Assembly (NCBI RefSeq): GCF_006974145.1
Contig: NZ_CP039456.1
Coordinates: forward strand, 1,208,001-1,272,000
Source of the DNA: Changchengzhania lutea
GTDB taxonomy: Bacteria > Bacteroidota > Bacteroidia > Flavobacteriales > Flavobacteriaceae
DNA length: 64,000 nucleotides
Direction: 5' to 3'
The notes beneath the pieces were generated by a model, which was not told where the DNA came from, did no database searches, and saw only the letters and a list, made by a program, of their open reading frames with translations. A program made the position numbers and the translations under genes. Below are positions 1 through 64,000 of this stretch, in pieces (position 1 is the first letter of the stretch; every line of letters begins with the position of its first letter).

Positions 1-1
1 C

Positions 2-88
2 CAAAAAATTTTATCAAGCGGTAATGTTGACAATGAAACCGAACTTGAATTTGAAACCGAAAATTTTAAATTATGGATTGCCCCCTAG
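2..88 (+). CDS. C-terminal fragment of an upstream protein (unidentified)
   Basis: An open frame enters from the left edge and stops at 86-88. Its last 28 residues end in NFKLWIAP and use ordinary codons for this genome (gaa, acc, aat, aaa). The other two plus frames give less natural peptides. The fragment is too short to assign to a family. The stretch from 89 to 496 holds no convincing gene. Confidence 0.35.
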   Translation, partial: QKILSSGNVDNETELEFETENFKLWIAP

Positions 89-206
89 AGAATAGGCAAG
101 AAACAAAATATATTTTGTTTTGAAGGTTGCGAGCGCAGCTCATTAGGAGTGTTTTAAAGATTTTGATTAAAATTTAAATAATTGAAAATCAAATACATAA
201 AATAGA

Positions 207-278
207 TGTCAATGGTAGCACAGTCGAAATGCTTTGGTTTTCAAAACATTCAAACTTCGACTGCGCTCAGATTTGACA
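207..278. repeat. Interspersed dyad repeat in a gene-free stretch
   Basis: Nested inverted repeats are visible: tgtcaa (207-212) pairs with ttgaca (273-278), and cagtcgaa (221-228) pairs with ttcgactg (256-263). The phrase 'cttcgactgcgctcag' is typical of short interspersed repeats in flavobacterial intergenic DNA. It lies in the 89-496 gap, which otherwise holds only a terminator-like hairpin and a promoter box. Confidence 0.5.
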
Positions 279-398
279 GGAGTTAATTAATTTTTAGACA
301 GCCACTTTAGTTTAAATACATTGGATTACATTCCAAGATAACACGACAACGACTAAAAAACCAGTCATTCAATAAAAGCATAACGCATACGTTTTTAA

Positions 399-428
399 AG
401 TACTGCCCATTGGCAGCACTTTTTATTT
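399..428 (+). terminator. Terminator-like hairpin and T-rich tract
   Basis: agtactgcc (399-407) pairs with ggcagcact (412-420) with one mismatch, followed by ttttattt. It would end transcription coming from the left edge, ahead of the LuxE-like gene. Confidence 0.5.
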
Positions 429-432
429 TATC

Positions 433-440
433 TACTTTTG
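433..440 (+). promoter_or_regulatory. Bacteroidota-type -7 box TACTTTTG
   Basis: A perfect match to TAnnTTTG, 56 bases before the start codon at 497 and just after a terminator-like hairpin. No clear -33 TTTG at ideal spacing was seen. Confidence 0.45.
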
Positions 441-496
441 TATTTTGTTATAGGATAGAAATCAACCCAATTTGTAAGAGCTCTATATTTGCTTAA

Positions 497-1477
497 ATGA
501 TCGACACCAACGCTATTTTTAATATTACAACTAAAACGGAGTTTGAAGATTGCGCTATGCAAGTCTTTAGTTATCAGTTTGAAAATAATCCCGTTTATAG
601 GTCCTTTTGCGATTTACTATATAGACATCCTAGTGATGTAAAAACCATAAAAGACATTCCTTTTCTTCCCATTCAATTTTTTAAGACGCATCGGGTATTA
701 AGTTCTTCCGCCTCCATAAAAACTACATTTACAAGTTCAGGTACTACGGGTAGCGTAACGAGTTCGCATCATATTACGGATCTCTCAATATATGAGACCA
801 GTTACAAAAGGGGATTTGAACATTTTTACGGTGACCTTACTGACTATGTTATTTTGGCGCTGTTACCTTCTTATCTAGAGCGCAAAGGCTCCTCATTAGT
901 ATATATGGTGGATGATTTAATTTCAAAATCCCAACATGCTGAAAGTGGCTTTTATCTAGATAATATTGGCGAATTAAAAAGTGTTTTACAACAATTAGAA
1001 TCTGAAGGGAAAAAAAACCTACTCATCGGCGTGTCTTTTGCACTCTTAGATTTAATCGAAACCTTTCAATTCGATTTAAACCATACCATTGTTATGGAAA
1101 CTGGCGGTATGAAAGGCAGACGAAAAGAACTTATTAGAACAGAACTTCACAAGCAACTCAAAGTAGGCTTTGGGGTAGAACAGGTTCATAGTGAATATGG
1201 CATGACCGAACTGTTAAGTCAGGCCTACTCTAAAGGTCAAGGGATTTTCGAATGTCCTAATTGGATGCAAGTCCTAACAAGAGACCCCGAGGATGCGCTG
1301 ACCATACAAACTACAGGAAAAACTGGCGGTGCTAATGTTATTGATTTGGCTAACATTAATTCCTGTTCGTTTATTGCGACTCAAGATTTAGGCCGCGTTA
1401 ACCCCGACGGTTCTTTCGAAATTATTGGACGGTTTGATAATTCCGACATAAGAGGCTGTAACCTTATGGTGCTTTAG
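497..1477 (+). CDS. LuxE-like acyl-protein synthetase (adenylate-forming family)
   Basis: Probably activates an acyl group as an acyl-AMP and passes it to a thiol. The 326-residue protein has an adenylation-type loop SSGTTGS (residues 80-86) and a second motif YGMTELLS (234-241), the arrangement seen in LuxE acyl-protein synthetases and phenylacetate-CoA ligases. It is shorter than full AMP-dependent ligases and matches the LuxE size class. No luxCDAB genes are adjacent, so bioluminescence is not implied. In Flavobacteriaceae such genes are usually called 'acyl transferase' and the substrate is unknown. It stands alone, with its own promoter box at 433-440. The family call is firm; the substrate is open. 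Confidence 0.75.
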   Translation: MIDTNAIFNITTKTEFEDCAMQVFSYQFENNPVYRSFCDLLYRHPSDVKTIKDIPFLPIQFFKTHRVLSSSASIKTTFTSSGTTGSVTSSHHITDLSIYETSYKRGFEHFYGDLTDYVILALLPSYLERKGSSLVYMVDDLISKSQHAESGFYLDNIGELKSVLQQLESEGKKNLLIGVSFALLDLIETFQFDLNHTIVMETGGMKGRRKELIRTELHKQLKVGFGVEQVHSEYGMTELLSQAYSKGQGIFECPNWMQVLTRDPEDALTIQTTGKTGGANVIDLANINSCSFIATQDLGRVNPDGSFEIIGRFDNSDIRGCNLMVL

Positions 1478-1523
1478 GCTGTAAGTTATAAATCGTTTTA
1501 CGACGTATATGTAAACATTCTAT

Positions 1524-1970
1524 ATGAAAACCCTTTTTTTACTATTGACACTGTCTTCGTCATTCTTGTTTGCACAAACCATAGACTATAATTTAAAAAA
1601 CGGCTTCATAGCTCACGGCTATGATGTTGTCGCTTATTTTAATAATACGGCCGTTAAGGGCGAAAACCAATTTCAAACCACCTATGATGGTGTAAAATAT
1701 AAATTCTCTTCTGAAAAACATCTTAATATATTCAAGCAAAATCCGAAGAAATATGTACCCCAGTATGGCGGCTATTGTGCCTATGCCGTCGCCGTAAAGT
1801 CTGATAAAGTTGCTATTAATCCAAAAACATTTACCATTACAGATGGCAAACTTTACTTGTTTTATGATGCCTGGGGCACCAACACCTTGAATTTATGGGA
1901 CGAAGAAAACCCAACTAAACTGCAAAGCAAAGCGGATAAGAATTGGGACATAATAAAATTGAAAAAATAA
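1524..1970 (+). CDS. Secreted YHS-domain protein
   Basis: 148 residues with a signal peptide (MKTLFLLLTLSSSFLFA, probable cleavage before Gln18). A YHS-type domain follows: GYDVVAYF near residue 33, KYKFSSEKHLNIFKQNPKKY around 65-84 and the GGYCAYA segment near 88-94. YHS domains are thought to bind metal. Proteins of this layout in Bacteroidota are periplasmic or exported and functionally unassigned. It lies 46 bases after the LuxE-like gene and ends before a strong hairpin terminator at 2061-2094. Confidence 0.75.
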   Translation: MKTLFLLLTLSSSFLFAQTIDYNLKNGFIAHGYDVVAYFNNTAVKGENQFQTTYDGVKYKFSSEKHLNIFKQNPKKYVPQYGGYCAYAVAVKSDKVAINPKTFTITDGKLYLFYDAWGTNTLNLWDEENPTKLQSKADKNWDIIKLKK

Positions 1971-2060
1971 GTTTTATCCTTGTAAGTTTTTAGAGATAAT
2001 TACGACTAAATAATTGCTAAGAAAAAGAAAGATTAATTTTTTTAGTTGGTTGGTTAAACT

Positions 2061-2094
2061 GAAGCCTGATTTTACAATCAGGCTTCTTTTTTTT
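2061..2094 (+). terminator. Rho-independent terminator overlapping the tyrS stop
   Basis: gaagcctgat (2061-2070) and atcaggcttc (2077-2086) form a perfect 10-bp stem with a 6-base loop, followed by eight T. It serves the YHS gene on the plus strand. The T-run overlaps the stop codon of the convergent tyrS by two bases. Confidence 0.9.
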
Positions 2095-3388
2095 ACACGA
2101 CTCTTAAAACGAAATAATTCTTCTTACCACGCTGCAATAACACAAATTTATTATTAATTAAATCCTTTTGCGTTATCGTATAATTGTCTGCTACTTTTTC
2201 TTTATTTACTGAAATAGAATTTTCTTTTAAAGCCCTTCTAGCTTCTCCGTTGGATTTCAAAAACCCACCCTTTTCAGCTAAAGCTGCAACAATATCAAGT
2301 CCATTCTCAATATCGGACATCATTATTTCGGTTTGAGGAACCCCATCAAACACATCTAAAAAAGTCTGTTCATTAAGCACTTTTAAATCTTCGCTTGTAG
2401 ATTTTCCAAAAAGAATATTACTGGCTTTTATAGCATTATCTAAGTCGTCCTTTGAATGTACCATGGTTGTTATTTCTTCGGCTAAACGCTTTTGTAAAAC
2501 TCGTAAATGAGGTGCTTCTTGATGTTCGGTAATTAGGGAATTAATGGCAGGTTCATCTAAAAACGTAAAAATCCTAATATACTTTTCGGCATCATCATCA
2601 CTAGAATTTAGCCAATACTGATAAAATTTGTACGGCGAAGTTCTATTCGCATCCAACCAAACATTTCCGCCTTCGGATTTCCCGAATTTAGAACCATCAG
2701 ATTTGGTAATCAGTGGACAGGTAATCGCATATCCTTTCCCGCTATCAATTCGCCTTATAAGTTCAGTTCCCGTCGTAATATTTCCCCACTGGTCACTGCC
2801 ACCCATTTGAATGGTGCAATCCTTTTCTTTGTACAAATGAAGAAAATCATAACCCTGTACCAATTGATAGGTAAACTCTGTAAAACTCATCCCTTCGGAG
2901 GCATCAGAAGAAATTCTATTTTTCACAGAATCTTTGGCCATCATATAATTTACCGTAATATGCTTCCCAACATCCCGAATAAATTCCAAAAACGAAAAGT
3001 CCTTCATCCAATCGTAATTATTAACTAAAATGGCCGCGTTCTTTTCATCACTTTCAAAATCCAAAAATTGTGCTAACTGATTCTTTATAGCTTCTTGATT
3101 GTGGCGCAATGTTTTTTCATCTAATAAATTACGCTCATTAGATTTACCTGACGGATCGCCAATCATTCCAGTCGCTCCACCTACCAAAGCCACAGGTTTG
3201 TGCCCACAACGCTGAAAATGCGCCAACAACATAATAGGCACCAAGTTACCAATATGTAGAGAATCTGCCGTTGGATCGAAACCTACATACGCACTTCGCA
3301 TGTCTTCCATTATATGTTCTTCAGCACCGGGCATTACGGTATGGATCATGCCTCTCCAAGTTAATTCTTCAACGAAATTCTTTATCAT
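2093..3388 (-). CDS. tyrS: Tyrosyl-tRNA synthetase
   Basis: Charges tRNA-Tyr with tyrosine. This class I enzyme of 431 residues has the HIGH-equivalent HIGN at 45-48 (in [10 protein letters not shown]) and the KMSKS-equivalent KFGKSEG at 234-240. GGSDQWGN (about 196-203) and YDFLHLY are the expected tyrosine-pocket segments. The C-terminal ~70 residues form an S4-like RNA-binding domain ending in KNYFVLRVV. Length is normal for a bacterial TyrRS. It is monocistronic and diverges from the SDR gene with an 87-base gap. Confidence 0.97.
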
Positions 3389-3475
3389 TATTTTTGAAAT
3401 TTAGTAAACTATGGCAAATATAAAAATACGCCTAGAATTACGCCCTCATTCTGAATAATTCTTTACTTTAGTCTT

Positions 3476-4483
3476 ATGATATTAGTAACAGGAGGCACTG
3501 GCCTAGTGGGGGCTCATTTACTTTATAAATTGATTGGTAACGGTGAAAACGTAAGAGCTATTTTCAGAAATGATAAAAAATTAATTAATGTTAAAACTGT
3601 TTTTAACACCTATACTCAAGATGAAGACACCTTTTTCAATAGTATAGAGTGGTTTAAAGCCGATTTGCTTGATATCCCATCACTCACAGAGGCTTTTAAA
3701 GGTATTACACATGTGTACCACTGTGCGGCTTTTGTTTCCTTTGAGCCAGATAAATATCACATTTTACGAAAAACAAATATTGAAGGCACAGCTAATATTG
3801 TAAACCTATGTCTTGCTTTTAATGTTGAAAAATTATGCCACGTAAGCTCCATTGCCACCTTAGGCACACCAGCAAAAAATGAGACCATTACAGAAACAAC
3901 ACACTGGAATCCTGAATTAGAGAATAGTATATACGCCATTACGAAGTATGGTGCCGAAATGGAGATTTGGCGCGGTACACAGGAAGGTTTGGATGCTGTA
4001 ATTGTAAACCCAGGTGTTATTATAGGTGCTGGCATATGGCGCTACGGTACGGGTGCTTTATTTAAAAGAGCACATCATGGTCTTTCCTATTACACCTCTG
4101 GAACAGTGGGTCTGGTTGCGGTTGAAGATGTTACAGCTATTATGATTCAACTCTTAAAAAGTGATATTAAAAATGAGCGTTTTGTTCTAGTGGCCAAGAA
4201 TTGGACTTATAAAACCTTTTTGCAAACCCTAGCGACATCTGTTGGAAGTTCGCCTCCACAAAAATTAGCCTCGCCCTTTCTTTTAAATATCGCTTGGAAA
4301 CTGGATTGGCTGACCTATAAATTGACAGGCAAACGCAGACAATTGACAAGGCATCTGGTAAAATCTTTACAATCTGAAACAACTTACAGTAGCAACAAAA
4401 TTGAAACAGCTCTAAATTACAAGTTTAAACCTATTCATGAAACCATTATGTTTACTGGGGCTCAATTTCAGAAATCGGTTTAA
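3476..4483 (+). CDS. NAD(P)-dependent epimerase/reductase (extended SDR)
   Basis: 335 residues. The Rossmann motif TGGTGLVG is at 5-12, an SS pair at 124-125 and the catalytic YAITK (YxxxK) at 153-157, so the catalytic set is complete. The overall pattern resembles dihydroflavonol 4-reductase or 3-beta-HSD-like members of the extended SDR family. The substrate cannot be read from sequence. A near-consensus -7 box TACTTTAG lies only 4 bases before the ATG. The 3' end overlaps the convergent DUF4296 gene by 32 bases. Confidence 0.85.
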   Translation: MILVTGGTGLVGAHLLYKLIGNGENVRAIFRNDKKLINVKTVFNTYTQDEDTFFNSIEWFKADLLDIPSLTEAFKGITHVYHCAAFVSFEPDKYHILRKTNIEGTANIVNLCLAFNVEKLCHVSSIATLGTPAKNETITETTHWNPELENSIYAITKYGAEMEIWRGTQEGLDAVIVNPGVIIGAGIWRYGTGALFKRAHHGLSYYTSGTVGLVAVEDVTAIMIQLLKSDIKNERFVLVAKNWTYKTFLQTLATSVGSSPPQKLASPFLLNIAWKLDWLTYKLTGKRRQLTRHLVKSLQSETTYSSNKIETALNYKFKPIHETIMFTGAQFQKSV

Positions 4484-5024
4484 TTAATTCGCCCGCTTCA
4501 ATCTGCTCTTCAAGTTTGAATTCTACAAGTGAATCTCGCTTAATGACTTTTTTGATAGAGTCATTTACAAATTTAACTCCTAAAGAATCCCTTAACTTTC
4601 TAAGCTTTAAGGAATCGTCCGTTTTATTCAATAATTTCAAGGAATCTTGGATCCTTTTTTCTGCCATTTCTTTCAAATCTGCATCTTTATAAAATGTATG
4701 CAGTACATCCAAACTATCTTTCACTCGTTCATAAATAGCTTCATAATCTTTAACATAATAAGCATAATAGTCGTTGCTTTTCGCAAATTGCAAACTATCG
4801 ATTTGATGCTTTTCAAACACATACTCCATTAAATCAATCCCTTTTTGATCTATAACTCTTTTATTCACACCATTTATTGAACCTATTAATTTAATATCAA
4901 TTAAAACAGCGACCATTTTAGACTTCGAAATTAAATCTTCGGGTTTCTTTGGCTCCTTAAATTGATAGCATGCTGTAGTTAGCAATGCAATCATTAAATA
5001 TGTCGAAAATCGTTTTAAAATCAT
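4452..5024 (-). CDS. DUF4296 lipoprotein
   Basis: 190 residues with a type II signal peptide and lipobox LTTAC (Cys19). The body is helical and rich in Lys, Glu and Asp, with DUF4296-like segments (EDLISKSKMVAVLIDIKL at about 29-46). DUF4296 proteins are Bacteroidota-specific and of unknown function. The start overlaps the dihydroorotase stop by 4 bases, so it is the last gene of the minus-strand operon PPM synthase - pyrC - DUF4296. Confidence 0.75.
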   Translation of the reverse strand: MILKRFSTYLMIALLTTACYQFKEPKKPEDLISKSKMVAVLIDIKLIGSINGVNKRVIDQKGIDLMEYVFEKHQIDSLQFAKSNDYYAYYVKDYEAIYERVKDSLDVLHTFYKDADLKEMAEKRIQDSLKLLNKTDDSLKLRKLRDSLGVKFVNDSIKKVIKRDSLVEFKLEEQIEAGELIKPISEIEPQ

Positions 5025-6367
5025 CTGTTAAAAGTTAATCTTTTGGCCGCTTTTGCATCGGTAAATTTAGAATTTTGATACACCAAACTACCATTTAAAA
5101 ACGTATGCGTTATTCTAGATCTAAAGGTTGTGCCTTCAAAGGGTGACCAACCGCATTTATATAAAATATTATCCTTCGTTACGGTCCATGGATTATTCAA
5201 ATCTACCAATACTAAATCTGCAAAATACCCTGGTTTAATAAATCCACGTTTCTCAATTTGAAATAAGATGGCGGGATTATGACACATTTTTTCAACTAGT
5301 TTTTCTAAAGAAATTTTATCCTTATGAAACATTTCCAACATGGCTGGTAAGGCATGCTGCACTAAGGGACCGCCCGATGGTGCTTTGGTATAAACGTTTT
5401 CTTTTTCCTCTATAGTATGTGGTGCGTGGTCTGTGGCAATAACGTCAATTCGATCATCCAAAAGCGCTTCCCACAATTTTGCGCGGTCTTTCTTTGTTTT
5501 AACAGCGGGGTTCCACTTAATTAACGTCCCTTTAGTATCATAATCTTCATTACTAAACCAAAGATGATGTACACATACCTCGGCTGTTATTTTCTTATCT
5601 TTTAAGGGTTTCTTATTATCGAATAGTGCCGTTTCTTTTCCTGTAGATAAATGAAACACATGTAATCTAGCACCCGTTTTCTTAGCCAGTTCAATAGCCT
5701 TGGACGACGAGATATAACAAGCCTCTTCACTTCTTATTATGGGGTGGCAGCTAATTGGGATATCCTCGCCATATTTTTCTAAATGTTCTTGAAAATTCTT
5801 TTTTATAGTCCCTTCATCTTCACAATGCACCGATATAACCAGATTTGTGCTTTTAAAAATAGTTTCTAAAACTTCAGGATCGTCCACCAACATATTTCCT
5901 GTTGAAGAGCCTAGAAACAATTTTAAACCCGCAACATCTTTAGGGTTCACTTTTAAAATTTCATCTAAATTATCGTTAGTGCCACCAAACATAAATGAAT
6001 AATTCGCGAATGATGTTTGCGCTGCCACTTCAAATTTTTCCTCAAGTTTTTCAATAGTGGTTGTTTGAGGATTTGTATTTGGCATTTCTATAAAGGAGGT
6101 AATACCTCCGGCTATAGCGGCTTTAGATTCGCTTCCAATAGTTGCCTTATGTGTTAAACCAGGCTCCCTAAAATGCACTTGATCATCTATAACTCCAGGG
6201 AAAACATATTTCCCTTCAGCATCAAAAACCTGCACATCTGAAGATTTGGCACTTATAGAATCATTGATCTCTTTTATATAATCGCCTTCTATTAAAATAT
6301 CCCCATTAAAAATGTGTCCTTCATTTACAATATTCACATTTTTAATTAACGTGGTTTTCAGCTTCAT
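5021..6367 (-). CDS. pyrC: Dihydroorotase (class I, multifunctional-type)
   Basis: Reversibly cyclises carbamoyl aspartate to dihydroorotate in pyrimidine synthesis. In 448 residues it has the metal motif DDQVHFREPG (61-70), GLKLFLGSSTGNM containing the probable carboxylated Lys (near 149), SVHCEDE, HVFHLSTGKE and ATDHAPHT. Dihydroorotases and allantoinases share these motifs. The Bacteroidota gene in this neighbourhood is normally annotated dihydroorotase. It lies 6 bases after the PPM synthase gene and overlaps the DUF4296 gene, indicating co-transcription. Confidence 0.9.
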   Translation of the reverse strand: MKLKTTLIKNVNIVNEGHIFNGDILIEGDYIKEINDSISAKSSDVQVFDAEGKYVFPGVIDDQVHFREPGLTHKATIGSESKAAIAGGITSFIEMPNTNPQTTTIEKLEEKFEVAAQTSFANYSFMFGGTNDNLDEILKVNPKDVAGLKLFLGSSTGNMLVDDPEVLETIFKSTNLVISVHCEDEGTIKKNFQEHLEKYGEDIPISCHPIIRSEEACYISSSKAIELAKKTGARLHVFHLSTGKETALFDNKKPLKDKKITAEVCVHHLWFSNEDYDTKGTLIKWNPAVKTKKDRAKLWEALLDDRIDVIATDHAPHTIEEKENVYTKAPSGGPLVQHALPAMLEMFHKDKISLEKLVEKMCHNPAILFQIEKRGFIKPGYFADLVLVDLNNPWTVTKDNILYKCGWSPFEGTTFRSRITHTFLNGSLVYQNSKFTDAKAAKRLTFNR

Positions 6368-6373
6368 TCTATG

Positions 6374-7096
6374 TTATTTTTTAAATAAACTTTTTAATTT
6401 CATGGTAATTACACCAAATATAGCTTCAGAAATAATACCGGAACTTAATTTTGATACGCCTTTGGTTCTATCTGTAAAAATAACCGGAACCTCAACAATA
6501 TTAAATTTTTTGATGTAGGCTTTAAATTTCATCTCTATTTGAAACGCATAACCAATAAATTTAATGGCATCTAAATTAATGGATTCCAAGACATGTCTTT
6601 TATAACATACAAAACCAGCCGTAGTATCATGAATTTTCATTCCTGTAATAATACGCACATATTTTGATGCCAGATAAGACATAAGTACTCTGCTCATAGG
6701 CCAATTTACCACATTGACCCCTTTTACATAACGAGACCCAATAGATACATCGGCGCCTCCATTTTGACAAGCATTATACAGGTAAATTAAATCTTTTGGA
6801 TTATGTGAAAAATCGGCATCCATTTCAAAAATATACTTGTACTGACGCTTCAAACTCCATTTAAACCCATGAATATATGCCGTTCCCAAACCTAATTTTC
6901 CTTTTCTCAATTCTACAAACAATCTGCCAGGGAATTCCTGCTGGAGTTCTTGGACTTTAAGTGCTGTTAAATCTGGAGAATTGTCATCTACTACTAAAAT
7001 ATGTACAGCCTCTGATTGTGCAAACACAGCCTTAATTATAGCCTCTATATTTTCAATTTCATTATATGTAGGGATGATAACTACCGAATGATCCAT
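6374..7096 (-). CDS. Polyprenol monophosphomannose synthase (GT2)
   Basis: A 240-residue GT-A glycosyltransferase. It opens with VVIIPTYNEIENI (5-17), followed by VVDDNSPD (35-42) and the metal-binding DAD (93-95) in FEMDADFSHNP, as in dolichyl/polyprenyl-phosphate mannose synthases (DPM1-like). It lacks the C-terminal membrane domain of longer members. It probably makes a lipid-linked mannose donor at the inner face of the cytoplasmic membrane. It is first in the operon with pyrC and DUF4296. Confidence 0.85.
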   Translation of the reverse strand: MDHSVVIIPTYNEIENIEAIIKAVFAQSEAVHILVVDDNSPDLTALKVQELQQEFPGRLFVELRKGKLGLGTAYIHGFKWSLKRQYKYIFEMDADFSHNPKDLIYLYNACQNGGADVSIGSRYVKGVNVVNWPMSRVLMSYLASKYVRIITGMKIHDTTAGFVCYKRHVLESINLDAIKFIGYAFQIEMKFKAYIKKFNIVEVPVIFTDRTKGVSKLSSGIISEAIFGVITMKLKSLFKK

Positions 7097-7204
7097 GGTA
7101 TTTCTTTAATGATAAAAGATAATTTTAGGCAAATGTACATTATTAAGGGTTTATTTATTTTAAATATTCCTTAATAATTGTACAACCTAATTAAATAATT
7201 ATAA

Positions 7205-7212
7205 TAATTTTG
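7205..7212 (+). promoter_or_regulatory. -7 box TAATTTTG four bases before the ATG
   Basis: A perfect TAnnTTTG match ending 4 bases before the start codon at 7217. If used, transcription would begin at or very near the A of ATG, giving a leaderless or near-leaderless message. Confidence 0.4.
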
Positions 7213-7216
7213 GGGC

Positions 7217-7861
7217 ATGCTTCGAGACATCGTATCACATGACTTATTCACTGTAATTTTAATAGCGGGACTCTCTATTGTTACCTTAGCTAAAATGGTT
7301 GCGCCCAAACGATTTGACGAGTTTGTCTACGTAATTAGCAACTTCAAGTATCTTAAAATATACGCTAGGGAACAAAAGTTTTTTGACAAATTTGATGCGC
7401 TTCTTTTTATTAATTTAACACTCAATTTATCCGTTTTTTGCTTTATTATCATTCAGTTTACAGAAGGCATGAACGACCTTCCCATGAACTTCATGTTTAA
7501 ATTTACATTTGGTGTTGGGGTGTTTATGCTTATTAAAGTGCTTATTGAAAGACTCATAGGTAGTGCATTCGAAATAGACACCATAATAGACCAATATCTA
7601 TTTCAAAAAATAAGCTATAGAAATTTTCTAGGCTTAGTGTTGTTACCTATTAATGCACTATTTCTTTATAGTTTGAATGTATCCCTAAACCTCATTTATT
7701 TTTTTCTTATAATTTTACTTATCATCAATTTAATAGGGCTTTTAACCTCATTTAAAACCCATCAAAGTTTAATAAAAGCCAATTTTTTTTATTTTATTTT
7801 GTATCTTTGCGCTCTTGAAATTGCACCCTACATCATTTTGTATAAGGTGTTTATTACCTAA
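7217..7861 (+). CDS. DUF4271 membrane protein
   Basis: 214 residues with five to six predicted transmembrane segments (about 13-29, 60-82, 93-113, 135-150, 158-175, 186-210) and little soluble sequence. It matches DUF4271, a Bacteroidota family that commonly precedes hemD, as it does here (28 bases apart). Function unknown. The hemD promoter box lies inside its 3' end. Confidence 0.8.
   Translation: MLRDIVSHDLFTVILIAGLSIVTLAKMVAPKRFDEFVYVISNFKYLKIYAREQKFFDKFDALLFINLTLNLSVFCFIIIQFTEGMNDLPMNFMFKFTFGVGVFMLIKVLIERLIGSAFEIDTIIDQYLFQKISYRNFLGLVLLPINALFLYSLNVSLNLIYFFLIILLIINLIGLLTSFKTHQSLIKANFFYFILYLCALEIAPYIILYKVFIT
7802..7809 (+). promoter_or_regulatory. -7 box TATCTTTG for hemD
   Basis: A perfect TAnnTTTG match followed by C, the favoured next base, 80 bases before the hemD start and inside the end of the DUF4271 gene. 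hemD may thus be transcribed both with and without DUF4271. Confidence 0.45.
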
Positions 7862-7888
7862 TAACAGAACAACTACTTACTTGCGCCT

Positions 7889-8638
7889 ATGAAAGTAAAA
7901 ACAATTTTAGTATCTCAACCAGAACCTAAAATAGAAAATTCGCCTTACTTCGATTTACAAGAAAAACAAAAGGTTAAGATAGATTTTCGCCCGTTTATTC
8001 ATGTTGAAGGAGTTTCGGCAAAAGATATTAGACAGCAGAAAGTCGACTTACACGATTATACTGCGATTATCTTAACAAGCAGAAATGCGATAGACCACTT
8101 TTTTAGAGTGGCCGAAGAAATGCGTTTTAAAGTGCCCGATACGATGAAATACTTTTGTCAGTCGGAAGCAGTAGCCTATTATTTACAAAAATATGTCGTG
8201 TATAGAAAGCGGAAAATTTATGTAGGGAAGCGTTCGTTTTCTGAATTGTCGCCACTTATTAAAAAATATAAAGACGAAAAATTTCTGTTACCAAACACAG
8301 ACAAGGTGAAGCCCGAAGTGCCTAATACTTTGGATGCACTAGGTGTAAATTGGAAACAAGCCACATTTTATAAAACAGTTTGTAGCGATTTATCAGATCT
8401 AGCAAACGTTTCTTATGATGTGTTGGTGTTTTTTAGTCCGTCGGGAATAGAATCCTTACTACAAAATTTCCCGGATTTCGAACAAAACGAAACCCGATTG
8501 GCTATTTTTGGAAATACTACTATAAAGGCTGTTGAAGAAAAAGGACTGCGGGTCGATATTGCAGCGCCAACACCTGAAACACCATCAATGACTATGGCAT
8601 TAGAGAAATATATAGCAAAAGCGAATAAGGGGAAATAA
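7889..8638 (+). CDS. hemD: Uroporphyrinogen-III synthase
   Basis: Cyclises and inverts ring D of hydroxymethylbilane in haem/corrin synthesis. In 249 residues it shows the two-lobed HEM4 pattern: ILTSRNAIDHFF (about 59-70) in the first lobe, and a second lobe with DVLVFFSPSGIESLL and IFGNTTIKAVEEKG. The HemD family is poorly conserved, but these segments and the DUF4271 neighbour support the call. It ends 22 bases before a bidirectional terminator. Confidence 0.85.
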   Translation: MKVKTILVSQPEPKIENSPYFDLQEKQKVKIDFRPFIHVEGVSAKDIRQQKVDLHDYTAIILTSRNAIDHFFRVAEEMRFKVPDTMKYFCQSEAVAYYLQKYVVYRKRKIYVGKRSFSELSPLIKKYKDEKFLLPNTDKVKPEVPNTLDALGVNWKQATFYKTVCSDLSDLANVSYDVLVFFSPSGIESLLQNFPDFEQNETRLAIFGNTTIKAVEEKGLRVDIAAPTPETPSMTMALEKYIAKANKGK

Positions 8639-8660
8639 TCCTTATTATAGATAACAAAAA

Positions 8661-8690
8661 AAGCTCGATTTCTAGAAATCGAGCTTTTTT
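8661..8690. terminator. Bidirectional terminator between hemD and pckA
   Basis: A perfect 11-bp stem (8661-8671 with 8676-8686, loop ctag) with A-rich sequence on the left and T-rich sequence on the right. It can terminate hemD from the left and pckA from the right. Confidence 0.92.
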
Positions 8691-8718
8691 GTTTTAGAAC
8701 TTGTCTTTACGTTTTAGA

Positions 8719-10335
8719 CTAAAACGCATAACGCTGCGGACCACCACGTCTGATTTCTTCATTACAGTGGGCTTCAAACTTTTTAAAATTTTCACGGAAG
8801 GCATTTGTTAATTTAAAAGCCGTTTTGTAATAAGCTTCATCATCGTTCCAGGTCGCTCTCGGACTTAAAACGCTAGTTGGGACGCCTGGACATTCTCTGG
8901 GCTGTGCCACACCAAAAACGGAATGGATGTGATATGTATCATAAGTATATAAACCGAGGTCACCATTTAAGGCCGCATTTATCATGGCACGTGTATATTT
9001 TAATTTCATTCTCGTTCCTACACCATAAGGACCACCTGTCCATCCTGTATTCACTAACCACACATTAGCCCCAGATTCAATCATTTTTTGACTTAACATT
9101 TCTGCATATTTCGCAGGGTGCAACGGCATAAAAGGCGCACCAAAGCAGGCTGAAAAGCTTGGTACTGGCTCCACGACACCAGCCTCAGTCCCCGCTACTT
9201 TAGCCGTATATCCTGATATAAAATGATAGGCCGCTTGACTTGGCGTGAGTTTTGAAATTGGAGGCATCACCCCAAAAGCATCAGCCGTTAAGAAAAATAT
9301 ATTTTTAGGATTCTTACCTATAGAGGGTTGTTGAATATTATCTATATGATAAATAGGGTAACTCACTCTGGTATTTTGGGTGATAGACGTATCTGCAAAA
9401 TCTACATGACCACCATTATCTAAGATCACGTTCTCTAGAATGGCTCCAAACTTAATAGCATCATATATTTCAGGCTCATTTTCTCTTGCCAAATTAATCA
9501 CTTTGGCATAACAGCCTCCTTCAAAATTAAACACCGTATTTTCTTTAGTCCAACCGTGCTCATCATCACCTATTAAACTTCGATTTGGATCTGTAGACAA
9601 GGTTGTTTTTCCTGTCCCAGACAGTCCGAAAAATATAGCGGTATCGCCAGCTGCACCAACATTGGCGCTACAGTGCATGGGTAGGGTATTCTTAAAAACT
9701 GGAAGTATAAAATTTAAAGCCGAAAAAATACCTTTTTTAATTTCACCTGTATACCCCGTTCCACCAATTAAAGCAATTTTTTTTGTAAAATTTAAAATCG
9801 CAAAATTATGTTGTCGTGTACCATCTTCGTCTGGAATGGCCATAAACCCAGGCGCATTAACAACCGTCCATTCTGGAGCGAAGTCTTTTAGCTCATCTTC
9901 CGTTGGGCGTAAAAACATGTTATAAGCAAACATGTTGCTCCAAGGGTATTCATTAATAACCCTGATATTGAGTTTATAATCATCTTCAGCGCAAGCATAG
10001 CAATCTCTAACAAAAAGTTCTTTTTTAGAAAGGTAATCTACAACCTTATTGTAAAGCGCATCAAACTGACTGGGCTCAAAAGGAATATTTACGTTACCCC
10101 ACCAAATGTGTTCATCAGTAATAGTATCTTTAACAATAAAACGATCTTTTGGTGAACGGCCGGTAAACTCTCCAGTATTTACTGCAAGTGCTCCAGAAGA
10201 GGCTTCTGCACCTTGCCCTTTGCTAATTGTAATATCATGCAATTCCTTTGGGGATAATTGATAATTTACTTTGGCTTTTTTTATGCCATAAGCATCTAAC
10301 GAAATCGTTTGCGTAACTTGGTTATAGGTTCCCAT
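8719..10335 (-). CDS. pckA: Phosphoenolpyruvate carboxykinase (ATP)
   Basis: Converts oxaloacetate plus ATP to PEP in gluconeogenesis. 538 residues, standard for the ATP-dependent class. The kinase-1a P-loop GLSGTGKTTLS is at 237-247, followed by LIGDDEHGW (254-262, metal/kinase-2). TGEFTGRSPKDRF (55-67) is the substrate-binding segment and GGTGYTGEIKKG (191-202) the PEPCK signature. Monocistronic, with a -7 box 26 bases upstream of the ATG. Confidence 0.97.
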   Translation of the reverse strand: MGTYNQVTQTISLDAYGIKKAKVNYQLSPKELHDITISKGQGAEASSGALAVNTGEFTGRSPKDRFIVKDTITDEHIWWGNVNIPFEPSQFDALYNKVVDYLSKKELFVRDCYACAEDDYKLNIRVINEYPWSNMFAYNMFLRPTEDELKDFAPEWTVVNAPGFMAIPDEDGTRQHNFAILNFTKKIALIGGTGYTGEIKKGIFSALNFILPVFKNTLPMHCSANVGAAGDTAIFFGLSGTGKTTLSTDPNRSLIGDDEHGWTKENTVFNFEGGCYAKVINLARENEPEIYDAIKFGAILENVILDNGGHVDFADTSITQNTRVSYPIYHIDNIQQPSIGKNPKNIFFLTADAFGVMPPISKLTPSQAAYHFISGYTAKVAGTEAGVVEPVPSFSACFGAPFMPLHPAKYAEMLSQKMIESGANVWLVNTGWTGGPYGVGTRMKLKYTRAMINAALNGDLGLYTYDTYHIHSVFGVAQPRECPGVPTSVLSPRATWNDDEAYYKTAFKLTNAFRENFKKFEAHCNEEIRRGGPQRYAF

Positions 10336-10361
10336 ATTCTGCTATAAATTTATTTATTCGA

Positions 10362-10369
10362 CAAAATTA
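10362..10369 (-). promoter_or_regulatory. -7 box TAATTTTG of pckA
   Basis: Reads TAATTTTG on the minus strand, 26 bases before the pckA start codon. No -33 TTTG at ideal spacing. Confidence 0.45.
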
Positions 10370-10394
10370 AGACATTATTTTATGCTATCCGCTT

Positions 10395-10793
10395 TTAATG
10401 AGCGTTTTTGGACGTCATTTTTAGGAATTCAACAAATAAAACGAACCAAGCAGAAATTAACAAAAGTCCGCCTATCGGCGTTATAAATCCGATGCTTTTG
10501 AAATCAAAACTTGTTAATATGTTTGTGGCCAATCCATATATAGAACCAGAAAAAAACAGTATTCCAAAAATGGATAGGTAAAATATGATTCGTTTTGATT
10601 TTTCTTTTATCGTTGTCGAACTACCAATAAACAACAGAAATAGAGCCTGATACATTTGGTAACGTACGCCTGTTTCAAACGTTTGTAAGGATGTATTAGG
10701 TAGTAATTCTTTTAAGGCATGCGCTCCAAATGCGCCTAAAATAATACTGGTGATTCCAAATATGCCAGCAGTAACAAGTATTTTTTTGTTCAT
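10395..10793 (-). CDS. DUF423 inner-membrane protein
   Basis: About 132 residues from MNKKILVTAG. A start 7 codons further upstream (10814) is possible, but the chosen ATG directly precedes the conserved domain. Four transmembrane segments and the GAFGAHALKELL signature mark DUF423 (YgdD-like). These small membrane proteins have no established function. The gene is divergent from the saccharopine dehydrogenase gene. Confidence 0.85.
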   Translation of the reverse strand: MNKKILVTAGIFGITSIILGAFGAHALKELLPNTSLQTFETGVRYQMYQALFLLFIGSSTTIKEKSKRIIFYLSIFGILFFSGSIYGLATNILTSFDFKSIGFITPIGGLLLISAWFVLFVEFLKMTSKNAH

Positions 10794-10872
10794 ATTAAAA
10801 TGAATTAATCGCAATATATGCTGCTTGTATTTATTAAATTCGTAACCACAAAATTAACTAACTAAACTCAGT

Positions 10873-12237
10873 ATGCGAAATATTTTAGTCATTGGTTCAG
10901 GAAAATCAACCTCTTATCTTTTAAAGTATTTATTAGATAAATCCACTGATGAAAACTTATTTATAACCGTGGGTGATTTACTTATTGAAAATGCCAAAAA
11001 ATTAATCAATACCCATCCAAATGCCAAAGCAATCACCTTAGACGTATTTAACGAGTCCTCTCGTGTTAATGCTATCAAGGAAGCAGATATCGTGATTTCA
11101 ATGTTACCCGCCCGTTTTCATATTGAAGTGGCTAAAGATTGTATTGCCCATGGCAAACATATGGTCACAGCCTCTTATGTTAGTGAGGACATGCAGGCTT
11201 TAGATACAGCTGCGAAAGCTAAGGGCCTGATACTCATGAATGAAATTGGAGTTGATCCTGGCATAGACCATATGAGTGCCATGCAGGTATTGGACAACAT
11301 TCGCGACCAAGGCGGAAAAATTATTTTATTCGAATCGTTTACCGGTGGATTGGTAGCCCCAGAAAGCGATAACAACCTTTGGAATTATAAATTCACATGG
11401 AACCCAAGAAACGTTGTTGTGGCAGGTCAAGGTGGGGCAGCCAAGTTTTTACAGGAAGGTACTTACAAATATATTCCGTATCACAGATTGTTCCGTCGTA
11501 CCGAATTTTTAGATATCCAAGGATTTGGTAGATTTGAAGCCTATGCAAACCGGGATTCCTTGAAATATCAAAATGTTTACGGCTTAAACAATGTTGAAAC
11601 CTTATATCGAGGTACCATGAGGCGTGTTGGTTTTAGTCGCGCTTGGAATATTTTTGTTATTCTAGGAATGACCGATGATAGCTATACCATAGACGACAGT
11701 GAAAACATGAGTTATCGGGATTTCGTAAATGCCTTTTTACCTTACAGCCCTACCGATTCTGTTGAACTTAAGTTAAGACATGCTTTAAAAATTGATCAGG
11801 ACGATATCGTTTGGGATAAACTCGTAGAACTAGACATTTTTAATGCACACAAAATGGTGTCTCTAAAACAAGCCACCCCAGCTCAAATACTACAAAAAAT
11901 ATTAATGGACAAATGGACCTTGGCGAGTGATGACAAAGACATGATTGTCATGTACCATAAATTTGGCTACGAACTTCATGGCGAAAAACATCAAATAGAT
12001 GCTAACATGGTTGTGGTTGGCAATGACCAAACCTATACAGCCATGGCAAAAACCGTAGGATTGCCGGTCGCTATTGCAACGCTTGCTATCCTTAATAAAA
12101 AAATAAAAAGCCCAGGGGTTCAAATACCCATAACCAAAGAAGTCTATACGCCCATTTTGGAAGAACTCAAAGATTTTGGCATTGTTTTCAATGAAACCGA
12201 AGTGCCGTATTTGGGTTACAACCCGTTAAATAATTGA
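10873..12237 (+). CDS. Saccharopine dehydrogenase family protein
   Basis: 454 residues. An N-terminal Rossmann domain (ILVIGSGKSTSYLLKYLLDK, 4-23) is followed by VISMLPARFH (about 77-86), ASYVSEDM, and EIGVDPGIDHMSA (about 124-136). This matches the glutamate-forming saccharopine reductase/dehydrogenase (LYS9-like) family of lysine metabolism. Without biochemical data it could also be a related carboxynorspermidine-synthase-like enzyme. An Lrp-type regulator gene follows after the structured repeat at 12243-12338, which may indicate control by amino acids. Confidence 0.82.
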   Translation: MRNILVIGSGKSTSYLLKYLLDKSTDENLFITVGDLLIENAKKLINTHPNAKAITLDVFNESSRVNAIKEADIVISMLPARFHIEVAKDCIAHGKHMVTASYVSEDMQALDTAAKAKGLILMNEIGVDPGIDHMSAMQVLDNIRDQGGKIILFESFTGGLVAPESDNNLWNYKFTWNPRNVVVAGQGGAAKFLQEGTYKYIPYHRLFRRTEFLDIQGFGRFEAYANRDSLKYQNVYGLNNVETLYRGTMRRVGFSRAWNIFVILGMTDDSYTIDDSENMSYRDFVNAFLPYSPTDSVELKLRHALKIDQDDIVWDKLVELDIFNAHKMVSLKQATPAQILQKILMDKWTLASDDKDMIVMYHKFGYELHGEKHQIDANMVVVGNDQTYTAMAKTVGLPVAIATLAILNKKIKSPGVQIPITKEVYTPILEELKDFGIVFNETEVPYLGYNPLNN

Positions 12238-12242
12238 ACTTT

Positions 12243-12338
12243 GGGCGTTACCACAACACCGTTGTGGTCAGGCTTTCAGCACTCGCTTCCTGATTAAAAA
12301 ATCAGGAGAGCTCAAACAGATGCTTCAATCCTTAACGC
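12243..12338 (+). repeat. Structured interspersed repeat (three-way-junction fold)
   Basis: The ends pair, gcgtta (12245-12250) with taacgc (12333-12338), enclosing two perfect hairpins: ccacaac/gttgtgg (12251-12257/12261-12267) and cctgatt/aatcagg (12289-12295/12300-12306). The flanking phrases gggcgtta, aggctttc, gagctcaaacag and caatccttaacgc are familiar from a high-copy intergenic repeat of Flavobacteriia. It begins 5 bases after the saccharopine dehydrogenase stop and contains no ORF. Confidence 0.7.
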
Positions 12339-12403
12339 AGTTTAGTGTTTCAATTTAAAATCAAATACCTAAATTTACATATTGAAATTAAAGCAAACCA
12401 CGC

Positions 12404-12874
12404 ATGAAAGTTGTAAATCAAAATGTATACATAGACGGTATTGATAAAAAAATACTTCGCGCCCTCATGGGAGATGCCAGAACACCCATTTTGGAAATTG
12501 CCCGTAATGTAGGTATTTCGGGAGCTGCCATTCACCAGCGATTAAGAAAATTGGAGAAGTCTGGTTTAATTGCGGGATCTAAATTCGTTATCAATCCGAA
12601 AATTTTGGGCTATACAACCATGGCATTTATTGGTATCTATTTAGACAAAGCCATGAGCAATCCAGAAGCTGTAAAGCAATTGAAAAAAATACCCGAAGTT
12701 CTAGAATGTCACTATACTACAGGTAATTGGAGTGTGTTTATTAAAATTTTATGTAAGGATAATGAACATTTAATGCACTTGCTCAACAAAGAAATCCAAT
12801 CTATTTCTGGAGTTTCAAGAACGGAAACCTTTATTTCATTAGACCAACAAATTGATAGGCAAATCACCATTTAA
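12404..12874 (+). CDS. Lrp/AsnC family transcriptional regulator
   Basis: 156 residues. The N-terminal winged helix-turn-helix spans about residues 10-58 (DKKILRALMGDARTPILEIA, then ISGAAIHQRLRKLEKSGLI). The C-terminal RAM ligand-binding domain spans about 70-150 (FIGIYLD, TTGNWSVFIKI). Lrp-type proteins sense amino acids and bind DNA as dimers or octamers. The nearest metabolic target is the saccharopine dehydrogenase gene upstream; that link is inferred. Confidence 0.9.
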   Translation: MKVVNQNVYIDGIDKKILRALMGDARTPILEIARNVGISGAAIHQRLRKLEKSGLIAGSKFVINPKILGYTTMAFIGIYLDKAMSNPEAVKQLKKIPEVLECHYTTGNWSVFIKILCKDNEHLMHLLNKEIQSISGVSRTETFISLDQQIDRQITI

Positions 12875-12971
12875 TATTTTTCTTATATAACCTTTTTGCT
12901 ATACTTGCATCTACTAAAGAACAGCTTTTAATGGCTTCAAATAAACAATTAACTAAACTTACTTCACACGC

Positions 12972-13544
12972 ATGTACAAAACTTTTTTTGCCCTAATTGT
13001 AACCTTCCTTATATCTACTGCTATCTTTTCGCAAGAAAATACTGTAATTAAAGACGATATTGATAGTATTAAAAAAAATGAAATCAAACTTAATATGACC
13101 AACCTAATTGGATTCAAATGGTTTGATGTGGGTTATGAACGGATTTTAAATGAAGAATCGTCCATTGGTATTGGTACATTAGTGAGCATTGGTTCTGATA
13201 GCGATGACAATGATGGATTAGATGAATACAGAACCTTTTCATTAACTCCCTATTACAGACATTTCTTTTCGAGAAAATATGCCCAAGGATTTTTTGTTGA
13301 AGGTTTTGCCATGCTACATTCTGGCGAAAATGATTTAGATTACTATGATTCAGGTAATGGCAATTACACGTATAAAGGTGACAAATACACCGATTTGGCT
13401 ATTGGTGTTTCGGCTGGGGCTAAATTTGTAACCAGACGCGGATTTATTGCCGAAATTTATTTAGGAATTGGTAGGGATATGCTGGATCAAAGCGATATGG
13501 AAGTTGTAGGTAGAGGTGGTTTTGCTTTGGGTTTTCGGTTTTAA
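12972..13544 (+). CDS. Small outer-membrane beta-barrel protein
   Basis: 190 residues: signal peptide (cleavage near Ala17-Ile-Phe-Ser-Gln21), then alternating hydrophobic/polar strands and a terminal GFALGFRF, with the C-terminal aromatic expected of an outer-membrane barrel. It resembles DUF3575-like proteins (LNMTNLIGFKWFDVGYERIL). An acidic loop SDSDDNDGLDEY lies near 74-85. Function unknown. Confidence 0.65.
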   Translation: MYKTFFALIVTFLISTAIFSQENTVIKDDIDSIKKNEIKLNMTNLIGFKWFDVGYERILNEESSIGIGTLVSIGSDSDDNDGLDEYRTFSLTPYYRHFFSRKYAQGFFVEGFAMLHSGENDLDYYDSGNGNYTYKGDKYTDLAIGVSAGAKFVTRRGFIAEIYLGIGRDMLDQSDMEVVGRGGFALGFRF

Positions 13545-13968
13545 TACTTGGAAATAGAAGAGATTTCTAAAAAGCACGCTGTTGATGTCAGTTCTTCCCG
13601 ATGTCTATAGGGAAAAAGCTTATAATTATAAGCTAGTAATGACCCTATAATTTTACTTTATTCATTTTTTGCTTGTCCAAAAAACGAACCAAAAAAAGAC
13701 ATCCAAGTCAAGGAATTTTTCAATTTTGAAAACTAAAAACCGATTTGAAAACTCCGCGTCGAACTGCGCTCTCCTGTTTTCGGAGCTTTTCTTCATCCAT
13801 TCTTCGCCTTGGCCTTCAATTCTACGAATTGATTTGGGACATTACTTTTTATTATGTTTCTTTCATCAACAGCCAGCAGCCATTTCAACCCGCATGGCAA
13901 GGTTCTAATGGGTAATATAGGTTTATATGAAATTCCTTCTCGATAGCTTATCGGGATTTGCAGGAATG
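13545..13968. other. Gene-free stretch with repeat-like remnants
   Basis: No credible gene. It contains a perfect 18-bp palindrome agcttataattataagct (13617-13634), the near-dyad cttcccgatgtctataggga just before it, and clatters of the flavobacterial 'cgatagcttatcggga' type near 13942. Read in reverse, 13665-13800 gives short frames with a Trp/Phe-rich tail of the kind found repeatedly at the ends of spurious flavobacterial ORFs, suggesting an interspersed repeat and not a gene. Confidence 0.4.
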
Positions 13969-15507
13969 TTACATCTTCATCAACCAAGTGCGTACATCCA
14001 CAGCTTGCTTAATAATTTTACGTAGATCTTCAATTTTAACACGTTCTTGTTCCATGGAATCCCTGTGACGAATCGTGACCGTGTTATTTTCCTTAGTATC
14101 ATGATCTACAGTAATACAAAATGGTGTTCCATTAGCATCTTGTCTTCTGTAACGCCTTCCAACCGCATCTTTTTCGTCATAAATCACATTGAAATCCCAT
14201 TTCAAATCCTCAATAATAGCTTTGGCAATCTCTGGTAAACCATCTTTTTTAACCAAAGGTAAAACTGCAGCTTTTACAGGAGCCAAAACAGCAGGTAATT
14301 TTAAAACGGTTCTTGTGGTCCCATTATCTAAAGCCTCTTCTACTAAAGCATTTGAGAATATTGCTAAGAACATACGATCAAGACCAATTGAAGTTTCTAA
14401 AACGTAAGGTGTATAACTTGTATTTTCTTCATGATCGAAATACTGAAGTTTTTTACCTGAAAACGCTTCGTGTTGTTTTAAATCGAAATCTGTACGCGAA
14501 TGAATACCTTCTAATTCTTTAAATCCAAAAGGGAATTTAAATTCAATATCTGTAGCCGCATCTGCATAGTGTGCCAACTTTTCGTGGTCATGAAAACGGT
14601 AATTGTCCTCGCCCATTCCTAGAGATAAATGCCACTTCATTCGAGTTTCTTTCCAATGCTTAAACCATTCTGCCTGTGTTCCTGGTTTAATAAAAAATTG
14701 CATTTCCATTTGCTCAAATTCACGCATTCTAAAAATAAACTGTCTCGCTACAATTTCATTTCTAAAGGCTTTCCCAGTCTGTGCTATCCCGAAAGGTATT
14801 TTTAAGCGACTCGTTTTTTGAACATTTAAAAAATTGACAAAAATACCCTGTGCCGTTTCTGGACGCAGGTATAAATCCATCGCATTTTCGGCAGATGCCC
14901 CAAGCTTGGTCCCAAACATTAAGTTAAACTGCTTAACATCCGTCCAGTTTCTGCTTCCGGTTAATGGATCGGCAATTTCCAACTCTTCGATTAATGCTTT
15001 TACATCGGCCAGATCCTCGTTTTCCAACGATTTTCCCATCCGCGCAAGCGTACTTTTTATTTTTTCTTGATAACCAACTACGCGTCCGTTAGTCGATAAA
15101 AATTCTTCTTTATTAAAAGATTCACCAAAGCGCTTTGCTGCTTTAGCCACTTCTTTATCAATTTTGGCTTCAATTTTGGCGCAATAGTCTTCAATTAAAA
15201 CATCAGCACGGTAGCGTTTTTTAGAGTCCTTATTATCAATTAAAGGATCGTTGAACGCATCCACATGCCCAGAAGCTTTCCAAGTGGTTGGGTGCATAAA
15301 AATGGCTGCATCAATTCCCACTATATTGTCGTGCATTTGCACCATGGCCTTCCACCAATAGTCACGGATATTTTTCTTTAATTCTGCCCCATTCTGTGCA
15401 TAGTCATACACGGCACTAAGTCCATCGTAGATTTCACTACTCTGAAACACGTAACCATACTCTTTTGCGTGAGAGATTACTTTTTTAAATTGATCTTCGT
15501 TTGCCAT
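13969..15507 (-). CDS. glyS: Glycyl-tRNA synthetase (alpha2, eukaryal/archaeal type)
   Basis: Charges tRNA-Gly. About 512 residues from MANEDQFKKV. A start 10 codons upstream exists but adds a non-conserved FESLFYFCS stretch. Class II motifs are present: the catalytic core containing FMHPTTWKASGHVDAF, motif 2 (FRNEIVARQFIFRMREFEQM region) and motif 3 (SIGLDRMFLAIF), then a C-terminal anticodon-binding domain from about 410. The single-chain form is normal in Bacteroidota. A -7 box sits only 4 bases before the chosen ATG, which supports this start. Confidence 0.95.
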   Translation of the reverse strand: MANEDQFKKVISHAKEYGYVFQSSEIYDGLSAVYDYAQNGAELKKNIRDYWWKAMVQMHDNIVGIDAAIFMHPTTWKASGHVDAFNDPLIDNKDSKKRYRADVLIEDYCAKIEAKIDKEVAKAAKRFGESFNKEEFLSTNGRVVGYQEKIKSTLARMGKSLENEDLADVKALIEELEIADPLTGSRNWTDVKQFNLMFGTKLGASAENAMDLYLRPETAQGIFVNFLNVQKTSRLKIPFGIAQTGKAFRNEIVARQFIFRMREFEQMEMQFFIKPGTQAEWFKHWKETRMKWHLSLGMGEDNYRFHDHEKLAHYADAATDIEFKFPFGFKELEGIHSRTDFDLKQHEAFSGKKLQYFDHEENTSYTPYVLETSIGLDRMFLAIFSNALVEEALDNGTTRTVLKLPAVLAPVKAAVLPLVKKDGLPEIAKAIIEDLKWDFNVIYDEKDAVGRRYRRQDANGTPFCITVDHDTKENNTVTIRHRDSMEQERVKIEDLRKIIKQAVDVRTWLMKM

Positions 15508-15511
15508 GCTG

Positions 15512-15519
15512 CAAAAATA
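15512..15519 (-). promoter_or_regulatory. -7 box TATTTTTG four bases before the glyS ATG
   Basis: TATTTTTG on the minus strand is followed by cagc and the ATG at 15507. It implies a leaderless or near-leaderless glyS message. Confidence 0.4.
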
Positions 15520-15661
15520 AAAAAGCGATTCGAACAAATGATATTGTTTAGGGAAAATTACATACTAATTACATTTATTTTATATTTATAGCATGAACTC
15601 GTTTAAACTTTTTGTTTTTAACCGAAAATGAGTTCAATATAACAGCTTGCATTACCAAATC

Positions 15662-16339
15662 ATGTTAAAATCCATAACCAATTTATTCTTTCCCAAAGTA
15701 TGTTATGCCTGCTCGAATTTATTAACCGATAATGAAGACACCATATGTGTAGATTGCAGATACGATTTACCCATTACCAACTTTCATTTTGATGATAATG
15801 ATGCTGTATTGAAAGTATTGTATGGACGTGCCAAAGTAGAACGCGCTACAGCCCTATTTCGGTTTGAAAAAAAAGGGAACGTTCAGCAACTTATTCATGG
15901 ACTTAAATATAAGGGCTATGAGCATATAGGGTATGTTTTAGGGAATTGGCTTGGAGGTGAATTGAGCTCTTTAGATACTTATAAATCCATTGATATCGTG
16001 ATTCCTGTGCCACTACATAAAAATAAACTACGGAGAAGAGGTTACAATCAAGTGACTAAATTTGGTAAGCAAATTGCACACTGCTTAAATGCTCAATATG
16101 TGGATGATGTGTTGTTGAAAGTAACCCACACCAAGTCGCAAGTGACTAAAAAACGTTTTGCGCGTTGGACTGACACCAATGAATTATTCACCCTTCAAAA
16201 TGCAGATAGTATTGCCGGCAAACACATTCTTTTAGTGGATGACCTTATTACTACTGGGGCGACCCTAGAAGCTTGTATTTCTGTATTAAATGAAGCAAAA
16301 AATCTTAAAGTTAGTGTCGCTGTTATGGCAATAGCCTAA
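15662..16339 (+). CDS. comF: ComF-family phosphoribosyltransferase-like protein
   Basis: About 225 residues from MLKSITNLFF (an ATG five codons upstream is also possible). An N-terminal zinc ribbon has two Cys pairs (CYAC and CVDC). The PRTase fold carries the PRPP loop ILLVDDLITTGAT near the end and the IPVPLHKNKLRRRGYNQ segment typical of ComF/GntX. ComF in other bacteria supports DNA uptake or recombination after transport; its exact role is not settled. Monocistronic. Confidence 0.88.
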   Translation: MLKSITNLFFPKVCYACSNLLTDNEDTICVDCRYDLPITNFHFDDNDAVLKVLYGRAKVERATALFRFEKKGNVQQLIHGLKYKGYEHIGYVLGNWLGGELSSLDTYKSIDIVIPVPLHKNKLRRRGYNQVTKFGKQIAHCLNAQYVDDVLLKVTHTKSQVTKKRFARWTDTNELFTLQNADSIAGKHILLVDDLITTGATLEACISVLNEAKNLKVSVAVMAIA

Positions 16340-16446
16340 TCAGTTATCCGTTATATCTGTAAGCCCAAATTATGCAATAGAAACCAATTTTTAAGCATAT
16401 TTTATGTTGTAATTGGTATGTAACATAAATTTGCGCTAAAATTATG

Positions 16447-16454
16447 TAGGTTTG
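16447..16454 (+). promoter_or_regulatory. -7 box TAGGTTTG upstream of the Ig-like lipoprotein
   Basis: A perfect TAnnTTTG match 21 bases before the ATG at 16476. Confidence 0.45.
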
Positions 16455-16475
16455 TACAAATTTTATAATTGAGTA

Positions 16476-18080
16476 ATGAATAAACTGTTTTCAAATGTCA
16501 TCTTACTGATTTTCGTGAGCCTTGTTTTTATAAACTGTGCCAATCGCGGTACTCCAGATGGAGGCCCAAAAGATGAAACACCTCCTACAATTATAAAATC
16601 TGAACCCGAAAATTACTCAACGAATTTCAACAGTAAAACCATTAAAATATATTTTGATGAGTTTATCAAAATAAAAGATTTACAAAAGCAACTTATTATT
16701 TCTCCTCCAATGAAAACACAGCCTGAAGTCACCCCTTTAGGTAGCGCTAGTAAATACATAAATATCAAAATTTACGATACCCTTCAACCCAACACCACCT
16801 ATGCCTTTAATTTTGGAAATAGCATTACCGATAACAACGAAGGCAATCCCTATCCGTTTTACAGATATGTGTTTTCTACTGGAGATTATATAGATTCGCT
16901 CACCGTTAAAGGCCAGATTGTAGATGCCTTAAAACGCAAACCTGCCACATTTGTTACCGTAGGGTTATATGAGGTAGATTCGACATTACAGGATTCTGTG
17001 GTGTATAAACAAGCTCCCAAATACATTACCAATACCCTAAGTGTAAGCACCTTTACTATTGAAAACATTAAGGCTGGAAAATATATGCTTGTCGCGATGA
17101 AGGATGAAAATAACGACAGTAAATTTCAGCAGAAAACAGATCAAATTGCATTTTACAAAGATTATATTGATGTCCCAACAGACTCGCTTTACACCCTAAA
17201 ATTATTTTCTGAATATCCAGATTTTAAAGCCACAAGGCCCCGTTTGATATCTGGTGAAAAAATTGCATTTGGTTTTGAAGGCGATTACACCAATATGAAG
17301 ATTCGACTAAATTCTGAAACTCCGGAAGATTTTAAATACCAAATCACCAAAGATGCCGAAGCAGATACACTTTATTATTGGTATAAACCACGATTAGAAG
17401 TAGACTCCTTATTATTTACCGTGACACATCCCACGATGGAAAAAGATTTTACAGTAAGAATAAGCGAGCAGAAAAGAGATTCTCTTACCCTTACCGCTGC
17501 GCCATCGGGCACCATAGATTTAAAAGATGCTTTTAAAATATCGGGAAACACACCATTTTCAACTTTTGATGCTTCGAAAATTAGCATTATGGATAAAGAT
17601 TCGACCATGGTTGATTTCACGACTGATTTTGACACCCTTAATAATGCTTATGGATTAAACTTTGATAAGGTTGTAGAAAATAATTATAAAATACAAGTGT
17701 TACCAGAGGCCTTTATCGATTTTTTTGAGGACACAAACGACACTTTGAACTATGCTGTGAAAACAAAAAAATTATCCGATTATGGGAATGTACGGATCAC
17801 ATTAAGAAACACTGTATACCCTGTGATCGTACAATTGGTTGATAGCAAAGACGAGATAAAACTGGAACAATACGCCACAGAACCAAAGCCTATCGATTTT
17901 TTGAACGTGAGCCCCGGAAACTATTTTTTAAGAGTTGTTTTTGATTCTAACGGAAATAAAAAATACGATACGGGTAATTATTTGAAAAAGGAGCAACCCG
18001 AACGCGTAAGCTATTATCCAACAGAAATTGAACCCGTAAGAGCGGGCTGGGATAATACTGAAGAGTTTATATTAAATTAA
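16476..18080 (+). CDS. Ig-like-domain surface lipoprotein
   Basis: 534 residues. A type II signal peptide has its lipobox Cys at 21 (FINCANRG). A Gly/Pro-rich linker GTPDGGPKDETPP leads into an N-terminal Ig-like (Big_5-type) domain: IIKSEPENYSTNF, then IYFDEFIKIKDLQKQLIISP, about 35-135. Further beta-rich repeats follow, with EF-like loops DENNDSKFQQKTDQ (about 208) and DSNGNKKYDTGNY near 490-500. This layout is common in Bacteroidota cell-envelope proteins of unknown function. The 3' end overlaps the convergent omega-amidase gene by 14 bases. Confidence 0.75.
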   Translation: MNKLFSNVILLIFVSLVFINCANRGTPDGGPKDETPPTIIKSEPENYSTNFNSKTIKIYFDEFIKIKDLQKQLIISPPMKTQPEVTPLGSASKYINIKIYDTLQPNTTYAFNFGNSITDNNEGNPYPFYRYVFSTGDYIDSLTVKGQIVDALKRKPATFVTVGLYEVDSTLQDSVVYKQAPKYITNTLSVSTFTIENIKAGKYMLVAMKDENNDSKFQQKTDQIAFYKDYIDVPTDSLYTLKLFSEYPDFKATRPRLISGEKIAFGFEGDYTNMKIRLNSETPEDFKYQITKDAEADTLYYWYKPRLEVDSLLFTVTHPTMEKDFTVRISEQKRDSLTLTAAPSGTIDLKDAFKISGNTPFSTFDASKISIMDKDSTMVDFTTDFDTLNNAYGLNFDKVVENNYKIQVLPEAFIDFFEDTNDTLNYAVKTKKLSDYGNVRITLRNTVYPVIVQLVDSKDEIKLEQYATEPKPIDFLNVSPGNYFLRVVFDSNGNKKYDTGNYLKKEQPERVSYYPTEIEPVRAGWDNTEEFILN

Positions 18081-18846
18081 ACGCATCTCTATCGTCTAAA
18101 AACTTTAACTTATTTCGGTAGGCATTAATATGATGCTTTTCTAAGGTGACAATTTCAATCGCTTCCTTATTAGCTTCTATGTTTGTCATATTGTTACCTA
18201 ATACATCATAAGCCGCAGAATGCCCTGAGTATTCGCTATTAACACCATCAACCCCAACACGATTAACACCTATACAATAACTCATATTCTCAATCGCACG
18301 CGCCTTTAATAGCGTATCCCAAGCTGAAACCCTTGGTTTAGGCCAGTTGGCTACATAAAATATAACATCATAATCTTCGGTAATTCTAGACCAGACTGGA
18401 AACCTTAAATCATAACATATTAAAGGTCTCAATTTCCAACCTTTATATTGAATAATAAGTTTTGCGGTGCCTGCTGTATAAGTTTCGTTTTCTCCAACCA
18501 AGGTAAAGGTGTGCCGTTTATCATAATAGAAAATCTGCCCTGAAGGTTCAACAAAAAGTAAGCGGTTGTAATAATTGTTATCTTCCGAAATAACGATGCT
18601 TCCCATAAGCGCGACATGCCTTTTGGCAGCCACCGTTTTCATCCAGTTTACTGTGGGGCCATTCATTGGTTCTGCCAGAGTCTTAGCATTCATGGTAAAC
18701 CCAGATGTAAACATTTCCGGCAATACAATGATATCTAGAATTTCTGAAATACTTTCAATCTTTTCAGAAAACATGTTCCGATTCGCCTCTGGATTCTCCC
18801 AAATTAAATCTGACTGTATTAAAGCTATTTTAAGTTGATCCTCCAT
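18067..18846 (-). CDS. Omega-amidase / nitrilase-family hydrolase
   Basis: 259 residues of the carbon-nitrogen hydrolase superfamily with the full triad: Glu44 (VLPEMF), Lys110 (YYDKRHTF) and Cys144 (PLICYDLRFP). It resembles YafV/Nit2 omega-amidases, which hydrolyse alpha-ketoglutaramate and alpha-ketosuccinamate. It lies 1 base downstream of an aminotransferase of the methionine/glutamine transaminase type, which produces just such omega-amides when glutamine is the donor. That pairing supports the specific call over generic amidohydrolase. Confidence 0.85.
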   Translation of the reverse strand: MEDQLKIALIQSDLIWENPEANRNMFSEKIESISEILDIIVLPEMFTSGFTMNAKTLAEPMNGPTVNWMKTVAAKRHVALMGSIVISEDNNYYNRLLFVEPSGQIFYYDKRHTFTLVGENETYTAGTAKLIIQYKGWKLRPLICYDLRFPVWSRITEDYDVIFYVANWPKPRVSAWDTLLKARAIENMSYCIGVNRVGVDGVNSEYSGHSAAYDVLGNNMTNIEANKEAIEIVTLEKHHINAYRNKLKFLDDRDAFNLI

Positions 18847-18847
18847 A

Positions 18848-19990
18848 CTAAATAGTGTTTAAAATTTCCGCTGCTCTTTTGAGCGTGTCATCGGTTTTGG
18901 CGAAACAGAACCGAAGTACTTTACTGTTTGATGGTTTATTATAAAATACCGAAATGGGAATGGATGCTATTTTATTTTCCATAGTGAGCCGTTTTGCATA
19001 ATCGACATCTGGTTCCTCAGTAATAGCTGAGTAATCCAATAATTGAAAATAGGTGCCTTTTGAGGGTTTAAATGTAAACCTAGAATCAGCAATCAAGCTT
19101 AGAAATAAATCGCGCTTTTCTTGATAAAAACCAGGCAACGCTTGATAATGTCTTGGCTCCTGCATATACCTCGCAACTGCCCTTTGGGTGGGATGATTCA
19201 CAGAAAATACATTGAATTGATGGACTTTCCTAAACTCGTCCATGAGGTCTTTAGGTGCACAGCAATATCCCAATTTCCAACCTGTAATATGAAAGGTTTT
19301 ACCAAATGAAGCCACCACAAAACTCCGCGATTTCAAATCTGGAAACAAACAAACGCTTTGATGTGTTTCTCCATCAAAAATAATATGCTCATAAACTTCA
19401 TCACTCAATACAATAATATTGGTATTTTTGGTTAGCTCTTGTAATTGAAGCATATCCGCTTTCGAAAAAATAGTACCAATAGGATTTTGAGGCGTATTAA
19501 TAATAACCATCTTAGTCCTGTGATTAATTTTCGATGTAACCTCCGTCCAGTCGATTTTAAAATGAGGTGATTCAAGAGCAATAGAGATTGTTTTTCCACC
19601 GTTTAACATAATCGCTGGTTCATAACAATCATAAGCAGGTCGAAAAACAATAACCTCATCATTAGGTTTAATAAATGCAGAAATGATACAGAAAATAGCC
19701 TGTGTGGCACCCGCGGTTATGGTAATTTCACTTTCTACATGGTATGACGTGTTATAGAGGCTTTCAAATTTTTCAGCAATGGCTTCGCGCAATTCTAAAT
19801 GCCCAGGCATCGGTGCATATTGATTGTAACCCGACTGCATCGCTTGTGTTGTCAACGCAATCAGCTCTTGATCCATTTCAAAGTCTGGAAAGCCTTGTGA
19901 CAGATTGATGGCCTTATGCCTTTTAGTCATGTTGCCCATGATGGTGAAAATGGTCGTTCCTACCTTTGGAAGTTTGGAAATATGCTGCAT
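18848..19990 (-). CDS. PLP aminotransferase, methionine/glutamine transaminase type
   Basis: 380 residues, fold-type I class I/II aminotransferase. NTPQNPIG is at 165-172, the cofactor region around SDEVYEHI (196-203), and the PLP lysine is Lys231 in SFGKTFHITGWK. It resembles E. coli YbdL (methionine aminotransferase) and eukaryotic glutamine transaminase K. It probably regenerates methionine or aromatic amino acids from their keto acids using glutamine. It is transcribed first, with the omega-amidase gene directly after it. Confidence 0.88.
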   Translation of the reverse strand: MQHISKLPKVGTTIFTIMGNMTKRHKAINLSQGFPDFEMDQELIALTTQAMQSGYNQYAPMPGHLELREAIAEKFESLYNTSYHVESEITITAGATQAIFCIISAFIKPNDEVIVFRPAYDCYEPAIMLNGGKTISIALESPHFKIDWTEVTSKINHRTKMVIINTPQNPIGTIFSKADMLQLQELTKNTNIIVLSDEVYEHIIFDGETHQSVCLFPDLKSRSFVVASFGKTFHITGWKLGYCCAPKDLMDEFRKVHQFNVFSVNHPTQRAVARYMQEPRHYQALPGFYQEKRDLFLSLIADSRFTFKPSKGTYFQLLDYSAITEEPDVDYAKRLTMENKIASIPISVFYNKPSNSKVLRFCFAKTDDTLKRAAEILNTI

Positions 19991-20055
19991 GCCTTAAATA
20001 TACTTACTTCTTAATTCATTTCTAAAAAAAGAGACTAGAAATAAAGTCATTTTTT

Positions 20056-20116
20056 ATACCAATTATAATTGGTATCATTTAATAATTGCATTATAGAATT
20101 CGTTTAAACTTTTTCA
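20056..20116. repeat. Interspersed repeat with 20-bp palindrome
   Basis: ataccaattataattggtat (20056-20075) is a perfect palindrome, followed by gaattcgtttaaactttttc at 20098-20117. A second copy of the tail (gaactcgtttaaacttttt) lies at 15597-15615 in the glyS-comF gap. The two suggest a dispersed AT-rich element. Confidence 0.45.
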
Positions 20117-20135
20117 ATTAAAATGCTATACAGAC

Positions 20136-21905
20136 CTAAACTATATCCATCTTCTTCAACAAAAAAGACGCATTCATATTCTTGCAGACCCCTTGTTTTA
20201 GGGTATAATCAAAATGAAGTTCATCGTTTATAATTTCAGCATCAAAATAATAGTTCTTCACATCATCAAGCTCGCGTTCAATCTCACATAAACTTAAATC
20301 ATGGGTAGCAATGATTCCCGTGGCATTTGAAGCTACTAATTTTTCAACGAACTTTCTGGAACCGATGGCTTTATCGGTACTGTTGGTTCCTTTTAAGATT
20401 TCATCCAGAATAATAAAATAGGGTTCTTTTTGAATGGCATCTACAATATATTTAAGTCGTGTTAATTCTGAAAAGAAATACGAACTCTCATCGGTCAACG
20501 AATCAGAGGTGCGCATGCTGGTAATCAATTTTACAGGCGAATAGTCGCTGGATTGCGCACAGACTGGTAAGCCAACATTTGCCATAACAATATGCAAAGA
20601 CACCGTTCTTAAAAAGGTGCTTTTCCCAGCCATATTAGCACCCGTAACAATAAAAAATTGTTCGTTTTCAATAGTCAGATCACTCGCAACACGTTTTGTT
20701 ACATTTAATAAAGGATGCCCTAATTTTTTAGCTTTAACAACTGTGCTATTTGTTACGAGTTTAGGATATATAAATTCTGGATGATTGTAGGCGTAATTTC
20801 CAAATGAATTATAAGCATCAAAAAAAGAAACCACCTCAAACCAATCGGCTACTTTTGTAGCATATTCGGTAATCCACTGCTCCACTTTATAACTGTTTTT
20901 AATATCTGAAAGCATAAAGCCATTTCCAAAAATCGCAGAAATCAGGTTGTTTCTATTGTCTAAAGCATCCAATGATTTTGAGAACGATTTAAAAATACCT
21001 GAAGCTTTTTTGTGTTCCGATTGAATTTGCTGCTGCTTTTGTTGAAGCAAGCGCGACGTGAAATTTTCATTTTCAATTAAATGAAGCAGCAAGGCATATT
21101 GACGAAATGTATCTTTAACCCTATCTGTATTCGCCGCTAAAATATTTATTTTCTTAAGATAATACCCAGATATCGCTAAGCCAAAAAGTAGCCAATACCC
21201 AATAAAGGCGATATCCATAATATTAAATACCACGAGAGCGATTAAGATGACCGATAAACCCGTAAAAGCCCATGGTAACCATCGTGCCATTTTAGGAGAA
21301 AAAAGGGTGTACTCTTGTAACCAATTAATAATTTGGACGGCTGGAGTTTCAACCTGAACCAAACTAGAGGTGGCCGAATAAAACTGACGCCATTGTGGTT
21401 TAGTACTTAATTCCTTGATAGCATCTTGTCGTAACCCGATATCGGTAATGGCATTTGCTTTTAAAGCATCTGCAAGTTCTTGGGTGCCTTCTTTAATCGT
21501 TGTTCTGTTTATAAATTGAAAGAACGATCCACGTCCGAATAAATCGATATCCAAACTATAAAAATGTTGGGGATCTTGAAATTGCAGACCTTCGTTTCTG
21601 TTATGAAAATCCCCTGAAGCAATGTTAATTTCGTCTTCGTTAATTTTTACCAATGCCAGTTTAAGTTGTCGCTGCGCTTTTATATCTGTATATTTTGACA
21701 ACAAATAAATAAATACACTAATCCCAAAAATAGCTACGGCAATAGCGAATTGCCAGTTTTTGAAAAGCATATAAATACTGAGGCCAGCACCAACAAAAAC
21801 CAGCAACCTGAGCGTGCTTAACACAGTCATTTTTTTATACAGTTTTTGAGCCTCTTGCTTGTATGCTTCTTTATGTTTCTTATAATACGATAATGGGGTA
21901 TTCAT
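20136..21905 (-). CDS. Membrane-anchored MutS-like ATPase
   Basis: 589 residues. Two pairs of hydrophobic segments (about 29-69 and 210-255) are followed by a MutS core and a C-terminal MutS ATPase domain: Walker A GANMAGKST near 420-428, the MutS signature around SMRTSDSLTDESSYFFSEL, and Walker B FIILDEILKGTNS near 497. It lacks the mismatch-recognition domain I of MutS1 and the Smr domain of MutS2. Such proteins are annotated 'DNA mismatch repair protein MutS' in Flavobacteriia, but a membrane location makes a classical repair role doubtful. Convergent with nothing; monocistronic. Confidence 0.82.
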   Translation of the reverse strand: MNTPLSYYKKHKEAYKQEAQKLYKKMTVLSTLRLLVFVGAGLSIYMLFKNWQFAIAVAIFGISVFIYLLSKYTDIKAQRQLKLALVKINEDEINIASGDFHNRNEGLQFQDPQHFYSLDIDLFGRGSFFQFINRTTIKEGTQELADALKANAITDIGLRQDAIKELSTKPQWRQFYSATSSLVQVETPAVQIINWLQEYTLFSPKMARWLPWAFTGLSVILIALVVFNIMDIAFIGYWLLFGLAISGYYLKKINILAANTDRVKDTFRQYALLLHLIENENFTSRLLQQKQQQIQSEHKKASGIFKSFSKSLDALDNRNNLISAIFGNGFMLSDIKNSYKVEQWITEYATKVADWFEVVSFFDAYNSFGNYAYNHPEFIYPKLVTNSTVVKAKKLGHPLLNVTKRVASDLTIENEQFFIVTGANMAGKSTFLRTVSLHIVMANVGLPVCAQSSDYSPVKLITSMRTSDSLTDESSYFFSELTRLKYIVDAIQKEPYFIILDEILKGTNSTDKAIGSRKFVEKLVASNATGIIATHDLSLCEIERELDDVKNYYFDAEIINDELHFDYTLKQGVCKNMNASFLLKKMDIV

Positions 21906-21935
21906 AATTGGTTTTAATTGAAAAAGTAAAGAAAC

Positions 21936-21965
21936 AAAAAAGCCCTGAAATCAATCAAGGCTTTA
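21936..21965 (-). terminator. Terminator of the BI-1 gene
   Basis: On the minus strand AAAGCCTTGA pairs with TCAGGGCTTT (one G-T pair) around a TTGATT loop and is followed by a T-run. It lies 19 bases after the stop of the Bax-inhibitor-like gene. Confidence 0.85.
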
Positions 21966-21983
21966 AAAAATTTTATAAAACGA

Positions 21984-22688
21984 TTAATCTCTCGACATAA
22001 AAATACTTAGTACATACCAGAACAGCAGCATCAATGAAGCAAATAACCCTAATGCTGCTGGAATATATTGATCACTGGAATATTTATTGACCAAATTAGA
22101 GGTTTGGTACAAAATAGCTCCGGCGGCTAGAATGCACATGCCTACTGAAAACCAGAGTCCTAAATTGAATCCGAACAGCGTTCCCGCTATAATAAGTCCG
22201 ATAGCTATAAAAAAGCCTACAGTTAAACCCGCTCTTAAAAACGAAAAGTCTTTTTTGGTTACGAATACGATGGCCGATAAACCCGTAAATAAGGCCAAGG
22301 TTACTATGGCTGCCTGATTTAAAATTTCTGACCCAGACTCCATGTAGAAAGCAGCTATGTAAATAAGTGGTATAAAAATAAAAGCTTCAGCCAGAATATA
22401 AAGACCGAATGCTAAGTACTGTGTATTTTTATCGGGTGTTTTCAAGGTCATTTTCTCTGCATAGTTGGTAATAAACATAAAACCACCAAGCATAATTAAC
22501 CACCGGTAACCTTGGGTCATAGACATAGCAAATTCTACGATAGTTTCACTTTGAAGCAATAGATATTCAAAAATGACAAATACCAAAACGCCAACCGCTA
22601 CATGGCTATAGGTTTTTTTGTAAAAGGCCACTCTATCGGTTTCAGACAATTCGCTGACCATTAATTTATTTTCCATTGTGTTTTCCAT
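21984..22688 (-). CDS. Bax inhibitor-1/YccA family membrane protein
   Basis: 234 residues with seven hydrophobic segments, ending in an eighth short one (LMLLFWYVLSIF). The pattern matches BI-1/YbhL/YccA (MYRWLIMLGGFMF, LGLYILAEAFIFIPL-like helices, FGFNLGLWFSVGMCIL). The family includes a pH-gated calcium leak channel (BsYetJ); the role here is unknown. The start could be ATG at 22688 or the next Met four codons on (MENKLM). Its own terminator follows. Confidence 0.88.
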   Translation of the reverse strand: MENTMENKLMVSELSETDRVAFYKKTYSHVAVGVLVFVIFEYLLLQSETIVEFAMSMTQGYRWLIMLGGFMFITNYAEKMTLKTPDKNTQYLAFGLYILAEAFIFIPLIYIAAFYMESGSEILNQAAIVTLALFTGLSAIVFVTKKDFSFLRAGLTVGFFIAIGLIIAGTLFGFNLGLWFSVGMCILAAGAILYQTSNLVNKYSSDQYIPAALGLFASLMLLFWYVLSIFMSRD

Positions 22689-22799
22689 AAGATATAGGTT
22701 TAGACTTAGTTTGGTTCAAGGTGACAATATAATAAAAAAAAGAAACCGAATTCTTACATTTAAGTAAAAATTCGGTAAATTACTTGTTCTTTATAGATT

Positions 22800-23504
22800 T
22801 TAATCTCTACTACCAAATACTTGTAGTGCCCAATATAAAAGGGATGCCAAAGCACCAATGGCCGCTACTAAATAGGTTCTTGCCGCCCACTTAAGGGCGT
22901 CTTCAGCTCCAGCATATTCTTCTTGAGACAACATATTTTTATTTTTTAACCATGCCAAGGCTCTGTTGCTCGCATCGTACTCCACCGGTAATGTAATAAA
23001 ACTAAAAAGTGTCGCAGCTCCCATAAAAATTAAACCAAGTACCGCAATCCAGTAGCCCATACCCATGCCAGCCGCTGCGCCCAAAACAAGTCCGCCAATA
23101 ACCAGCCATTGAGACATTTTAGAGGTCACACTTACCACAGGGACTAAAGCGGATCGCATTTTTAAGGCACTATATGCTCTAGCATGTTGCACGGCGTGAC
23201 CACACTCGTGTGCCGCAACTGCTGCTGATGCTGCATTGCGTTGATTATATACAGGTTCGCTTAAGTTAACCGTCTTGTTTTTTGGGTTGTAATGATCTGT
23301 TAACTTGCCTGGTGTCGAAATAACTTGCACATCGTGAATGCCATTGTCAGACAGCATTTTTTCAGCTATCTCTGCACCACTCATTCCGTTACGCAAGTGT
23401 ACTTTGGAATATTTGGCAAACTTTCGTTTTAATTGGTTGCTTACCAACCAACTCACCAGAGCAATCGCTCCTATTAATATATAATATCCTATCATGCCAT
23501 TCAT
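22800..23504 (-). CDS. Zinc metallopeptidase, YugP-like
   Basis: 234 residues: an N-terminal TM helix (4-22), the zinc motif HECGH at 99-103 (AAHECGHAVQHA), then two or three further TM segments (about 117-165 and 210-230). This is the neutral zinc metallopeptidase (YugP/PF04298) family of membrane proteases. Substrate unknown. Monocistronic. Confidence 0.88.
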   Translation of the reverse strand: MNGMIGYYILIGAIALVSWLVSNQLKRKFAKYSKVHLRNGMSGAEIAEKMLSDNGIHDVQVISTPGKLTDHYNPKNKTVNLSEPVYNQRNAASAAVAAHECGHAVQHARAYSALKMRSALVPVVSVTSKMSQWLVIGGLVLGAAAGMGMGYWIAVLGLIFMGAATLFSFITLPVEYDASNRALAWLKNKNMLSQEEYAGAEDALKWAARTYLVAAIGALASLLYWALQVFGSRD

Positions 23505-23589
23505 AATCTTAAATTTGAATTATAAAGATAGCAAAAAGTAAGCCATTTTATTTAGCTGGAAAATTTGTCAGTTAGCCATTAAAAAATAT

Positions 23590-24681
23590 TTAGAGAACCC
23601 TATCAAAAGCTTCGGTTATTTCTTTATAGACAATGTCGCCATTTACAATATTTAACCCTTTTTCAAGCGATGGGAGGTTTTTACAAGCTTTCTCCCAACC
23701 TTGATTAGCCAGTTTAATAACGTAAGGTAAGGTCACATTGGTCAAGGCCACCGTAGAGGTGTAAGGTACTGCCCCTGGCATATTGGCCACACAATAATGC
23801 ACCACGTCATCAATAATATAGGTAGGATCTTCATGCGTTGTTGGTTTTGTAGTTTCAAAACAACCCCCTTGGTCTACGGCTACATCCACAATGACGGTAC
23901 CCGGGCGCATATCCTTTAACATGTCCCTTGTTATAAGTTTAGGGGCCTTTGCGCCTTTTATTAACACCCCACCAATTATAAGATCGCATTCCTTAATACG
24001 TTTTCTAATGTTGTATTCGCTTGAGAACTCAGTCACCACATGGTTTGGCATCACATCATTTACATAGCGGAGTTGTTTCATATTAATATCCATAATAGTG
24101 ACGTGTGCCCCTAATCCCGCTGCCATTTTTGCGGCCTGTATGCCCACAATTCCAGCGCCCAAAACTAGAACTTTTCCAGGAGGAACACCCGGTACGCCGC
24201 CCAATAAGACGCCACGACCTTTTATGGGTTTTTCTAGATACTTGGCCCCTTGCTGAATAGACATCCTGCCTGCTACCTCGGACATTGGAATTAAAAGTGG
24301 CAAAGACCCATCGGGATCTTCAACCGTTTCGTAAGCGATACAAATGGCCTTACTATCGATCATGGCATCAGTAAGCACTTCGTTTGAGGCAAAATGAAAA
24401 TAGGTAAACAGGACTTGGTTGGGCTTAATGAGTGCATACTCCTTTTCAATTGGCTCTTTCACTTTAACAATCATGTCACTTGATGCGTAGACCTCTTCTA
24501 TAGTGCTGAGAATAGTGGCACCGGCATCTTCATAATCCTTATTAAAAAAGCCACTTCCAAAACCGGCACTATCTTGAACGTAAACAACGTGCTTATTTTT
24601 CGTTAATTCAAAAACTCCAGCTGGGGTCATTCCAACACGGTTTTCATTATTTTTTATTTCAACGGGTACACCAATTTCCAT
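23590..24681 (-). CDS. ald: Alanine dehydrogenase
   Basis: NAD-dependent oxidative deamination of L-alanine to pyruvate and ammonia. 363 residues. The substrate residues known in the family are in place: Arg15 (ENRVGMTP), Lys75 (KVKEP) and His96 (FTYFHFAS). The NAD Rossmann motif VLVLGAGIVGIQAA lies near 171-184. The C-terminal MPGAVPYTSTVALTN segment is typical of Ald. Monocistronic. Confidence 0.95.
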   Translation of the reverse strand: MEIGVPVEIKNNENRVGMTPAGVFELTKNKHVVYVQDSAGFGSGFFNKDYEDAGATILSTIEEVYASSDMIVKVKEPIEKEYALIKPNQVLFTYFHFASNEVLTDAMIDSKAICIAYETVEDPDGSLPLLIPMSEVAGRMSIQQGAKYLEKPIKGRGVLLGGVPGVPPGKVLVLGAGIVGIQAAKMAAGLGAHVTIMDINMKQLRYVNDVMPNHVVTEFSSEYNIRKRIKECDLIIGGVLIKGAKAPKLITRDMLKDMRPGTVIVDVAVDQGGCFETTKPTTHEDPTYIIDDVVHYCVANMPGAVPYTSTVALTNVTLPYVIKLANQGWEKACKNLPSLEKGLNIVNGDIVYKEITEAFDRVL

Positions 24682-24835
24682 AAGTTATGCTGTTTTTTTT
24701 TGTTTAAAAATACGATGAAAATTGAGTATATCTCGATAAAAAAAACGTGGGGAAGCCGTTTTAAGGATTTGATAATATGGGGGCGATTTTATAAGAAGTC
24801 TTAAATTTGACATCTAATTAAAGGGTGAAAATTAT

Positions 24836-25108
24836 CTATTTCCCTAACTTGTTTTGATATTTAATTTTTAAAAACATTAAGAGAAAGGAAGACACCAAGG
24901 TAATGGCATTGGCAAAAATCATGGAAGGACTATTTTTTAGAAACCCATAAATAAGCCAGGACACAATACCGATAAAAAAAAGAATGAGCATGGGCAGTGA
25001 TAAACTCGATACATCCTTGGTTTTCCATGTTTGATATACCTGAGGAAGAAAGGCTGCAGTTGTTAAAAAAGCAGCTACAAAACCAATAATTTCAATGTTA
25101 TTACTCAT
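24836..25108 (-). CDS. SemiSWEET sugar transporter
   Basis: 90 residues with three TM helices and a PQ-loop (FLPQVYQTWKTKDVSSLS; Pro22-Gln23). Bacterial SemiSWEETs work as dimers that flip mono- or disaccharides down their gradient. The length and single triple-helix bundle match the family. Substrate cannot be read. Confidence 0.9.
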   Translation of the reverse strand: MSNNIEIIGFVAAFLTTAAFLPQVYQTWKTKDVSSLSLPMLILFFIGIVSWLIYGFLKNSPSMIFANAITLVSSFLLMFLKIKYQNKLGK

Positions 25109-25143
25109 AATTTTAAAAGTGGGTTCTTGTAGATGTATGACTA

Positions 25144-25281
25144 GTCATTTCGAACAAAGAGAGAAATCTTATAATTTGTAAAGCATTACATTATCTTTTT
25201 AATGAGATGTCTCACTCGTATCTCATTTCGACATGATAGAAACGATAAACAGGTTCCCACATCGTGCTTCCTCGGAATGAC
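25144..25281. repeat. REP-like dyad repeat at the leuS 3' end
   Basis: Begins gtcatttcga (25144-25153) and ends tcggaatgac (25272-25281), the terminal dyad of the flavobacterial 'gtcatttcga...tcggaatgac' intergenic repeat, with an internal tcatttcgacatg copy at 25224. It ends 2 bases from the leuS stop codon. Confidence 0.6.
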
Positions 25282-25282
25282 C

Positions 25283-28200
25283 TTAGCCTACAATATTCAC
25301 AATTTTACCCGGAACCACAATCACCTTTTTAGGGGTTCTCCCTTGCAATTGTTCTTTGGTCTTGTCATGCGCCATTACAGCAGCCTCAACATCGTCCTTA
25401 CTCATATCCAATGGCAATTCCATGGTGAAACGCATTTTACCATTGAATGAAATCGGGTAGTTTTTACTACTTTCTACTAAATGACTGGCATCAAATTCTG
25501 GAAACGGGGCGGTTGAAATAGATTCCTCATGCCCTAACTGGTTCCATAATTCCTCAGCGATATGCGGGGCGTATGGCGACAACACAATCAGCAAGGGTTC
25601 TAAAATATCCTTGCTTGTACATTTTTGAGCGGTTAATTCATTAACAGCAATCATAAAAGTAGACACCGATGTATTAAACGAAAAGTTCTCAATATCTTCC
25701 TGTACCTTTTTAATGGTTTTATGAAGTGTTTTAAGAGCCTCCCCTAACCCCTCCGAAGGAGGGGAACCTGTTACGTGAAATGCTCCGTTTTCGCCTTGGT
25801 GGTATAGTTTCCATAATTTTTTAAGGAAGTTATGCACGCCTGTAATACCCGCCGTATTCCAAGGCTTGTATTGTTCTAATGGACCGAGGAACATTTCGTA
25901 TAAACGTAAACTGTCTGCGCCGTAATCTGAAACAATGTCATCTGGGTTAACGACGTTTAACTTAGATTTTGACATCTTTTCAACATCTCTACCAACTTTA
26001 TAGACGTCATTATCGCTTTCAATAATTTCCCCTTGCTCTCCTATGAAAATAGCTTCCTTATAATCTTTCCCAAACTCACTATCTGCTTTTAAGGCTTCAA
26101 TGTCTAATTCATCTGAGGAATTAACATATTGAACTTTCACATGAATTGGATTTATCCCAATACTCAATTGCTCATACGATTGTTCCTCTCCTTTATTTTG
26201 ATGAATCTCTTTTAATCTTGTCTTTATTAATTTAATATCAAAATTTTCTCCTGCCCCAATACTATTCGAAACATATACGGTAATTCCCATTGTACCTAAA
26301 ACACGATAAACATAAGCACTAGTCCCCAAAATCATCCCTTGGTTAATTAGCTTTTTAGCAAACTCATCTACAGGTACTTCACCTCTATCAAACAAAAACT
26401 TTTGCCAAAATCGCGCATACAATAAATGTCCTGTGGCATGCTCGCTACCGCCTATGTATAAATCGACGTCTTTCCAATAGTTAAGCGCTTCTTTACTTGC
26501 GTATGCTTCGGTATTGTGGGCGTCCATATAGCGGTTAAAATACCACGAACTTCCTGCCCAACCTGGCATAGTGTTCAATTCTAAAGTCCCACCTAGCCTC
26601 CCCGAAGGGGAGGAATTCTCAAACTCCTCTTTAGATACAATGTCTGCTGTATCTCCATATTGCAACCAATACCATTTTTTGGCATTACCTAGCGGGGGCT
26701 CGCCCGTTTCGGTTGGTAAATATTTTTCTACTTCTGGTAATTTTATGGGTAAGTGTTCTGCATCAATCATCTGTGGCATCCCATTTATGTAATATACAGG
26801 AAAGGGTTCGCCCCAATAGCGTTGGCGCGAAAAGACCGCATCCCGCAAACGGTAATTGGTTTTTCCTTCTCCCTGACCCATTTTTTCTAACTCGTAAATA
26901 GCACGTTTGGTCGCTTTTTTATAGGTCATGCCGTTTAGAAAATCGCTATTCGCAATAATGGTTTTTCCCTTATCTGAAAAGGCTTCTTCAGAAATATCGA
27001 CCCCTTCAAAAATATTCGGAATCGGAATATTAAAATGTTTGGCAAACGCATAATCTCTTTCATCGCCGCATGGTACAGACATCACTGCGCCTGTGCCGTA
27101 GCCTGCCAATACATAATCGCCAATCCAAATTGGAATAGGTTCTTTTGTAAACGGATGTTCTACATAGGCCCCTGTAAACACACCTGAAATGGTTTTAACA
27201 TCTGCCATTCTATCGCGTTCGCTGCGTTTTGCGGTGGCTTCAATATACGTTTCAACCTCAGCTTTTTGGTCGGGAGTGGTTATTTGAGAAATGAGCTCGT
27301 GTTCTGGAGCAAGCGTCATGAAGGACACTCCGAAAATGGTGTCTGGGCGGGTTGTAAATACTTCAATCCCCCTAGCCCCCGAAGGGGGAATTTGCTCACT
27401 CATGTGTGAATCACTTTTAACTGATTCTCTTTGAGATAATTCTTTAATTATTTTTTCTAAAACACTATCTATATCTACTAAGGCTTCTTCATTTTTAAAC
27501 CGTATAACTTTGTAGCCATCATTTTCAAGAATCTCTGTTCTTTTGGTATCTTCTTCAACTTGAGATTCGTGAATTTTCCCATCAACTTCAATAATTAATC
27601 GTTTTCTTAAACACACAAAATCGACAATATAATCACCTACTAAATGCTGTTGTCTAAACTTAGCATTCAATTTTTTATTTCTAAGTTGTTCCCACAATGC
27701 AGCTTCTGCCTGAGTAGGATTAGCGCGCATATCTTTAGCTCTTTCAATCAGCAAATGCGAATTATTACCACCGGTCATATATCCAGCCCGATTATCAGAG
27801 CCTGATTTCGCTTCCCCGTTGGGGAAGGATAGGATGGGGAAAGTCACACTCGCACCAACAGATTTACCAATCCAGTTTCGCTGGCTCTCCTTTAAAGCAT
27901 CGGTCCAATCTATGGTATCCAAGCCTTGCAGTAAACGTTCTGCATAGGCAGAAATGCGCATGCTCCACTGCGTCATTTTTTTACGAATTACGGGATGACC
28001 ACCACGTTCGGAAAGGCCATTTACTATTTCATCATTCGCTAAAACGGTTCCTAATGCTGGGCACCAGTTTACTTCGGTTTCTGCTAAATAGGTTAATCGG
28101 TATTGCAGTAATATTTCTTGTTGTTTTTCAGATGAAAATGAATTCCAATCATCTGCTGAAAATGCATTAATATTATCATCACAAACGGCATTCACTTTCC

Positions 28201-28708
28201 CATTACCTGCTTTTTCAAAAACATAAATTAAGGTTTCAATGTCTTCAGCTTTGTCAGAATCTTTATTATACCAAGAATTGAATAATTGAATAAAAATCCA
28301 CTGCGTCCATTTATAGTAACTCGGGTCTGAAGTACGCACTTCACGAGACCAATCGAATGAAAAACCAATTTGGTCTAATTGACGGCGATAGGTTTTAATA
28401 TTTTCGACAGTTGTAATGGCAGGATGTTGCCCAGTTTGAATCGCATACTGTTCTGCTGGCAGACCAAAACTATCATAGCCTTGTGGATGCAATACGTTAA
28501 ACCCTTTATGGCGTTTGTAACGTGCATAAATATCTGAAGCAATATAGCCTAAAGGATGGCCAACGTGTAAGCCTGCACCGCTAGGATAAGGGAACATATC
28601 CAACACATAATATTTTGGCTTTTCACTCCCATTAACAGCTTTGAAGGTCTGGTTTTCTGCCCAATACTTTTGCCAGTCTTTTTCTATTCTCCCGAAATCG
28701 TATTTCAT
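25283..28708 (-). CDS. leuS: Leucyl-tRNA synthetase with DUF559 and palindromic-repeat insertions
   Basis: Charges tRNA-Leu. At 1141 residues it is about 200 longer than a usual bacterial LeuRS. The HIGH-type HVGH is at 48-51 (PYPSGAGLHVGH), the editing-domain entry FTTRPDTIFG is near 445, and KMSKS is at 911-915. Three expansions break the usual order. (1) Residues ~295-440, just before the editing domain, hold a DUF559 nuclease-like domain. (2) Residues ~697-707 (SSPSGRLGG) are a read-through palindromic repeat. (3) Residues ~980-990 (SPPSEGLGEA) are another. Residues ~805-850 are also longer than expected. The frame is open throughout, and all synthetase motifs are intact, so the enzyme is probably functional. 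No second leuS is in this window. Confidence 0.93.
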   Translation of the reverse strand: MKYDFGRIEKDWQKYWAENQTFKAVNGSEKPKYYVLDMFPYPSGAGLHVGHPLGYIASDIYARYKRHKGFNVLHPQGYDSFGLPAEQYAIQTGQHPAITTVENIKTYRRQLDQIGFSFDWSREVRTSDPSYYKWTQWIFIQLFNSWYNKDSDKAEDIETLIYVFEKAGNGKVNAVCDDNINAFSADDWNSFSSEKQQEILLQYRLTYLAETEVNWCPALGTVLANDEIVNGLSERGGHPVIRKKMTQWSMRISAYAERLLQGLDTIDWTDALKESQRNWIGKSVGASVTFPILSFPNGEAKSGSDNRAGYMTGGNNSHLLIERAKDMRANPTQAEAALWEQLRNKKLNAKFRQQHLVGDYIVDFVCLRKRLIIEVDGKIHESQVEEDTKRTEILENDGYKVIRFKNEEALVDIDSVLEKIIKELSQRESVKSDSHMSEQIPPSGARGIEVFTTRPDTIFGVSFMTLAPEHELISQITTPDQKAEVETYIEATAKRSERDRMADVKTISGVFTGAYVEHPFTKEPIPIWIGDYVLAGYGTGAVMSVPCGDERDYAFAKHFNIPIPNIFEGVDISEEAFSDKGKTIIANSDFLNGMTYKKATKRAIYELEKMGQGEGKTNYRLRDAVFSRQRYWGEPFPVYYINGMPQMIDAEHLPIKLPEVEKYLPTETGEPPLGNAKKWYWLQYGDTADIVSKEEFENSSPSGRLGGTLELNTMPGWAGSSWYFNRYMDAHNTEAYASKEALNYWKDVDLYIGGSEHATGHLLYARFWQKFLFDRGEVPVDEFAKKLINQGMILGTSAYVYRVLGTMGITVYVSNSIGAGENFDIKLIKTRLKEIHQNKGEEQSYEQLSIGINPIHVKVQYVNSSDELDIEALKADSEFGKDYKEAIFIGEQGEIIESDNDVYKVGRDVEKMSKSKLNVVNPDDIVSDYGADSLRLYEMFLGPLEQYKPWNTAGITGVHNFLKKLWKLYHQGENGAFHVTGSPPSEGLGEALKTLHKTIKKVQEDIENFSFNTSVSTFMIAVNELTAQKCTSKDILEPLLIVLSPYAPHIAEELWNQLGHEESISTAPFPEFDASHLVESSKNYPISFNGKMRFTMELPLDMSKDDVEAAVMAHDKTKEQLQGRTPKKVIVVPGKIVNIVG
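25748..25764. repeat. C-rich palindromic repeat, in frame in leuS (copy 1)
   Basis: cccctccgaaggagggg is a perfect 7-bp stem with a GAA loop, preceded by cctcccctaa. It is nearly identical to the intergenic copy at 49552-49568. Translated on the minus strand as SPPSEGLGEA (residues ~980-990). Confidence 0.85.
26597..26613. repeat. C-rich palindromic repeat, in frame in leuS (copy 2)
   Basis: cctccccgaaggggagg with 'ctag' before it. Translated as NSSPSGRLGGT (residues ~697-707). Same architecture as copy 1: C-rich arm, GAA loop, G-rich arm. Confidence 0.8.
27376..27388. repeat. C-rich palindromic repeat bounding the DUF559 insert (gene-3' side)
   Basis: cccccgaaggggg, preceded by ccccctag. 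It lies just 3' (in gene direction) of the DUF559 coding segment and is translated as IPPSGARGI. Confidence 0.8.
27435..27780 (-). other. DUF559 (Vsr-like nuclease) domain inserted in LeuRS
   Basis: Residues ~311-424 of the LeuRS reading frame. It begins MTGGNNSHLLIERAKDMRAN, then NPTQAEAALWEQLRNKKL, FRQQHLVGDYIVDFVC and LIIEVDGKIH, ending in YKVIRFKNEE. This is a whole DUF559 domain, with the Asp (VDF) and Glu-x-Asp (IEVDG) of the PD-(D/E)xK/Vsr-like active site intact. Stand-alone DUF559 proteins of about this length, starting at the equivalent Met, are common in Bacteroidota. The segment is bounded by inverted C-rich palindromes, which suggests acquisition as a unit. Confidence 0.85.
27811..27839. 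repeat. C-rich palindromic repeat bounding the DUF559 insert (gene-5' side, inverted)
   Basis: cttccccgttggggaag (27811-27827) followed by gataggatgggg. This is the same element in the opposite orientation to the copy at 27376, so the DUF559 segment lies between inverted copies. Confidence 0.75.
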
Positions 28709-28730
28709 CTTTTAAGTACACATAATTAAC

Positions 28731-28844
28731 GTCATTTCGATAGCGTTCTGCTCCATTAGCTATCGAGAGCTATAAGGACGACTGTGGCAATCTTTTGATT
28801 TGATCTTTAAAACAAACAGATTCTCACGCTTATCTCGGAATGAC
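28731..28844. repeat. REP-like dyad repeat upstream of leuS
   Basis: Begins gtcatttcga (28731-28740) and ends tcggaatgac (28835-28844), with an inner tagctatcgagagctat dyad. It fills most of the 281-base gap between the divergent leuS and EamA genes. The rest of that gap carries the EamA promoter box. Confidence 0.6.
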
Positions 28845-28951
28845 GAATTTCAAATGGCAAATTTACGCTTAAAATAGAAAACGGTAAAGGGATTGGTTTG
28901 TTTTAATGAATGCTATTCAACTTTTAAACAGAATTTGTAAAATAATAGATT

Positions 28952-28959
28952 TACTTTTG
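28952..28959 (+). promoter_or_regulatory. -7 box TACTTTTG of the EamA gene
   Basis: Perfect TAnnTTTG match 30 bases before the GTG start at 28990. A TTTG at 28934-28937 is closer than the usual -33 spacing. Confidence 0.45.
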
Positions 28960-28989
28960 GCATCATTCTTTAATTTAGACCGCTAACCA

Positions 28990-29931
28990 GTGACGAAAAA
29001 CGTTTATAAAGCGCACTTTGCGCTACTTGCAGCTAACCTGATCTATGGCGCCAATTATATTATTGCTAAGGGGATTATGCCAGATAAAATTCGCCCTTCC
29101 GCTTTTGTCTTTATTCGTTTGGCCTGCTGTACGCTATTGTTTTGGATTCTTAAAACGCTGTTTATAAAAGAAAAAGTAGAGCGAAAGGATTTATTAAGGT
29201 TGGCGCTCTGCGGTTTGCTTGGTGCAGCTGCAAACCAATTGTTATTCTTTCATGGCATTAACCTCACATCGCCCGTGGATGCTTCTATTATTATGACGGT
29301 GACGCCTGTATTAGTACTTATATTCAGTGTCTTTATTTTATACGAGCGCATCACAAAAAATAAACTTATAGGCATTACCGTTGGTGGTATTGGTGCGATT
29401 ATATTAATCGTTTACGGTGGAAATGCAGCTGGCACAAGTTCTGTTCTAGGTAATGTTTTAGTGTTTTTAAATGCTACAAGTTACGGCTTATATCTAGTAG
29501 TGGTCAAAACCTTAATGAAAAAATATAACGCTATGACCATTGTGAGTTGGGTGTTTTTATTTGGATTTATTTTTATGCTGCCTTTTGGATTACCCGATAT
29601 CCTAGCCACAGATTTTTCAGCTTTTGACACTGATACGTATTTAGTCATTGGTTACGTGGTTTTATTTACAACGTTTTTCGCATATCTATTTAATGTTTAT
29701 GCGCTAAATTATGTATCGCCCTCAGTATCCAGTAGCTATATTTATTTACAACCAGCCATCAGTTTTATTATGGTAAGCATCTATGCCTATGTTTTAATGA
29801 AAGACGAATATGCCCAGGACATTAATTTAATTAAAATACTAAGTTGTCTGCTCGTGATCGTTGGCGTGTATATTATTAGTAAACCACCCAAAGATTCCAG
29901 CAAGTTGAAAGCTAAAAAACAACATTATTAA
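28990..29931 (+). CDS. EamA-family (DMT) exporter
   Basis: 313 residues starting at GTG (no ATG fits better). Ten hydrophobic segments form two EamA repeats: AANLIYGANYIIAKG at about 14-28 opens the first, and LNATSYGLYLVVVKTL near 157 opens the second. These drug/metabolite transporters export amino acids or metabolites; the substrate is unknown. The Lys-rich C-terminus (SKLKAKKQHY) is cytoplasmic. Confidence 0.85.
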   Translation: MTKNVYKAHFALLAANLIYGANYIIAKGIMPDKIRPSAFVFIRLACCTLLFWILKTLFIKEKVERKDLLRLALCGLLGAAANQLLFFHGINLTSPVDASIIMTVTPVLVLIFSVFILYERITKNKLIGITVGGIGAIILIVYGGNAAGTSSVLGNVLVFLNATSYGLYLVVVKTLMKKYNAMTIVSWVFLFGFIFMLPFGLPDILATDFSAFDTDTYLVIGYVVLFTTFFAYLFNVYALNYVSPSVSSSYIYLQPAISFIMVSIYAYVLMKDEYAQDINLIKILSCLLVIVGVYIISKPPKDSSKLKAKKQHY

Positions 29932-30001
29932 AATGTTTGAGTTATTTAAATCATAGATTACCCATTCTTTATTATTTTTACCGTTACAACCGCAATTGTT
30001 T

Positions 30002-30880
30002 ATGAGTTCATCTTTTGAAAAGCACCAAAAACGCAGACTAATTTCTTCTTACTTCTCAGTAGTACTGAGCATTGCACTCGTGCTTTTTCTGTTAGGTTTG
30101 TTAGGGATGCTCGTGTTAAATGCCAAAAAAGTTTCCGATCACTTTAAAGAGCAAGTCGTGGTGACCATCTATTTAAAAGACGCTGCTAAAGAGGTTGAGA
30201 CCAAACAGCTTGAAAAAAGTTTAGCGATGGCAGATTATGTAAAATCCACGGAATACGTGTCAAAAGAGAAAGCGGCTGAATTTATGAAAGCTGAAAACGG
30301 AGAGGACTTCATGGATTTTGTCGGGTATAATCCACTACAAAACTCTATTGATGTCCACTTAAAAGCAGACTTTGTAACTTCTGAGCATCTAGAAACCATT
30401 TCTGCAGAGGCCTTAAATAAAAACTTTGTAGATGAAGTCACCTATGATAATGACTTGGTAAACTTGATGAATGACAACGTTAAAAAAATTAGTTTTTGGG
30501 TGCTTGTCATTAGTAGTATTTTTACACTTATAGCGGTATTACTTATCAATAGCTCTATCAGGTTAGCAGTATATTCAAAGCGTTTTACCATTAAAACGAT
30601 GCAAATGGTGGGTGCTACGAAGCAATTTATAAGACGTCCATTTGTTTGGCAAAGTGTAAAATTAGGCATGATAGGTGCTTTTGTTGCGCTTTTAGGCATG
30701 GCGATTGTTTTATATTATTTGGATCAAACATTTACAGATTTGGGCCTTTTAAGCAATCCTTTTTTAGTTGTAGGCTTATTCCTTTTTATATTTGCTTTAG
30801 GCATCATCATCACATGGATTAGTACACATATCGCGACGCAACGGTTCTTAAACTTGAAAACCGACCAATTGTATTATTAG
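30002..30880 (+). CDS. ftsX: Cell division protein FtsX
   Basis: Permease-like partner of FtsE that links the divisome to peptidoglycan hydrolases across the inner membrane. 292 residues from ATG 30002 (a TTG two codons upstream is less likely). TM1 is at about 21-42, followed by a periplasmic domain (about 45-150) and three C-terminal TM segments, with the FtsX motif MQMVGATKQFIRRPF near 200. Followed by DUF3098, the usual flavobacterial order before uppP-truB. Confidence 0.93.
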   Translation: MSSSFEKHQKRRLISSYFSVVLSIALVLFLLGLLGMLVLNAKKVSDHFKEQVVVTIYLKDAAKEVETKQLEKSLAMADYVKSTEYVSKEKAAEFMKAENGEDFMDFVGYNPLQNSIDVHLKADFVTSEHLETISAEALNKNFVDEVTYDNDLVNLMNDNVKKISFWVLVISSIFTLIAVLLINSSIRLAVYSKRFTIKTMQMVGATKQFIRRPFVWQSVKLGMIGAFVALLGMAIVLYYLDQTFTDLGLLSNPFLVVGLFLFIFALGIIITWISTHIATQRFLNLKTDQLYY

Positions 30881-30925
30881 TTGTTGGTTGTTGGTTGTTG
30901 GTTGTTGGTTGTTGGTTGTTGGTTG
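30881..30925. repeat. Heptamer tandem repeat (ttgttgg, 6.4 copies)
   Basis: Six exact copies of ttgttgg plus ttg start on the base after the ftsX stop codon. Exact copy identity suggests recent slippage and a variable copy number. Confidence 0.95.
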
Positions 30926-31009
30926 AAAAAGCATAAATTAGAATTAGATTAACACAATTATTTTAAATAATTCATTTAATTTGCACCAATCTATTCTACA
31001 AAAGATACC

Positions 31010-31267
31010 ATGGGAGAGAAAAAACGAAAAGAAGTCACCAAAAGCATCTTTGTCTTCGGAAGAAAAAATTATAAATTCATGTTTATTGGATTAGCTTGTA
31101 TAGCCCTTGGGTTTATATTAATGTCCGGTGGTGGCAGTGACGATCCTAATGTATTCAATCCAGATATTTTTAGTTTTCGCCGTATTCGTTTAGCACCAAT
31201 GATGATTCTTATTGGTTTTGGTATTCAGGTGTATGCCATTTTATTGAATCCAGATAAGAAATCTTAG
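31010..31267 (+). CDS. DUF3098 membrane protein
   Basis: 85 residues with two TM helices (about 25-42 and 65-80) separated by a short loop SGGGSDDPNVFNPDIFSFRR. It matches DUF3098, a Bacteroidota family that normally sits between ftsX and uppP. Function unknown, possibly envelope or division related by context. Its stop overlaps the stop of the convergent glycerate kinase gene by 4 bases, marking the left boundary of the inserted catabolic locus. Confidence 0.88.
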   Translation: MGEKKRKEVTKSIFVFGRKNYKFMFIGLACIALGFILMSGGGSDDPNVFNPDIFSFRRIRLAPMMILIGFGIQVYAILLNPDKKS

Positions 31268-32388
31268 GCTATTTCTTTAGCAAATTTTAAAGCCATTTTC
31301 TTTACATAACCGTATCCATTCTGAATAGCATCTTCTAGTGAATTTGCTCTTTCCATAACAGCATCTATATAAGAAATCCCAAAAACTTGAGCTTCATTAT
31401 TAGAAAGTGAAATGCTCCCACACAAAGCAGCTACAGCAATGTTTTGTTTTTTAGCAGAAGCTATAACCCCATCAATTGTTTTTCCAGAAAGCGTTTGCGA
31501 ATCCAGTTTACCTTCACCCGTAATAATCCAATCGGCATCTTTAATTTTAGCGTCAAAATCAACTAAATTCTTAACTAAATCAATTCCAGATTTCAATTCT
31601 GCATTTAAAAATACTAAAGCACCTGCTCCCATTCCTCCTGCAGCTCCTGCTCCTTTTATACTTTGAACATCCATATTAAATTGCTTTTTAAACAGCATTG
31701 ATATATTTTTCAATCCTTCATCCAACTCTTTAATTTCATCTTCAGATGCTCCTTTTTGCGGCCCATAAACAAATGCCGCTCCATGTTCTCCGTATAATGG
31801 ATTTGTTACATCACAGGCTACTTTAAAATCAATAGATTTTAATGAGCCAATAACATAATTGCTATTAATATTATTTATTCTTGATAAGTTCTTTCCAATC
31901 GCTTTTAATTCTTTACAATTTATATCTTCAAATTTATAACCTAAAGCGGTTGCCATTCCCATTCCACAATCGTTTGTAGCACTACCTCCAATCCCTAAGA
32001 TAATGGTTTTAGCACCTTTATTGATGGCGTCCAAAATAAGTTCTCCTGTTCCTAAAGTGGTCGTGTTAAAACAATTCTGTTCTTCCTTTTTTAGAAGATA
32101 CATCCCAGAGGCCTCCGCCATTTCTATAAAAGCCGTTTTTATGGAATTCATATAAAGGTATGATGCTTCAATTTCTCTAAATAGCGGATCGTTAACATTC
32201 ACTGTAATACGTTTACCTTTTAAGTGGTATTCTAATATTTCAATAGTACCATCGCCCCCATCGGCTAGTGGCAGTTTAACTATTTTAGCATCGGGCAAAA
32301 GCGCCTTAACACCCTCTTCAACTGCATTACAAAATTGAGTCCCTGTTAAAGAGCCTTTAAACTTATCTGGTGCTAGAACTATTTTCAT
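31264..32388 (-). CDS. Glycerate kinase (GarK family, glycerate 2-kinase)
   Basis: Phosphorylates D-glycerate, in this family typically to 2-phosphoglycerate. 374 residues. It opens MKIVLAPDKFKGSLT, followed by LADGGDGTIEIL (about 41-52), GIGGSATNDCGMGMATALG (about 132-150) and a late ITGEGKLDSQTLSGK segment, all hallmarks of GarK/GlxK. It is the last gene of the minus-strand operon TonB receptor - GH63 - GNAT - symporter - glycerate kinase. It would use the glycerate released by the hydrolase. Confidence 0.93.
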   Translation of the reverse strand: MKIVLAPDKFKGSLTGTQFCNAVEEGVKALLPDAKIVKLPLADGGDGTIEILEYHLKGKRITVNVNDPLFREIEASYLYMNSIKTAFIEMAEASGMYLLKKEEQNCFNTTTLGTGELILDAINKGAKTIILGIGGSATNDCGMGMATALGYKFEDINCKELKAIGKNLSRINNINSNYVIGSLKSIDFKVACDVTNPLYGEHGAAFVYGPQKGASEDEIKELDEGLKNISMLFKKQFNMDVQSIKGAGAAGGMGAGALVFLNAELKSGIDLVKNLVDFDAKIKDADWIITGEGKLDSQTLSGKTIDGVIASAKKQNIAVAALCGSISLSNNEAQVFGISYIDAVMERANSLEDAIQNGYGYVKKMALKFAKEIA

Positions 32389-32399
32389 CTGCTAAATCT

Positions 32400-34046
32400 T
32401 TAACTTAATAATGCTGGTAGAAAATAACTAAGAATCAAAATAAACACAAAAAATGCAACAAGAATATAAACTTCTTTTATCATGAAATCTTTCTTTGTTA
32501 TTTTGACGTTAAAATTAGAAATCTTTTTAATTTCCGTTTTACTTGTTAAAGCACTAACACCATAAGCGACTACTAAAGCTATAATTACACCCGTAAAGTT
32601 TAGCCATATCCAAAAAATATGAATTCCTAAATCGATATGAAATAATTCTTGAATGGTTTTTGAAAACACTAAGTTGATAAGTACTGCCGAAATAATAGCA
32701 GCGTTCATACCTATATGATTGACTTTTTTTGAAAAGAATGCTAAAAAGAAAGTCACTAATACCGGACCGTAAAATACAGAACCAATGGCATTTATAATTT
32801 CTATTACCGCACTTTTACTTCCACCAAATAAAAAGGCGCTAGCAATACAAACAGCACCCCAAAAAACGACTGAACCTTTTGAAATGAACATGTATTTCTT
32901 GTCAGTTAGTTTTACTTTACCTCTATTAAAGAAATCTTCGACTGTTACCGCAGAAAGAGAATTTACCGTAGAACTTAGAGAAGACATTGCTGCAGAAAGT
33001 ATTCCAACCATCAAGACACCAATAAGCCCGTGTGGTAAATATTTCATAATAAAAACAGGAATCATTAAATCTGGTTTAACACCATGAGCTGCATATTCAT
33101 CAGGAAAGTATTTTTGAGTAGTCATAGCAATTTCTTCAAGAAAATCTGGTGCTAGAGTAATCAAACCTCCTATTACTAAGCCCATAATACAGTATATTAA
33201 AACCACTGGAAATCTTAAAAGCCCATTAGCCAATAAAAGCGTTCTTATTGTTTTTTCATCTTTTGCAGATAACAACCGTTGCGCTTGTGTTTGATCGCAT
33301 CCATAATAAGAAGCATATAAAAAGAACCCTCCTAATACCATTGGTAAAAATCCGTATTCATTTCCTTCTCCTATACCTAAATTAAAATCGATAACATTTA
33401 ACCGTTCGGGATTAAATCCTTCGGCTAAACCACCATGACTTTGTAAAAGTGACCAACCAAAACCTAAGCAAATAATCAAGCCAACAAATAGAATAATCAT
33501 TTGTATTGCATCACCCCATACAACAGCTTTCATCCCGCCTTGCCAAGAGTAAATAATAGTAATGACACTTATTATTAATATTGTATAAACAAAGTCAATA
33601 TCTAAAACCGCTTGTAAAATAATGGCAATAGTGTACACCATGACACCAGTTGCTAAAGCCCGACTCAATTGAAAAACAATACTTAAAACTAATCTTGTTG
33701 AAGAACTAAAACGTTTTTCGACAAACTCATAAATACTTACAACTCCTGAGCGAAATAATGGTGGTATAATGACAATCATTATAAAAATCATGGCAAGTGG
33801 AACCGCTAACTCAAAAGTTAACCATTTCATGCCACCTCCTAATTTAATTCCTACGAAAGCTGGAGCTGATATAAAACTAATGGCAGACAACTGTGTTGCC
33901 ATAGTTGATAAACTCAAAGGAAACCATCCCATACTTTTGCCTCCTAAAAAGTAATCTTTAGAATCTTTATTATCCTTAAAAAAGAATCCCATACCTAAGA
34001 AAAATATAATATAAAATATGACGATACTATAGTCTAGCCAATTCAT
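32400..34046 (-). CDS. Sodium:solute symporter (SSS family)
   Basis: 548 residues with about 13-14 TM helices. It begins WLDYSIVIFYIIFFLGMGFF and YFLGGKSMGWFPLSLS, the standard SSS opening in Bacteroidota sugar transporters. The motif GWQGGMK-like stretch (YSWQGGMKAVVWGDAIQM) and GCDQTQAQRLLSAKDEK are conserved. Inner-membrane Na+-coupled uptake. From context the cargo is probably a glycosyl-glycerate or its hydrolysis product. It lies 4 bases after the GNAT gene and 11 before the kinase gene. Confidence 0.9.
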   Translation of the reverse strand: MNWLDYSIVIFYIIFFLGMGFFFKDNKDSKDYFLGGKSMGWFPLSLSTMATQLSAISFISAPAFVGIKLGGGMKWLTFELAVPLAMIFIMIVIIPPLFRSGVVSIYEFVEKRFSSSTRLVLSIVFQLSRALATGVMVYTIAIILQAVLDIDFVYTILIISVITIIYSWQGGMKAVVWGDAIQMIILFVGLIICLGFGWSLLQSHGGLAEGFNPERLNVIDFNLGIGEGNEYGFLPMVLGGFFLYASYYGCDQTQAQRLLSAKDEKTIRTLLLANGLLRFPVVLIYCIMGLVIGGLITLAPDFLEEIAMTTQKYFPDEYAAHGVKPDLMIPVFIMKYLPHGLIGVLMVGILSAAMSSLSSTVNSLSAVTVEDFFNRGKVKLTDKKYMFISKGSVVFWGAVCIASAFLFGGSKSAVIEIINAIGSVFYGPVLVTFFLAFFSKKVNHIGMNAAIISAVLINLVFSKTIQELFHIDLGIHIFWIWLNFTGVIIALVVAYGVSALTSKTEIKKISNFNVKITKKDFMIKEVYILVAFFVFILILSYFLPALLS

Positions 34047-34050
34047 AATT

Positions 34051-34659
34051 TTAAGTTTTAGTATTTAGTTTGTTTTTTAATTCTGGTTTTGCTTTTTCAA
34101 ACCATTCATCTTTTAGAATACTCAATAAAATGATATCCGCTCTCCCCTTACCATTTATAGCAGGAATAAAATTTCGCAACACCCCTTCTACTTTACAACC
34201 CACACTTTTCATAGCGGCTATACTTATTTTATTTTCGGCATGTGCACCAAAACCTATACGCTCTAATTCCAACGTTTCAAATGCAAATTGAAAGAGTAAA
34301 TATTTACAGCGTTTATTTAATCCTGTCCCGCGAAAATCTTTTCCGTACCATGTATGTCCTAATTTAATAGTTTCTAATTCAGATGAATAATCATAGAATC
34401 TTGTTGTTCCGGCATATTGCTTCTTACTTTTATCAAAAACTACAAAAGGATATTCTTTTTTATGCTTTTTTTTATAAACAGTTGAAGATATATAATTAGT
34501 TAAGTTTTCTAAACCATCTCCTTTTTCAAGAAAATATGTCCACAAATTGTGTTCTTTTGAAATATTTAACAAATACTCAATATGTTCTATTTTAAGAGGA
34601 ATTAGCTTTACATAGCCATCCTCTAAAACATAATGCTTTGAGTAATCTAAATGTGACAC
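34051..34659 (-). CDS. GNAT N-acetyltransferase (RimJ/RimL-like)
   Basis: 202 residues from a GTG start (MSHLDYSKHYVLEDGYVKLI). The acetyl-CoA fold spans about 15-180, with the core strand IKLGHTWYGKDFRGTGLNKRC providing the R/Q-x-x-G-x-G/A equivalent near 95-110, then GFGAHAENKISIAAMKSVGCKVEGVLR. Acceptor unknown. It sits 4 and 6 bases from its neighbours inside the catabolic operon, so it is co-transcribed. A role in modifying the imported solute is possible but unsupported. Confidence 0.85.
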   Translation of the reverse strand: MSHLDYSKHYVLEDGYVKLIPLKIEHIEYLLNISKEHNLWTYFLEKGDGLENLTNYISSTVYKKKHKKEYPFVVFDKSKKQYAGTTRFYDYSSELETIKLGHTWYGKDFRGTGLNKRCKYLLFQFAFETLELERIGFGAHAENKISIAAMKSVGCKVEGVLRNFIPAINGKGRADIILLSILKDEWFEKAKPELKNKLNTKT

Positions 34660-34665
34660 TTGTAT

Positions 34666-35973
34666 CTAACTTTCAATTAAATCAATCAATAAGGCAGCAC
34701 TCCAAGAAAAATTATTCCCACCATAACCTGCATTTCCATTCTGGTGCATGTCTTTTCTTGAATCAAAATATTCGTAAAAACCGTTATTATTTACAATAGC
34801 AATAGTATCTTGCTTAACACGCTCTGCAATTTCGCTATAACCATATGCCTTTAATCCTTTAAACAGCATCCAATTTAAATTAACCCAAACAGGACCTCTC
34901 CAATATTTTTTTGGATTGAAACGTTCACTGGTAGGATCAAAAGAAGCACATAAATATTGATGTTCCCCTCCAAACTTATCCATCATAACTTTTACCATAG
35001 ATGCTGCTCTTTCTTTACTTGGAATACCAGCATATAATGGTGAAAATGATGATGATGATAAAAATCGGAGCGCTCTTTCATTACGTAAATCATAATGTAC
35101 ATATGCACCAAGTTCTTCATCAAACAACTTGCTGTTAAACGAATGAATACTTTTTTCTTGCCATTGCTTTAGTTGACTTACTTTTTCATCGTTACCTAAC
35201 TTTTCATATAAGTTGATTAAACTCTGATTAGACTTAATCAACATGGCATTAAATAGTGGGTCTTGCACCAAAAATGGTGATAGCTCTGCTATTTTTACGT
35301 CACTATAATTGTGTTCTTTTGCTATATCTATGATATATAAATAGTGGTCATATTCTCTTTTTGATGGTCTCTCTGAAGCATCAACGTGCGTCGTATCCCG
35401 CCTTTCAAAAGTGTACTCTGGCGGATTCATGGTATCCCAAATATCATCCCAAATGGGTGAATTATCAGTACCAGATTCCCAATTATGATATATATAAACG
35501 AGCCCTTCGTTTTGAGGGTCTCTGTTTTTATAGAAATACTCATGATTATAGTAAACCTTATCAATAGCCTTTTCAATAAACTTTAAAGTTGCCTCTTTGT
35601 CTTTACTGATACGATACATTTCTTCTAACACAAAACCTGTTACAGGAGGTTGTGTCATGCCTGTTGACCTGTGTTTTTTTGAGGACTGGGGATGTAAATC
35701 AGATCGATGAAAATCTGGTCCAGGAAAATATGTATCGGTCTCAGTATGAAAAATAATATGTGGTATAAAACCATTACCCCATTGTGCATCCAACAAAGTC
35801 TCAATTTCTCTTTCGGCCTTTAGCATATCAAAATGAGCAAACCCAATAGCAATTAAACCTGAATCCCAAAACCATTGGAATGGATATAGGTTAGCGCAAG
35901 GAATACTAAAACCTATCTCATTTTTCCAATTACCATTAAGTACCTCAATAGCTTTATTTTTTAATATGTTCAT
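34666..35973 (-). CDS. GH63 mannosylglycerate/glucosylglycerate hydrolase-like enzyme
   Basis: About 435 residues from ATG 35973. A GTG 13 codons upstream gives an unlikely Lys/Ser extension. It is an (alpha/alpha)6-barrel of the trehalase/GH63 type: FQWFWDSGL (32-40), WGNGFIPHIIF, WESGTDNSP (165-173, Asp170 the likely acid), RRDTTHVD, YWRGPVWVNLNWMLFKGLKAYG, and GFYEYFD (398-404, Glu401 the likely base) ahead of FSWSAAL. Size and motifs fit the bacterial mannosylglycerate hydrolase / glucosylglycerate hydrolase group better than trehalase or large GH63 glucosidases. No signal peptide is seen, so it acts in the cytoplasm. The adjacent glycerate kinase supports a glycosyl-glycerate substrate. 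Confidence 0.75.
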   Translation of the reverse strand: MNILKNKAIEVLNGNWKNEIGFSIPCANLYPFQWFWDSGLIAIGFAHFDMLKAEREIETLLDAQWGNGFIPHIIFHTETDTYFPGPDFHRSDLHPQSSKKHRSTGMTQPPVTGFVLEEMYRISKDKEATLKFIEKAIDKVYYNHEYFYKNRDPQNEGLVYIYHNWESGTDNSPIWDDIWDTMNPPEYTFERRDTTHVDASERPSKREYDHYLYIIDIAKEHNYSDVKIAELSPFLVQDPLFNAMLIKSNQSLINLYEKLGNDEKVSQLKQWQEKSIHSFNSKLFDEELGAYVHYDLRNERALRFLSSSSFSPLYAGIPSKERAASMVKVMMDKFGGEHQYLCASFDPTSERFNPKKYWRGPVWVNLNWMLFKGLKAYGYSEIAERVKQDTIAIVNNNGFYEYFDSRKDMHQNGNAGYGGNNFSWSAALLIDLIES

Positions 35974-36059
35974 ACTTTTTATACTTTTTTTTAAAAAACC
36001 CACCACTAACACTTAACTGTGTAAGTGATGAGTTAATTAATCAAACTAATCAATATAAT

Positions 36060-38735
36060 TTAAAAACTGAATGTTGCTGTTAAGAAGAATCTACGTGGTA
36101 AAATAGGTCTTCCGAAGAAAAACTCTGCGTCACCAGCTTGATTTACATTTCTTGGATCCCCTTCAGTAACCCCTTCATCATTAAATAGATTGAATACAGA
36201 GAAACCGAGTCTTAATGTATCGTCACTATCTTCATTATCTCCCATTTTAAACATATACCCAGCTCCAATACGTGCAATAGAAATGGCATCTAATTCTACT
36301 GTATTGTTATCAGCTGCAAATTTATTTCCTGTATGATTTAAAGAGAACAATGCATCAAATTTATTATCATCGAAATGCACGCCTAAGCTTCCTAAAAAGT
36401 TAGGTTGTCTTGCTAATTCATTCCCTTCATTAGTTGTAGAAGACGTATTGTTAGTTAAATCTGTAGAAACATTTTTTGAAATCTCATGATCTTGATAAGT
36501 CCCTGTACCTCTCAAACTAAAGTTATCAGCAAAACTCCAATCAAATGACGTCTCTAAACCAATAGTTCTAGTGCTTTGTTCCGATCTTGTTAAATCAACC
36601 AATGCACCACTTACAAATCCTTGGTCTATTTTAATTCTATCAGTTAATCCTACATAATAGGCCGCTAAAGACCCTTTTAATTTTGCGGTTCCTAATTTTG
36701 CCCCAACTTCAAATTGAGTGATTTTTTCTGAATCATATTTACTTCCTGTAACACCAGAAGCTATAGGCGTAAACCCTCGTATTTGAGGAAAAAAGAAGCC
36801 TCTAGAAAAGTTAGCATATAAGTTGACAGGTTCACTAATTTTGTATAAACCAGCCAAAGACACGGCCCAATCTGTTGCACTAACATTAGCTCTGGTAAAA
36901 CTACCATCTGCAAAGTTAACGTTTGCTAATTCTGGTGTTAAAGTAGCATCATCATAAACTTGACTTTCTACAATGTTTCCATTACTAAAAGTTCCTTCTG
37001 TATTTTCTATTCTTAATCCAACATCAAAACGCCATTTATCAAAAACCATCTCATCTGTTAAATAAAAAGCAGTTTTACTTTGATATAAAAACTTGTTTGA
37101 AGTCATACCAATTCTGTTATAAAGGCCTCCTGTTGAAAACGTAACATCATTTCCGCCAGTATCAACATAACTTAAGTTTACTAATTGAGGATTGTTGTTA
37201 AACTCAGACAATACTCTATATTGATAGTTAACATCTTCTGCCTCAGTACGTGCTAAATAAACACCTCCCGTAATATTGTGTGTTCCGTTAGTCACCTCTA
37301 AAGTTTTAGTTAATGAAGCTTCTCCAGAGTAATCTGTCATAGGGCGTAATCTATCTACATGTAAATTGTCTACAACTAAATCAGACCCGTTAATTGCAGC
37401 CGATGTTCCTTGGTATTGAGCGGTAAACCCTAAATTGTCTGGTGCAACATTACTAACATAATCATTTAAAGTAATAGGGTTATTATTGTCTCCATTACCT
37501 CCAACATATAATGCAAAATTATGCTTATAATTTGCATACTTAACTTTCGATTTAAATTTTAAATCATCAGAGAAATTATAATTAAAGTCCGCCATTAAGT
37601 ATCCACCTTGCGTGAAAACCCCATCTTCAATTGGACTTTCATAAACACCTCCTGGAGTTAAGAAAGATGTATTGGCTAATTCTCCAGACAATAATTGAGA
37701 TACATCTTCACCATCATTACCGGCAATTCTTTTTCTGTTTCCATCTAAAGGAAGTGGTAAAAAGAATTGTGCTTTATCATTAATAAACTGACCATGGACT
37801 GTAAGCGATCCATTTTCAAATTTCTTTTTGATATTAGCTCTAAACTGAACACCTTTTGTTGGCAATCCTGTTTCAATTGGACCGTCATCTTTTCTAACAA
37901 AACCAGTAAATGCATAGTATGTATTAGAACCTTCTCCTCCTAATTTTCCACCAGTATAGAAGTCAGTTTTTAAGCGTCCTTTATCCGCCCATTCCACATT
38001 AATAATGTTTTCATCATTGGAATCTCCAGTTTTACTTGTGTAGTTAATAATACCAGCAACCGAACCAGCACCATATAATACAGCAGCACCACCACGAACA
38101 AATTCAACACCTTTAAATCCTATATCTGGTCTTGCGTATACATCATGAGCAGAAGAGTTTAATCCAAACGTACTCATTAATGGCATACCATCATATTGAA
38201 GCGGGTTAAATACATATTGTCCTCCAGAAGGTAACCCTCTTACAAATACATTCGTAGCAGTTTCACCACCACCACCTTCAGCAGTAATACCTGGAATACT
38301 TCTAATGATATCGGCTTGACTATTTGCAGAAAGCTTGGTTATTTCTTTTTGCTTTATTGAACTGATTGACATTGGTGTCTCCTTTTGAGATCTAAAAGTA
38401 GCAGAAGCAGTTAATACAACTTCATCTAAAGAATTACCACCCTCTGCCAATTCAATTTGCAAAGTAATTGGGGATCCATCAAGTGTTACTGTTTTTTCTT
38501 GAGTCTCATATCCTAAATAAGATATTTTAACAGTTTGAACCCCTGTTAGATTTGTTGAAAAACTAAAGTTTCCATCAAAATCTGATGTTGCACCTGATGT
38601 ACTTCCAACTACAAGTAAGTTTGCTCCAGTAATTGGCACACCAGCTTTGTCTTTAACGGTTCCTGATATATCCGTTTGTGAAAACGTCACGGAAATGCTA
38701 AATACGCATAATAATGTAAAAATAATTTTTTTCAT
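36060..38735 (-). CDS. TonB-dependent outer-membrane receptor
   Basis: 891 residues. Signal peptide 1-19 (ending SVTFSQ), carboxypeptidase-regulatory-like domain about 22-105 (ISGTVKDKAGVPITGANLLV), a plug about 115-240 (TPMSISSIKQKEITKL, VFVRGLPSGGQY, GFKGVEFVRGGAAVLYGAGS), then a 22-strand barrel ending in Phe (FFLTATFSF). It is shorter than SusC and has no SusD neighbour, so it is a stand-alone receptor for a small solute. First gene of the catabolic operon, reading away from lacI, with operator and promoter in the gap. Confidence 0.92.
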   Translation of the reverse strand: MKKIIFTLLCVFSISVTFSQTDISGTVKDKAGVPITGANLLVVGSTSGATSDFDGNFSFSTNLTGVQTVKISYLGYETQEKTVTLDGSPITLQIELAEGGNSLDEVVLTASATFRSQKETPMSISSIKQKEITKLSANSQADIIRSIPGITAEGGGGETATNVFVRGLPSGGQYVFNPLQYDGMPLMSTFGLNSSAHDVYARPDIGFKGVEFVRGGAAVLYGAGSVAGIINYTSKTGDSNDENIINVEWADKGRLKTDFYTGGKLGGEGSNTYYAFTGFVRKDDGPIETGLPTKGVQFRANIKKKFENGSLTVHGQFINDKAQFFLPLPLDGNRKRIAGNDGEDVSQLLSGELANTSFLTPGGVYESPIEDGVFTQGGYLMADFNYNFSDDLKFKSKVKYANYKHNFALYVGGNGDNNNPITLNDYVSNVAPDNLGFTAQYQGTSAAINGSDLVVDNLHVDRLRPMTDYSGEASLTKTLEVTNGTHNITGGVYLARTEAEDVNYQYRVLSEFNNNPQLVNLSYVDTGGNDVTFSTGGLYNRIGMTSNKFLYQSKTAFYLTDEMVFDKWRFDVGLRIENTEGTFSNGNIVESQVYDDATLTPELANVNFADGSFTRANVSATDWAVSLAGLYKISEPVNLYANFSRGFFFPQIRGFTPIASGVTGSKYDSEKITQFEVGAKLGTAKLKGSLAAYYVGLTDRIKIDQGFVSGALVDLTRSEQSTRTIGLETSFDWSFADNFSLRGTGTYQDHEISKNVSTDLTNNTSSTTNEGNELARQPNFLGSLGVHFDDNKFDALFSLNHTGNKFAADNNTVELDAISIARIGAGYMFKMGDNEDSDDTLRLGFSVFNLFNDEGVTEGDPRNVNQAGDAEFFFGRPILPRRFFLTATFSF

Positions 38736-38762
38736 AATACTTAGAATTAGTTAACTTTTAAT

Positions 38763-38770
38763 CAAATTTA
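38763..38770 (-). promoter_or_regulatory. -7 box TAAATTTG of the catabolic operon
   Basis: Minus-strand TAAATTTG, 27 bases before the TonB-receptor ATG and 46 bases from the LacI operator. Confidence 0.45.
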
Positions 38771-38816
38771 TGGGCATATGCACAATAAAAGTTCTAAAAA
38801 ATTGTCATATTTTTAT

Positions 38817-38840
38817 GCAAACGTTTGCGGGAACGTTTGT
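38817..38840. promoter_or_regulatory. LacI-family operator pair
   Basis: gcaaacgtttgc (38817-38828) is a perfect 12-bp palindrome with the central CG typical of LacI/PurR operators. A second, weaker half-matching site gggaacgtttgt follows directly (38829-38840) with the same aacgtt core. Both lie between the divergent TonB-receptor and lacI genes and are the obvious target of the adjacent regulator. Confidence 0.8.
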
Positions 38841-38852
38841 TTTTTACATTTA
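38824..38852 (+). promoter_or_regulatory. Candidate lacI promoter overlapping the operator
   Basis: TTTG at 38824-38827 lies 17 bases before TACATTTA (38845-38852, one mismatch to TAnnTTTG), 25 bases ahead of the lacI ATG. The -33 element is inside the operator, which predicts autoregulation. Confidence 0.4.
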
Positions 38853-38877
38853 TACATAATAAAATTTACACATTAAG

Positions 38878-39900
38878 ATGAAAAATGAAGTGGTTACCCT
38901 AAAAAAATTAGCACAAATGCTTGACTTATCTACTTCTACAATTTCGAGAGCACTTAATGATCATCCTGATATTAGTGAATCTACTACAGAGAAAGTAAAA
39001 AAACTAGCAACAGATTTAAACTATGTCCCTAATATATTCGCAAAAGGGTTTAGGCGGCACAAAAGCAATATCATAGGTGTTATTGTACCTAGTATAACAC
39101 ATTATTTCACTACTACTATCATTAGGAGTATTCTTGAAGAAGCAGCACTAAAAGGGTATCGCGTCATTATTTCTGAATCGAATAATGATATAAATAAACA
39201 ATCGGAAATGCTAAATACCATGATACAGTTTGGAGTTGATGGCATTTTGATGTCACTTTCAAAAATGACTCGTAATGTTGAAAGTGTTTTAAAAATAGCC
39301 AATACCATTCCCTTAATTTTATTTGACAAAGTGTCTAACAAAATACCTTGTACGCAGGTAAGGGTAAATGATGAAGAGGCTGCTTTTAATGCCATTGAAC
39401 ATTTAATTAATATTGGTAAAAAAAGAATTGCCATTATTAAAGAATCTGAATTTTCATATAATTCTGAAAAACGATATACGGGATATTTACGAGCACTCAA
39501 GGAGCATCAAATTCCATTAGACGATAAAATAATTTTAAGCTGTGAGGATATTAATATGGAACAAGGAAAAATATTAACCAATATATTGCTGAATCTAAAA
39601 GAAAGACCAGATGCTATCTTTGCCATTACAGATAGTGCCGCCATAGGAGTAATTAAAATATTAAAAAAGTATAATGTGAACATTCCAAAAGAAATTGCTG
39701 TAGTGGGATTCAGTAATTCTTCCCACTCTACAGTTATAGAACCTCAACTAACTACCGTCGATCAACCGGGAAATAGAATAGGAAAAACTGCCGTTAACTA
39801 TTTAATTGAAGAAATAAATGCCACGGGTGAAACCATAATGAATAAAACCATTGAAATAAAAACCAATCTTATTATTAGAGAATCTTCTTTTAAAATTTAA
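38878..39900 (+). CDS. LacI-family transcriptional regulator
   Basis: 340 residues. The N-terminal HTH is TLKKLAQMLDLSTSTISRAL (7-26) with hinge helix near 45-60. A periplasmic-binding-protein-like sensor domain runs from about 62 (IIGVIVPSI) to the end, including DAIFAITDSAAIGVIKIL and AVVGFSNSSHSTVIEPQLTTVDQP. It probably represses the divergent TonB-receptor operon until an inducer (glycosyl-glycerate, glycerate or sugar) is present. It is the right-hand gene of the inserted locus. Confidence 0.95.
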   Translation: MKNEVVTLKKLAQMLDLSTSTISRALNDHPDISESTTEKVKKLATDLNYVPNIFAKGFRRHKSNIIGVIVPSITHYFTTTIIRSILEEAALKGYRVIISESNNDINKQSEMLNTMIQFGVDGILMSLSKMTRNVESVLKIANTIPLILFDKVSNKIPCTQVRVNDEEAAFNAIEHLINIGKKRIAIIKESEFSYNSEKRYTGYLRALKEHQIPLDDKIILSCEDINMEQGKILTNILLNLKERPDAIFAITDSAAIGVIKILKKYNVNIPKEIAVVGFSNSSHSTVIEPQLTTVDQPGNRIGKTAVNYLIEEINATGETIMNKTIEIKTNLIIRESSFKI

Positions 39901-39939
39901 AATATCCTATATAATCAAGTATTCCTATATCTATTTTAA

Positions 39940-39947
39940 TATTTTTG
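39940..39947 (+). promoter_or_regulatory. -7 box TATTTTTG four bases before the uppP ATG
   Basis: Perfect TAnnTTTG match followed by cctc and the ATG at 39952. Implies a leaderless or near-leaderless uppP-truB message independent of lacI. Confidence 0.4.
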
Positions 39948-39951
39948 CCTC

Positions 39952-40746
39952 ATGGAAATAATTGACGCTATCATTCTAGGCATCATTCAAGGACTCACCG
40001 AATTTTTACCGGTATCATCAAGTGGTCATTTAGAAATTGGCAAAGCCATTCTTGGCGATAACTCCGTTCCAGAAGAAAGTTTGCTGTTTACCGTAGTCCT
40101 TCATTTTGCGACAGCACTAAGCACCATGGTTGTCTTTAGAAAAGATATTTTGGAACTCTTAAAAGGGGTGTTTAAATTTGAATGGAATGACGATTTACAA
40201 TTTGTTTCTAAAATTGCGATATCCATGATTCCCGCTGTGATTGTCGGATTATTTTTTGAAGATCAACTGGAGCAACTTTTTGGTGACAATATTTTACTAG
40301 TGGGCTGTATGCTCATTGTTACGGCTATTCTATTATTTCTTGCAGATAGAGCCAAAGACACCCAAAAAAAAGTATCCTTTTCAAATGCCTTTATTATTGG
40401 TATTTCACAAGCTGTGGCGATGCTTCCAGGAATTTCTAGATCTGGGGCAACCATATCGACCTCTGTATTGTTGGGAAATGATAAAACCAAGGCAGCTCGA
40501 TTTTCATTTCTAATGGTGGTTCCTTTAATATTTGGTAAAATTGGAAAAGACATTTTTAGTGGGGATCTTAGATATGATAGCACAAACTTCACCTCATTAT
40601 CCATTGGTTTTATTGCTGCTTTTATTGCTGGTTTATTTGCTTGTACATGGATGATTGCATTAGTTAAAAAAAGTAAACTCTCCTACTTTGCTATATACTG
40701 TGCCATAGTTGGTACTGTTGCTATTATCTTTTCATTATTAAATTAA
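39952..40746 (+). CDS. uppP: Undecaprenyl-diphosphatase
   Basis: Dephosphorylates undecaprenyl diphosphate to recycle the peptidoglycan lipid carrier; confers bacitracin tolerance (BacA). 264 residues, about eight TM segments. Motif 1 EFLPVSSSGH is at 17-26 and motif 2 PGISRSGATIS near 158-168. truB follows after 1 base. Confidence 0.95.
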   Translation: MEIIDAIILGIIQGLTEFLPVSSSGHLEIGKAILGDNSVPEESLLFTVVLHFATALSTMVVFRKDILELLKGVFKFEWNDDLQFVSKIAISMIPAVIVGLFFEDQLEQLFGDNILLVGCMLIVTAILLFLADRAKDTQKKVSFSNAFIIGISQAVAMLPGISRSGATISTSVLLGNDKTKAARFSFLMVVPLIFGKIGKDIFSGDLRYDSTNFTSLSIGFIAAFIAGLFACTWMIALVKKSKLSYFAIYCAIVGTVAIIFSLLN

Positions 40747-40747
40747 G

Positions 40748-41449
40748 ATGAAAACCGTCGAAGATTATCTTTCAGGTCAAGTACTCCTCATAGACAAACC
40801 ATTAAAATGGACTTCCTTCCAAGTTGTAAACAAGTTGCGCTGGGAAATACGGCAACACTTTAAAATTAAAAAAATAAAAGTAGGTCATGCCGGAACTTTA
40901 GACCCTTTGGCTACGGGTTTGCTGGTGATTTGCACAGGCAAAATGACAAAGCAGATTGACACCTTTCAAGGACAGCTAAAAGAATATACAGGCACTTTTG
41001 TTTTGGGCAGCACCACACCTTCTTATGATTTGGAGACCGAAGTTAACGGCACTTTCCCCGCAGATCACATTACAGAGGATTTAATTCATAAAACAACAGC
41101 GCTATTTATTGGAGAGATTCAGCAATATCCACCTGTTTTTTCAGCACTGAAAAAAGATGGCAAGCGTTTATATGAATTCGCACGAGCTGGTGAGGATGTA
41201 AAAATAGAGCCAAGAACCGTGCACATCCAAGAATTTGAAATTACAAAAATTGACGGGTTACAAATTGATTTCAGAGTGGCTTGCAGTAAGGGTACTTACA
41301 TCCGTTCTTTAGCTTATGATTTTGGGAAGGCTCTTAATTCAGGTGCACATTTATCAGCCTTACGGAGAACAAAAATTGGCGATTTTAATGTGGAGAAGGC
41401 TGAGACTATTGAAGGCTTCATTAACGGGCTTAACAACCTTATTACATAA
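40748..41449 (+). CDS. truB: tRNA pseudouridine-55 synthase
   Basis: Makes pseudouridine 55 in the T-loop of tRNAs. 233 residues. Catalytic Asp52 lies in GHAGTLDPLATGLLV (46-60). Other family segments are YPPVFSALKKDGKRLYEFAR (about 131-150) and CSKGTYIRSLAYDFG (about 179-193). It lacks the C-terminal PUA domain found in some TruBs, as usual in this phylum. Co-transcribed with uppP. Confidence 0.95.
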   Translation: MKTVEDYLSGQVLLIDKPLKWTSFQVVNKLRWEIRQHFKIKKIKVGHAGTLDPLATGLLVICTGKMTKQIDTFQGQLKEYTGTFVLGSTTPSYDLETEVNGTFPADHITEDLIHKTTALFIGEIQQYPPVFSALKKDGKRLYEFARAGEDVKIEPRTVHIQEFEITKIDGLQIDFRVACSKGTYIRSLAYDFGKALNSGAHLSALRRTKIGDFNVEKAETIEGFINGLNNLIT

Positions 41450-41494
41450 TTTTACGTATATTTCATATACAAACATCAAGAATATTATTAGATT

Positions 41495-42217
41495 TTGAAC
41501 TTTACAGATCAACATAAAGCCGTATTACTCACGTTTCTTATCTCCGGAACGGTAGTACTTTCTGTGTTCAATTTTAATCTAAAACAGAAAAATACTTTTG
41601 AATCTGAAAGCTACTATCAAGTAGAACCAGAACAAGAATTAACGGAAGAAGATATTAAAGTGCTCGAAGCCTTGGAACAATTAAATGCAAGTAAGGCCGA
41701 AACCAATCAGGCCTTTAATGAAAGTCAAGATAAAAAGCATTTTGCACAAGCCTACAAACCCATTGCCCCTCCCGAAGACTTTAAACCCGCTACACCAAGT
41801 GAAAGTGATGAAGGAGACAGCGCTAACACAAGTATACCTCCCAAGGACATACATGAACCCGCTATAGATGAAGCCGATATCTCATCTTTTAGTAAGGTTA
41901 ATGATTTATTGAAAAAGCAACAAAGTGAGGGTGTCAATAAAAAAAGTACGATACGCTATTCCTTAGTTGGAAGAACACATCAATTCTTACCAACGCCTGT
42001 TTACTTATGTGAAACTGGTGGTAAAATCGTCATTAATATTACTGTTAATTCCAGAGGAAAAGTGACTGACGCCTATGTCAATTCATCCTCAACATCATCT
42101 AATGAATGTTTGAAAGAACACGCCTTGGAATATGCAAATAAATCAAAATTTAGTGCGGATGCTTCAAAAGATACGCAGCTAGGGTCTATAACGTTCTATT
42201 TTATTGGCAAAAGCTAG
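41495..42217 (+). CDS. TonB-like envelope protein
   Basis: 240 residues from a TTG start (no ATG in frame upstream). One N-terminal TM helix (about 11-27), an acidic coiled linker, a Pro-rich stretch YKPIAPPEDFKPATPSES (about 88-105), and a C-terminal domain with GGKIVINITVNSRGKVTDAYV (about 170-190), like the TonB C-terminal fold. It may be a divergent energy transducer or related periplasm-spanning protein. It follows truB by 45 bases. Its 3' end overlaps the convergent thioredoxin-like gene by 17 bases. Confidence 0.65.
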   Translation: MNFTDQHKAVLLTFLISGTVVLSVFNFNLKQKNTFESESYYQVEPEQELTEEDIKVLEALEQLNASKAETNQAFNESQDKKHFAQAYKPIAPPEDFKPATPSESDEGDSANTSIPPKDIHEPAIDEADISSFSKVNDLLKKQQSEGVNKKSTIRYSLVGRTHQFLPTPVYLCETGGKIVINITVNSRGKVTDAYVNSSSTSSNECLKEHALEYANKSKFSADASKDTQLGSITFYFIGKS

Positions 42218-42818
42218 TTTCTAATTGACAAAATATGGCAGTCATGTCCTCAATTACATTCTGCCCTTTGTTTTGATTGTACCAATGCTGTAAATCCTCC
42301 TTAAAATCTGGCGTTAAAACACCATGTAGCGCTTTAAACCTTTTCACAAAATGAGTAGCTTCAGAAGGTCTAGGGCCAAAGGTGTTTACAACCTCACCAG
42401 AATCATTATCCACTAATAATACTTTAGGTACGGAACGACTACCGTTAGTTAAAAAAGCATCCATAAGTTCTGGATGCTCATCACGAAGTACGACCTTAAA
42501 TTCAATATGAGTATTTAATTGGGCTATTTTATTAAGTACAGGCAAAACATGTGCCGCATCACCACACCAGCTCTCCGAAATGACCAACATGGTAATAGGG
42601 GCGTTAACAGACTGTATTTTAGCCTTGGCATCATCACTAACCTTAAGCGTTTTATCCCAGCGATTCATACGCTTGTCGTTCATTTTTGTGTAATTAATTA
42701 AGTCTTCGGTTTTTTCAAGACCTGTTGTAGAATGCGTCTCAGCCAGCCTCTTAACCAACTCTCTATAGGCTTCGTAAGATATGCCTTGTTCTAATCCTTT
42801 TTTTATATAACCTTTCAT
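42201..42818 (-). CDS. Thioredoxin-family protein with single active-site Cys
   Basis: 205 residues. The thioredoxin-like core starts near 68 (VNAPITMLVISESWCGDAAH). Only Cys85 of the usual CxxC remains (WCGDA), followed by the cis-Pro region SRSVPKVLLVD near 130. Without the resolving Cys it is unlikely to be a classical dithiol oxidoreductase. This WCGDA form is common in Bacteroidota and Bacillota (annotated thioredoxin family). Cytoplasmic, no signal peptide. Confidence 0.8.
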   Translation of the reverse strand: MKGYIKKGLEQGISYEAYRELVKRLAETHSTTGLEKTEDLINYTKMNDKRMNRWDKTLKVSDDAKAKIQSVNAPITMLVISESWCGDAAHVLPVLNKIAQLNTHIEFKVVLRDEHPELMDAFLTNGSRSVPKVLLVDNDSGEVVNTFGPRPSEATHFVKRFKALHGVLTPDFKEDLQHWYNQNKGQNVIEDMTAIFCQLETSFCQ

Positions 42819-42956
42819 GTGCTTCTATTTATTGTTTTCTATTGTCACATCTAACAATCATTCTTATGTGTGACTATATATTTAGTCATGGATGTTTCAT
42901 CTCCCTTAATTTAACAACACAAATTTTCACGACAAATTTAGTATCTTGGTATTGAA

Positions 42957-42985
42957 GTTTAAATGACATATGTCATACTTTAAAC
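42957..42985. promoter_or_regulatory. Nested palindrome upstream of tag
   Basis: atgacatatgtcat (42963-42976) is a perfect 14-bp palindrome, flanked by gtttaaa (42957-42963) and tttaaac (42979-42985). It could be an operator, 61 bases before tag; no regulator is identified. Confidence 0.4.
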
Positions 42986-43045
42986 AAAAAACTTACAACC
43001 TTAATTGTTCGTGGTTTTATAGTTACGTTTTATAATTTACAGCTT

Positions 43046-43609
43046 ATGAAAAAACACAGATGTGGTTGGTGTACTGGTGACGCTTTGTATGAAGCCTACC
43101 ATGATAATGAATGGGGCGTGCCAGTTTATGACGACGACACACTATTTCAATTTCTAATATTAGAAACCTTTCAAGCAGGTTTAAGTTGGATTACCGTGTT
43201 GCGTAAACGTGAAAACTTTAGAAAAGCATTGGATCATTTTGATTATCGGAAAATTGCCAATTATGATGAAGAAAAAATTGATGCTTTGCTCCAGAATGTA
43301 GGGATTATCCGTAATAAATTAAAGTTGCGGGCCACCATTACAAACGCTCAAGCTTTTATGGCTATTCAAAAAGAATTTGGAAGTTTTAGCACCTATATAT
43401 GGGGGTTTGTAGATGGCAAGCCTATTACAAATTCACTTGAGCATTATAAAAACGCCCCTGCCAACACGCCATTAAGCGATACTATTAGCAAAGATTTAAA
43501 AAAACGAGGTTTTAAGTTTGTAGGTTCAACCGTAGTTTATGCACACATGCAGGCTACGGGCATGGTAAACGATCATGAAGTGAGGTGTTTTAGGTATGAA
43601 GTGGTTTAA
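43046..43609 (+). CDS. tag: DNA-3-methyladenine glycosylase I
   Basis: Removes 3-methyladenine from alkylated DNA. 187 residues, same as E. coli Tag. The zinc ligands are present by position: Cys6, His19 (AYHDNEWG), His177 and Cys181 (NDHEVRCF). The catalytic Glu is Glu40 in LILETFQAGLSW. Monocistronic, with a palindrome in its upstream region. Confidence 0.95.
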   Translation: MKKHRCGWCTGDALYEAYHDNEWGVPVYDDDTLFQFLILETFQAGLSWITVLRKRENFRKALDHFDYRKIANYDEEKIDALLQNVGIIRNKLKLRATITNAQAFMAIQKEFGSFSTYIWGFVDGKPITNSLEHYKNAPANTPLSDTISKDLKKRGFKFVGSTVVYAHMQATGMVNDHEVRCFRYEVV

Positions 43610-43751
43610 ATTGGGTATGTTCTTTTTAATAGCTTGAGTATGATTAGTGCATTTGTTGCACAAATAACCTGTTAAAAGAAATAAACCATAGGAAGATACA
43701 TAAGATTTTCAATGAATTGACCTGAGCAATTAATTATATAGATTGTTGTGC

Positions 43752-44306
43752 TTAGTCATTTTTTCTTTTGTCAGTTTCGAGTATTGAATATTCAAAATTG
43801 TCCGACCATCCTGATTTTAAAGGTAATAGTTGTCTTCTTCGCCCTTCTCTTATCATACCTGATTTTTCCAGAACTTTAAAGGAACCTATATTATCTACCG
43901 CGCATCCAGCTTCTATTCGATGTAATTTGAGGGTTTCAAATCCAAAATTTATTACTGCTTTTAAAGATTCAGTTGCGTAACCTTTTTTCCAATAATCTAA
44001 ATGTATTTTATACCAAACTTCAGCTCTTTTATATTTTTTGTTTCCGAGCTTTAGTCCAAATAAACCAATAAATTTCCCGTCTGAATTGTTTTCAATTGCA
44101 AAAGTGTAATTCTTTATTTCACTCAATTGATTTTCTGTGGTCCAAGGCAAAATTATAAATTTGGTTTCATCAATATTTTTCGGAATTCCCAAAGCATTAT
44201 ATTCATCCGTTTCGGGTAAAGAATGGAGTTGATGAATCGAATCTAAATCTGATAAGTCAATCAATCTCAATTTTGTTCTTTCCGTTAATATCTCGATTTC
44301 TGTCAT
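43752..44306 (-). CDS. GNAT N-acetyltransferase (RimJ/RimL-like)
   Basis: 184 residues. It begins EIEILTERTKLRLIDLSDLD, then AEVWYKIHLDYWKKGYATES (about 109-128, acetyl-CoA loop), FGFETLKLHRIEAGCAVDNIGSFKVLEKSGM and a basic REGRRRQLLPLK. The layout is that of RimJ/RimL-type acetyltransferases. Substrate unknown. Only distantly related to the GNAT at 34051. Confidence 0.85.
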   Translation of the reverse strand: MTEIEILTERTKLRLIDLSDLDSIHQLHSLPETDEYNALGIPKNIDETKFIILPWTTENQLSEIKNYTFAIENNSDGKFIGLFGLKLGNKKYKRAEVWYKIHLDYWKKGYATESLKAVINFGFETLKLHRIEAGCAVDNIGSFKVLEKSGMIREGRRRQLLPLKSGWSDNFEYSILETDKRKND

Positions 44307-44407
44307 TTTTTAAATTAAATACAACTTTTGCCAATATCCAACTTTCTAATGTTTTATATCAGAATTTAAACGAATCCATAATTTTATTCTGACAAAATCA
44401 AACCATT

Positions 44408-45037
44408 TTATCCTTGTAAATATTCCAAAAATAAATCCCTAGAAATGTCCTCAGCACCTAAACTTTCTAAATGTTTAGTATATACTTGGCAGTCTATAAG
44501 TTTATAATTAGTGTTTTGAATAAAGGTGATGAAGCCTACTTTACTGGCGTTACTTTCTTTTGCAAACATACTCTCCCCACAAAATACGCCATTGCCCAAA
44601 TCGACACCGTAAAGTCCCCCGATTAAATTATCTTCTCGCCAAACCTCTACAGATTTAGCATACCCTAATTCGTGCAGTTTTAAATAGGATTCAACCATGC
44701 CGTTAGTTATCCAAGTACCTGCTTGTCCATCACGTTTTGCCAAAGCGCATTCAGTTATTACCGCTTTAAAATTTTTATTGATAGTTACAGTAAAATCTTT
44801 ATGTCGTAAAACCTGTCCCATACTTTTTGAGACTTTCAATTTATTCGGAAATAGGACAAAGCGTGGATTTGGCGACCACCATAAAATGGGTTCTTTTTGT
44901 TCAAACCAAGGAAATATACCATGCTTGTAAGCATGCAGTAACCGCTTTACCGATAAATCGCCACCAACAGCCAACAACCCCTCTGATGAGGCTTCAGAGA
45001 CTTCTGGGAACCATATATTTTTGGTTAGGTGTTGCAT
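44408..45037 (-). CDS. aat: Leucyl/phenylalanyl-tRNA-protein transferase
   Basis: Attaches Leu or Phe to N-terminal Arg/Lys of proteins for degradation by ClpAP (N-degron pathway). 209 residues. The FPEVSEASSEGLLAVGGDLS opening (about 10-29), GIFPWFEQKEPILWWSPNPR (about 39-58), QAGTWITNGMVESYLKLHELG and GVFCGESMFA are diagnostic. Confidence 0.95.
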   Translation of the reverse strand: MQHLTKNIWFPEVSEASSEGLLAVGGDLSVKRLLHAYKHGIFPWFEQKEPILWWSPNPRFVLFPNKLKVSKSMGQVLRHKDFTVTINKNFKAVITECALAKRDGQAGTWITNGMVESYLKLHELGYAKSVEVWREDNLIGGLYGVDLGNGVFCGESMFAKESNASKVGFITFIQNTNYKLIDCQVYTKHLESLGAEDISRDLFLEYLQG

Positions 45038-45051
45038 GGGGTATTTTCTGT

Positions 45052-45092
45052 AAAAATAAAAAACCTCAAGGTTTTAATAAACAGTGAGGTTC
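45052..45092 (-). terminator. Terminator downstream of DUF3127
   Basis: On the minus strand AACCTCA pairs with TGAGGTT across a 16-base loop and runs into TTTTATTTTT. It separates DUF3127 from aat. Confidence 0.7.
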
Positions 45093-45102
45093 TTATTTTA
45101 AT

Positions 45103-45122
45103 ATTCCCGCCTTCGCGGGAAT
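45103..45122. repeat. Short GC-rich hairpin attcccgccttcgcgggaat
   Basis: A perfect 8-bp stem with a cttc loop in AT-rich DNA, resembling dispersed flavobacterial hairpins. It may protect the DUF3127 3' end. Confidence 0.6.
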
Positions 45123-45136
45123 TACCGTTCTTTTTA

Positions 45137-45514
45137 TTAAAAAGGAAGATCGTCGTGATCTTCTTCTTTTAAGTCTCCGGCAGGCTCAAAAGCATCTGCT
45201 GGTGGTACTGGTGGTACATTTTCACCGGTAGCTTCACTCTGTAATGCTTCAATTCTCCAACCTTGAATCGAGTTAAAATATTTGGTTTCGCCTTGTGGAT
45301 TTACCCACTCTCTACCTCGTAAGTTGATACTTATCTTAACCTGTTGACCTACTTGGTAACTGTTTAATAAATCCGTTTTATCTTGTACAAACTCCACCAT
45401 AATATGTTGTGGATATTGCTCTTCTGTTGTCACTACAATCTCTCTTTTTCTGAACCCATTACTTCCAAAAGTTTGAGTTTCTCCTACCATTTTAATTCTT
45501 CCTTGAACTTCCAT
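45137..45514 (-). CDS. DUF3127 protein
   Basis: 125 residues: an N-terminal OB-like domain (MEVQGRIKMVGETQTFGSNGFRKREIVV, to about residue 90) and an acidic tail ending GDLKEEDHDDLPF. The DDLPF tail resembles the C-terminal tip of single-stranded-DNA-binding proteins, which recruits partners. DUF3127 is a Bacteroidota family with no proven role; an SSB-like function is suggested by fold and tail. Confidence 0.8.
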   Translation of the reverse strand: MEVQGRIKMVGETQTFGSNGFRKREIVVTTEEQYPQHIMVEFVQDKTDLLNSYQVGQQVKISINLRGREWVNPQGETKYFNSIQGWRIEALQSEATGENVPPVPPADAFEPAGDLKEEDHDDLPF

Positions 45515-45550
45515 TAATTTAAATTTATCTGTTTATTTATTTATCTATGT

Positions 45551-46420
45551 TTAACTCAACAATATCTTCCAAGCACTTTCAACATCACCAAAACTTAAAT
45601 AGTTTCTTGCCAGTTTGTGCTTTTGTCTATGCGTTGTTTTTTTTATATTAGGATAGCGTTCTCCCAAATCCTTAATAAATGCTTCCACTATAGCTGCGCT
45701 GGGTAAATTCTCAACATTAGCTAACATGCCCAAATCATTTCCTGTTAACACCATGCTATTTTTAACATGATCTGGGAAATTATCAACACCAATTCCCAAG
45801 GTTGATAAAGGTTTTGGTATTTCAAAAAAGCCCTTTTTAGCACGACTGTAATAGTTGCCTCCAGCTCTAGCAACCAAATCCAACATTTGCTGATTTATGG
45901 ATCCATCATCATCTAAAACCTCATTATCTATATGCATCTTCACCACCTCGCAAATAATTAAATTCCCAGCACCTCCTTCTGTGCCTAATTTAATAATGTC
46001 ATTCACCTTGCATTCAAACTGTACAGGGGACTCTCCAACACGGTAAGGCTTTACAATATCTGACTTTACCATGGTTAAGCCTGCCTTTTCAAACTCATTC
46101 ACATCTTCGGCATACTCGGTACTGCTCAATGACATTTGATGCACGATATCATAATTCACAACGTTTATAACCACTTCTTTAGTGTCCTCCACATTACGTA
46201 AAGTGTGTTTCACCGTATTATCCCTAACGCGTCTTGCAGGCGAAAAAATTAAAATAGGTGGGTTCGCACTAAAAACATTAAAAAAGCTAAATGGCGACAA
46301 GTTTGGATTTCCATCCGCATCAACGGTACTAGCAAAAGCAATAGGTCTTGGTGCCACAGCACTTAATAGATAACTATGTAATTTACTGGTTGATACCTGC
46401 TTAGGATCTATAGAGGTCAT
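45551..46420 (-). CDS. Flavin reductase-family protein
   Basis: About 289 residues from ATG 46420 (MTSIDPKQVS); a TTG seven codons upstream is less likely. The flavin-reductase-like FMN-binding split-barrel covers about residues 10-200 (YLLSAVAPRPIAFASTVDADG, LSPFSFFNVFSANPPILIFSP). A C-terminal helical extension (about 215-289) is usual for the Bacteroidota subgroup. Partner unknown. Confidence 0.85.
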   Translation of the reverse strand: MTSIDPKQVSTSKLHSYLLSAVAPRPIAFASTVDADGNPNLSPFSFFNVFSANPPILIFSPARRVRDNTVKHTLRNVEDTKEVVINVVNYDIVHQMSLSSTEYAEDVNEFEKAGLTMVKSDIVKPYRVGESPVQFECKVNDIIKLGTEGGAGNLIICEVVKMHIDNEVLDDDGSINQQMLDLVARAGGNYYSRAKKGFFEIPKPLSTLGIGVDNFPDHVKNSMVLTGNDLGMLANVENLPSAAIVEAFIKDLGERYPNIKKTTHRQKHKLARNYLSFGDVESAWKILLS

Positions 46421-46539
46421 TAAACTTTTAGGTTTGTACAAATGTAACTAATCTGGACTTGAAGTAAAAACAGATTTACTAACAACTTGAACAATAATAT
46501 TAACAGTTTTGCATTATATTACCTGTAAATTAGTATGGA

Positions 46540-47703
46540 ATGATTTTTACCAAGTACAGCAACACCTTTCGCTGGATTATAATTATGGTGTCTTTTGCTA
46601 TGGTGGCTCTTATCTTATGGAACACCTATGTTTTTTTTCAAAATTTTAAAGAAGAAGAGCGCGTAAAAATGCAAAATTGGTCATTTGCTCAAAAAGAATT
46701 GAGTAGCACTGACAACTTAACCGATAATATTGGTGAACTTCCCATTGAAATTTTACAGAGCAATAAAAGCACGCCCATGATTAAAGTTAATCAAGATGGC
46801 AGTATTGATTATAATAATATAGATGAAAAAAAAGCGGAAGATCCTGCCTATTTACAGAAACTGATCCTAAAATTTAAGGACGAATACAAACCCATAGAAA
46901 TTAAATATAAGGATGAGGTTTTATCAACTATATACTACGGAAACTCACCATTGCTCAACAAGCTAAAATACTATCCCTTAGCGCTATTGCTCATTATTTT
47001 TTTGTTTGGTGCTGTTATTTACTTTTTTTATCGAAGCAATAAGAATGCCACACAAAACAAATTATGGTCTGGAATGGCCAAGGAAACAGCGCATCAAATT
47101 GGAACCCCGTTGTCCTCTCTAATTGGCTGGACGGAGATTTTAAAAAGTGAAAACGTTAATCCTGAATATATTGTTGAAATTGAAAAAGATGTTGACCGGT
47201 TACAGACCATCACAGAGCGGTTTAGCAAAATAGGATCTTTGCCTACCTTAGAATTGAAAGATATTGTTTCAGAAACCATAGAGGCTTATGATTATTTAAA
47301 GTCGAGATCTTCTAAATTAATTGAATTTGATATTATTGTACCTGATGGCGATATCCCTGTGTATTTAAACAAGCAACTTTTTAGTTGGACCATTGAAAAC
47401 TTAGTGAAAAATGCTATTGATGCCATGAAAGGCCGCGGACAATTAACCGTTGAAATTGCGCAACTAGAGAATGATGTTAAAATAAGAGTGACCGATACTG
47501 GCAAAGGCATTCCTAAAAAAGATTTTAATAAAATTTTTGAGCCGGGTTTTACAACCAAAAAACGTGGGTGGGGTCTTGGGCTATCACTTACCAAACGTAT
47601 TATTGAAGACTTCCATAATGGTAAAATAAAAGTCTTGCAATCCGAAATTGGTAAAGGCACCACATTTCAAATCAACTTAAAGCGCGCTACCCATTATGAA
47701 TGA
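46540..47703 (+). CDS. Sensor histidine kinase (orphan)
   Basis: 387 residues. TM1 about 11-33 and TM2 about 146-164 flank a ~110-residue periplasmic sensor with no recognised domain. There is no HAMP; the kinase core starts directly. Phospho-acceptor His185 lies in AKETAHQIGTPLSSLIGW. ATPase boxes: N (LVKNAIDAM), G1 (DTGKGIPKK), G2 (GWGLGLSLTKRI). No response-regulator gene is adjacent. The next gene overlaps by 8 bases and encodes a zinc-ribbon membrane protein. Confidence 0.9.
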   Translation: MIFTKYSNTFRWIIIMVSFAMVALILWNTYVFFQNFKEEERVKMQNWSFAQKELSSTDNLTDNIGELPIEILQSNKSTPMIKVNQDGSIDYNNIDEKKAEDPAYLQKLILKFKDEYKPIEIKYKDEVLSTIYYGNSPLLNKLKYYPLALLLIIFLFGAVIYFFYRSNKNATQNKLWSGMAKETAHQIGTPLSSLIGWTEILKSENVNPEYIVEIEKDVDRLQTITERFSKIGSLPTLELKDIVSETIEAYDYLKSRSSKLIEFDIIVPDGDIPVYLNKQLFSWTIENLVKNAIDAMKGRGQLTVEIAQLENDVKIRVTDTGKGIPKKDFNKIFEPGFTTKKRGWGLGLSLTKRIIEDFHNGKIKVLQSEIGKGTTFQINLKRATHYE

Positions 47704-48046
47704 TAAACTCATACCCATAAAAGAAGTACCTCTAAAAAATAATTGTCCGGAATGCTATAGTAACGATGGTTTGCGCCTAACATTTAAGCAACGCTTCTTC
47801 GAAAACACGTTTTACAAGTCTATTAAAAATGATATTACACATGAGCTCGCGTGTAAGACCTGCAATACGTCTATTTACCCTGTACAATGGACTGAAGATA
47901 TTGAACGTGTTTTTGAATATCATAAAAAGGGCCTTAGGCCAAAACGAGCTTCCACATATTTAAAGAAAGCCACTTGGATTATTCTTGCTTTAGTGGGTGT
48001 AATTGTGATTTCTGCCGTGGCTTGGACGTTTTATACAACCTTATAA
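47696..48046 (+). CDS. Zinc-ribbon protein with C-terminal TM anchor
   Basis: 116 residues. Two Cys pairs, CPEC near 18-21 and CKTC near 53-56, probably bind zinc. A single TM helix (about 92-112) sits at the C-terminus. No family recognised. It overlaps the histidine kinase gene by 8 bases, so it is translationally coupled and may work with it. Confidence 0.65.
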   Translation: MNDKLIPIKEVPLKNNCPECYSNDGLRLTFKQRFFENTFYKSIKNDITHELACKTCNTSIYPVQWTEDIERVFEYHKKGLRPKRASTYLKKATWIILALVGVIVISAVAWTFYTTL

Positions 48047-48430
48047 TTGGGCTTTAATTGATTGGGCTATATTCAGAAATTCTGTCTCAGAAAGTTTTTC
48101 CTTTTGAATAAATCTAGCATCTTCCATAGTATGTAACGGAATTAAATGCACATGCGCATGAGGAACTTCTAATCCAATAACACTCATACCAATACGTTTA
48201 CAAGGAATCGCCTTTTTAATGGCTATAGCTACTTTTCTTGAGAAGGACATTAACCCGTTATAGGCATCTTCATCTAAATCAAAAATTTTATCAACTTCCT
48301 TTTTGGGAATGCACAAAGTGTGACCCTTGCTATTTGGATTCACATCCAGAAAAGCCAAATAATCATCTGTTTCGGCAATCTTATAACAAGGAATGTCGCC
48401 TTTTACTATTTTAGTGAAAATGGATGCCAT
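48041..48430 (-). CDS. HIT-family protein
   Basis: 129 residues. The histidine-triad motif HAHVHLIPL starts at 91 (catalytic His95). The opening ASIFTKIVKGDIPCYKI is typical of the Hint/HinT branch, purine-nucleoside phosphoramidases. Lies 44 bases after greA on the same strand. Confidence 0.93.
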   Translation of the reverse strand: MASIFTKIVKGDIPCYKIAETDDYLAFLDVNPNSKGHTLCIPKKEVDKIFDLDEDAYNGLMSFSRKVAIAIKKAIPCKRIGMSVIGLEVPHAHVHLIPLHTMEDARFIQKEKLSETEFLNIAQSIKAQL

Positions 48431-48451
48431 AATTATGAGGGGTTATTAAAC

Positions 48452-48466
48452 TTCCGCAAAGCGGAA
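48452..48466. other. Short hairpin between greA and the HIT gene
   Basis: ttccgcaaagcggaa, a 6-bp stem with a 3-base loop and no T-run on the minus strand. Probably a dispersed hairpin or attenuator, not a full terminator. Confidence 0.4.
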
Positions 48467-48474
48467 AATACAAT

Positions 48475-48948
48475 TTATCTTGATATTTCTATGATGTCAA
48501 ATTTCATAACACCATTAGGGACTTGAATCTCTGCAACGTCTCCTACAGACTTTCCTAATAAACCCTTACCAATAGGCGAGTTTACTGAAATCTTCCCTGA
48601 GGCCAAATCTGCTTCACCATCTGCAACCAAGGTATAATTCATTTCCATACCATTGGTTTGATTTTTTATTTTTACCTTAGAAAGCACTAATATTTTAGAG
48701 CTATCCATTTGAGATTCGTCAATAATACGTGCGCCAGCCAAAGCATCTTCCAGTTTAGCAATCCGCATTTCTAACATGCCTTGCGCTTCCTTTGCGGCAT
48801 CGTATTCTGCATTTTCACTTAAATCGCCTTTGTCCCTTGCCTCGGCAATAGCTCTTGAGGCTTTTACACGTTCAATATCCTTTAACTGTTTTAGTTCGTC
48901 TCTTAGCTTTTTTAATCCTTCAGGTGTATAGTATGATACTTTACTCAT
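48475..48948 (-). CDS. greA: Transcription elongation factor GreA
   Basis: Rescues backtracked RNA polymerase by stimulating transcript cleavage. 157 residues. The N-terminal coiled coil has the acidic tip GDLSENAEYDAAKEAQ (about 41-56, Asp/Glu at the tip). The C-terminal FKBP-like domain includes SPIGKGLLGKSVGD (about 123-136). Standard size. Confidence 0.96.
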   Translation of the reverse strand: MSKVSYYTPEGLKKLRDELKQLKDIERVKASRAIAEARDKGDLSENAEYDAAKEAQGMLEMRIAKLEDALAGARIIDESQMDSSKILVLSKVKIKNQTNGMEMNYTLVADGEADLASGKISVNSPIGKGLLGKSVGDVAEIQVPNGVMKFDIIEISR

Positions 48949-49107
48949 AACTTCATCGTTTATAATTACATAATATAGCGATAATACAAAAGCAGATTTG
49001 GTATTAACGCAAAAAATCTCGTTTACACGAGATAGCCTAACAAATATACAAAATATTTAACGCAATTTACTTTTTGTTGTAAATTGCATTCTTAATTCCC
49101 TATGTAA

Positions 49108-49539
49108 ATGAAAGTCTATTCCCTTCTCATCATATTCCTAGTTAGTACCGCTTGCAGTAAAAATAATGCTAATAATGAAAATTGCAAATTTCTACTCGAT
49201 CTCGGTGTTAATGAAACTGTTAATTTAAGCCTTCCTCAATACAGTCAGCTCGACTTTATTAGTGTCCCTGTTTATATTCCCAATGCTGGAAATGGCGGCA
49301 TTATCGTGACTAAAACGGGAACTTCTTCCTATGTGGCGTTTGATGCAGCAGACCCAAATCATATTTTTAGTTCGTGCTCTGTATTAAGCATTGACGGTAT
49401 CAATGGCATATGTGGTTGTGATGATAAAAACGAGTATAACCTGTTTAACGGTTTACCTGCTAAAAGTGGTATACTACCTTGTAGTTTACGGCCTTACCGT
49501 GTGGAAAAAAGCGGCAACACACTGCTTATTTTTAATTAA
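49108..49539 (+). CDS. Small lipoprotein with a Rieske-like C-terminal fold
   Basis: 143 residues. Type II signal peptide with lipobox STAC (Cys16). Later segments VYIPNAGNGGIIVTKT, SSCSVLSIDG and CGCDDKNEYNLFNGLPAKSGILPCSLRPYRVE resemble a Rieske-type domain that has lost the His ligands. Function unknown. Ends before a C-rich palindromic repeat. Confidence 0.65.
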   Translation: MKVYSLLIIFLVSTACSKNNANNENCKFLLDLGVNETVNLSLPQYSQLDFISVPVYIPNAGNGGIIVTKTGTSSYVAFDAADPNHIFSSCSVLSIDGINGICGCDDKNEYNLFNGLPAKSGILPCSLRPYRVEKSGNTLLIFN

Positions 49540-49551
49540 TTCCTCTCCCAG

Positions 49552-49568
49552 CCCCTCCGAAGGAGGGG
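49552..49568. repeat. C-rich palindromic repeat (intergenic copy)
   Basis: cccctccgaaggagggg after cctctcccag. The same element as the copies read through in leuS. It lies between two convergent genes and may act as a terminator hairpin. Confidence 0.85.
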
Positions 49569-49586
49569 AATAGAAAGATTGTCATA

Positions 49587-51776
49587 TTAGAATTTTAAAG
49601 TTGCGCCAATTAAAAAATTAGTTGTGGCTTGCGGGTAGTAGTACACATAACCGCCACCGTAATCTGCTCCATTAGATTCGTATTTTTCATTTAGCAGATT
49701 GTTTATAAGACCCGTAATTGTAATTGACTTAAAAATTGAGTTCGGTTTTATCTCATAAATGATATTAAAGTCATTCACAAAATAACGATCCAATGTACCT
49801 CTTTCATCTTCAATATTATTTAAATATTGCTTTCCTACATATTTGCTGTATAGTGAAAATTGTAAATTATTTGCAGGTGTATAAACAACAGCATTTCCTA
49901 AAACGATATTTGGTGAAAATGAAATTTTAGTATTATCTAGAACAGATGTTGTACCATTTATTTCTTTAACAAAATCGATATTTTTATTATCGCTAATTGC
50001 AATATTTGGCTGAATACTAAATGCATAAGAAAATTTAATTTGTGCATCAACTTCCAAACCTAAGCGATAACTTTTGCCACTGCTTGCTCTTATTGGGCTT
50101 CCAACATCATCAAAAGCACCAGTTAGCACTAATTGATTTTGATAAAACATATAGTAGATATTAGAGTTAACACTAACTTTATTTGAATTGTATCTCCATC
50201 CTAATTCAATATCATTAAGTGTTTCATGCTGCGTAACACCCGCTTTAAAATCATCACGATTCGGTTCTCTATTAGCTCTTGCGTATGATACATACAAACT
50301 ATTCATATCAGAACTTTTATATGTTAAACCAACTTTAGGGTTAAAAAAACTAAAATTGGCATCAGTAACAAAATCCACTAAATCAGAGCTTACACCATCA
50401 GTTTTGTAACTCACAAAACGCCCTTGTAAATCAACAAATCCTGTAAATTTTTCTGCTAACTTAAAAGTGGCTTTAGAAAACATACTAAAATCGTTTTTAA
50501 TAGCATCACCTTCATAATAACGATCTCTAATATTAACATTTTGAGCTAGATCGCTTCCCCAAATAACTTCCCCAAAATGATCTCCAGAATATGTGTTATA
50601 AGACACTCCAGATATAATTTCTAGAGCATTTTTTTTATACGTTACGTTAGCATTTATAACATAAAAATTATTGTCCAACCATCTACGGACAATAACATCG
50701 GAATCGTCTTGAATTAAGTTAGCTAAATCTTCTGCAGATTCTTCTGGTTTATATTGCTCAAAATACCCTTTTCCTTTGGTATAGTTTAAACCAAGTGTTG
50801 TTGACCAATGGTTATCTAAACGTTCATTCCAATGCAATTGATAATGATCTTGCCAATAATTATCCGTTTCATTTTCGTAGGTATATGGATTTTGGCGACG
50901 ATTTTCTTCTAATTCATCTGCCGTTAACCCAAACCAAGATTGATATGTTTGTTCTCTATTCCCAAAAGTTAAGGCTTTAATTAACGTGTTATCATCTTTA
51001 TATACCCCTTGTAAAAAGTAAGAACGCAAATCTGTAAAAGCACGATCCACATAACCATCGGAGTCTATTTTAGAAAAACGACCAGAAATTTCAAAATGAT
51101 TATTTAGCAATCCCGTACTTAATTTAACCGTATGTTTTCGTGTATTGAAACTACCAAAACTATTAGATATTTCTCCTGAAGCCTCCTCTGAAAAAGCATC
51201 TGTTAGCAGATTTAAACTTGCGCCGAAAGCTCCTGAACCATTTGTAGATGTTCCAACACCACGTTGTAATTGCAAACTTTCTGTTGAGGACGCAAAATCG
51301 CCCAAATTTACCCAAAACGTACCTTGGCTTTCCGGATCGTTATACGGAATTCCGTTGATGGTTACATTCACTCGCGTAGCATCTGTACCACGAACCCGAA
51401 TACCCGTGTAACCAATCCCTGCACCTGCATCACTGGTAGTAACAACAGATGGTAAATAGTTTAGCAAAACAGGAATATCCTGTCCTAAATTACGCTTTGC
51501 CAATTGTTCTTTACTAAGGTTCGAATGCGTTATTGGAGAATCTGCATTTACGCGCACCGCCTTTACTAAAACTTCGTCTAGTTTTTCTGTTTTAGTTGAA
51601 TCTTGTTCGATTTGATTTTTTTGTGCACTTGCACTGACTGATAACACAAGTAGTGTTAAAAAAAGAAATAAATTTTTAATTTTGAAGACACCATTTTGAA
51701 AGCCAAAATTGAATCTTTGTTCAAAAAGATTATCATTCTTTGAGTTTAAGAATAACTTTTTTAAAGTCGATTTCAT
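49587..51776 (-). CDS. TonB-dependent receptor under TPP-riboswitch control (thiamine uptake)
   Basis: 729 residues. An unusually long N-terminus (about 33 residues, MKSTLKKLFLNSKN...) precedes the hydrophobic signal core LFLFLTLLVLSVSASA. There is no carboxypeptidase-like domain; the plug follows at about 65-180 (DEVLVKAVRVNADSPITHSN, GIGYTGIRVRGTDATRVNV, SLQLQRGVGTSTNGSGAFGA). The barrel ends NFLIGATLKF. The TPP riboswitch at 51943-52085 predicts thiamine or a thiamine phosphate as cargo. The long leader of the signal peptide may mean the true start lies downstream at a non-ATG codon. Confidence 0.9.
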   Translation of the reverse strand: MKSTLKKLFLNSKNDNLFEQRFNFGFQNGVFKIKNLFLFLTLLVLSVSASAQKNQIEQDSTKTEKLDEVLVKAVRVNADSPITHSNLSKEQLAKRNLGQDIPVLLNYLPSVVTTSDAGAGIGYTGIRVRGTDATRVNVTINGIPYNDPESQGTFWVNLGDFASSTESLQLQRGVGTSTNGSGAFGASLNLLTDAFSEEASGEISNSFGSFNTRKHTVKLSTGLLNNHFEISGRFSKIDSDGYVDRAFTDLRSYFLQGVYKDDNTLIKALTFGNREQTYQSWFGLTADELEENRRQNPYTYENETDNYWQDHYQLHWNERLDNHWSTTLGLNYTKGKGYFEQYKPEESAEDLANLIQDDSDVIVRRWLDNNFYVINANVTYKKNALEIISGVSYNTYSGDHFGEVIWGSDLAQNVNIRDRYYEGDAIKNDFSMFSKATFKLAEKFTGFVDLQGRFVSYKTDGVSSDLVDFVTDANFSFFNPKVGLTYKSSDMNSLYVSYARANREPNRDDFKAGVTQHETLNDIELGWRYNSNKVSVNSNIYYMFYQNQLVLTGAFDDVGSPIRASSGKSYRLGLEVDAQIKFSYAFSIQPNIAISDNKNIDFVKEINGTTSVLDNTKISFSPNIVLGNAVVYTPANNLQFSLYSKYVGKQYLNNIEDERGTLDRYFVNDFNIIYEIKPNSIFKSITITGLINNLLNEKYESNGADYGGGYVYYYPQATTNFLIGATLKF

Positions 51777-51843
51777 TACGATTATGTTTATAATCGAATA
51801 AAAAGAGGTAATTATTCTTTAATTGTTATTAATTAGTTTTTTA

Positions 51844-51930
51844 TCATTACGATGAGTTTTTACGACGTGGTAATCTTTTTCTTTTTAACAGATTTCCACA
51901 GTAATTAAAAAATTACTTCGCAATGACGGT
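51844..51930. repeat. REP-like dyad repeat between riboswitch and receptor gene
   Basis: Begins tcattacgatgag and ends cttcgcaatgacgg, the terminal dyad of the flavobacterial 'cgtcattgcga...' repeat. It fills much of the region where the riboswitch expression platform is expected. Confidence 0.65.
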
Positions 51931-51942
51931 ATACTTTATTTT

Positions 51943-52085
51943 CCTAAACAGCATTACCTGTTCTAGGTTCAATGGGTATGATCTCAGCCTTTTGGAAGTT
52001 AAAAGTTGAAAGCTAAAAGCTAAAAGTCTTAATTGACTGCTACCTAAAAACTGATGACTGCTAACTGAAAAAGCACCCCTTTAAT
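51943..52085 (-). ncRNA. TPP riboswitch (THI element) with expanded P3 arm
   Basis: On the minus strand the conserved blocks appear in order: GGGGTGC (52079-52073), CTGAGA (51988-51983), ACCCATTGAACCT (51978-51966), GGTAATGC (51959-51952), then TTTAGGAAA (51949-51941), preceded by a pairing TAAA at the 5' end. Between GGGGTGC and CTGAGA about 84 bases replace the usual short P3 arm; CTTTT and AAAAG pair at its base. It precedes the TonB receptor by about 170 bases. Confidence 0.88.
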
Positions 52086-52146
52086 GAGAACGGTGCAAAG
52101 GTAATAACCAATTTTGAATTATGAATTAGAAAAAGTGAATTATTTT

Positions 52147-52554
52147 CTAATCGATATCCGGTTTTTTTCTATTTGCCTTTTTATCAGATAGATTACGCTT
52201 GTTTTTTAAACGTTTTCTAATAACCGATTTGGGTATTTTCGTTCTAATTCGCTTTTTGGGAACAATTAAAGCAGCATCAATGATATTAAAAAAACGTTTA
52301 ATGATAAGGTCTTTATTTTTGTGCTGACTTCTACTTTCATCACATTGCAGAATAAGAACATGGTCTTTGGTTAATTTATTTTTAAGATTTTTGTAAAGAC
52401 GGTTTTTTTCATTGTCAGTAAAAGATGCTGATTCGTCTAAACTAAAATATAATTCTACTTTAGAAGATACTTTATTTACATGCTGACCACCGCTACCTGA
52501 ACTACGTACTGCTTTAAAATTTAACTCTTGTATTAGTGCGTCTTTATTGTACAT
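52147..52554 (-). CDS. arfB: ArfB/YaeJ-like peptidyl-tRNA hydrolase
   Basis: Rescues stalled ribosomes by hydrolysing peptidyl-tRNA. 135 residues. The catalytic GGQ is at 22-24 (SSGSGGQHVNKVSSK), and the C-terminal tail is strongly basic (RTKIPKSVIRKRLKNKRNL..), as needed to enter the mRNA channel. It starts on the last base of the DUF4301 stop (1-base overlap). Confidence 0.93.
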   Translation of the reverse strand: MYNKDALIQELNFKAVRSSGSGGQHVNKVSSKVELYFSLDESASFTDNEKNRLYKNLKNKLTKDHVLILQCDESRSQHKNKDLIIKRFFNIIDAALIVPKKRIRTKIPKSVIRKRLKNKRNLSDKKANRKKPDID

Positions 52555-54110
52555 TATGATGCTTGGTGTGCTTCTTTCAATAAGTCGTTAGCCGTTTTAA
52601 CAGGATTGAATGTGATTAAGGGCACTTCAACAAAAATGGTGTTCCAAAAGGCCATACTCCCGTTCCACAGACCTGGTAATTCCAATGCCTTAATATCATT
52701 ACCGTTGTGGGTTTTGTCTGTAATAAATGCTGCGTTATAATCTACGAATTGTGTCAAATCAAATTTTTCACCTTTGTGATTTTTGATACCACAGACTAAA
52801 TCAACCGGGTTAAAATGGGTGGCATTCTTTAACAACTGCATTTGTTTTTTATTTTCTGAATCAATTTGAGCAGATTCCACAATCTGTAATGAGATGCTCC
52901 CTTGATTGTCTTCCACCCAAAACGGACCACCTCCAGGCTCACCCTCGTTTTTAACCATGCCACAAGCACGTATCGGTCGGTTCAACTTATCCATTAAATA
53001 GGCTATTTTATTTTCTGAGTTTTGTGTATTAAAATCACTTCCAACCACAACATTAAGTTTCTTATGTAAAAACTGAACGATCTCTTGAATATTTTGCTCA
53101 GAAACTTCGCCTTTATCTATTGTTTTAATAAACTGAAAAGTCTGATTTTGTATACTTAATAAAATACCCGCTAACACTTTTTTATATTTTGAAATGTCTT
53201 CGTGATAGCGTTTTACAACTACGTTATCAATATTTTTAATAAAAATAACGTCGTAATCCAAATCATTTAAATTCTCTAGCAAGGCGCCATGTCCAGATGG
53301 TCTAAACAAGATATTTCCATTCTTCTGCCTAACTATAGATTCATTAAAATTTAATGCAACCATATCTGTGGATTGTTTTTGATATGAGAATGAAACCTCA
53401 AAGTTTGTATCCGTTTTTGATTCAATAGCGGCCTTAATTTGGAGTAATTCCTTTTCAAATTTCTCCTTATGTATTTCCGAAATCGTAAAATGAAGATCTG
53501 CCTTATTATGGCTTGAAGCATAATGTGCGCCTTCAAAAAAATGTTCTTCAAAAGCTGTGGCAATATTGGTGTCATACTTATGAAAAGGCAACAAGCCTTT
53601 TGGGGAAAAACTATAGTTTAATAGATCTTCTTTCAACATGGTTTTTACGATAGCATAGCTCTTTTCGTCATGAGATAACTTATCAAAATCAGGACGTGCT
53701 TGTTTCGTTTTTTTAATAACTTCAGCATAAAATGGAAACTTTTCTAAATTAGAAACAAACGCTGTAATTTGTGTGCTCTGACATCTTTTTGCATAATTAT
53801 CTATACTTTCGTCTGAAGGTTTATAATCTTCTAAAAACTGAAATAAAAATTTAAACATTCTCGTGGCCGCACCGGAAGCGGGCACAAATTTAAGCATAGA
53901 AATGGAATCCCGATGTTCTTCAAATGTGCTAACATACCGTGATGCCTCATCTTCACTCACTTTAAGAATTCCATCTTTTACGGTGGCCGCCTTTTTTAGA
54001 CGAGAAAATGCCATACCAGATTTAATAATGTCTATTTGATCTTGAATTTTTTCAAGTGTTATTCCTTTATCTTTTATTTGTTGAAAATCTTTTTCTGATA
54101 ATTTCATCAA
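52554..54110 (-). CDS. DUF4301 protein
   Basis: 518 residues. FVPASGAATRMFKFL (about 76-90) is a nucleotidyltransferase-like loop. Later LFRPSGHGALLENLNDLDYDVIFIKNIDN (about 270-298) also suggests a GT-A/NTP-transferase-like fold, and VGSDFN and GMVKNEGEPGGGPFWV are conserved. DUF4301 is a Bacteroidota family of unproven function. It overlaps the NadR-like kinase gene by 4 bases and arfB by 1. Confidence 0.82.
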   Translation of the reverse strand: MMKLSEKDFQQIKDKGITLEKIQDQIDIIKSGMAFSRLKKAATVKDGILKVSEDEASRYVSTFEEHRDSISMLKFVPASGAATRMFKFLFQFLEDYKPSDESIDNYAKRCQSTQITAFVSNLEKFPFYAEVIKKTKQARPDFDKLSHDEKSYAIVKTMLKEDLLNYSFSPKGLLPFHKYDTNIATAFEEHFFEGAHYASSHNKADLHFTISEIHKEKFEKELLQIKAAIESKTDTNFEVSFSYQKQSTDMVALNFNESIVRQKNGNILFRPSGHGALLENLNDLDYDVIFIKNIDNVVVKRYHEDISKYKKVLAGILLSIQNQTFQFIKTIDKGEVSEQNIQEIVQFLHKKLNVVVGSDFNTQNSENKIAYLMDKLNRPIRACGMVKNEGEPGGGPFWVEDNQGSISLQIVESAQIDSENKKQMQLLKNATHFNPVDLVCGIKNHKGEKFDLTQFVDYNAAFITDKTHNGNDIKALELPGLWNGSMAFWNTIFVEVPLITFNPVKTANDLLKEAHQAS

Positions 54111-54673
54111 TCTTTATTTAATAATGTGTCAATGTGTGCTATTGCTGTTTCCAAACGTTCCTTTTTATTTCCTTTAAGGATGACGAAAGGCCGTTTGTTT
54201 TTTACTAATTCATTTTTAAAAGCCTCAAACATCTCCTGTCTGTCTTCAGGTTTATCCCTTAAATCATCTGCTTCCCAAGGCGTGTCAATATAGGTTAGAA
54301 AATATAAATCATAGGTATTTTCTAAAGCGTATTTTTCTAAAATGGGGTCACAAGTTCCCAAATAATAAGCTTCGGAATATACTTTAGTTTCCAATAAGTC
54401 CGTATCGCAAATTAACACCGAATCTGTTTTATTAGCAAGTTTATTTTCCAATCGCATCTGCCCTTCTGCAATGGGCAATAAATCATGAGGTTCACAGGTT
54501 TTGCGCTCATTATTCCATTTATCCTGAAGATAATCCCGTGCAAATTCTGGTACCCAAACCGAATTATAATACCGCGCCAATTGCCTGGACAAGGTCGTCT
54601 TCCCAGTAGATTCAGGGCCAAATAAAACTACCTTTATGCAGTTTGCGGGTTGCTGTTTAAATTTTTCTTCCAT
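54107..54673 (-). CDS. NadR-like P-loop kinase
   Basis: 188 residues. Walker A GPESTGKTTLSRQLA at 19-33, PEFARDYL near 45-52, DTDLLETKVYSEAYYLG near 103-119 and TPWEADDLRDKPEDR near 146-160. This matches the ribosylnicotinamide-kinase domain of NadR without its HTH and NMNAT parts. It overlaps pnuC by 40 bases. Next to a thiamine-type PnuC it may trap the imported vitamin (thiamine or nicotinamide riboside) by phosphorylation. The family fits NR; the context fits thiamine. Confidence 0.85.
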   Translation of the reverse strand: MEEKFKQQPANCIKVVLFGPESTGKTTLSRQLARYYNSVWVPEFARDYLQDKWNNERKTCEPHDLLPIAEGQMRLENKLANKTDSVLICDTDLLETKVYSEAYYLGTCDPILEKYALENTYDLYFLTYIDTPWEADDLRDKPEDRQEMFEAFKNELVKNKRPFVILKGNKKERLETAIAHIDTLLNKD

Positions 54674-55266
54674 GCTAAATATCCAAATATCGCAATTATT
54701 GTAAATCCTAAATATTGAAAACTCGTAAAGGTAAATCCTTTGTAAAAATAGAGCGGTATTGATATTATATCACCTACAATCCACCATACCCAATTCTCTA
54801 ATTTTCGTCGTGCCATAAGCCACATGCCCACGAAAAATATGGCTGTGGTAATCGTATCGACATACGCCACCCAGCTAGTCCATTTATCAAAGGTGTTGTA
54901 AACTAAATAAACGAATAGCAGGGTTGCTAAAAATATAGCCACACTGATCTTTTTTTCGTTCAATGTCGTTCTTGAAATTGGCGTCATATGCGACTCGTCC
55001 ACTTTTCGAGTCCAGATATACCAGCCATAAACACTCATAATAAAATAATAAGCATTAATCATCATATCCCCCAATAGTCCCCATTTTAATAAAAGGTATA
55101 CAAAAATTACAGTGCTGACCATGCCCGTTGGAAATACCCAAATCTTGTTTTGCTTAGAAAACCAAACGGATAGAAACCCAAAAATTACAGCAACAATTTC
55201 TAAAACGATGTCTACCGTGTTATAACCTTCATATTGTCCGAAGAAAAAATCAAAAATGGGGCTCAT
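54634..55266 (-). CDS. PnuC/PnuT vitamin transporter
   Basis: 210 residues, about seven TM helices. VWFSKQNKIWVFPTGMVSTVIFV, YGWYIWTRK and WWIVGDIISIPLYFYKG are conserved PnuC-family segments. PnuC takes up nicotinamide riboside; the related PnuT takes up thiamine. The flanking thiamine-binding protein and TPP-riboswitch receptor favour PnuT, while the NadR-like kinase favours PnuC. Its start overlaps the thiamine-binding gene by 17 bases. Confidence 0.88.
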   Translation of the reverse strand: MSPIFDFFFGQYEGYNTVDIVLEIVAVIFGFLSVWFSKQNKIWVFPTGMVSTVIFVYLLLKWGLLGDMMINAYYFIMSVYGWYIWTRKVDESHMTPISRTTLNEKKISVAIFLATLLFVYLVYNTFDKWTSWVAYVDTITTAIFFVGMWLMARRKLENWVWWIVGDIISIPLYFYKGFTFTSFQYLGFTIIAIFGYLAWKKNLNSNPQTA

Positions 55267-55510
55267 AATCGTGTCGATCAGATTTTACAATTTTCATATA
55301 TAACAAACCACGCTCAATAAGCTCAAAAGCTTCCTTTATTTCGGTAGTAAGCACATGCATGACTTCATCATAATCACCATAAACCTGTGTACTTAAGGGA
55401 TTCTCCAGTGTTTTAAGATTTGAAGCTCTTATTTTTTTAATAAAGTGAATAATGGCTGGCTCGTATTCGTCTTGCAGCGGTGTTAAGGTTAATTCTACTG
55501 ATATTTTCAT
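55250..55510 (-). CDS. Thiamine-binding (MTH1187/YkoF-like) protein
   Basis: 86 residues of ferredoxin-like fold: MKISVELTLTPLQDEYEPAI, LKTLENPLSTQVYGDYDEV and a final strand. It resembles the DUF77/thiamine-binding family (MTH1187, YkoF). Members bind thiamine or hydroxymethylpyrimidine. It is immediately upstream of and overlapping pnuT, supporting a thiamine role for that transporter. Confidence 0.75.
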   Translation of the reverse strand: MKISVELTLTPLQDEYEPAIIHFIKKIRASNLKTLENPLSTQVYGDYDEVMHVLTTEIKEAFELIERGLLYMKIVKSDRHDYEPHF

Positions 55511-55581
55511 AATTCTTTAGATAATTGAGCATAAAAAAAGAGAGATTAGCCAATCTTTATTCATTCTATTTTCTTGGTTCT

Positions 55582-56310
55582 TTATTCTCTTCTTAATTCT
55601 TCAAAAAATGATTCATCCTCTTCAAATGCGGTTCCAATAACCACTACATCTGCTCCGGCTTGGTAGGCTTCTTCAAGTTGTGCTTTATTTCTAATGCCGC
55701 CACCTACTATTAGCGGAATATCTATACTTTTCCTGACCGCATGGATAATGCTGGGTGTTAAAGCTTTTAATGCGCCGCTACCTGCTTCCAAATATATGAG
55801 CTTCATTCCTAAAAAAACACCCGCGATACTCGTATCTACAATGTGTTGAATGTTATTTCGGGGCATTGGTTTTGTATTGGTAACTATTTCAACTGCCGTT
55901 TCTTTGCCACTTTCTACTAAAATATAGCCTGTAGAAATGATTTCCATAGTAGTATTTTTCAATTTTGAAATTGAGTCTACATGTTGTCCTATTAAATAGT
56001 CAGGATTTCTTCCTGAAATCAGTGATAGAAACAATAAGGCATCCGCTTGATCAGTAATTTGATTGTGATCTCCTGGAAATAATATAATTGGTAAAGTTGA
56101 ATGTTTTTTTATTTCTGAAACCAAAACTTCTGTAGCGTTTTCATCTACGGTACTCCCGCCAACAAAAATATGTGTGGTAATGGATGCATTTACTTTGCCG
56201 ATAAATTTTTTGGTATTTTTAATTGAAAACCTATCGGGATCTATTAAAACTGCCAATAATTTTTCGCCTTCTGAAATGGATTTCTTTATGTTCCTATAAA
56301 TCGATGTCAT
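55582..56310 (-). CDS. Geranylgeranylglyceryl-phosphate synthase (PcrB-like, group II)
   Basis: 242 residues, TIM barrel. LLAVLIDPDRFSIKNTKKF at about 19-37, FVGGSTVDENATEVL near 49-63, ILFPGDHNQITDQADALLFLSLISGRNPDYLIGQH, and GAGSGALKALTP and GGGIRNKAQLEEAYQAGADVVVIGTA phosphate-binding loops. It joins a C20 (or longer) prenyl group to glycerol-1-phosphate. The enzyme is known in Bacteroidota but its lipid product's role is unclear. Overlaps the PPTase stop by one base. Confidence 0.92.
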   Translation of the reverse strand: MTSIYRNIKKSISEGEKLLAVLIDPDRFSIKNTKKFIGKVNASITTHIFVGGSTVDENATEVLVSEIKKHSTLPIILFPGDHNQITDQADALLFLSLISGRNPDYLIGQHVDSISKLKNTTMEIISTGYILVESGKETAVEIVTNTKPMPRNNIQHIVDTSIAGVFLGMKLIYLEAGSGALKALTPSIIHAVRKSIDIPLIVGGGIRNKAQLEEAYQAGADVVVIGTAFEEDESFFEELRRE

Positions 56311-56936
56311 TAACTTATGGCATAAGCACAGGTAAAACCTTCAAACTCTATAAACGCAATATCATATCTGTTTTTTGTATCGTTGTAGTCAATCCAGGCT
56401 ACCGAATCATGAGCATCAGTAGAAAACGGAATTACCAAACAGTGCTTTTTAAAACTTAGCCCTGGCGTCGCATAAAGCTTATATAACGACTCTTTTACAC
56501 ACCAGATTAAGGTTAAATCTTTAACATAACTATCTGCTATCTTATCTAAATAAGCAAATTCATAATCAATAAATTTATGGGCTATAATACTAATTTTGTT
56601 ACGCTGTTTTTCAATATCAATGCCAACGGGCGAATTGCTAACCATAACTGCCGAAAAAGTAAATGAATGGGTTATTGAAACAAACTTACCATCGCTTAAA
56701 TGAGGTTTGCCATTAGTATCATAATACAGGTCGGTATCAGTGTATCCAAATTCAGCCAACAACTTCCTCACACTTAAAAACCCGCGTTGGTGCAATTCGC
56801 TTTTCATTCCTAAAACACGTTCTAAACTTTCTGATTTAAGGGTTATATTTTGCATCAAATCGCTATAAGATTCAGAAATCTTCCAGATTTTAACAGTAGT
56901 TTGTGAATTTGGAATAAGGGTTTTATAAAGAGGCAT
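56310..56936 (-). CDS. 4'-phosphopantetheinyl transferase (Sfp-like)
   Basis: Attaches the CoA phosphopantetheine arm to carrier proteins. 208 residues, Sfp-like pseudo-dimer. VGIDIEKQR carries Asp107, and WCVKESLYK (145-153) carries the Glu/Lys pair. NGKPHLSDGKFVSITHS (75-91) is the expected CoA-binding segment. First gene of the minus-strand operon with GGGP synthase. Confidence 0.92.
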   Translation of the reverse strand: MPLYKTLIPNSQTTVKIWKISESYSDLMQNITLKSESLERVLGMKSELHQRGFLSVRKLLAEFGYTDTDLYYDTNGKPHLSDGKFVSITHSFTFSAVMVSNSPVGIDIEKQRNKISIIAHKFIDYEFAYLDKIADSYVKDLTLIWCVKESLYKLYATPGLSFKKHCLVIPFSTDAHDSVAWIDYNDTKNRYDIAFIEFEGFTCAYAIS

Positions 56937-56959
56937 TTAATATTCTAAATGTTATTAGT

Positions 56960-56967
56960 TATCTTTG
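56960..56967 (+). promoter_or_regulatory. -7 box TATCTTTG of ahcY
   Basis: Perfect TAnnTTTG followed by C. It predicts a leader of about 100 bases before the ATG at 57074; no known riboswitch was recognised in that leader. Confidence 0.5.
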
Positions 56968-57073
56968 CACAGCTTAAACAAATGGACAGCTATCTGATAG
57001 GCGAATTTAAGTATTTTAAGTTCTATATCATAAGGTTGATTCGTTTTATAAACAGAAAAAAACAAAATTGAAT

Positions 57074-58390
57074 ATGAGTACAAAAACCGTTGCTTACGTA
57101 CCCTATAAAGTAAAAGACTTGTCGCTTGCTGCTTGGGGAAGAAAAGAAATTGAATTAGCCGAGGCTGAAATGCCAGGACTTATGAGTCTGCGCGAAGAAT
57201 ATAAAAACTCCCAACCCTTAAAAGGTGCTAGAATTGCTGGATGTTTGCACATGACCATTCAAACAGCGGTTCTTATTGAAACCTTGCAATCTTTAGGTGC
57301 TGAAGTCACTTGGAGCTCATGTAACATTTTCTCTACACAAGATCAAGCCGCTGCTGCCATTGCTGCTGCAGGCACTCCAGTATATGCTTGGAAAGACATG
57401 ACTGAAGAAGAGTTTGAATGGTGCATTGAACAAACCTTATTTTTTGGCGAAGACAGACAACCATTAAACATGATTCTTGATGATGGTGGCGATTTAACCA
57501 ATATGGTTTTAGACAAGTATCCTGAATTGGCTGCAGGGATTAATGGCCTATCTGAAGAAACTACAACAGGCGTGCATAGACTTTATGAGCGTGTTAAGAA
57601 CGGGACATTGCCAATGCCTGCAATCAACGTTAATGATAGTGTTACCAAAAGTAAATTTGATAATAAATACGGATGTAAAGAAAGTGCCGTAGACGCTATT
57701 CGTCGTGCAACAGATCTTATGCTTGCTGGAAAACGCGTTGTGGTATGTGGTTATGGAGATGTTGGAAAAGGTACAGCTGCGTCCTTTAAAGGTGCAGGAA
57801 GTATTGTAACCGTGACTGAAATAGATCCTATTTGTGCATTGCAAGCTGCTATGGACGGTTTTGAAGTTAAAAAACTGGAAACCGTTGCGCCTAACGCAGA
57901 TATTATTATTACTACAACAGGTAATAAAGATATTGTGCAAGCAAGACATTTTGAAGCTGTAAAAGACAAAACCATTATTTGTAATATCGGGCATTTTGAC
58001 AATGAAATCGATATGGCTTGGTTGAATGACAATCATGGTCATACTAAAGATACCATCAAACCACAAGTAGATAAATACACTGTTGATGGTAAAGATATTA
58101 TTGTACTGGCCGAAGGGCGATTAGTAAACTTAGGCTGTGCTACTGGACACCCAAGTTTTGTAATGAGCAACTCATTTACAAACCAAACCTTGGCCCAAAT
58201 AGAATTGTGGACCAACAAAGACGCCTACGAGAATGACGTGTATATGTTACCTAAACATTTAGATGAAAAAGTAGCAAAACTGCATTTAGCAAAAATTGGT
58301 GTTGAACTTACAGAACTTCGTAAAGAGCAAGCCGATTATATTGGTGTGAAACAAGAAGGCCCCTACAAACCTGAGTACTACAGATATTAA
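57074..58390 (+). CDS. ahcY: Adenosylhomocysteinase
   Basis: Hydrolyses S-adenosylhomocysteine to adenosine and homocysteine. 438 residues from ATG 57074 (a TTG two codons upstream is less likely). The NAD loop is [19 protein letters not shown] (about 223-241), with the SAHH signature [12 protein letters not shown] and C-terminal KPEYYRY (cofactor-binding Lys/Tyr). Followed by a clear terminator. Confidence 0.97.
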
Positions 58391-58880
58391 TTATCCGTCA
58401 TGCTGTCCCGATAGTTATCGGGATTGTTTCAGTATCACATACATATTTAAATCCCAAGCGACCATGTTTGGGATTTTTTATTTACCGCCATTGTGAGATG
58501 CCCAGACAAAGAGATCTCATTAATAGAACCGAAGTCATACCCTAAATCTATGTTTTGGGTTTTTTGTTTACCGTCATTGCGAGGACGCAGGACGTGGCAA
58601 TCTGTTCATCCAGTAACTGTTTTTCATTCAGTTTCAATTAAAAAGATGGCTTCGTGCCTCGCCATGACGAAGCTTAACGGTAGCGGCGATTTCTTGTTTA
58701 CCTTCATTTTGGGAAGCCCAACGAAGCAATCTCTTTAATAGAACCGAAGTCATAATCTAAATCTATGTTTGGGCTTTTATGTCATCGTCATTGCGAGGAG
58801 GTCACGCTGTGACAATCTCATTAATAGCACCTAAACCCTTCCAGACCTGTTTGGCTTTTACTCAACGCCATTTTAAAATC
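58391..58880. repeat. Array of REP-like dyads and duplicated terminator units
   Basis: A 520-base gene-free region. It holds gtcccgatagttatcgggat (58404-58423), then at least three degenerate copies of the 'cgtcattgcgagg...gcaatct' repeat starting near 58489, 58572, 58703 and 58787. A roughly 57-base segment at 58514-58570 recurs at 58729-58784 with few changes, each ending in a T-rich, terminator-like tail. No ORF is convincing. Confidence 0.7.
58451..58479 (+). terminator. Terminator of ahcY
   Basis: atcccaa (58451-58457) pairs with ttgggat (58468-58474), then a T-run. Confidence 0.85.
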
Positions 58881-58909
58881 CCTTAGATTATTTGTATTTT
58901 TAAACGGCC

Positions 58910-59380
58910 ATGTCTTATAAAGAACCCAAAATAAAAGTACCCCGGTTTAACGAAGCCTCAGGTTTTTACACCACAAAAAAGCGCTCAAAAATCATGAGCA
59001 AAATTAGGGGTAAGAACACAAAACCAGAACTGCTTTTTCGTAGGGCCTTATGGAAACATAATGTACGCTATCGTGTCAACAACAAATTGATACCAGGAAA
59101 ACCAGATGTTTCTATCCAAAAATATAAGCTTGCCATTTTCATTGATGGTGAATTTTGGCATGGTTATAATTGGGAAGAACGAAAAACCAAACTTAAATCC
59201 AATCGGGATTTCTGGATTCCTAAAATTAAGCGAAACATGCAACGGGACAGAGAGGTGAATTTAGAATTGACCCATTTGGGCTACACGGTCTTTCGGTTTT
59301 GGGCAACCGAAATTAACAATGATTTAAACCGTTGCATCAATGATGTTTTGGTTTTTATTGCTACTGGAGAAAATAATTGA
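58910..59380 (+). CDS. vsr: Very-short-patch (Vsr) mismatch endonuclease, orphan
   Basis: 156 residues. IMSKIRGKNTKPELLFRRAL (about 29-48), PGKPDVSI (Asp66), FIDGEFWHGY (Asp79, His84) and FRFWATEI near 142-149 are the Vsr hallmarks. Vsr nicks T-G mismatches arising from 5-methylcytosine deamination, normally beside a Dcm-type methyltransferase. No methyltransferase gene is in this window. Probably an accessory gene left after loss of, or carried independent of, its modification partner. Confidence 0.9.
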   Translation: MSYKEPKIKVPRFNEASGFYTTKKRSKIMSKIRGKNTKPELLFRRALWKHNVRYRVNNKLIPGKPDVSIQKYKLAIFIDGEFWHGYNWEERKTKLKSNRDFWIPKIKRNMQRDREVNLELTHLGYTVFRFWATEINNDLNRCINDVLVFIATGENN

Positions 59381-59431
59381 ATAATTTTAGGCAATTTGTT
59401 TTGGTGAAAAAAGTCGAAACAAATGCGCTTT

Positions 59432-59695
59432 CTACTCCATTTTAAAATACGCATGCAGCTCTTCCTCAATAGCAGCTTGCAAAGCACCAATATTAGCATC
59501 TTCCTTTACAAAAACAGTCAGGTGTTCATCGGCTCTATTTCGTTCTACACTTTCTCTAATTTCAATAAAATCAATGGCATCATCAAAGCCTTCCAAATGT
59601 TTCTTTATGGGTTTATCCAAGGTCTCATCACTTAAAAAAACCTTAATGGTTTGGGCGCTTGGGGAGTTTCTAATTTCAGATCTAAAGGGTTGCAT
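59432..59695 (-). CDS. Small hypothetical protein
   Basis: About 87 residues from ATG 59695. Alternating helix/strand pattern (IKVFLSDETLDKPIKKHLEG, DAIDFIEIRESVERNRADE, DANIGALQAAIEEELHAY). No family recognised. Convergent with vsr. Codon use is ordinary, so it is probably real. Confidence 0.5.
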   Translation of the reverse strand: MQPFRSEIRNSPSAQTIKVFLSDETLDKPIKKHLEGFDDAIDFIEIRESVERNRADEHLTVFVKEDANIGALQAAIEEELHAYFKME

Positions 59696-59802
59696 TGCCA
59701 ATTCATTTTAAGTTAAAGCATATGATTGCTCATACAATTCCTTAAAGTTAAGAATTTAATTAATACCTTTTGTAAATAAATTTTACAATGAGCAGGAAGC
59801 AG

Positions 59803-59811
59803 GTAATAATT
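59803..59811 (+). repeat. Target-site duplication, left copy
   Basis: gtaataatt directly before the left inverted repeat; identical to 61071-61079. Confidence 0.85.
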
Positions 59812-59831
59812 CAGGGCAAACTCACACTTTT
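59812..59831 (+). repeat. IS left terminal inverted repeat
   Basis: cagggcaaactcacactttt, perfect complement of the right end. Confidence 0.95.
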
Positions 59832-59956
59832 TTCAGCCATTTTGTTTACTTAAAAACACACTTAATTATCTGATATTTAGTTAGATAGCTGTTGTTTTTC
59901 ATTTTAAATTATTGTATATTATACTGATAATCAATAATTTAAGTGTTTTAAAAACA

Positions 59957-61060
59957 ATGAACAAATTCAAGTCTATATTCAGTAAGATAAACGATCCTAG
60001 AAGCGATATAAACAAGCTTCATAACTTAGAAGACATCCTTCTTATTGGTATAATTAGTGTGATTTGTGCGGCAGATTCATGGAAAGATATGGAAACTTAT
60101 GCCAAAGCAAAAGTAGATTTTTTGCGTTCATTTCTTGATTTGCCAAATGGTACGCCCTCTGATGACACCTTTAACCGAGTGTTCTCTTCCATTGATTCAG
60201 AACAATTTGAAACCTGTTTTATAGATTGGGTCTCTAATTTGATTGATATAACGGCTGGCGAGGTTATTCCCATTGATGGTAAAACCTTGAGAGGTGCTAA
60301 ATCTAATGGTAAGAAATCCCCTTTTCACATGGTAAGTGCTTGGGCAAGCAAAAACAATATGGTTTTAGGACAGGTCAAGGTTTCTGAAAAATCCAATGAA
60401 ATTACGGCCATACCAAAACTACTGGAACTAATTACTGTAAAAGGATGTGTAGTTACCATTGATGCCATGGGCTGTCAAAAGGCTATTGCAGAAACTATTA
60501 TTAAACAAGAAGCAGATTACATCTTAGCTGTAAAAGAAAACCAAAAGCAATTGCATCAAGATATTCTAGACGAATTTCGCTTTGGCAAGACTATAGATAG
60601 CCATACCGATGAAGATCTGGGACACGGCAGGATAGAAACACGAAAATGTAGTGTTATCAATGACTTTAAATTTATTGAAGACCAAGATAAATGGACAGGG
60701 CTGGAAAGTATAGTAAAAGTAGAAAGTATTAGAGAATTTAAAAACTCCGACAAGCCAACAGAAACAGCTACAAGATATTATATATCAAGTGTGAAAACAG
60801 ATGCAAAAGCACTACAGAAAATGATACGCTTACATTGGGGAATTGAAAACAAACTACATTGGGTACTCGATGTGGCTTTCTCTGAAGACGCCTCAAGAAA
60901 AAGAGCTGGTAATGCTGCCCAAAATTTCTCTATACTAAGCAAAATTGCACTAAACTTGCTAAGAAAAGATAAACAAACCAAGCAAGGACTAAAAGGAAAA
61001 AGGCTAAAAGCGGCTTACGATAACAACTATCTTATTAAGATCTTAGGAATAAAAGTGTGA
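59957..61060 (+). CDS. ISAs1-family DDE transposase
   Basis: About 367 residues from ATG 59957 (an in-frame ATG 15 codons upstream adds a hydrophobic stretch and is less likely). The N-terminal H-repeat-associated domain runs to about 80. DDE: Asp in IPIDGKTLRGA, Asp in VTIDAMGCQ and Glu in HWGIENKLHW. EVIPIDGKTLRGAKSN and LAVKENQKQLH are typical of ISAs1/H-repeat transposases. Intact, so the element is potentially active. Confidence 0.95.
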   Translation: MNKFKSIFSKINDPRSDINKLHNLEDILLIGIISVICAADSWKDMETYAKAKVDFLRSFLDLPNGTPSDDTFNRVFSSIDSEQFETCFIDWVSNLIDITAGEVIPIDGKTLRGAKSNGKKSPFHMVSAWASKNNMVLGQVKVSEKSNEITAIPKLLELITVKGCVVTIDAMGCQKAIAETIIKQEADYILAVKENQKQLHQDILDEFRFGKTIDSHTDEDLGHGRIETRKCSVINDFKFIEDQDKWTGLESIVKVESIREFKNSDKPTETATRYYISSVKTDAKALQKMIRLHWGIENKLHWVLDVAFSEDASRKRAGNAAQNFSILSKIALNLLRKDKQTKQGLKGKRLKAAYDNNYLIKILGIKV

Positions 61061-61070
61061 GTTTGCCCTG
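61051..61070 (-). repeat. IS right terminal inverted repeat
   Basis: aaaagtgtgagtttgccctg; contains the transposase stop codon. Confidence 0.95.
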
Positions 61071-61079
61071 GTAATAATT
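61071..61079 (+). repeat. Target-site duplication, right copy
   Basis: gtaataatt directly after the right inverted repeat. The following 61080-61409 is an AT-rich gene-free stretch in which I see no structure beyond the presumed umuDC promoter region. Confidence 0.85.
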
Positions 61080-61409
61080 TTAAATAACTTATTGACTCAA
61101 ATAGAGTAAAGTATTCCTTAAATAAAAAAATGACCTTACATTTTTAGAAATATATACGAATCACCATTTAAAAATTGTACGTGGTATTCTAAAATATTGA
61201 TACTCAAAACCAAACGAAAACATTAAAATAAAATTTAAAATTATTTGTATTTCATGCTTTAAAAATACAGTCGCATTACTTTTTCAAGTAACTTTAAAGC
61301 TATGAAATAAGCCATAATAACTATTTTATTACCTACTGAAATGAGGGTTGGCCAAAGATACCTACATACCAACAGAAAGGTCTAAACCATAGAAAATAAA
61401 AATAAACAG

Positions 61410-61775
61410 ATGAAAACGCTCCAAGTAAATTTGATAGAAAAATCAAAAAAAAATTATAGAGTTTCCCGACCTACACAAACCGGGTTTTCTAGTCCTGCAA
61501 CACATTATAATGAACCAAGGGTGGATTTAAATGACGTGTTAATTGAAAATGCATCTGCCACCTTTTATGTAAGAGCAGTTGATGATAGTTTCAATGCGTT
61601 TGATATTTATAAGAATGATGTGTTGATTATTGACAAGTCCCTAACTCCAAAACACAATCAATTGGTTATTGCTATTCGAGATGATGCCTTCAAGATAATT
61701 AGAATTGTTGCAGAAGCCACTACTGAACTTCAAATTTGGGGTGTTATTACATACATTATAAAATCGGTTAAATAG
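61410..61775 (+). CDS. umuD: UmuD-like protein lacking the self-cleavage residues
   Basis: 121 residues. It aligns without gaps to E. coli UmuD over the first 99 positions: TGFSSPATHYNEPRVDLN (24-41) for CGFPSPAADYVEQRIDLN, and DDS (58-60) for GDS. Ser60 is kept, but the cleavage-site Cys24 is Thr and the catalytic Lys97 is Ile (FKIIRI for FTVKKL). About 18-20 residues of the usual loop between there and the final WGVITYIIKSVK are missing. It is co-transcribed with umuC (1 base apart). It probably acts uncleaved, or is decaying; the intact frame and coupling to umuC favour retained use. Confidence 0.85.
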   Translation: MKTLQVNLIEKSKKNYRVSRPTQTGFSSPATHYNEPRVDLNDVLIENASATFYVRAVDDSFNAFDIYKNDVLIIDKSLTPKHNQLVIAIRDDAFKIIRIVAEATTELQIWGVITYIIKSVK

Positions 61776-61776
61776 T

Positions 61777-63084
61777 ATGATTGCGTTGGTAGATTGCAAT
61801 AGTTTTTACGCCTCTTGCGAACAGGTCTTTAGACCCGATTTGCAACATAAGCCCGTAGTGGTGTTAAGCAATAACGATGGGTGCATTATCGCCGCCAATA
61901 AAGAAGCAAAGACCTTAACGGAAATTCCCATGTTTCAACCAGTATTCAAAATAAAAAAAATATTGGATTTGCATAACGTGGTTTGTTTTTCTTCAAATTA
62001 TACACTTTACAGCGATATGTCCCGTAGGGTTATGGATACGTTAAAAACATTTTCCCCTTTAGTGGAAGAATACAGTATTGATGAAAGCTTTGTGGATTTA
62101 TCCTTTTACCATCCAGAAGAATTGGTCGAGATAGCCCACAAAATAAAAGATATCATTTACAAAAATACCGGCATTCCTGTTGGCGTGGGTATTGCAAAAA
62201 CAAAATCCTTAGCAAAATTAGCCAATAAATTTGCAAAGAAAATTCCTGAGAACGATAATGTGTTTGTCATAGATTCCGATGAAAAAAGAAACTATCTACT
62301 CCAAAGTCTAAAAGTAAAAGACATTTGGGGCGTGGGCAGAAAACATGCCATTCGTTTAAACAATAAAAATATTACTACCGCTTTGGAATTCGCAAACTTA
62401 CCAGTAGCGTGGATTAGAAAAGAGATGACGGTGATTGGCGAACGCTTATGGAGGGAATTGAATAATATGTCCTGTTTGGAAATGCTAAGCGTCCCTCATG
62501 CCAAAAAAGGTATTGGTACGGCAAAATCCTTCGGGAAAAAATTAACCGATTACCATTTAATTGCTGAAAGTTGTAGCTATTACGTCGCCGAAGTAGCCGA
62601 TTTATTACGACAACAACAAAGTGCCGCCTCCCAAATAGAAGTATTTTTAACCACCAATTATCATAGCGATACCGATAAGCAATACCAGAATAAAATCATC
62701 ATCGCATTGGATAGCCCCACAAATAGTACCATCGTATTAACCCAAAAAGCCTTGATGGGACTTAAGAAAATATTTAAATCTGGTTATCGTTACAAAAAGG
62801 TGGGCATAAACTTATCCCAGTTAGTCCCCGAAAACCAAATACAGATGAATTTGTTTACGCCATATCACAAAAGCGAAAGTAAAGAACTCACCCAGGTTAT
62901 GGACGCCATAAACAGTAAATATGGAAAAAACAAGGTGAAATTAGCTACTGTTGGTAACCGTGAAAACGAATGGGCACTTATTAAAGAACATCGAAGCCCC
63001 AGATATACCACACAATGGCACGAACTACTCACTATTGGAAAACCTTCACGCTCAGCTTGCTCTAAAGACACGATTAGTTCATAA
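61777..63084 (+). CDS. umuC: DNA polymerase V catalytic subunit UmuC (Y-family)
   Basis: Translesion DNA synthesis. 435 residues, complete. Palm metals: Asp6 (ALVDCNSFYASCEQVF) and Asp102-Glu103 (SIDESFVDL). Other landmarks are VLSNNDGCIIAANKEAK (29-45), TGIPVGVGIAKTKSLAKLANKFAK (about 131-154) with the WGVGRKH helix-hairpin-helix, and a C-terminal UmuC-type DUF4113 extension (KVKLATVGNRENEWALIKEHRSPRYTTQW). Confidence 0.95.
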   Translation: MIALVDCNSFYASCEQVFRPDLQHKPVVVLSNNDGCIIAANKEAKTLTEIPMFQPVFKIKKILDLHNVVCFSSNYTLYSDMSRRVMDTLKTFSPLVEEYSIDESFVDLSFYHPEELVEIAHKIKDIIYKNTGIPVGVGIAKTKSLAKLANKFAKKIPENDNVFVIDSDEKRNYLLQSLKVKDIWGVGRKHAIRLNNKNITTALEFANLPVAWIRKEMTVIGERLWRELNNMSCLEMLSVPHAKKGIGTAKSFGKKLTDYHLIAESCSYYVAEVADLLRQQQSAASQIEVFLTTNYHSDTDKQYQNKIIIALDSPTNSTIVLTQKALMGLKKIFKSGYRYKKVGINLSQLVPENQIQMNLFTPYHKSESKELTQVMDAINSKYGKNKVKLATVGNRENEWALIKEHRSPRYTTQWHELLTIGKPSRSACSKDTISS

Positions 63085-63165
63085 AATTTCGCGTAAAAGG
63101 GCAAATTTAGTTCGATTAAGCTAATAATATAATCTTTTAAAATAAGTTACGAGAAGTGTCCTTAT

Positions 63166-63173
63166 TAACTTTG
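63166..63173 (+). promoter_or_regulatory. -7 box TAACTTTG of the tamB-like gene
   Basis: Perfect TAnnTTTG, 19 bases before the TTG start at 63193. Confidence 0.45.
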
Positions 63174-63192
63174 TAAATTCGGAGATATAAAA

Positions 63193-64000
63193 TTGAGCAA
63201 AAATAAGGACATAGACAAACAACATGCATTTTTTAAAAAAAACCGAGCCTTAAGGCGATTGGGCAGGGTGATATTGGGCATACTCATCTTTTTTGTGCTT
63301 ATCGTTTTGTTTATTCGTAGTCCATGGGGACAAGATATTATTAAAGAGCGTTTGGTTTCTTATATTTCTGATAAAACCCATACCGAAGTATCTATAGACA
63401 GACTTTTTTTAACCTTTGACGGCGATATACAATTAGACGGACTTTATCTGGAAGACAAACAGGGTGATACACTTATTTACTCCAAAACTTTAGAAGCCAA
63501 TATTGCACTTTGGGAAATTATCCGAGGCCGTGGCATGGGCGTAGACGCATTGGACTGGGAAGGGGTTAGGGCAAATATTACTAGAAAAGATACCATTACC
63601 GGCTATAATTTTGAATTTTTAATGGATGCTTTGTCGGCATCAAACCCTTCAACTCCAATAGATACTACCGCAACTCCTATGCATATTGTTATAGGCGACC
63701 TGCGCTTAAACGATTTTAAGGTGGTTTATAATGATGCAGTTGTAGGTATTGATAGCTATTATGTATTCGACGCTTTAAATGCTGACATGGAAATAACGGA
63801 TATAGAAACCATGGAATTTGCCGCTTCTAATTTTGAATTGGAAAACGCCAATATAAAAATTGTTAAAAAACCCATAGCAGCTACCCAAGATGATAGTGTA
63901 CCACTGCCTAAACTGTCTTCTGAAAAATTCTTCTTAAAAAACGTAAAATTCAATTATCAATCTTATGTAGACCGGATTGAATTTGATGCTAACTTTTCTG
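63193..64000 (+). CDS. tamB: TamB-like translocation/assembly module protein (N-terminal part)
   Basis: Runs off the right edge. Starts at TTG 63193 (MSKNKDIDKQ); no in-frame ATG precedes the signal anchor. One TM anchor at about 23-41 (RVILGILIFFVLIVLFI), then the AsmA/TamB-like opening SPWGQDIIKERLVSYISDK followed by TEVSIDRLFLTFDGDIQLDGLYLED. TamB proteins span the periplasm and move outer-membrane lipids or proteins. About 269 codons are visible of a protein usually over 1300. Confidence 0.85.
   Translation, partial: MSKNKDIDKQHAFFKKNRALRRLGRVILGILIFFVLIVLFIRSPWGQDIIKERLVSYISDKTHTEVSIDRLFLTFDGDIQLDGLYLEDKQGDTLIYSKTLEANIALWEIIRGRGMGVDALDWEGVRANITRKDTITGYNFEFLMDALSASNPSTPIDTTATPMHIVIGDLRLNDFKVVYNDAVVGIDSYYVFDALNADMEITDIETMEFAASNFELENANIKIVKKPIAATQDDSVPLPKLSSEKFFLKNVKFNYQSYVDRIEFDANFS

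Follow-up and report, generated by a model that had tools for sequence, protein, structure and literature searches.

A DUF559 nuclease unit with palindromic, mirror-tailed ends, inserted in frame in leucyl-tRNA synthetase: a probable small mobile element

The leuS locus and its inserted unit

The window, i.e. the whole stretch of 64,000 nucleotides analysed here, carries on its reverse strand the gene leuS (positions 25283..28708), which encodes a leucyl-tRNA synthetase (LeuRS) of 1141 aa in a single open frame. Within this host gene lies an inserted unit of 472 bp (27368..27839, reverse strand), which corresponds to LeuRS residues of about 290-447, is open throughout and is lacking in 39 LeuRS read in other genomes. 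The unit encodes a DUF559 (PF04480) nuclease domain (27437..27745, reverse strand; residues 322-424; Pfam E 2.9e-36) with its catalytic D, E and D intact, and is directly followed by the LeuRS editing domain PF13603 (residues 446-605, Pfam scan). An earlier, sequence-only reading of this locus had described an intact DUF559 domain in frame before the editing domain, with intact VDF and IEVDG active-site segments, and was right on both points. The unit protein (27425..27784, reverse strand), which has the N-terminal motif GYMTGGNNSHLL, is related to embedded units of other host genes. Among the best 80 of at least 553 relatives, its named closest relatives come from Marixanthotalea, Hyunsoonleella and Winogradskyella.

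The ends of the unit are inverted C-rich palindromes with G-rich tails pointing outward. End 1, on the N-terminal side in the protein (27811..27839, forward strand; found by hairpin scan), consists of the palindrome CTTCCCC-GTT-GGGGAAG followed by gatag and the outward tail GATGGGG, and translates as FPILSFPNGE. End 2, on the C-terminal side (27368..27388, reverse strand; found by sequence reading and by a covariance-model match at G000:C1:1235364-1235392 (-), E 0.042), consists of the palindrome CCCCC-TTC-GGGGG and the outward tail CTAGGGGG, reads CCCCC ttc GGGGG cta GGGGG in full, and translates as PPSGARG. Its stem comprises 5 pairs, i.e. fewer than the limit of at least 6 pairs used in the hairpin scans, so it is absent from their lists. 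The opposite orientation of the C-rich palindromes at the domain edges (27368-27388 and 27811-27839) had already been recognized in the sequence-only reading.

Three solo motifs of the same family as the unit ends are also present in the window, all on the reverse strand. Two of them lie in frame in leuS, namely at 26587..26613 (SSPSGRLGG) and at 25738..25764 (SPPSEGLGEAL); the former directly precedes ELNTMPGWAGSS, which is the place of a whole DUF559 unit in other genera. The third (49542..49568) is located elsewhere in the window, outside any ORF of at least 200 aa. The outward tails and the two solo leuS motifs were absent from the sequence-only reading.

Two objections to the insertion had been anticipated, and both fail. 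DUF559 was detected in the same LeuRS loop of 12 other genera (family draw), and the insert is therefore no assembly join; as for a second normal leuS, only one leuS was matched at E<=1e-100 in the source genome, a single 4.13-Mb contig.

The unit belongs with DUF559 (PF04480)/Vsr-like nucleases by its profile match and its catalytic D and E-x-D, and the catalytic D/E/D residues have been retained by 126 of 129 embedded and all 33 free sequences aligned. A structural model of the unit (pLDDT 85.6) matched the folds of 3HRL (Z 15.5), the homing endonuclease I-Bth0305I (3R3P; Z 12.3) and Vsr (Z 10.1). Kinship with the homing endonuclease is also indicated by a profile match to I-Bth0305I (E 5e-7). 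LeuRS residues 212-635 were modelled as well (pLDDT 70.7); here the linkers encoded by the palindromes scored below 50 and are probably flexible. A defence function was considered for the unit and rejected: no PADLOC model matched the LeuRS unit at E<=0.01, and only two weak matches were obtained for the free DUF559 gene L003 of the same genome.

Host proteins, occupied sites and empty sites

The check proposed in the sequence-only reading, a search for further repeat-DUF559-repeat units in the genome, turned up a second unit, inserted in frame in RecG between SKLWHKG and PPHVLVMTATPIPRT and flanked by palindromes. The RecG insert was detected in two of the 58 family genomes with a RecG match. 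None of five RecG relatives read contained it; four of them read SKLW.K...PPH[VI]LVMTATPIPRT at this position, and the fifth has a slightly longer loop. Palindromes likewise flank the free gene L003.

In the family draw, 82 DUF559 matches were obtained at E 1e-21, of which 26 lay within open frames of at least 346 aa. A profile of embedded units (A1) was further searched against 246 genomes of the order and 345 of the phylum (overlapping draws), and against a one-genome-per-species collection, where at least 553 relatives were found and the best 80 were kept as named loci. Among these best 80, 73 lie in frames of more than 230 aa. Units were located internally in 15 kinds of host protein (type ISP and PglX-like counted as one): LeuRS, IleRS, ValRS, MetH, PurL, acetate-CoA ligase, LegC-type aminotransferase, CaiB-type CoA transferase, RecG, RecB-like helicase, IcmF, HsdR, HsdM, type ISP and PglX-like restriction-modification proteins, and M23 peptidase. 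LeuRS has three unit sites, IleRS and MetH two each. In six further cases (HemD, HisD, IspF, RNase H, an RlmB-like methylase and a threonine dehydratase-like enzyme) the unit was located at one end of the protein, which could in part reflect mis-called starts. Host names derive from Pfam/NCBIfam matches of one or a few members per group, the rest being assigned by sequence clustering, and the matches for RecB-like, IcmF, LegC, CaiB, HsdM, PglX-like, RlmB-like, RNase H, HemD and threonine dehydratase-like hosts fell short of the family's own cut-off, as can happen with interrupted proteins.

On a tree of 162 units (few columns; rows with X, with less than 80 residues or identical to others were dropped), the 27 host labels require 40 changes, where the minimum would be 26 and the mean of shuffled labels was 102.8. 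The units thus cluster by host and yet have switched hosts. As an example, the RecB units of Flavobacterium sit beside a Flavobacterium LeuRS unit (support 95).

The DUF559 insert in the LeuRS loop under study was found in 13 of 149 family genomes by domain matches and reading of frames, a count that would miss inserts decayed below the E limit of the domain search. Ten of these inserts are intact, two have a degenerate active site (G113 and G002, in which no palindrome peptides are visible) and one is frameshifted (G112). No DUF559 was present in 39 other LeuRS, drawn non-randomly from the best LeuRS matches, so that 52 of 149 LeuRS were read in all; most of them form a short hairpin at this position, e.g. 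VTFNVNDHDAVIDVFTTRPDT. The comparison with relatives thus supplied the empty sites that the sequence-only reading had looked to, and the alternative it had named, an old domain carried by all relatives, does not describe the family. Some insert-free LeuRS contain other repeat peptides in this loop (HAELVEAPQ, SERHSELDSESH), so the loop is a general landing place. A target-site duplication was sought at the junctions, where the compared relatives are too diverged for one to be read.

On a LeuRS tree of the 52 genomes, built with the insert columns omitted, occupancy of leuS changes at least nine times, and eight of these changes are forced by well-supported branches. Such patchy occupancy is at most compatible with homing, i.e. 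cutting of the empty allele and copying in. Between the source genome (G000) and G036, identity is 0.82 for the insert and 0.81 for the host LeuRS, and the insert is more alike than its host in only 11 of 231 genome pairs. Fourfold sites are saturated (0.44 in insert and host alike), with silent-site identity of about 0.4. Equal divergence of insert and host in the presence of such saturation means that the LeuRS insert is under strong amino-acid constraint and is no recent arrival. For the same reasons, recent homing at leuS is not supported, as far as the window's clade is concerned.

Two places in MetH are more informative as to movement. In Flavobacterium loci L227 and L228, a unit lies before GKILMATVKGDVHDIG, and the second place (before LTLRQQ) is empty; in Flavobacterium locus L232, a related unit occupies this second place. 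The DNA of the L227 and L232 units aligns with 78% identity over 455 nt, from AGCCCCCCAACCCCCGAAGGGGG to CCCCCTTCGGGGGCGGGGGGGGCTG, which are the two repeats with their tails. The similarity stops there, and none extends into host sequence. In L242, both places are occupied and a single protein contains two DUF559 domains. The inverted ends travel with the body of the unit, as expected for an insertion sequence with terminal inverted repeats, and the MetH pair is the clearest sign that repeat, DUF559 and repeat form one mobile unit.

Unit ends and the distribution of the triplex motif

A C- or G-rich hairpin was present within 150 nt on any side in 62 of the 80 named loci and on both sides in 34, compared with 5.2% and 0.175%, respectively, of 4000 control placements in the same DNA. 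The tail outside each hairpin mirrors the G-rich stem arm. The mirror score, taken as the best of six offsets for data and shuffles alike, was 0.941 over 72 ends, and 0.778 (sd 0.011) when tails were shuffled among ends, 0.941 being reached in 0 of 2000 shuffles. When each arm was counted once (22 arms), the score was 0.914 against 0.748 (sd 0.020) after shuffling. Comparison of arm and tail in direct order gave 0.806 against 0.769, i.e. slightly above shuffled tails as well. In the source genome only, the mirror score was 0.970 over 29 motifs against 0.813 (sd 0.019; 0 of 2000), the motifs being those scored among the 30 best matches to a model that was itself built with tails.

The letters of the tail are equally regular: opposite a stem G, the tail has G in 422 of 450 cases, and opposite a stem A, it has A in 59 cases, T in 29 and C in one. 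In the pairing code of purine-motif triplexes, G stands opposite G, and A or T opposite A. It is strongly suggested that each unit end can fold as a purine-motif intrastrand triplex, in which the hairpin is joined by the tail as third strand. A pyrimidine arm, a purine arm and a mirrored third strand, the parts of the intrastrand triplex motif (TM), are all present in the unit ends, and the palindromes lie in frame in protein genes as do those of Rickettsia palindromic elements. Of the 73 embedded units, 58 have the strict form of the triplex motif within 250 nt on any side and 32 have it on both sides (controls 2.3% and 0% of 2920 placements, respectively); its orientation is outward in 89 of 100 cases.

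The source genome yielded 80 matches at E<=1 to a covariance model (R1) built from palindrome and tail together. Of 19 neighbouring pairs of matches less than 500 bp apart, 17 were inverted with tails outward (one of them a single palindrome matched on both strands) and two were on one strand; at E<=0.01, nine of ten neighbouring pairs were inverted outward, the chance of which at one in four is 3e-5. DUF559 lies between the palindromes of two of the 16 true pairs (LeuRS and RecG); the stretches enclosed by the other 14 measure 40-168 nt. Among 30 palindrome loci examined, 13 lie within an ORF of at least 200 aa, seven of them well inside proteins (leuS, recG, putative icmF and putative hemF) and six near a possible start. 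The pair in the putative icmF (G000:C1:354098-354326) was considered as a nuclease-free coding unit and dropped: the stretch between its palindromes looks like a native linker, and a blast comparison was uninformative, the compared loci being without that region. Apart from this motif family, a different hairpin (GCCCCT-aaa-AGGGGC) was observed about 100 bp from the Y1 transposase locus L124.

Across the 149 family genomes, DUF559 was present in 34 of 45 genomes with an R1 match and in 16 of 104 without one; the corresponding figures for genomes with at least three R1 matches and for the others were 22 of 27 and 28 of 122. This co-occurrence is partly circular, as unit ends match the model, and the counts ignore kinship.

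Outside embedded units, the strict motif was found near free DUF559 genes at two of 13 family loci and at four of seven named loci (one of the seven, L255, from Pseudomonadota, the others from Bacteroidota), together six of 20. A looser test detected a hairpin within 300 bp in 24 of 32 family loci, embedded and free. In E. coli K-12, the DUF559 gene is ycjD, and a triplex motif is located about 175 bp past its 3' end, the opposite flank being free of one. Assuming that this genome contains the 23 published copies, a motif would lie within 200 bp of ycjD with a chance of about 0.004, a figure that concerns a single gene looked at after the idea had arisen. Among plasmid-borne DUF559 genes of Pseudomonadota, Deinococcota and Cyanobacteriota, seven of 12 had a strict motif within 350 nt; the 12 were hand-picked for spread from 40 listed (of 43 matching records), with E. 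coli and clinical species left aside, and two are from one organism. The DUF559 gene of a Deinococcus proteolyticus plasmid has one strict motif on each side, tails outward. At the remaining five loci, G+C-rich hairpins of at least 7 pairs lie nearby, four of the five with C runs. In the rest of each plasmid locus, taken as control, there was no motif in 11 of 12 cases and nine in L348. Viral contigs yielded 41 DUF559 loci; at the 30 tested, the strict motif was found in none, and likewise in none of their controls. A viral origin of the units was considered and rejected: the one close relative on a viral contig (L259) sits in a ValRS-like frame and looks like host DNA.

Interpretation and relation to known systems

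We propose, with a probability of roughly 0.7, that a DUF559 nuclease frame without its own stop, between inverted palindromes with outward tails, constitutes a small mobile element. The proposal draws on what can be read directly from the sequences, namely the unit itself and its ends, the many unrelated proteins in which it lies in frame, the empty relatives, the two-site MetH case and the kept active site. The suggestion of the sequence-only reading that a mobile repeat-DUF559-repeat unit had landed in an essential gene fits well with the empty sites, the RecG unit, the many hosts and the MetH pair, and its first proposal for the fate of the protein, toleration of the unit as an extra domain, agrees with our model.

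As for the enzyme that moves the unit, its conserved active site, the same kind of ends throughout and its kinship to homing endonucleases make DUF559 the simplest candidate, and we infer that it is the mover. According to this model, the nuclease, made within the host protein, would recognise or cut such ends or a target, and recombination or repair would copy the unit into the resulting break, in the manner of homing. The ends would serve as recognition structures of the nuclease, folded into triplexes in the cell while the DNA is single-stranded. Those insertions would survive that are read through in frame in a tolerant loop, the palindromes becoming flexible linkers and the nuclease an extra domain of a host protein that would remain unspliced and otherwise unprocessed. 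An essential host gene would then guard the unit, since the host protein would not survive most deletions or frameshifts. Solo palindromes and palindromes in short pairs could be non-autonomous derivatives or scars, moved by the DUF559 enzyme. A broader proposition, which we regard as evenly balanced, is that the widespread intrastrand-triplex repeats owe their mobility to DUF559 proteins (YcjD in E. coli). They would then define a new class of transposable elements with triplex-folding ends, whose coding form invades essential proteins in frame and unspliced and whose solo and paired repeats are non-autonomous relatives.

Alternatively, a Y1 (RAYT) transposase or another enzyme might mobilise the palindromes in trans as REP-like elements, with DUF559 trapped between two of them as mere cargo. 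REPs flank RAYT genes in other bacteria (PMC3733652, PMC6006769). The source genome has 10 Y1_Tnp (RAYT-like) matches, some of them broken, and one lies in an ORF that runs into the putative HemF, with a solo palindrome inside and a palindrome pair upstream. However, the hairpin scan placed no unit-family palindrome within 1.5 kb of the other nine matches (two of them in one gene), while it is DUF559 units, and likewise DUF559 genes of other phyla, that have the palindromes. The gene between the palindromes is DUF559 and not Y1/RAYT as in a REPtron, and the kept active site of the nuclease also speaks against cargo. We consider this explanation unlikely, even if it is the strongest of the alternatives.

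More doubtful still is a capture in two steps, in which solo palindromes would first have entered in frame and a DUF559 cassette would have followed by homologous recombination between palindromes. The solo motif at leuS 26587, where other genera have a full unit, and the in-frame solo motifs in the putative IcmF and HemF would represent the first step. They are, however, accounted for equally well by the reverse order, i.e. a scar after loss of the unit, and motifs of about 30 bp, often unlike between ends, are short for homologous recombination.

We find it improbable that the units represent a domain fusion of old date, retained for some function in the host or in defence, whose edges acquired palindromes later. 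Divergence of the leuS insert in step with its host, under strong amino-acid constraint, and the restriction or repair hosts (HsdR, HsdM, type ISP, PglX-like, RecG and RecB-like) are in keeping with such a fusion. Against it stand the 15 internal host kinds, the repeated changes of leuS occupancy (at least nine), the lack of a PADLOC match of the LeuRS unit (E<=0.01) and above all the two-site MetH units, whose sharing of palindromes and of nothing outside them already weakens this explanation.

That the insert is an intein or cleavage domain and leaves the protein through splicing or proteolysis (also raised in the sequence-only reading) is the least credible alternative: the position in an essential enzyme and the presence in the same genome of L004, a Hint-type intein with a DUF559-like nuclease, would suit it, but the Pfam scan that detected the Hint domain of L004 (E<=0.001) found no Hint/intein domain in LeuRS or RecG, the LeuRS insertion point is a variable loop rather than a conserved motif, the unit ends code for probably flexible linkers, and the two in-frame solo motifs of the same LeuRS are likewise without means of removal.

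The proposed mobile element resembles several known systems in part. Inteins and intron homing endonucleases (I-Bth0305I, 3R3P) have a related nuclease fold and reside in essential genes, whereas the DUF559 unit has no detected splicing domain, occupies many unrelated sites and has palindromic ends. Where Rickettsia palindromic elements code for a short peptide only, the DUF559 unit encodes a nuclease whose active site is intact. What it shares with them and with intragenic REPs (PMC3733652) is the location of palindromes inside protein genes, including repair genes. A REPtron, i.e. a RAYT gene between REPs, similarly combines a DNA-processing gene between palindromes with non-autonomous relatives (PMC3733652, PMC6006769), but the DUF559 unit encodes a PD-(D/E)xK nuclease where the REPtron has a HUH transposase, and it differs further in its 3' mirror tail and its in-frame fusion to the host.

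As for the ends, the closest counterpart is the intrastrand triplex motif (TM or TM-ECO; Holder et al. 2015, PMC4666352). That paper reports TM from more than 260 bacterial genomes and triplex formation in solution, and states that its authors never found mobility functions around E. coli TM sites. TM shows the order seen in unit ends (pyrimidine arm, loop, purine arm, second loop and purine third strand), as well as many copies per genome and inverted pairs (5 cases in E. coli). The second loop differs, being TTA or CCG in TM and mostly YTR in unit ends, and TM in E. coli is always intergenic (PMC4666352), whereas the motif studied here encloses a nuclease frame and is itself read in frame within proteins. 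The ShiLan domain (Arsenault et al. 2025, PMC11855218) is also an endonuclease-coding insertion with no detectable splicing that keeps the host frame open. It differs in that its HNH enzyme is encoded in another frame than the host; its hosts are phage methylases, with similar out-of-frame insertions elsewhere, and the text of the paper makes no mention of palindromes.

Our literature search, which mostly excluded subscription papers, returned neither DUF559 units in proteins nor DUF559 with triplex repeats. Known are the separate parts: triplex repeats, palindromes inside genes, Vsr-like homing enzymes and unspliced out-of-frame endonuclease insertions (the last in PMC11855218). Nowhere in the literature searched were they found combined in one moving unit that resides unspliced in many essential proteins, and this combination is apparently new. 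If our reading is true, a mobile element lives unspliced in working, mostly essential proteins of many hosts across a phylum, which would illustrate a route by which unrelated enzymes may acquire nuclease domains and point to the protein loops that can accommodate them. DUF559 would also become a candidate enzyme for the triplex repeats of the more than 260 bacterial genomes reported in PMC4666352. The claim that it is the mover is directly testable, as the domain comprises only 120 aa and ycjD of E. coli K-12 lies near such a repeat.

The loop before the LeuRS editing domain and its likely counterparts

In some of the LeuRS read from other genera (among loci L080-L118), the leuS loop preceding FTTRPDT was found to contain different, unrelated repeat peptides of the types HAELVEAPQ, SERHSELDSESH and IQNSEFRI. 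As these peptides occupy the same loop as the DUF559 insert, the loop is a general landing place. The units in ValRS and IleRS (L219, L221, L224, L237 and L243) precede ATTRPET and AWTTTPW, and their position relative to the editing domain looks the same as in LeuRS.

Probably decayed or domesticated units and other in-frame motifs

In two other family members (G113 and G002), the active site of the LeuRS insert (L059 and L060, respectively) was degenerate, no palindrome peptides were visible at either insert, and both inserts shared a long branch in the unit tree. These inserts are most probably decayed or domesticated units. In the draft genome of G112, the LeuRS frame (L058/L119) was interrupted within the DUF559 domain, which is either a genuine loss or a sequencing error.

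An IcmF-like protein of C. lutea (L301, G000:C1:354098-354326) carried two in-frame motifs about 170 nt apart, and the stretch between them looks like native linker; in another family, a DUF559 unit was present in IcmF. An in-frame solo triplex motif (a palindrome with G-rich mirror tail, lacking a paired partner) was also found in a 549-aa ORF (L129 1396-3045, plus strand; G000:C1 ~1.491 Mb), in which a Y1 (RAYT-like) transposase domain is joined to a part that reads as HemF; the motif lies in this HemF-like part. Upstream of this ORF lies a palindrome pair.

Related nucleases in the C. lutea genome

The palindromes of the free-standing DUF559 gene (L003 1319-1892) had a two-base loop (GTCCCCT-tg-AGGGGAC) and belong to a repeat family other than the triplex type. 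The Pfam scan also showed that a phage-like protein (L004 1051-3132, minus strand; G000:C1 ~236 kb) contains an intein of the Hint type, which encloses a DUF559-like nuclease; in C. lutea, the same nuclease family is present in an element of the spliced type, too. Finally, the window contains a Vsr mismatch endonuclease gene (~58910-59380; L005 1177-1647), whose product is a distant relative of the nuclease of the leuS unit.
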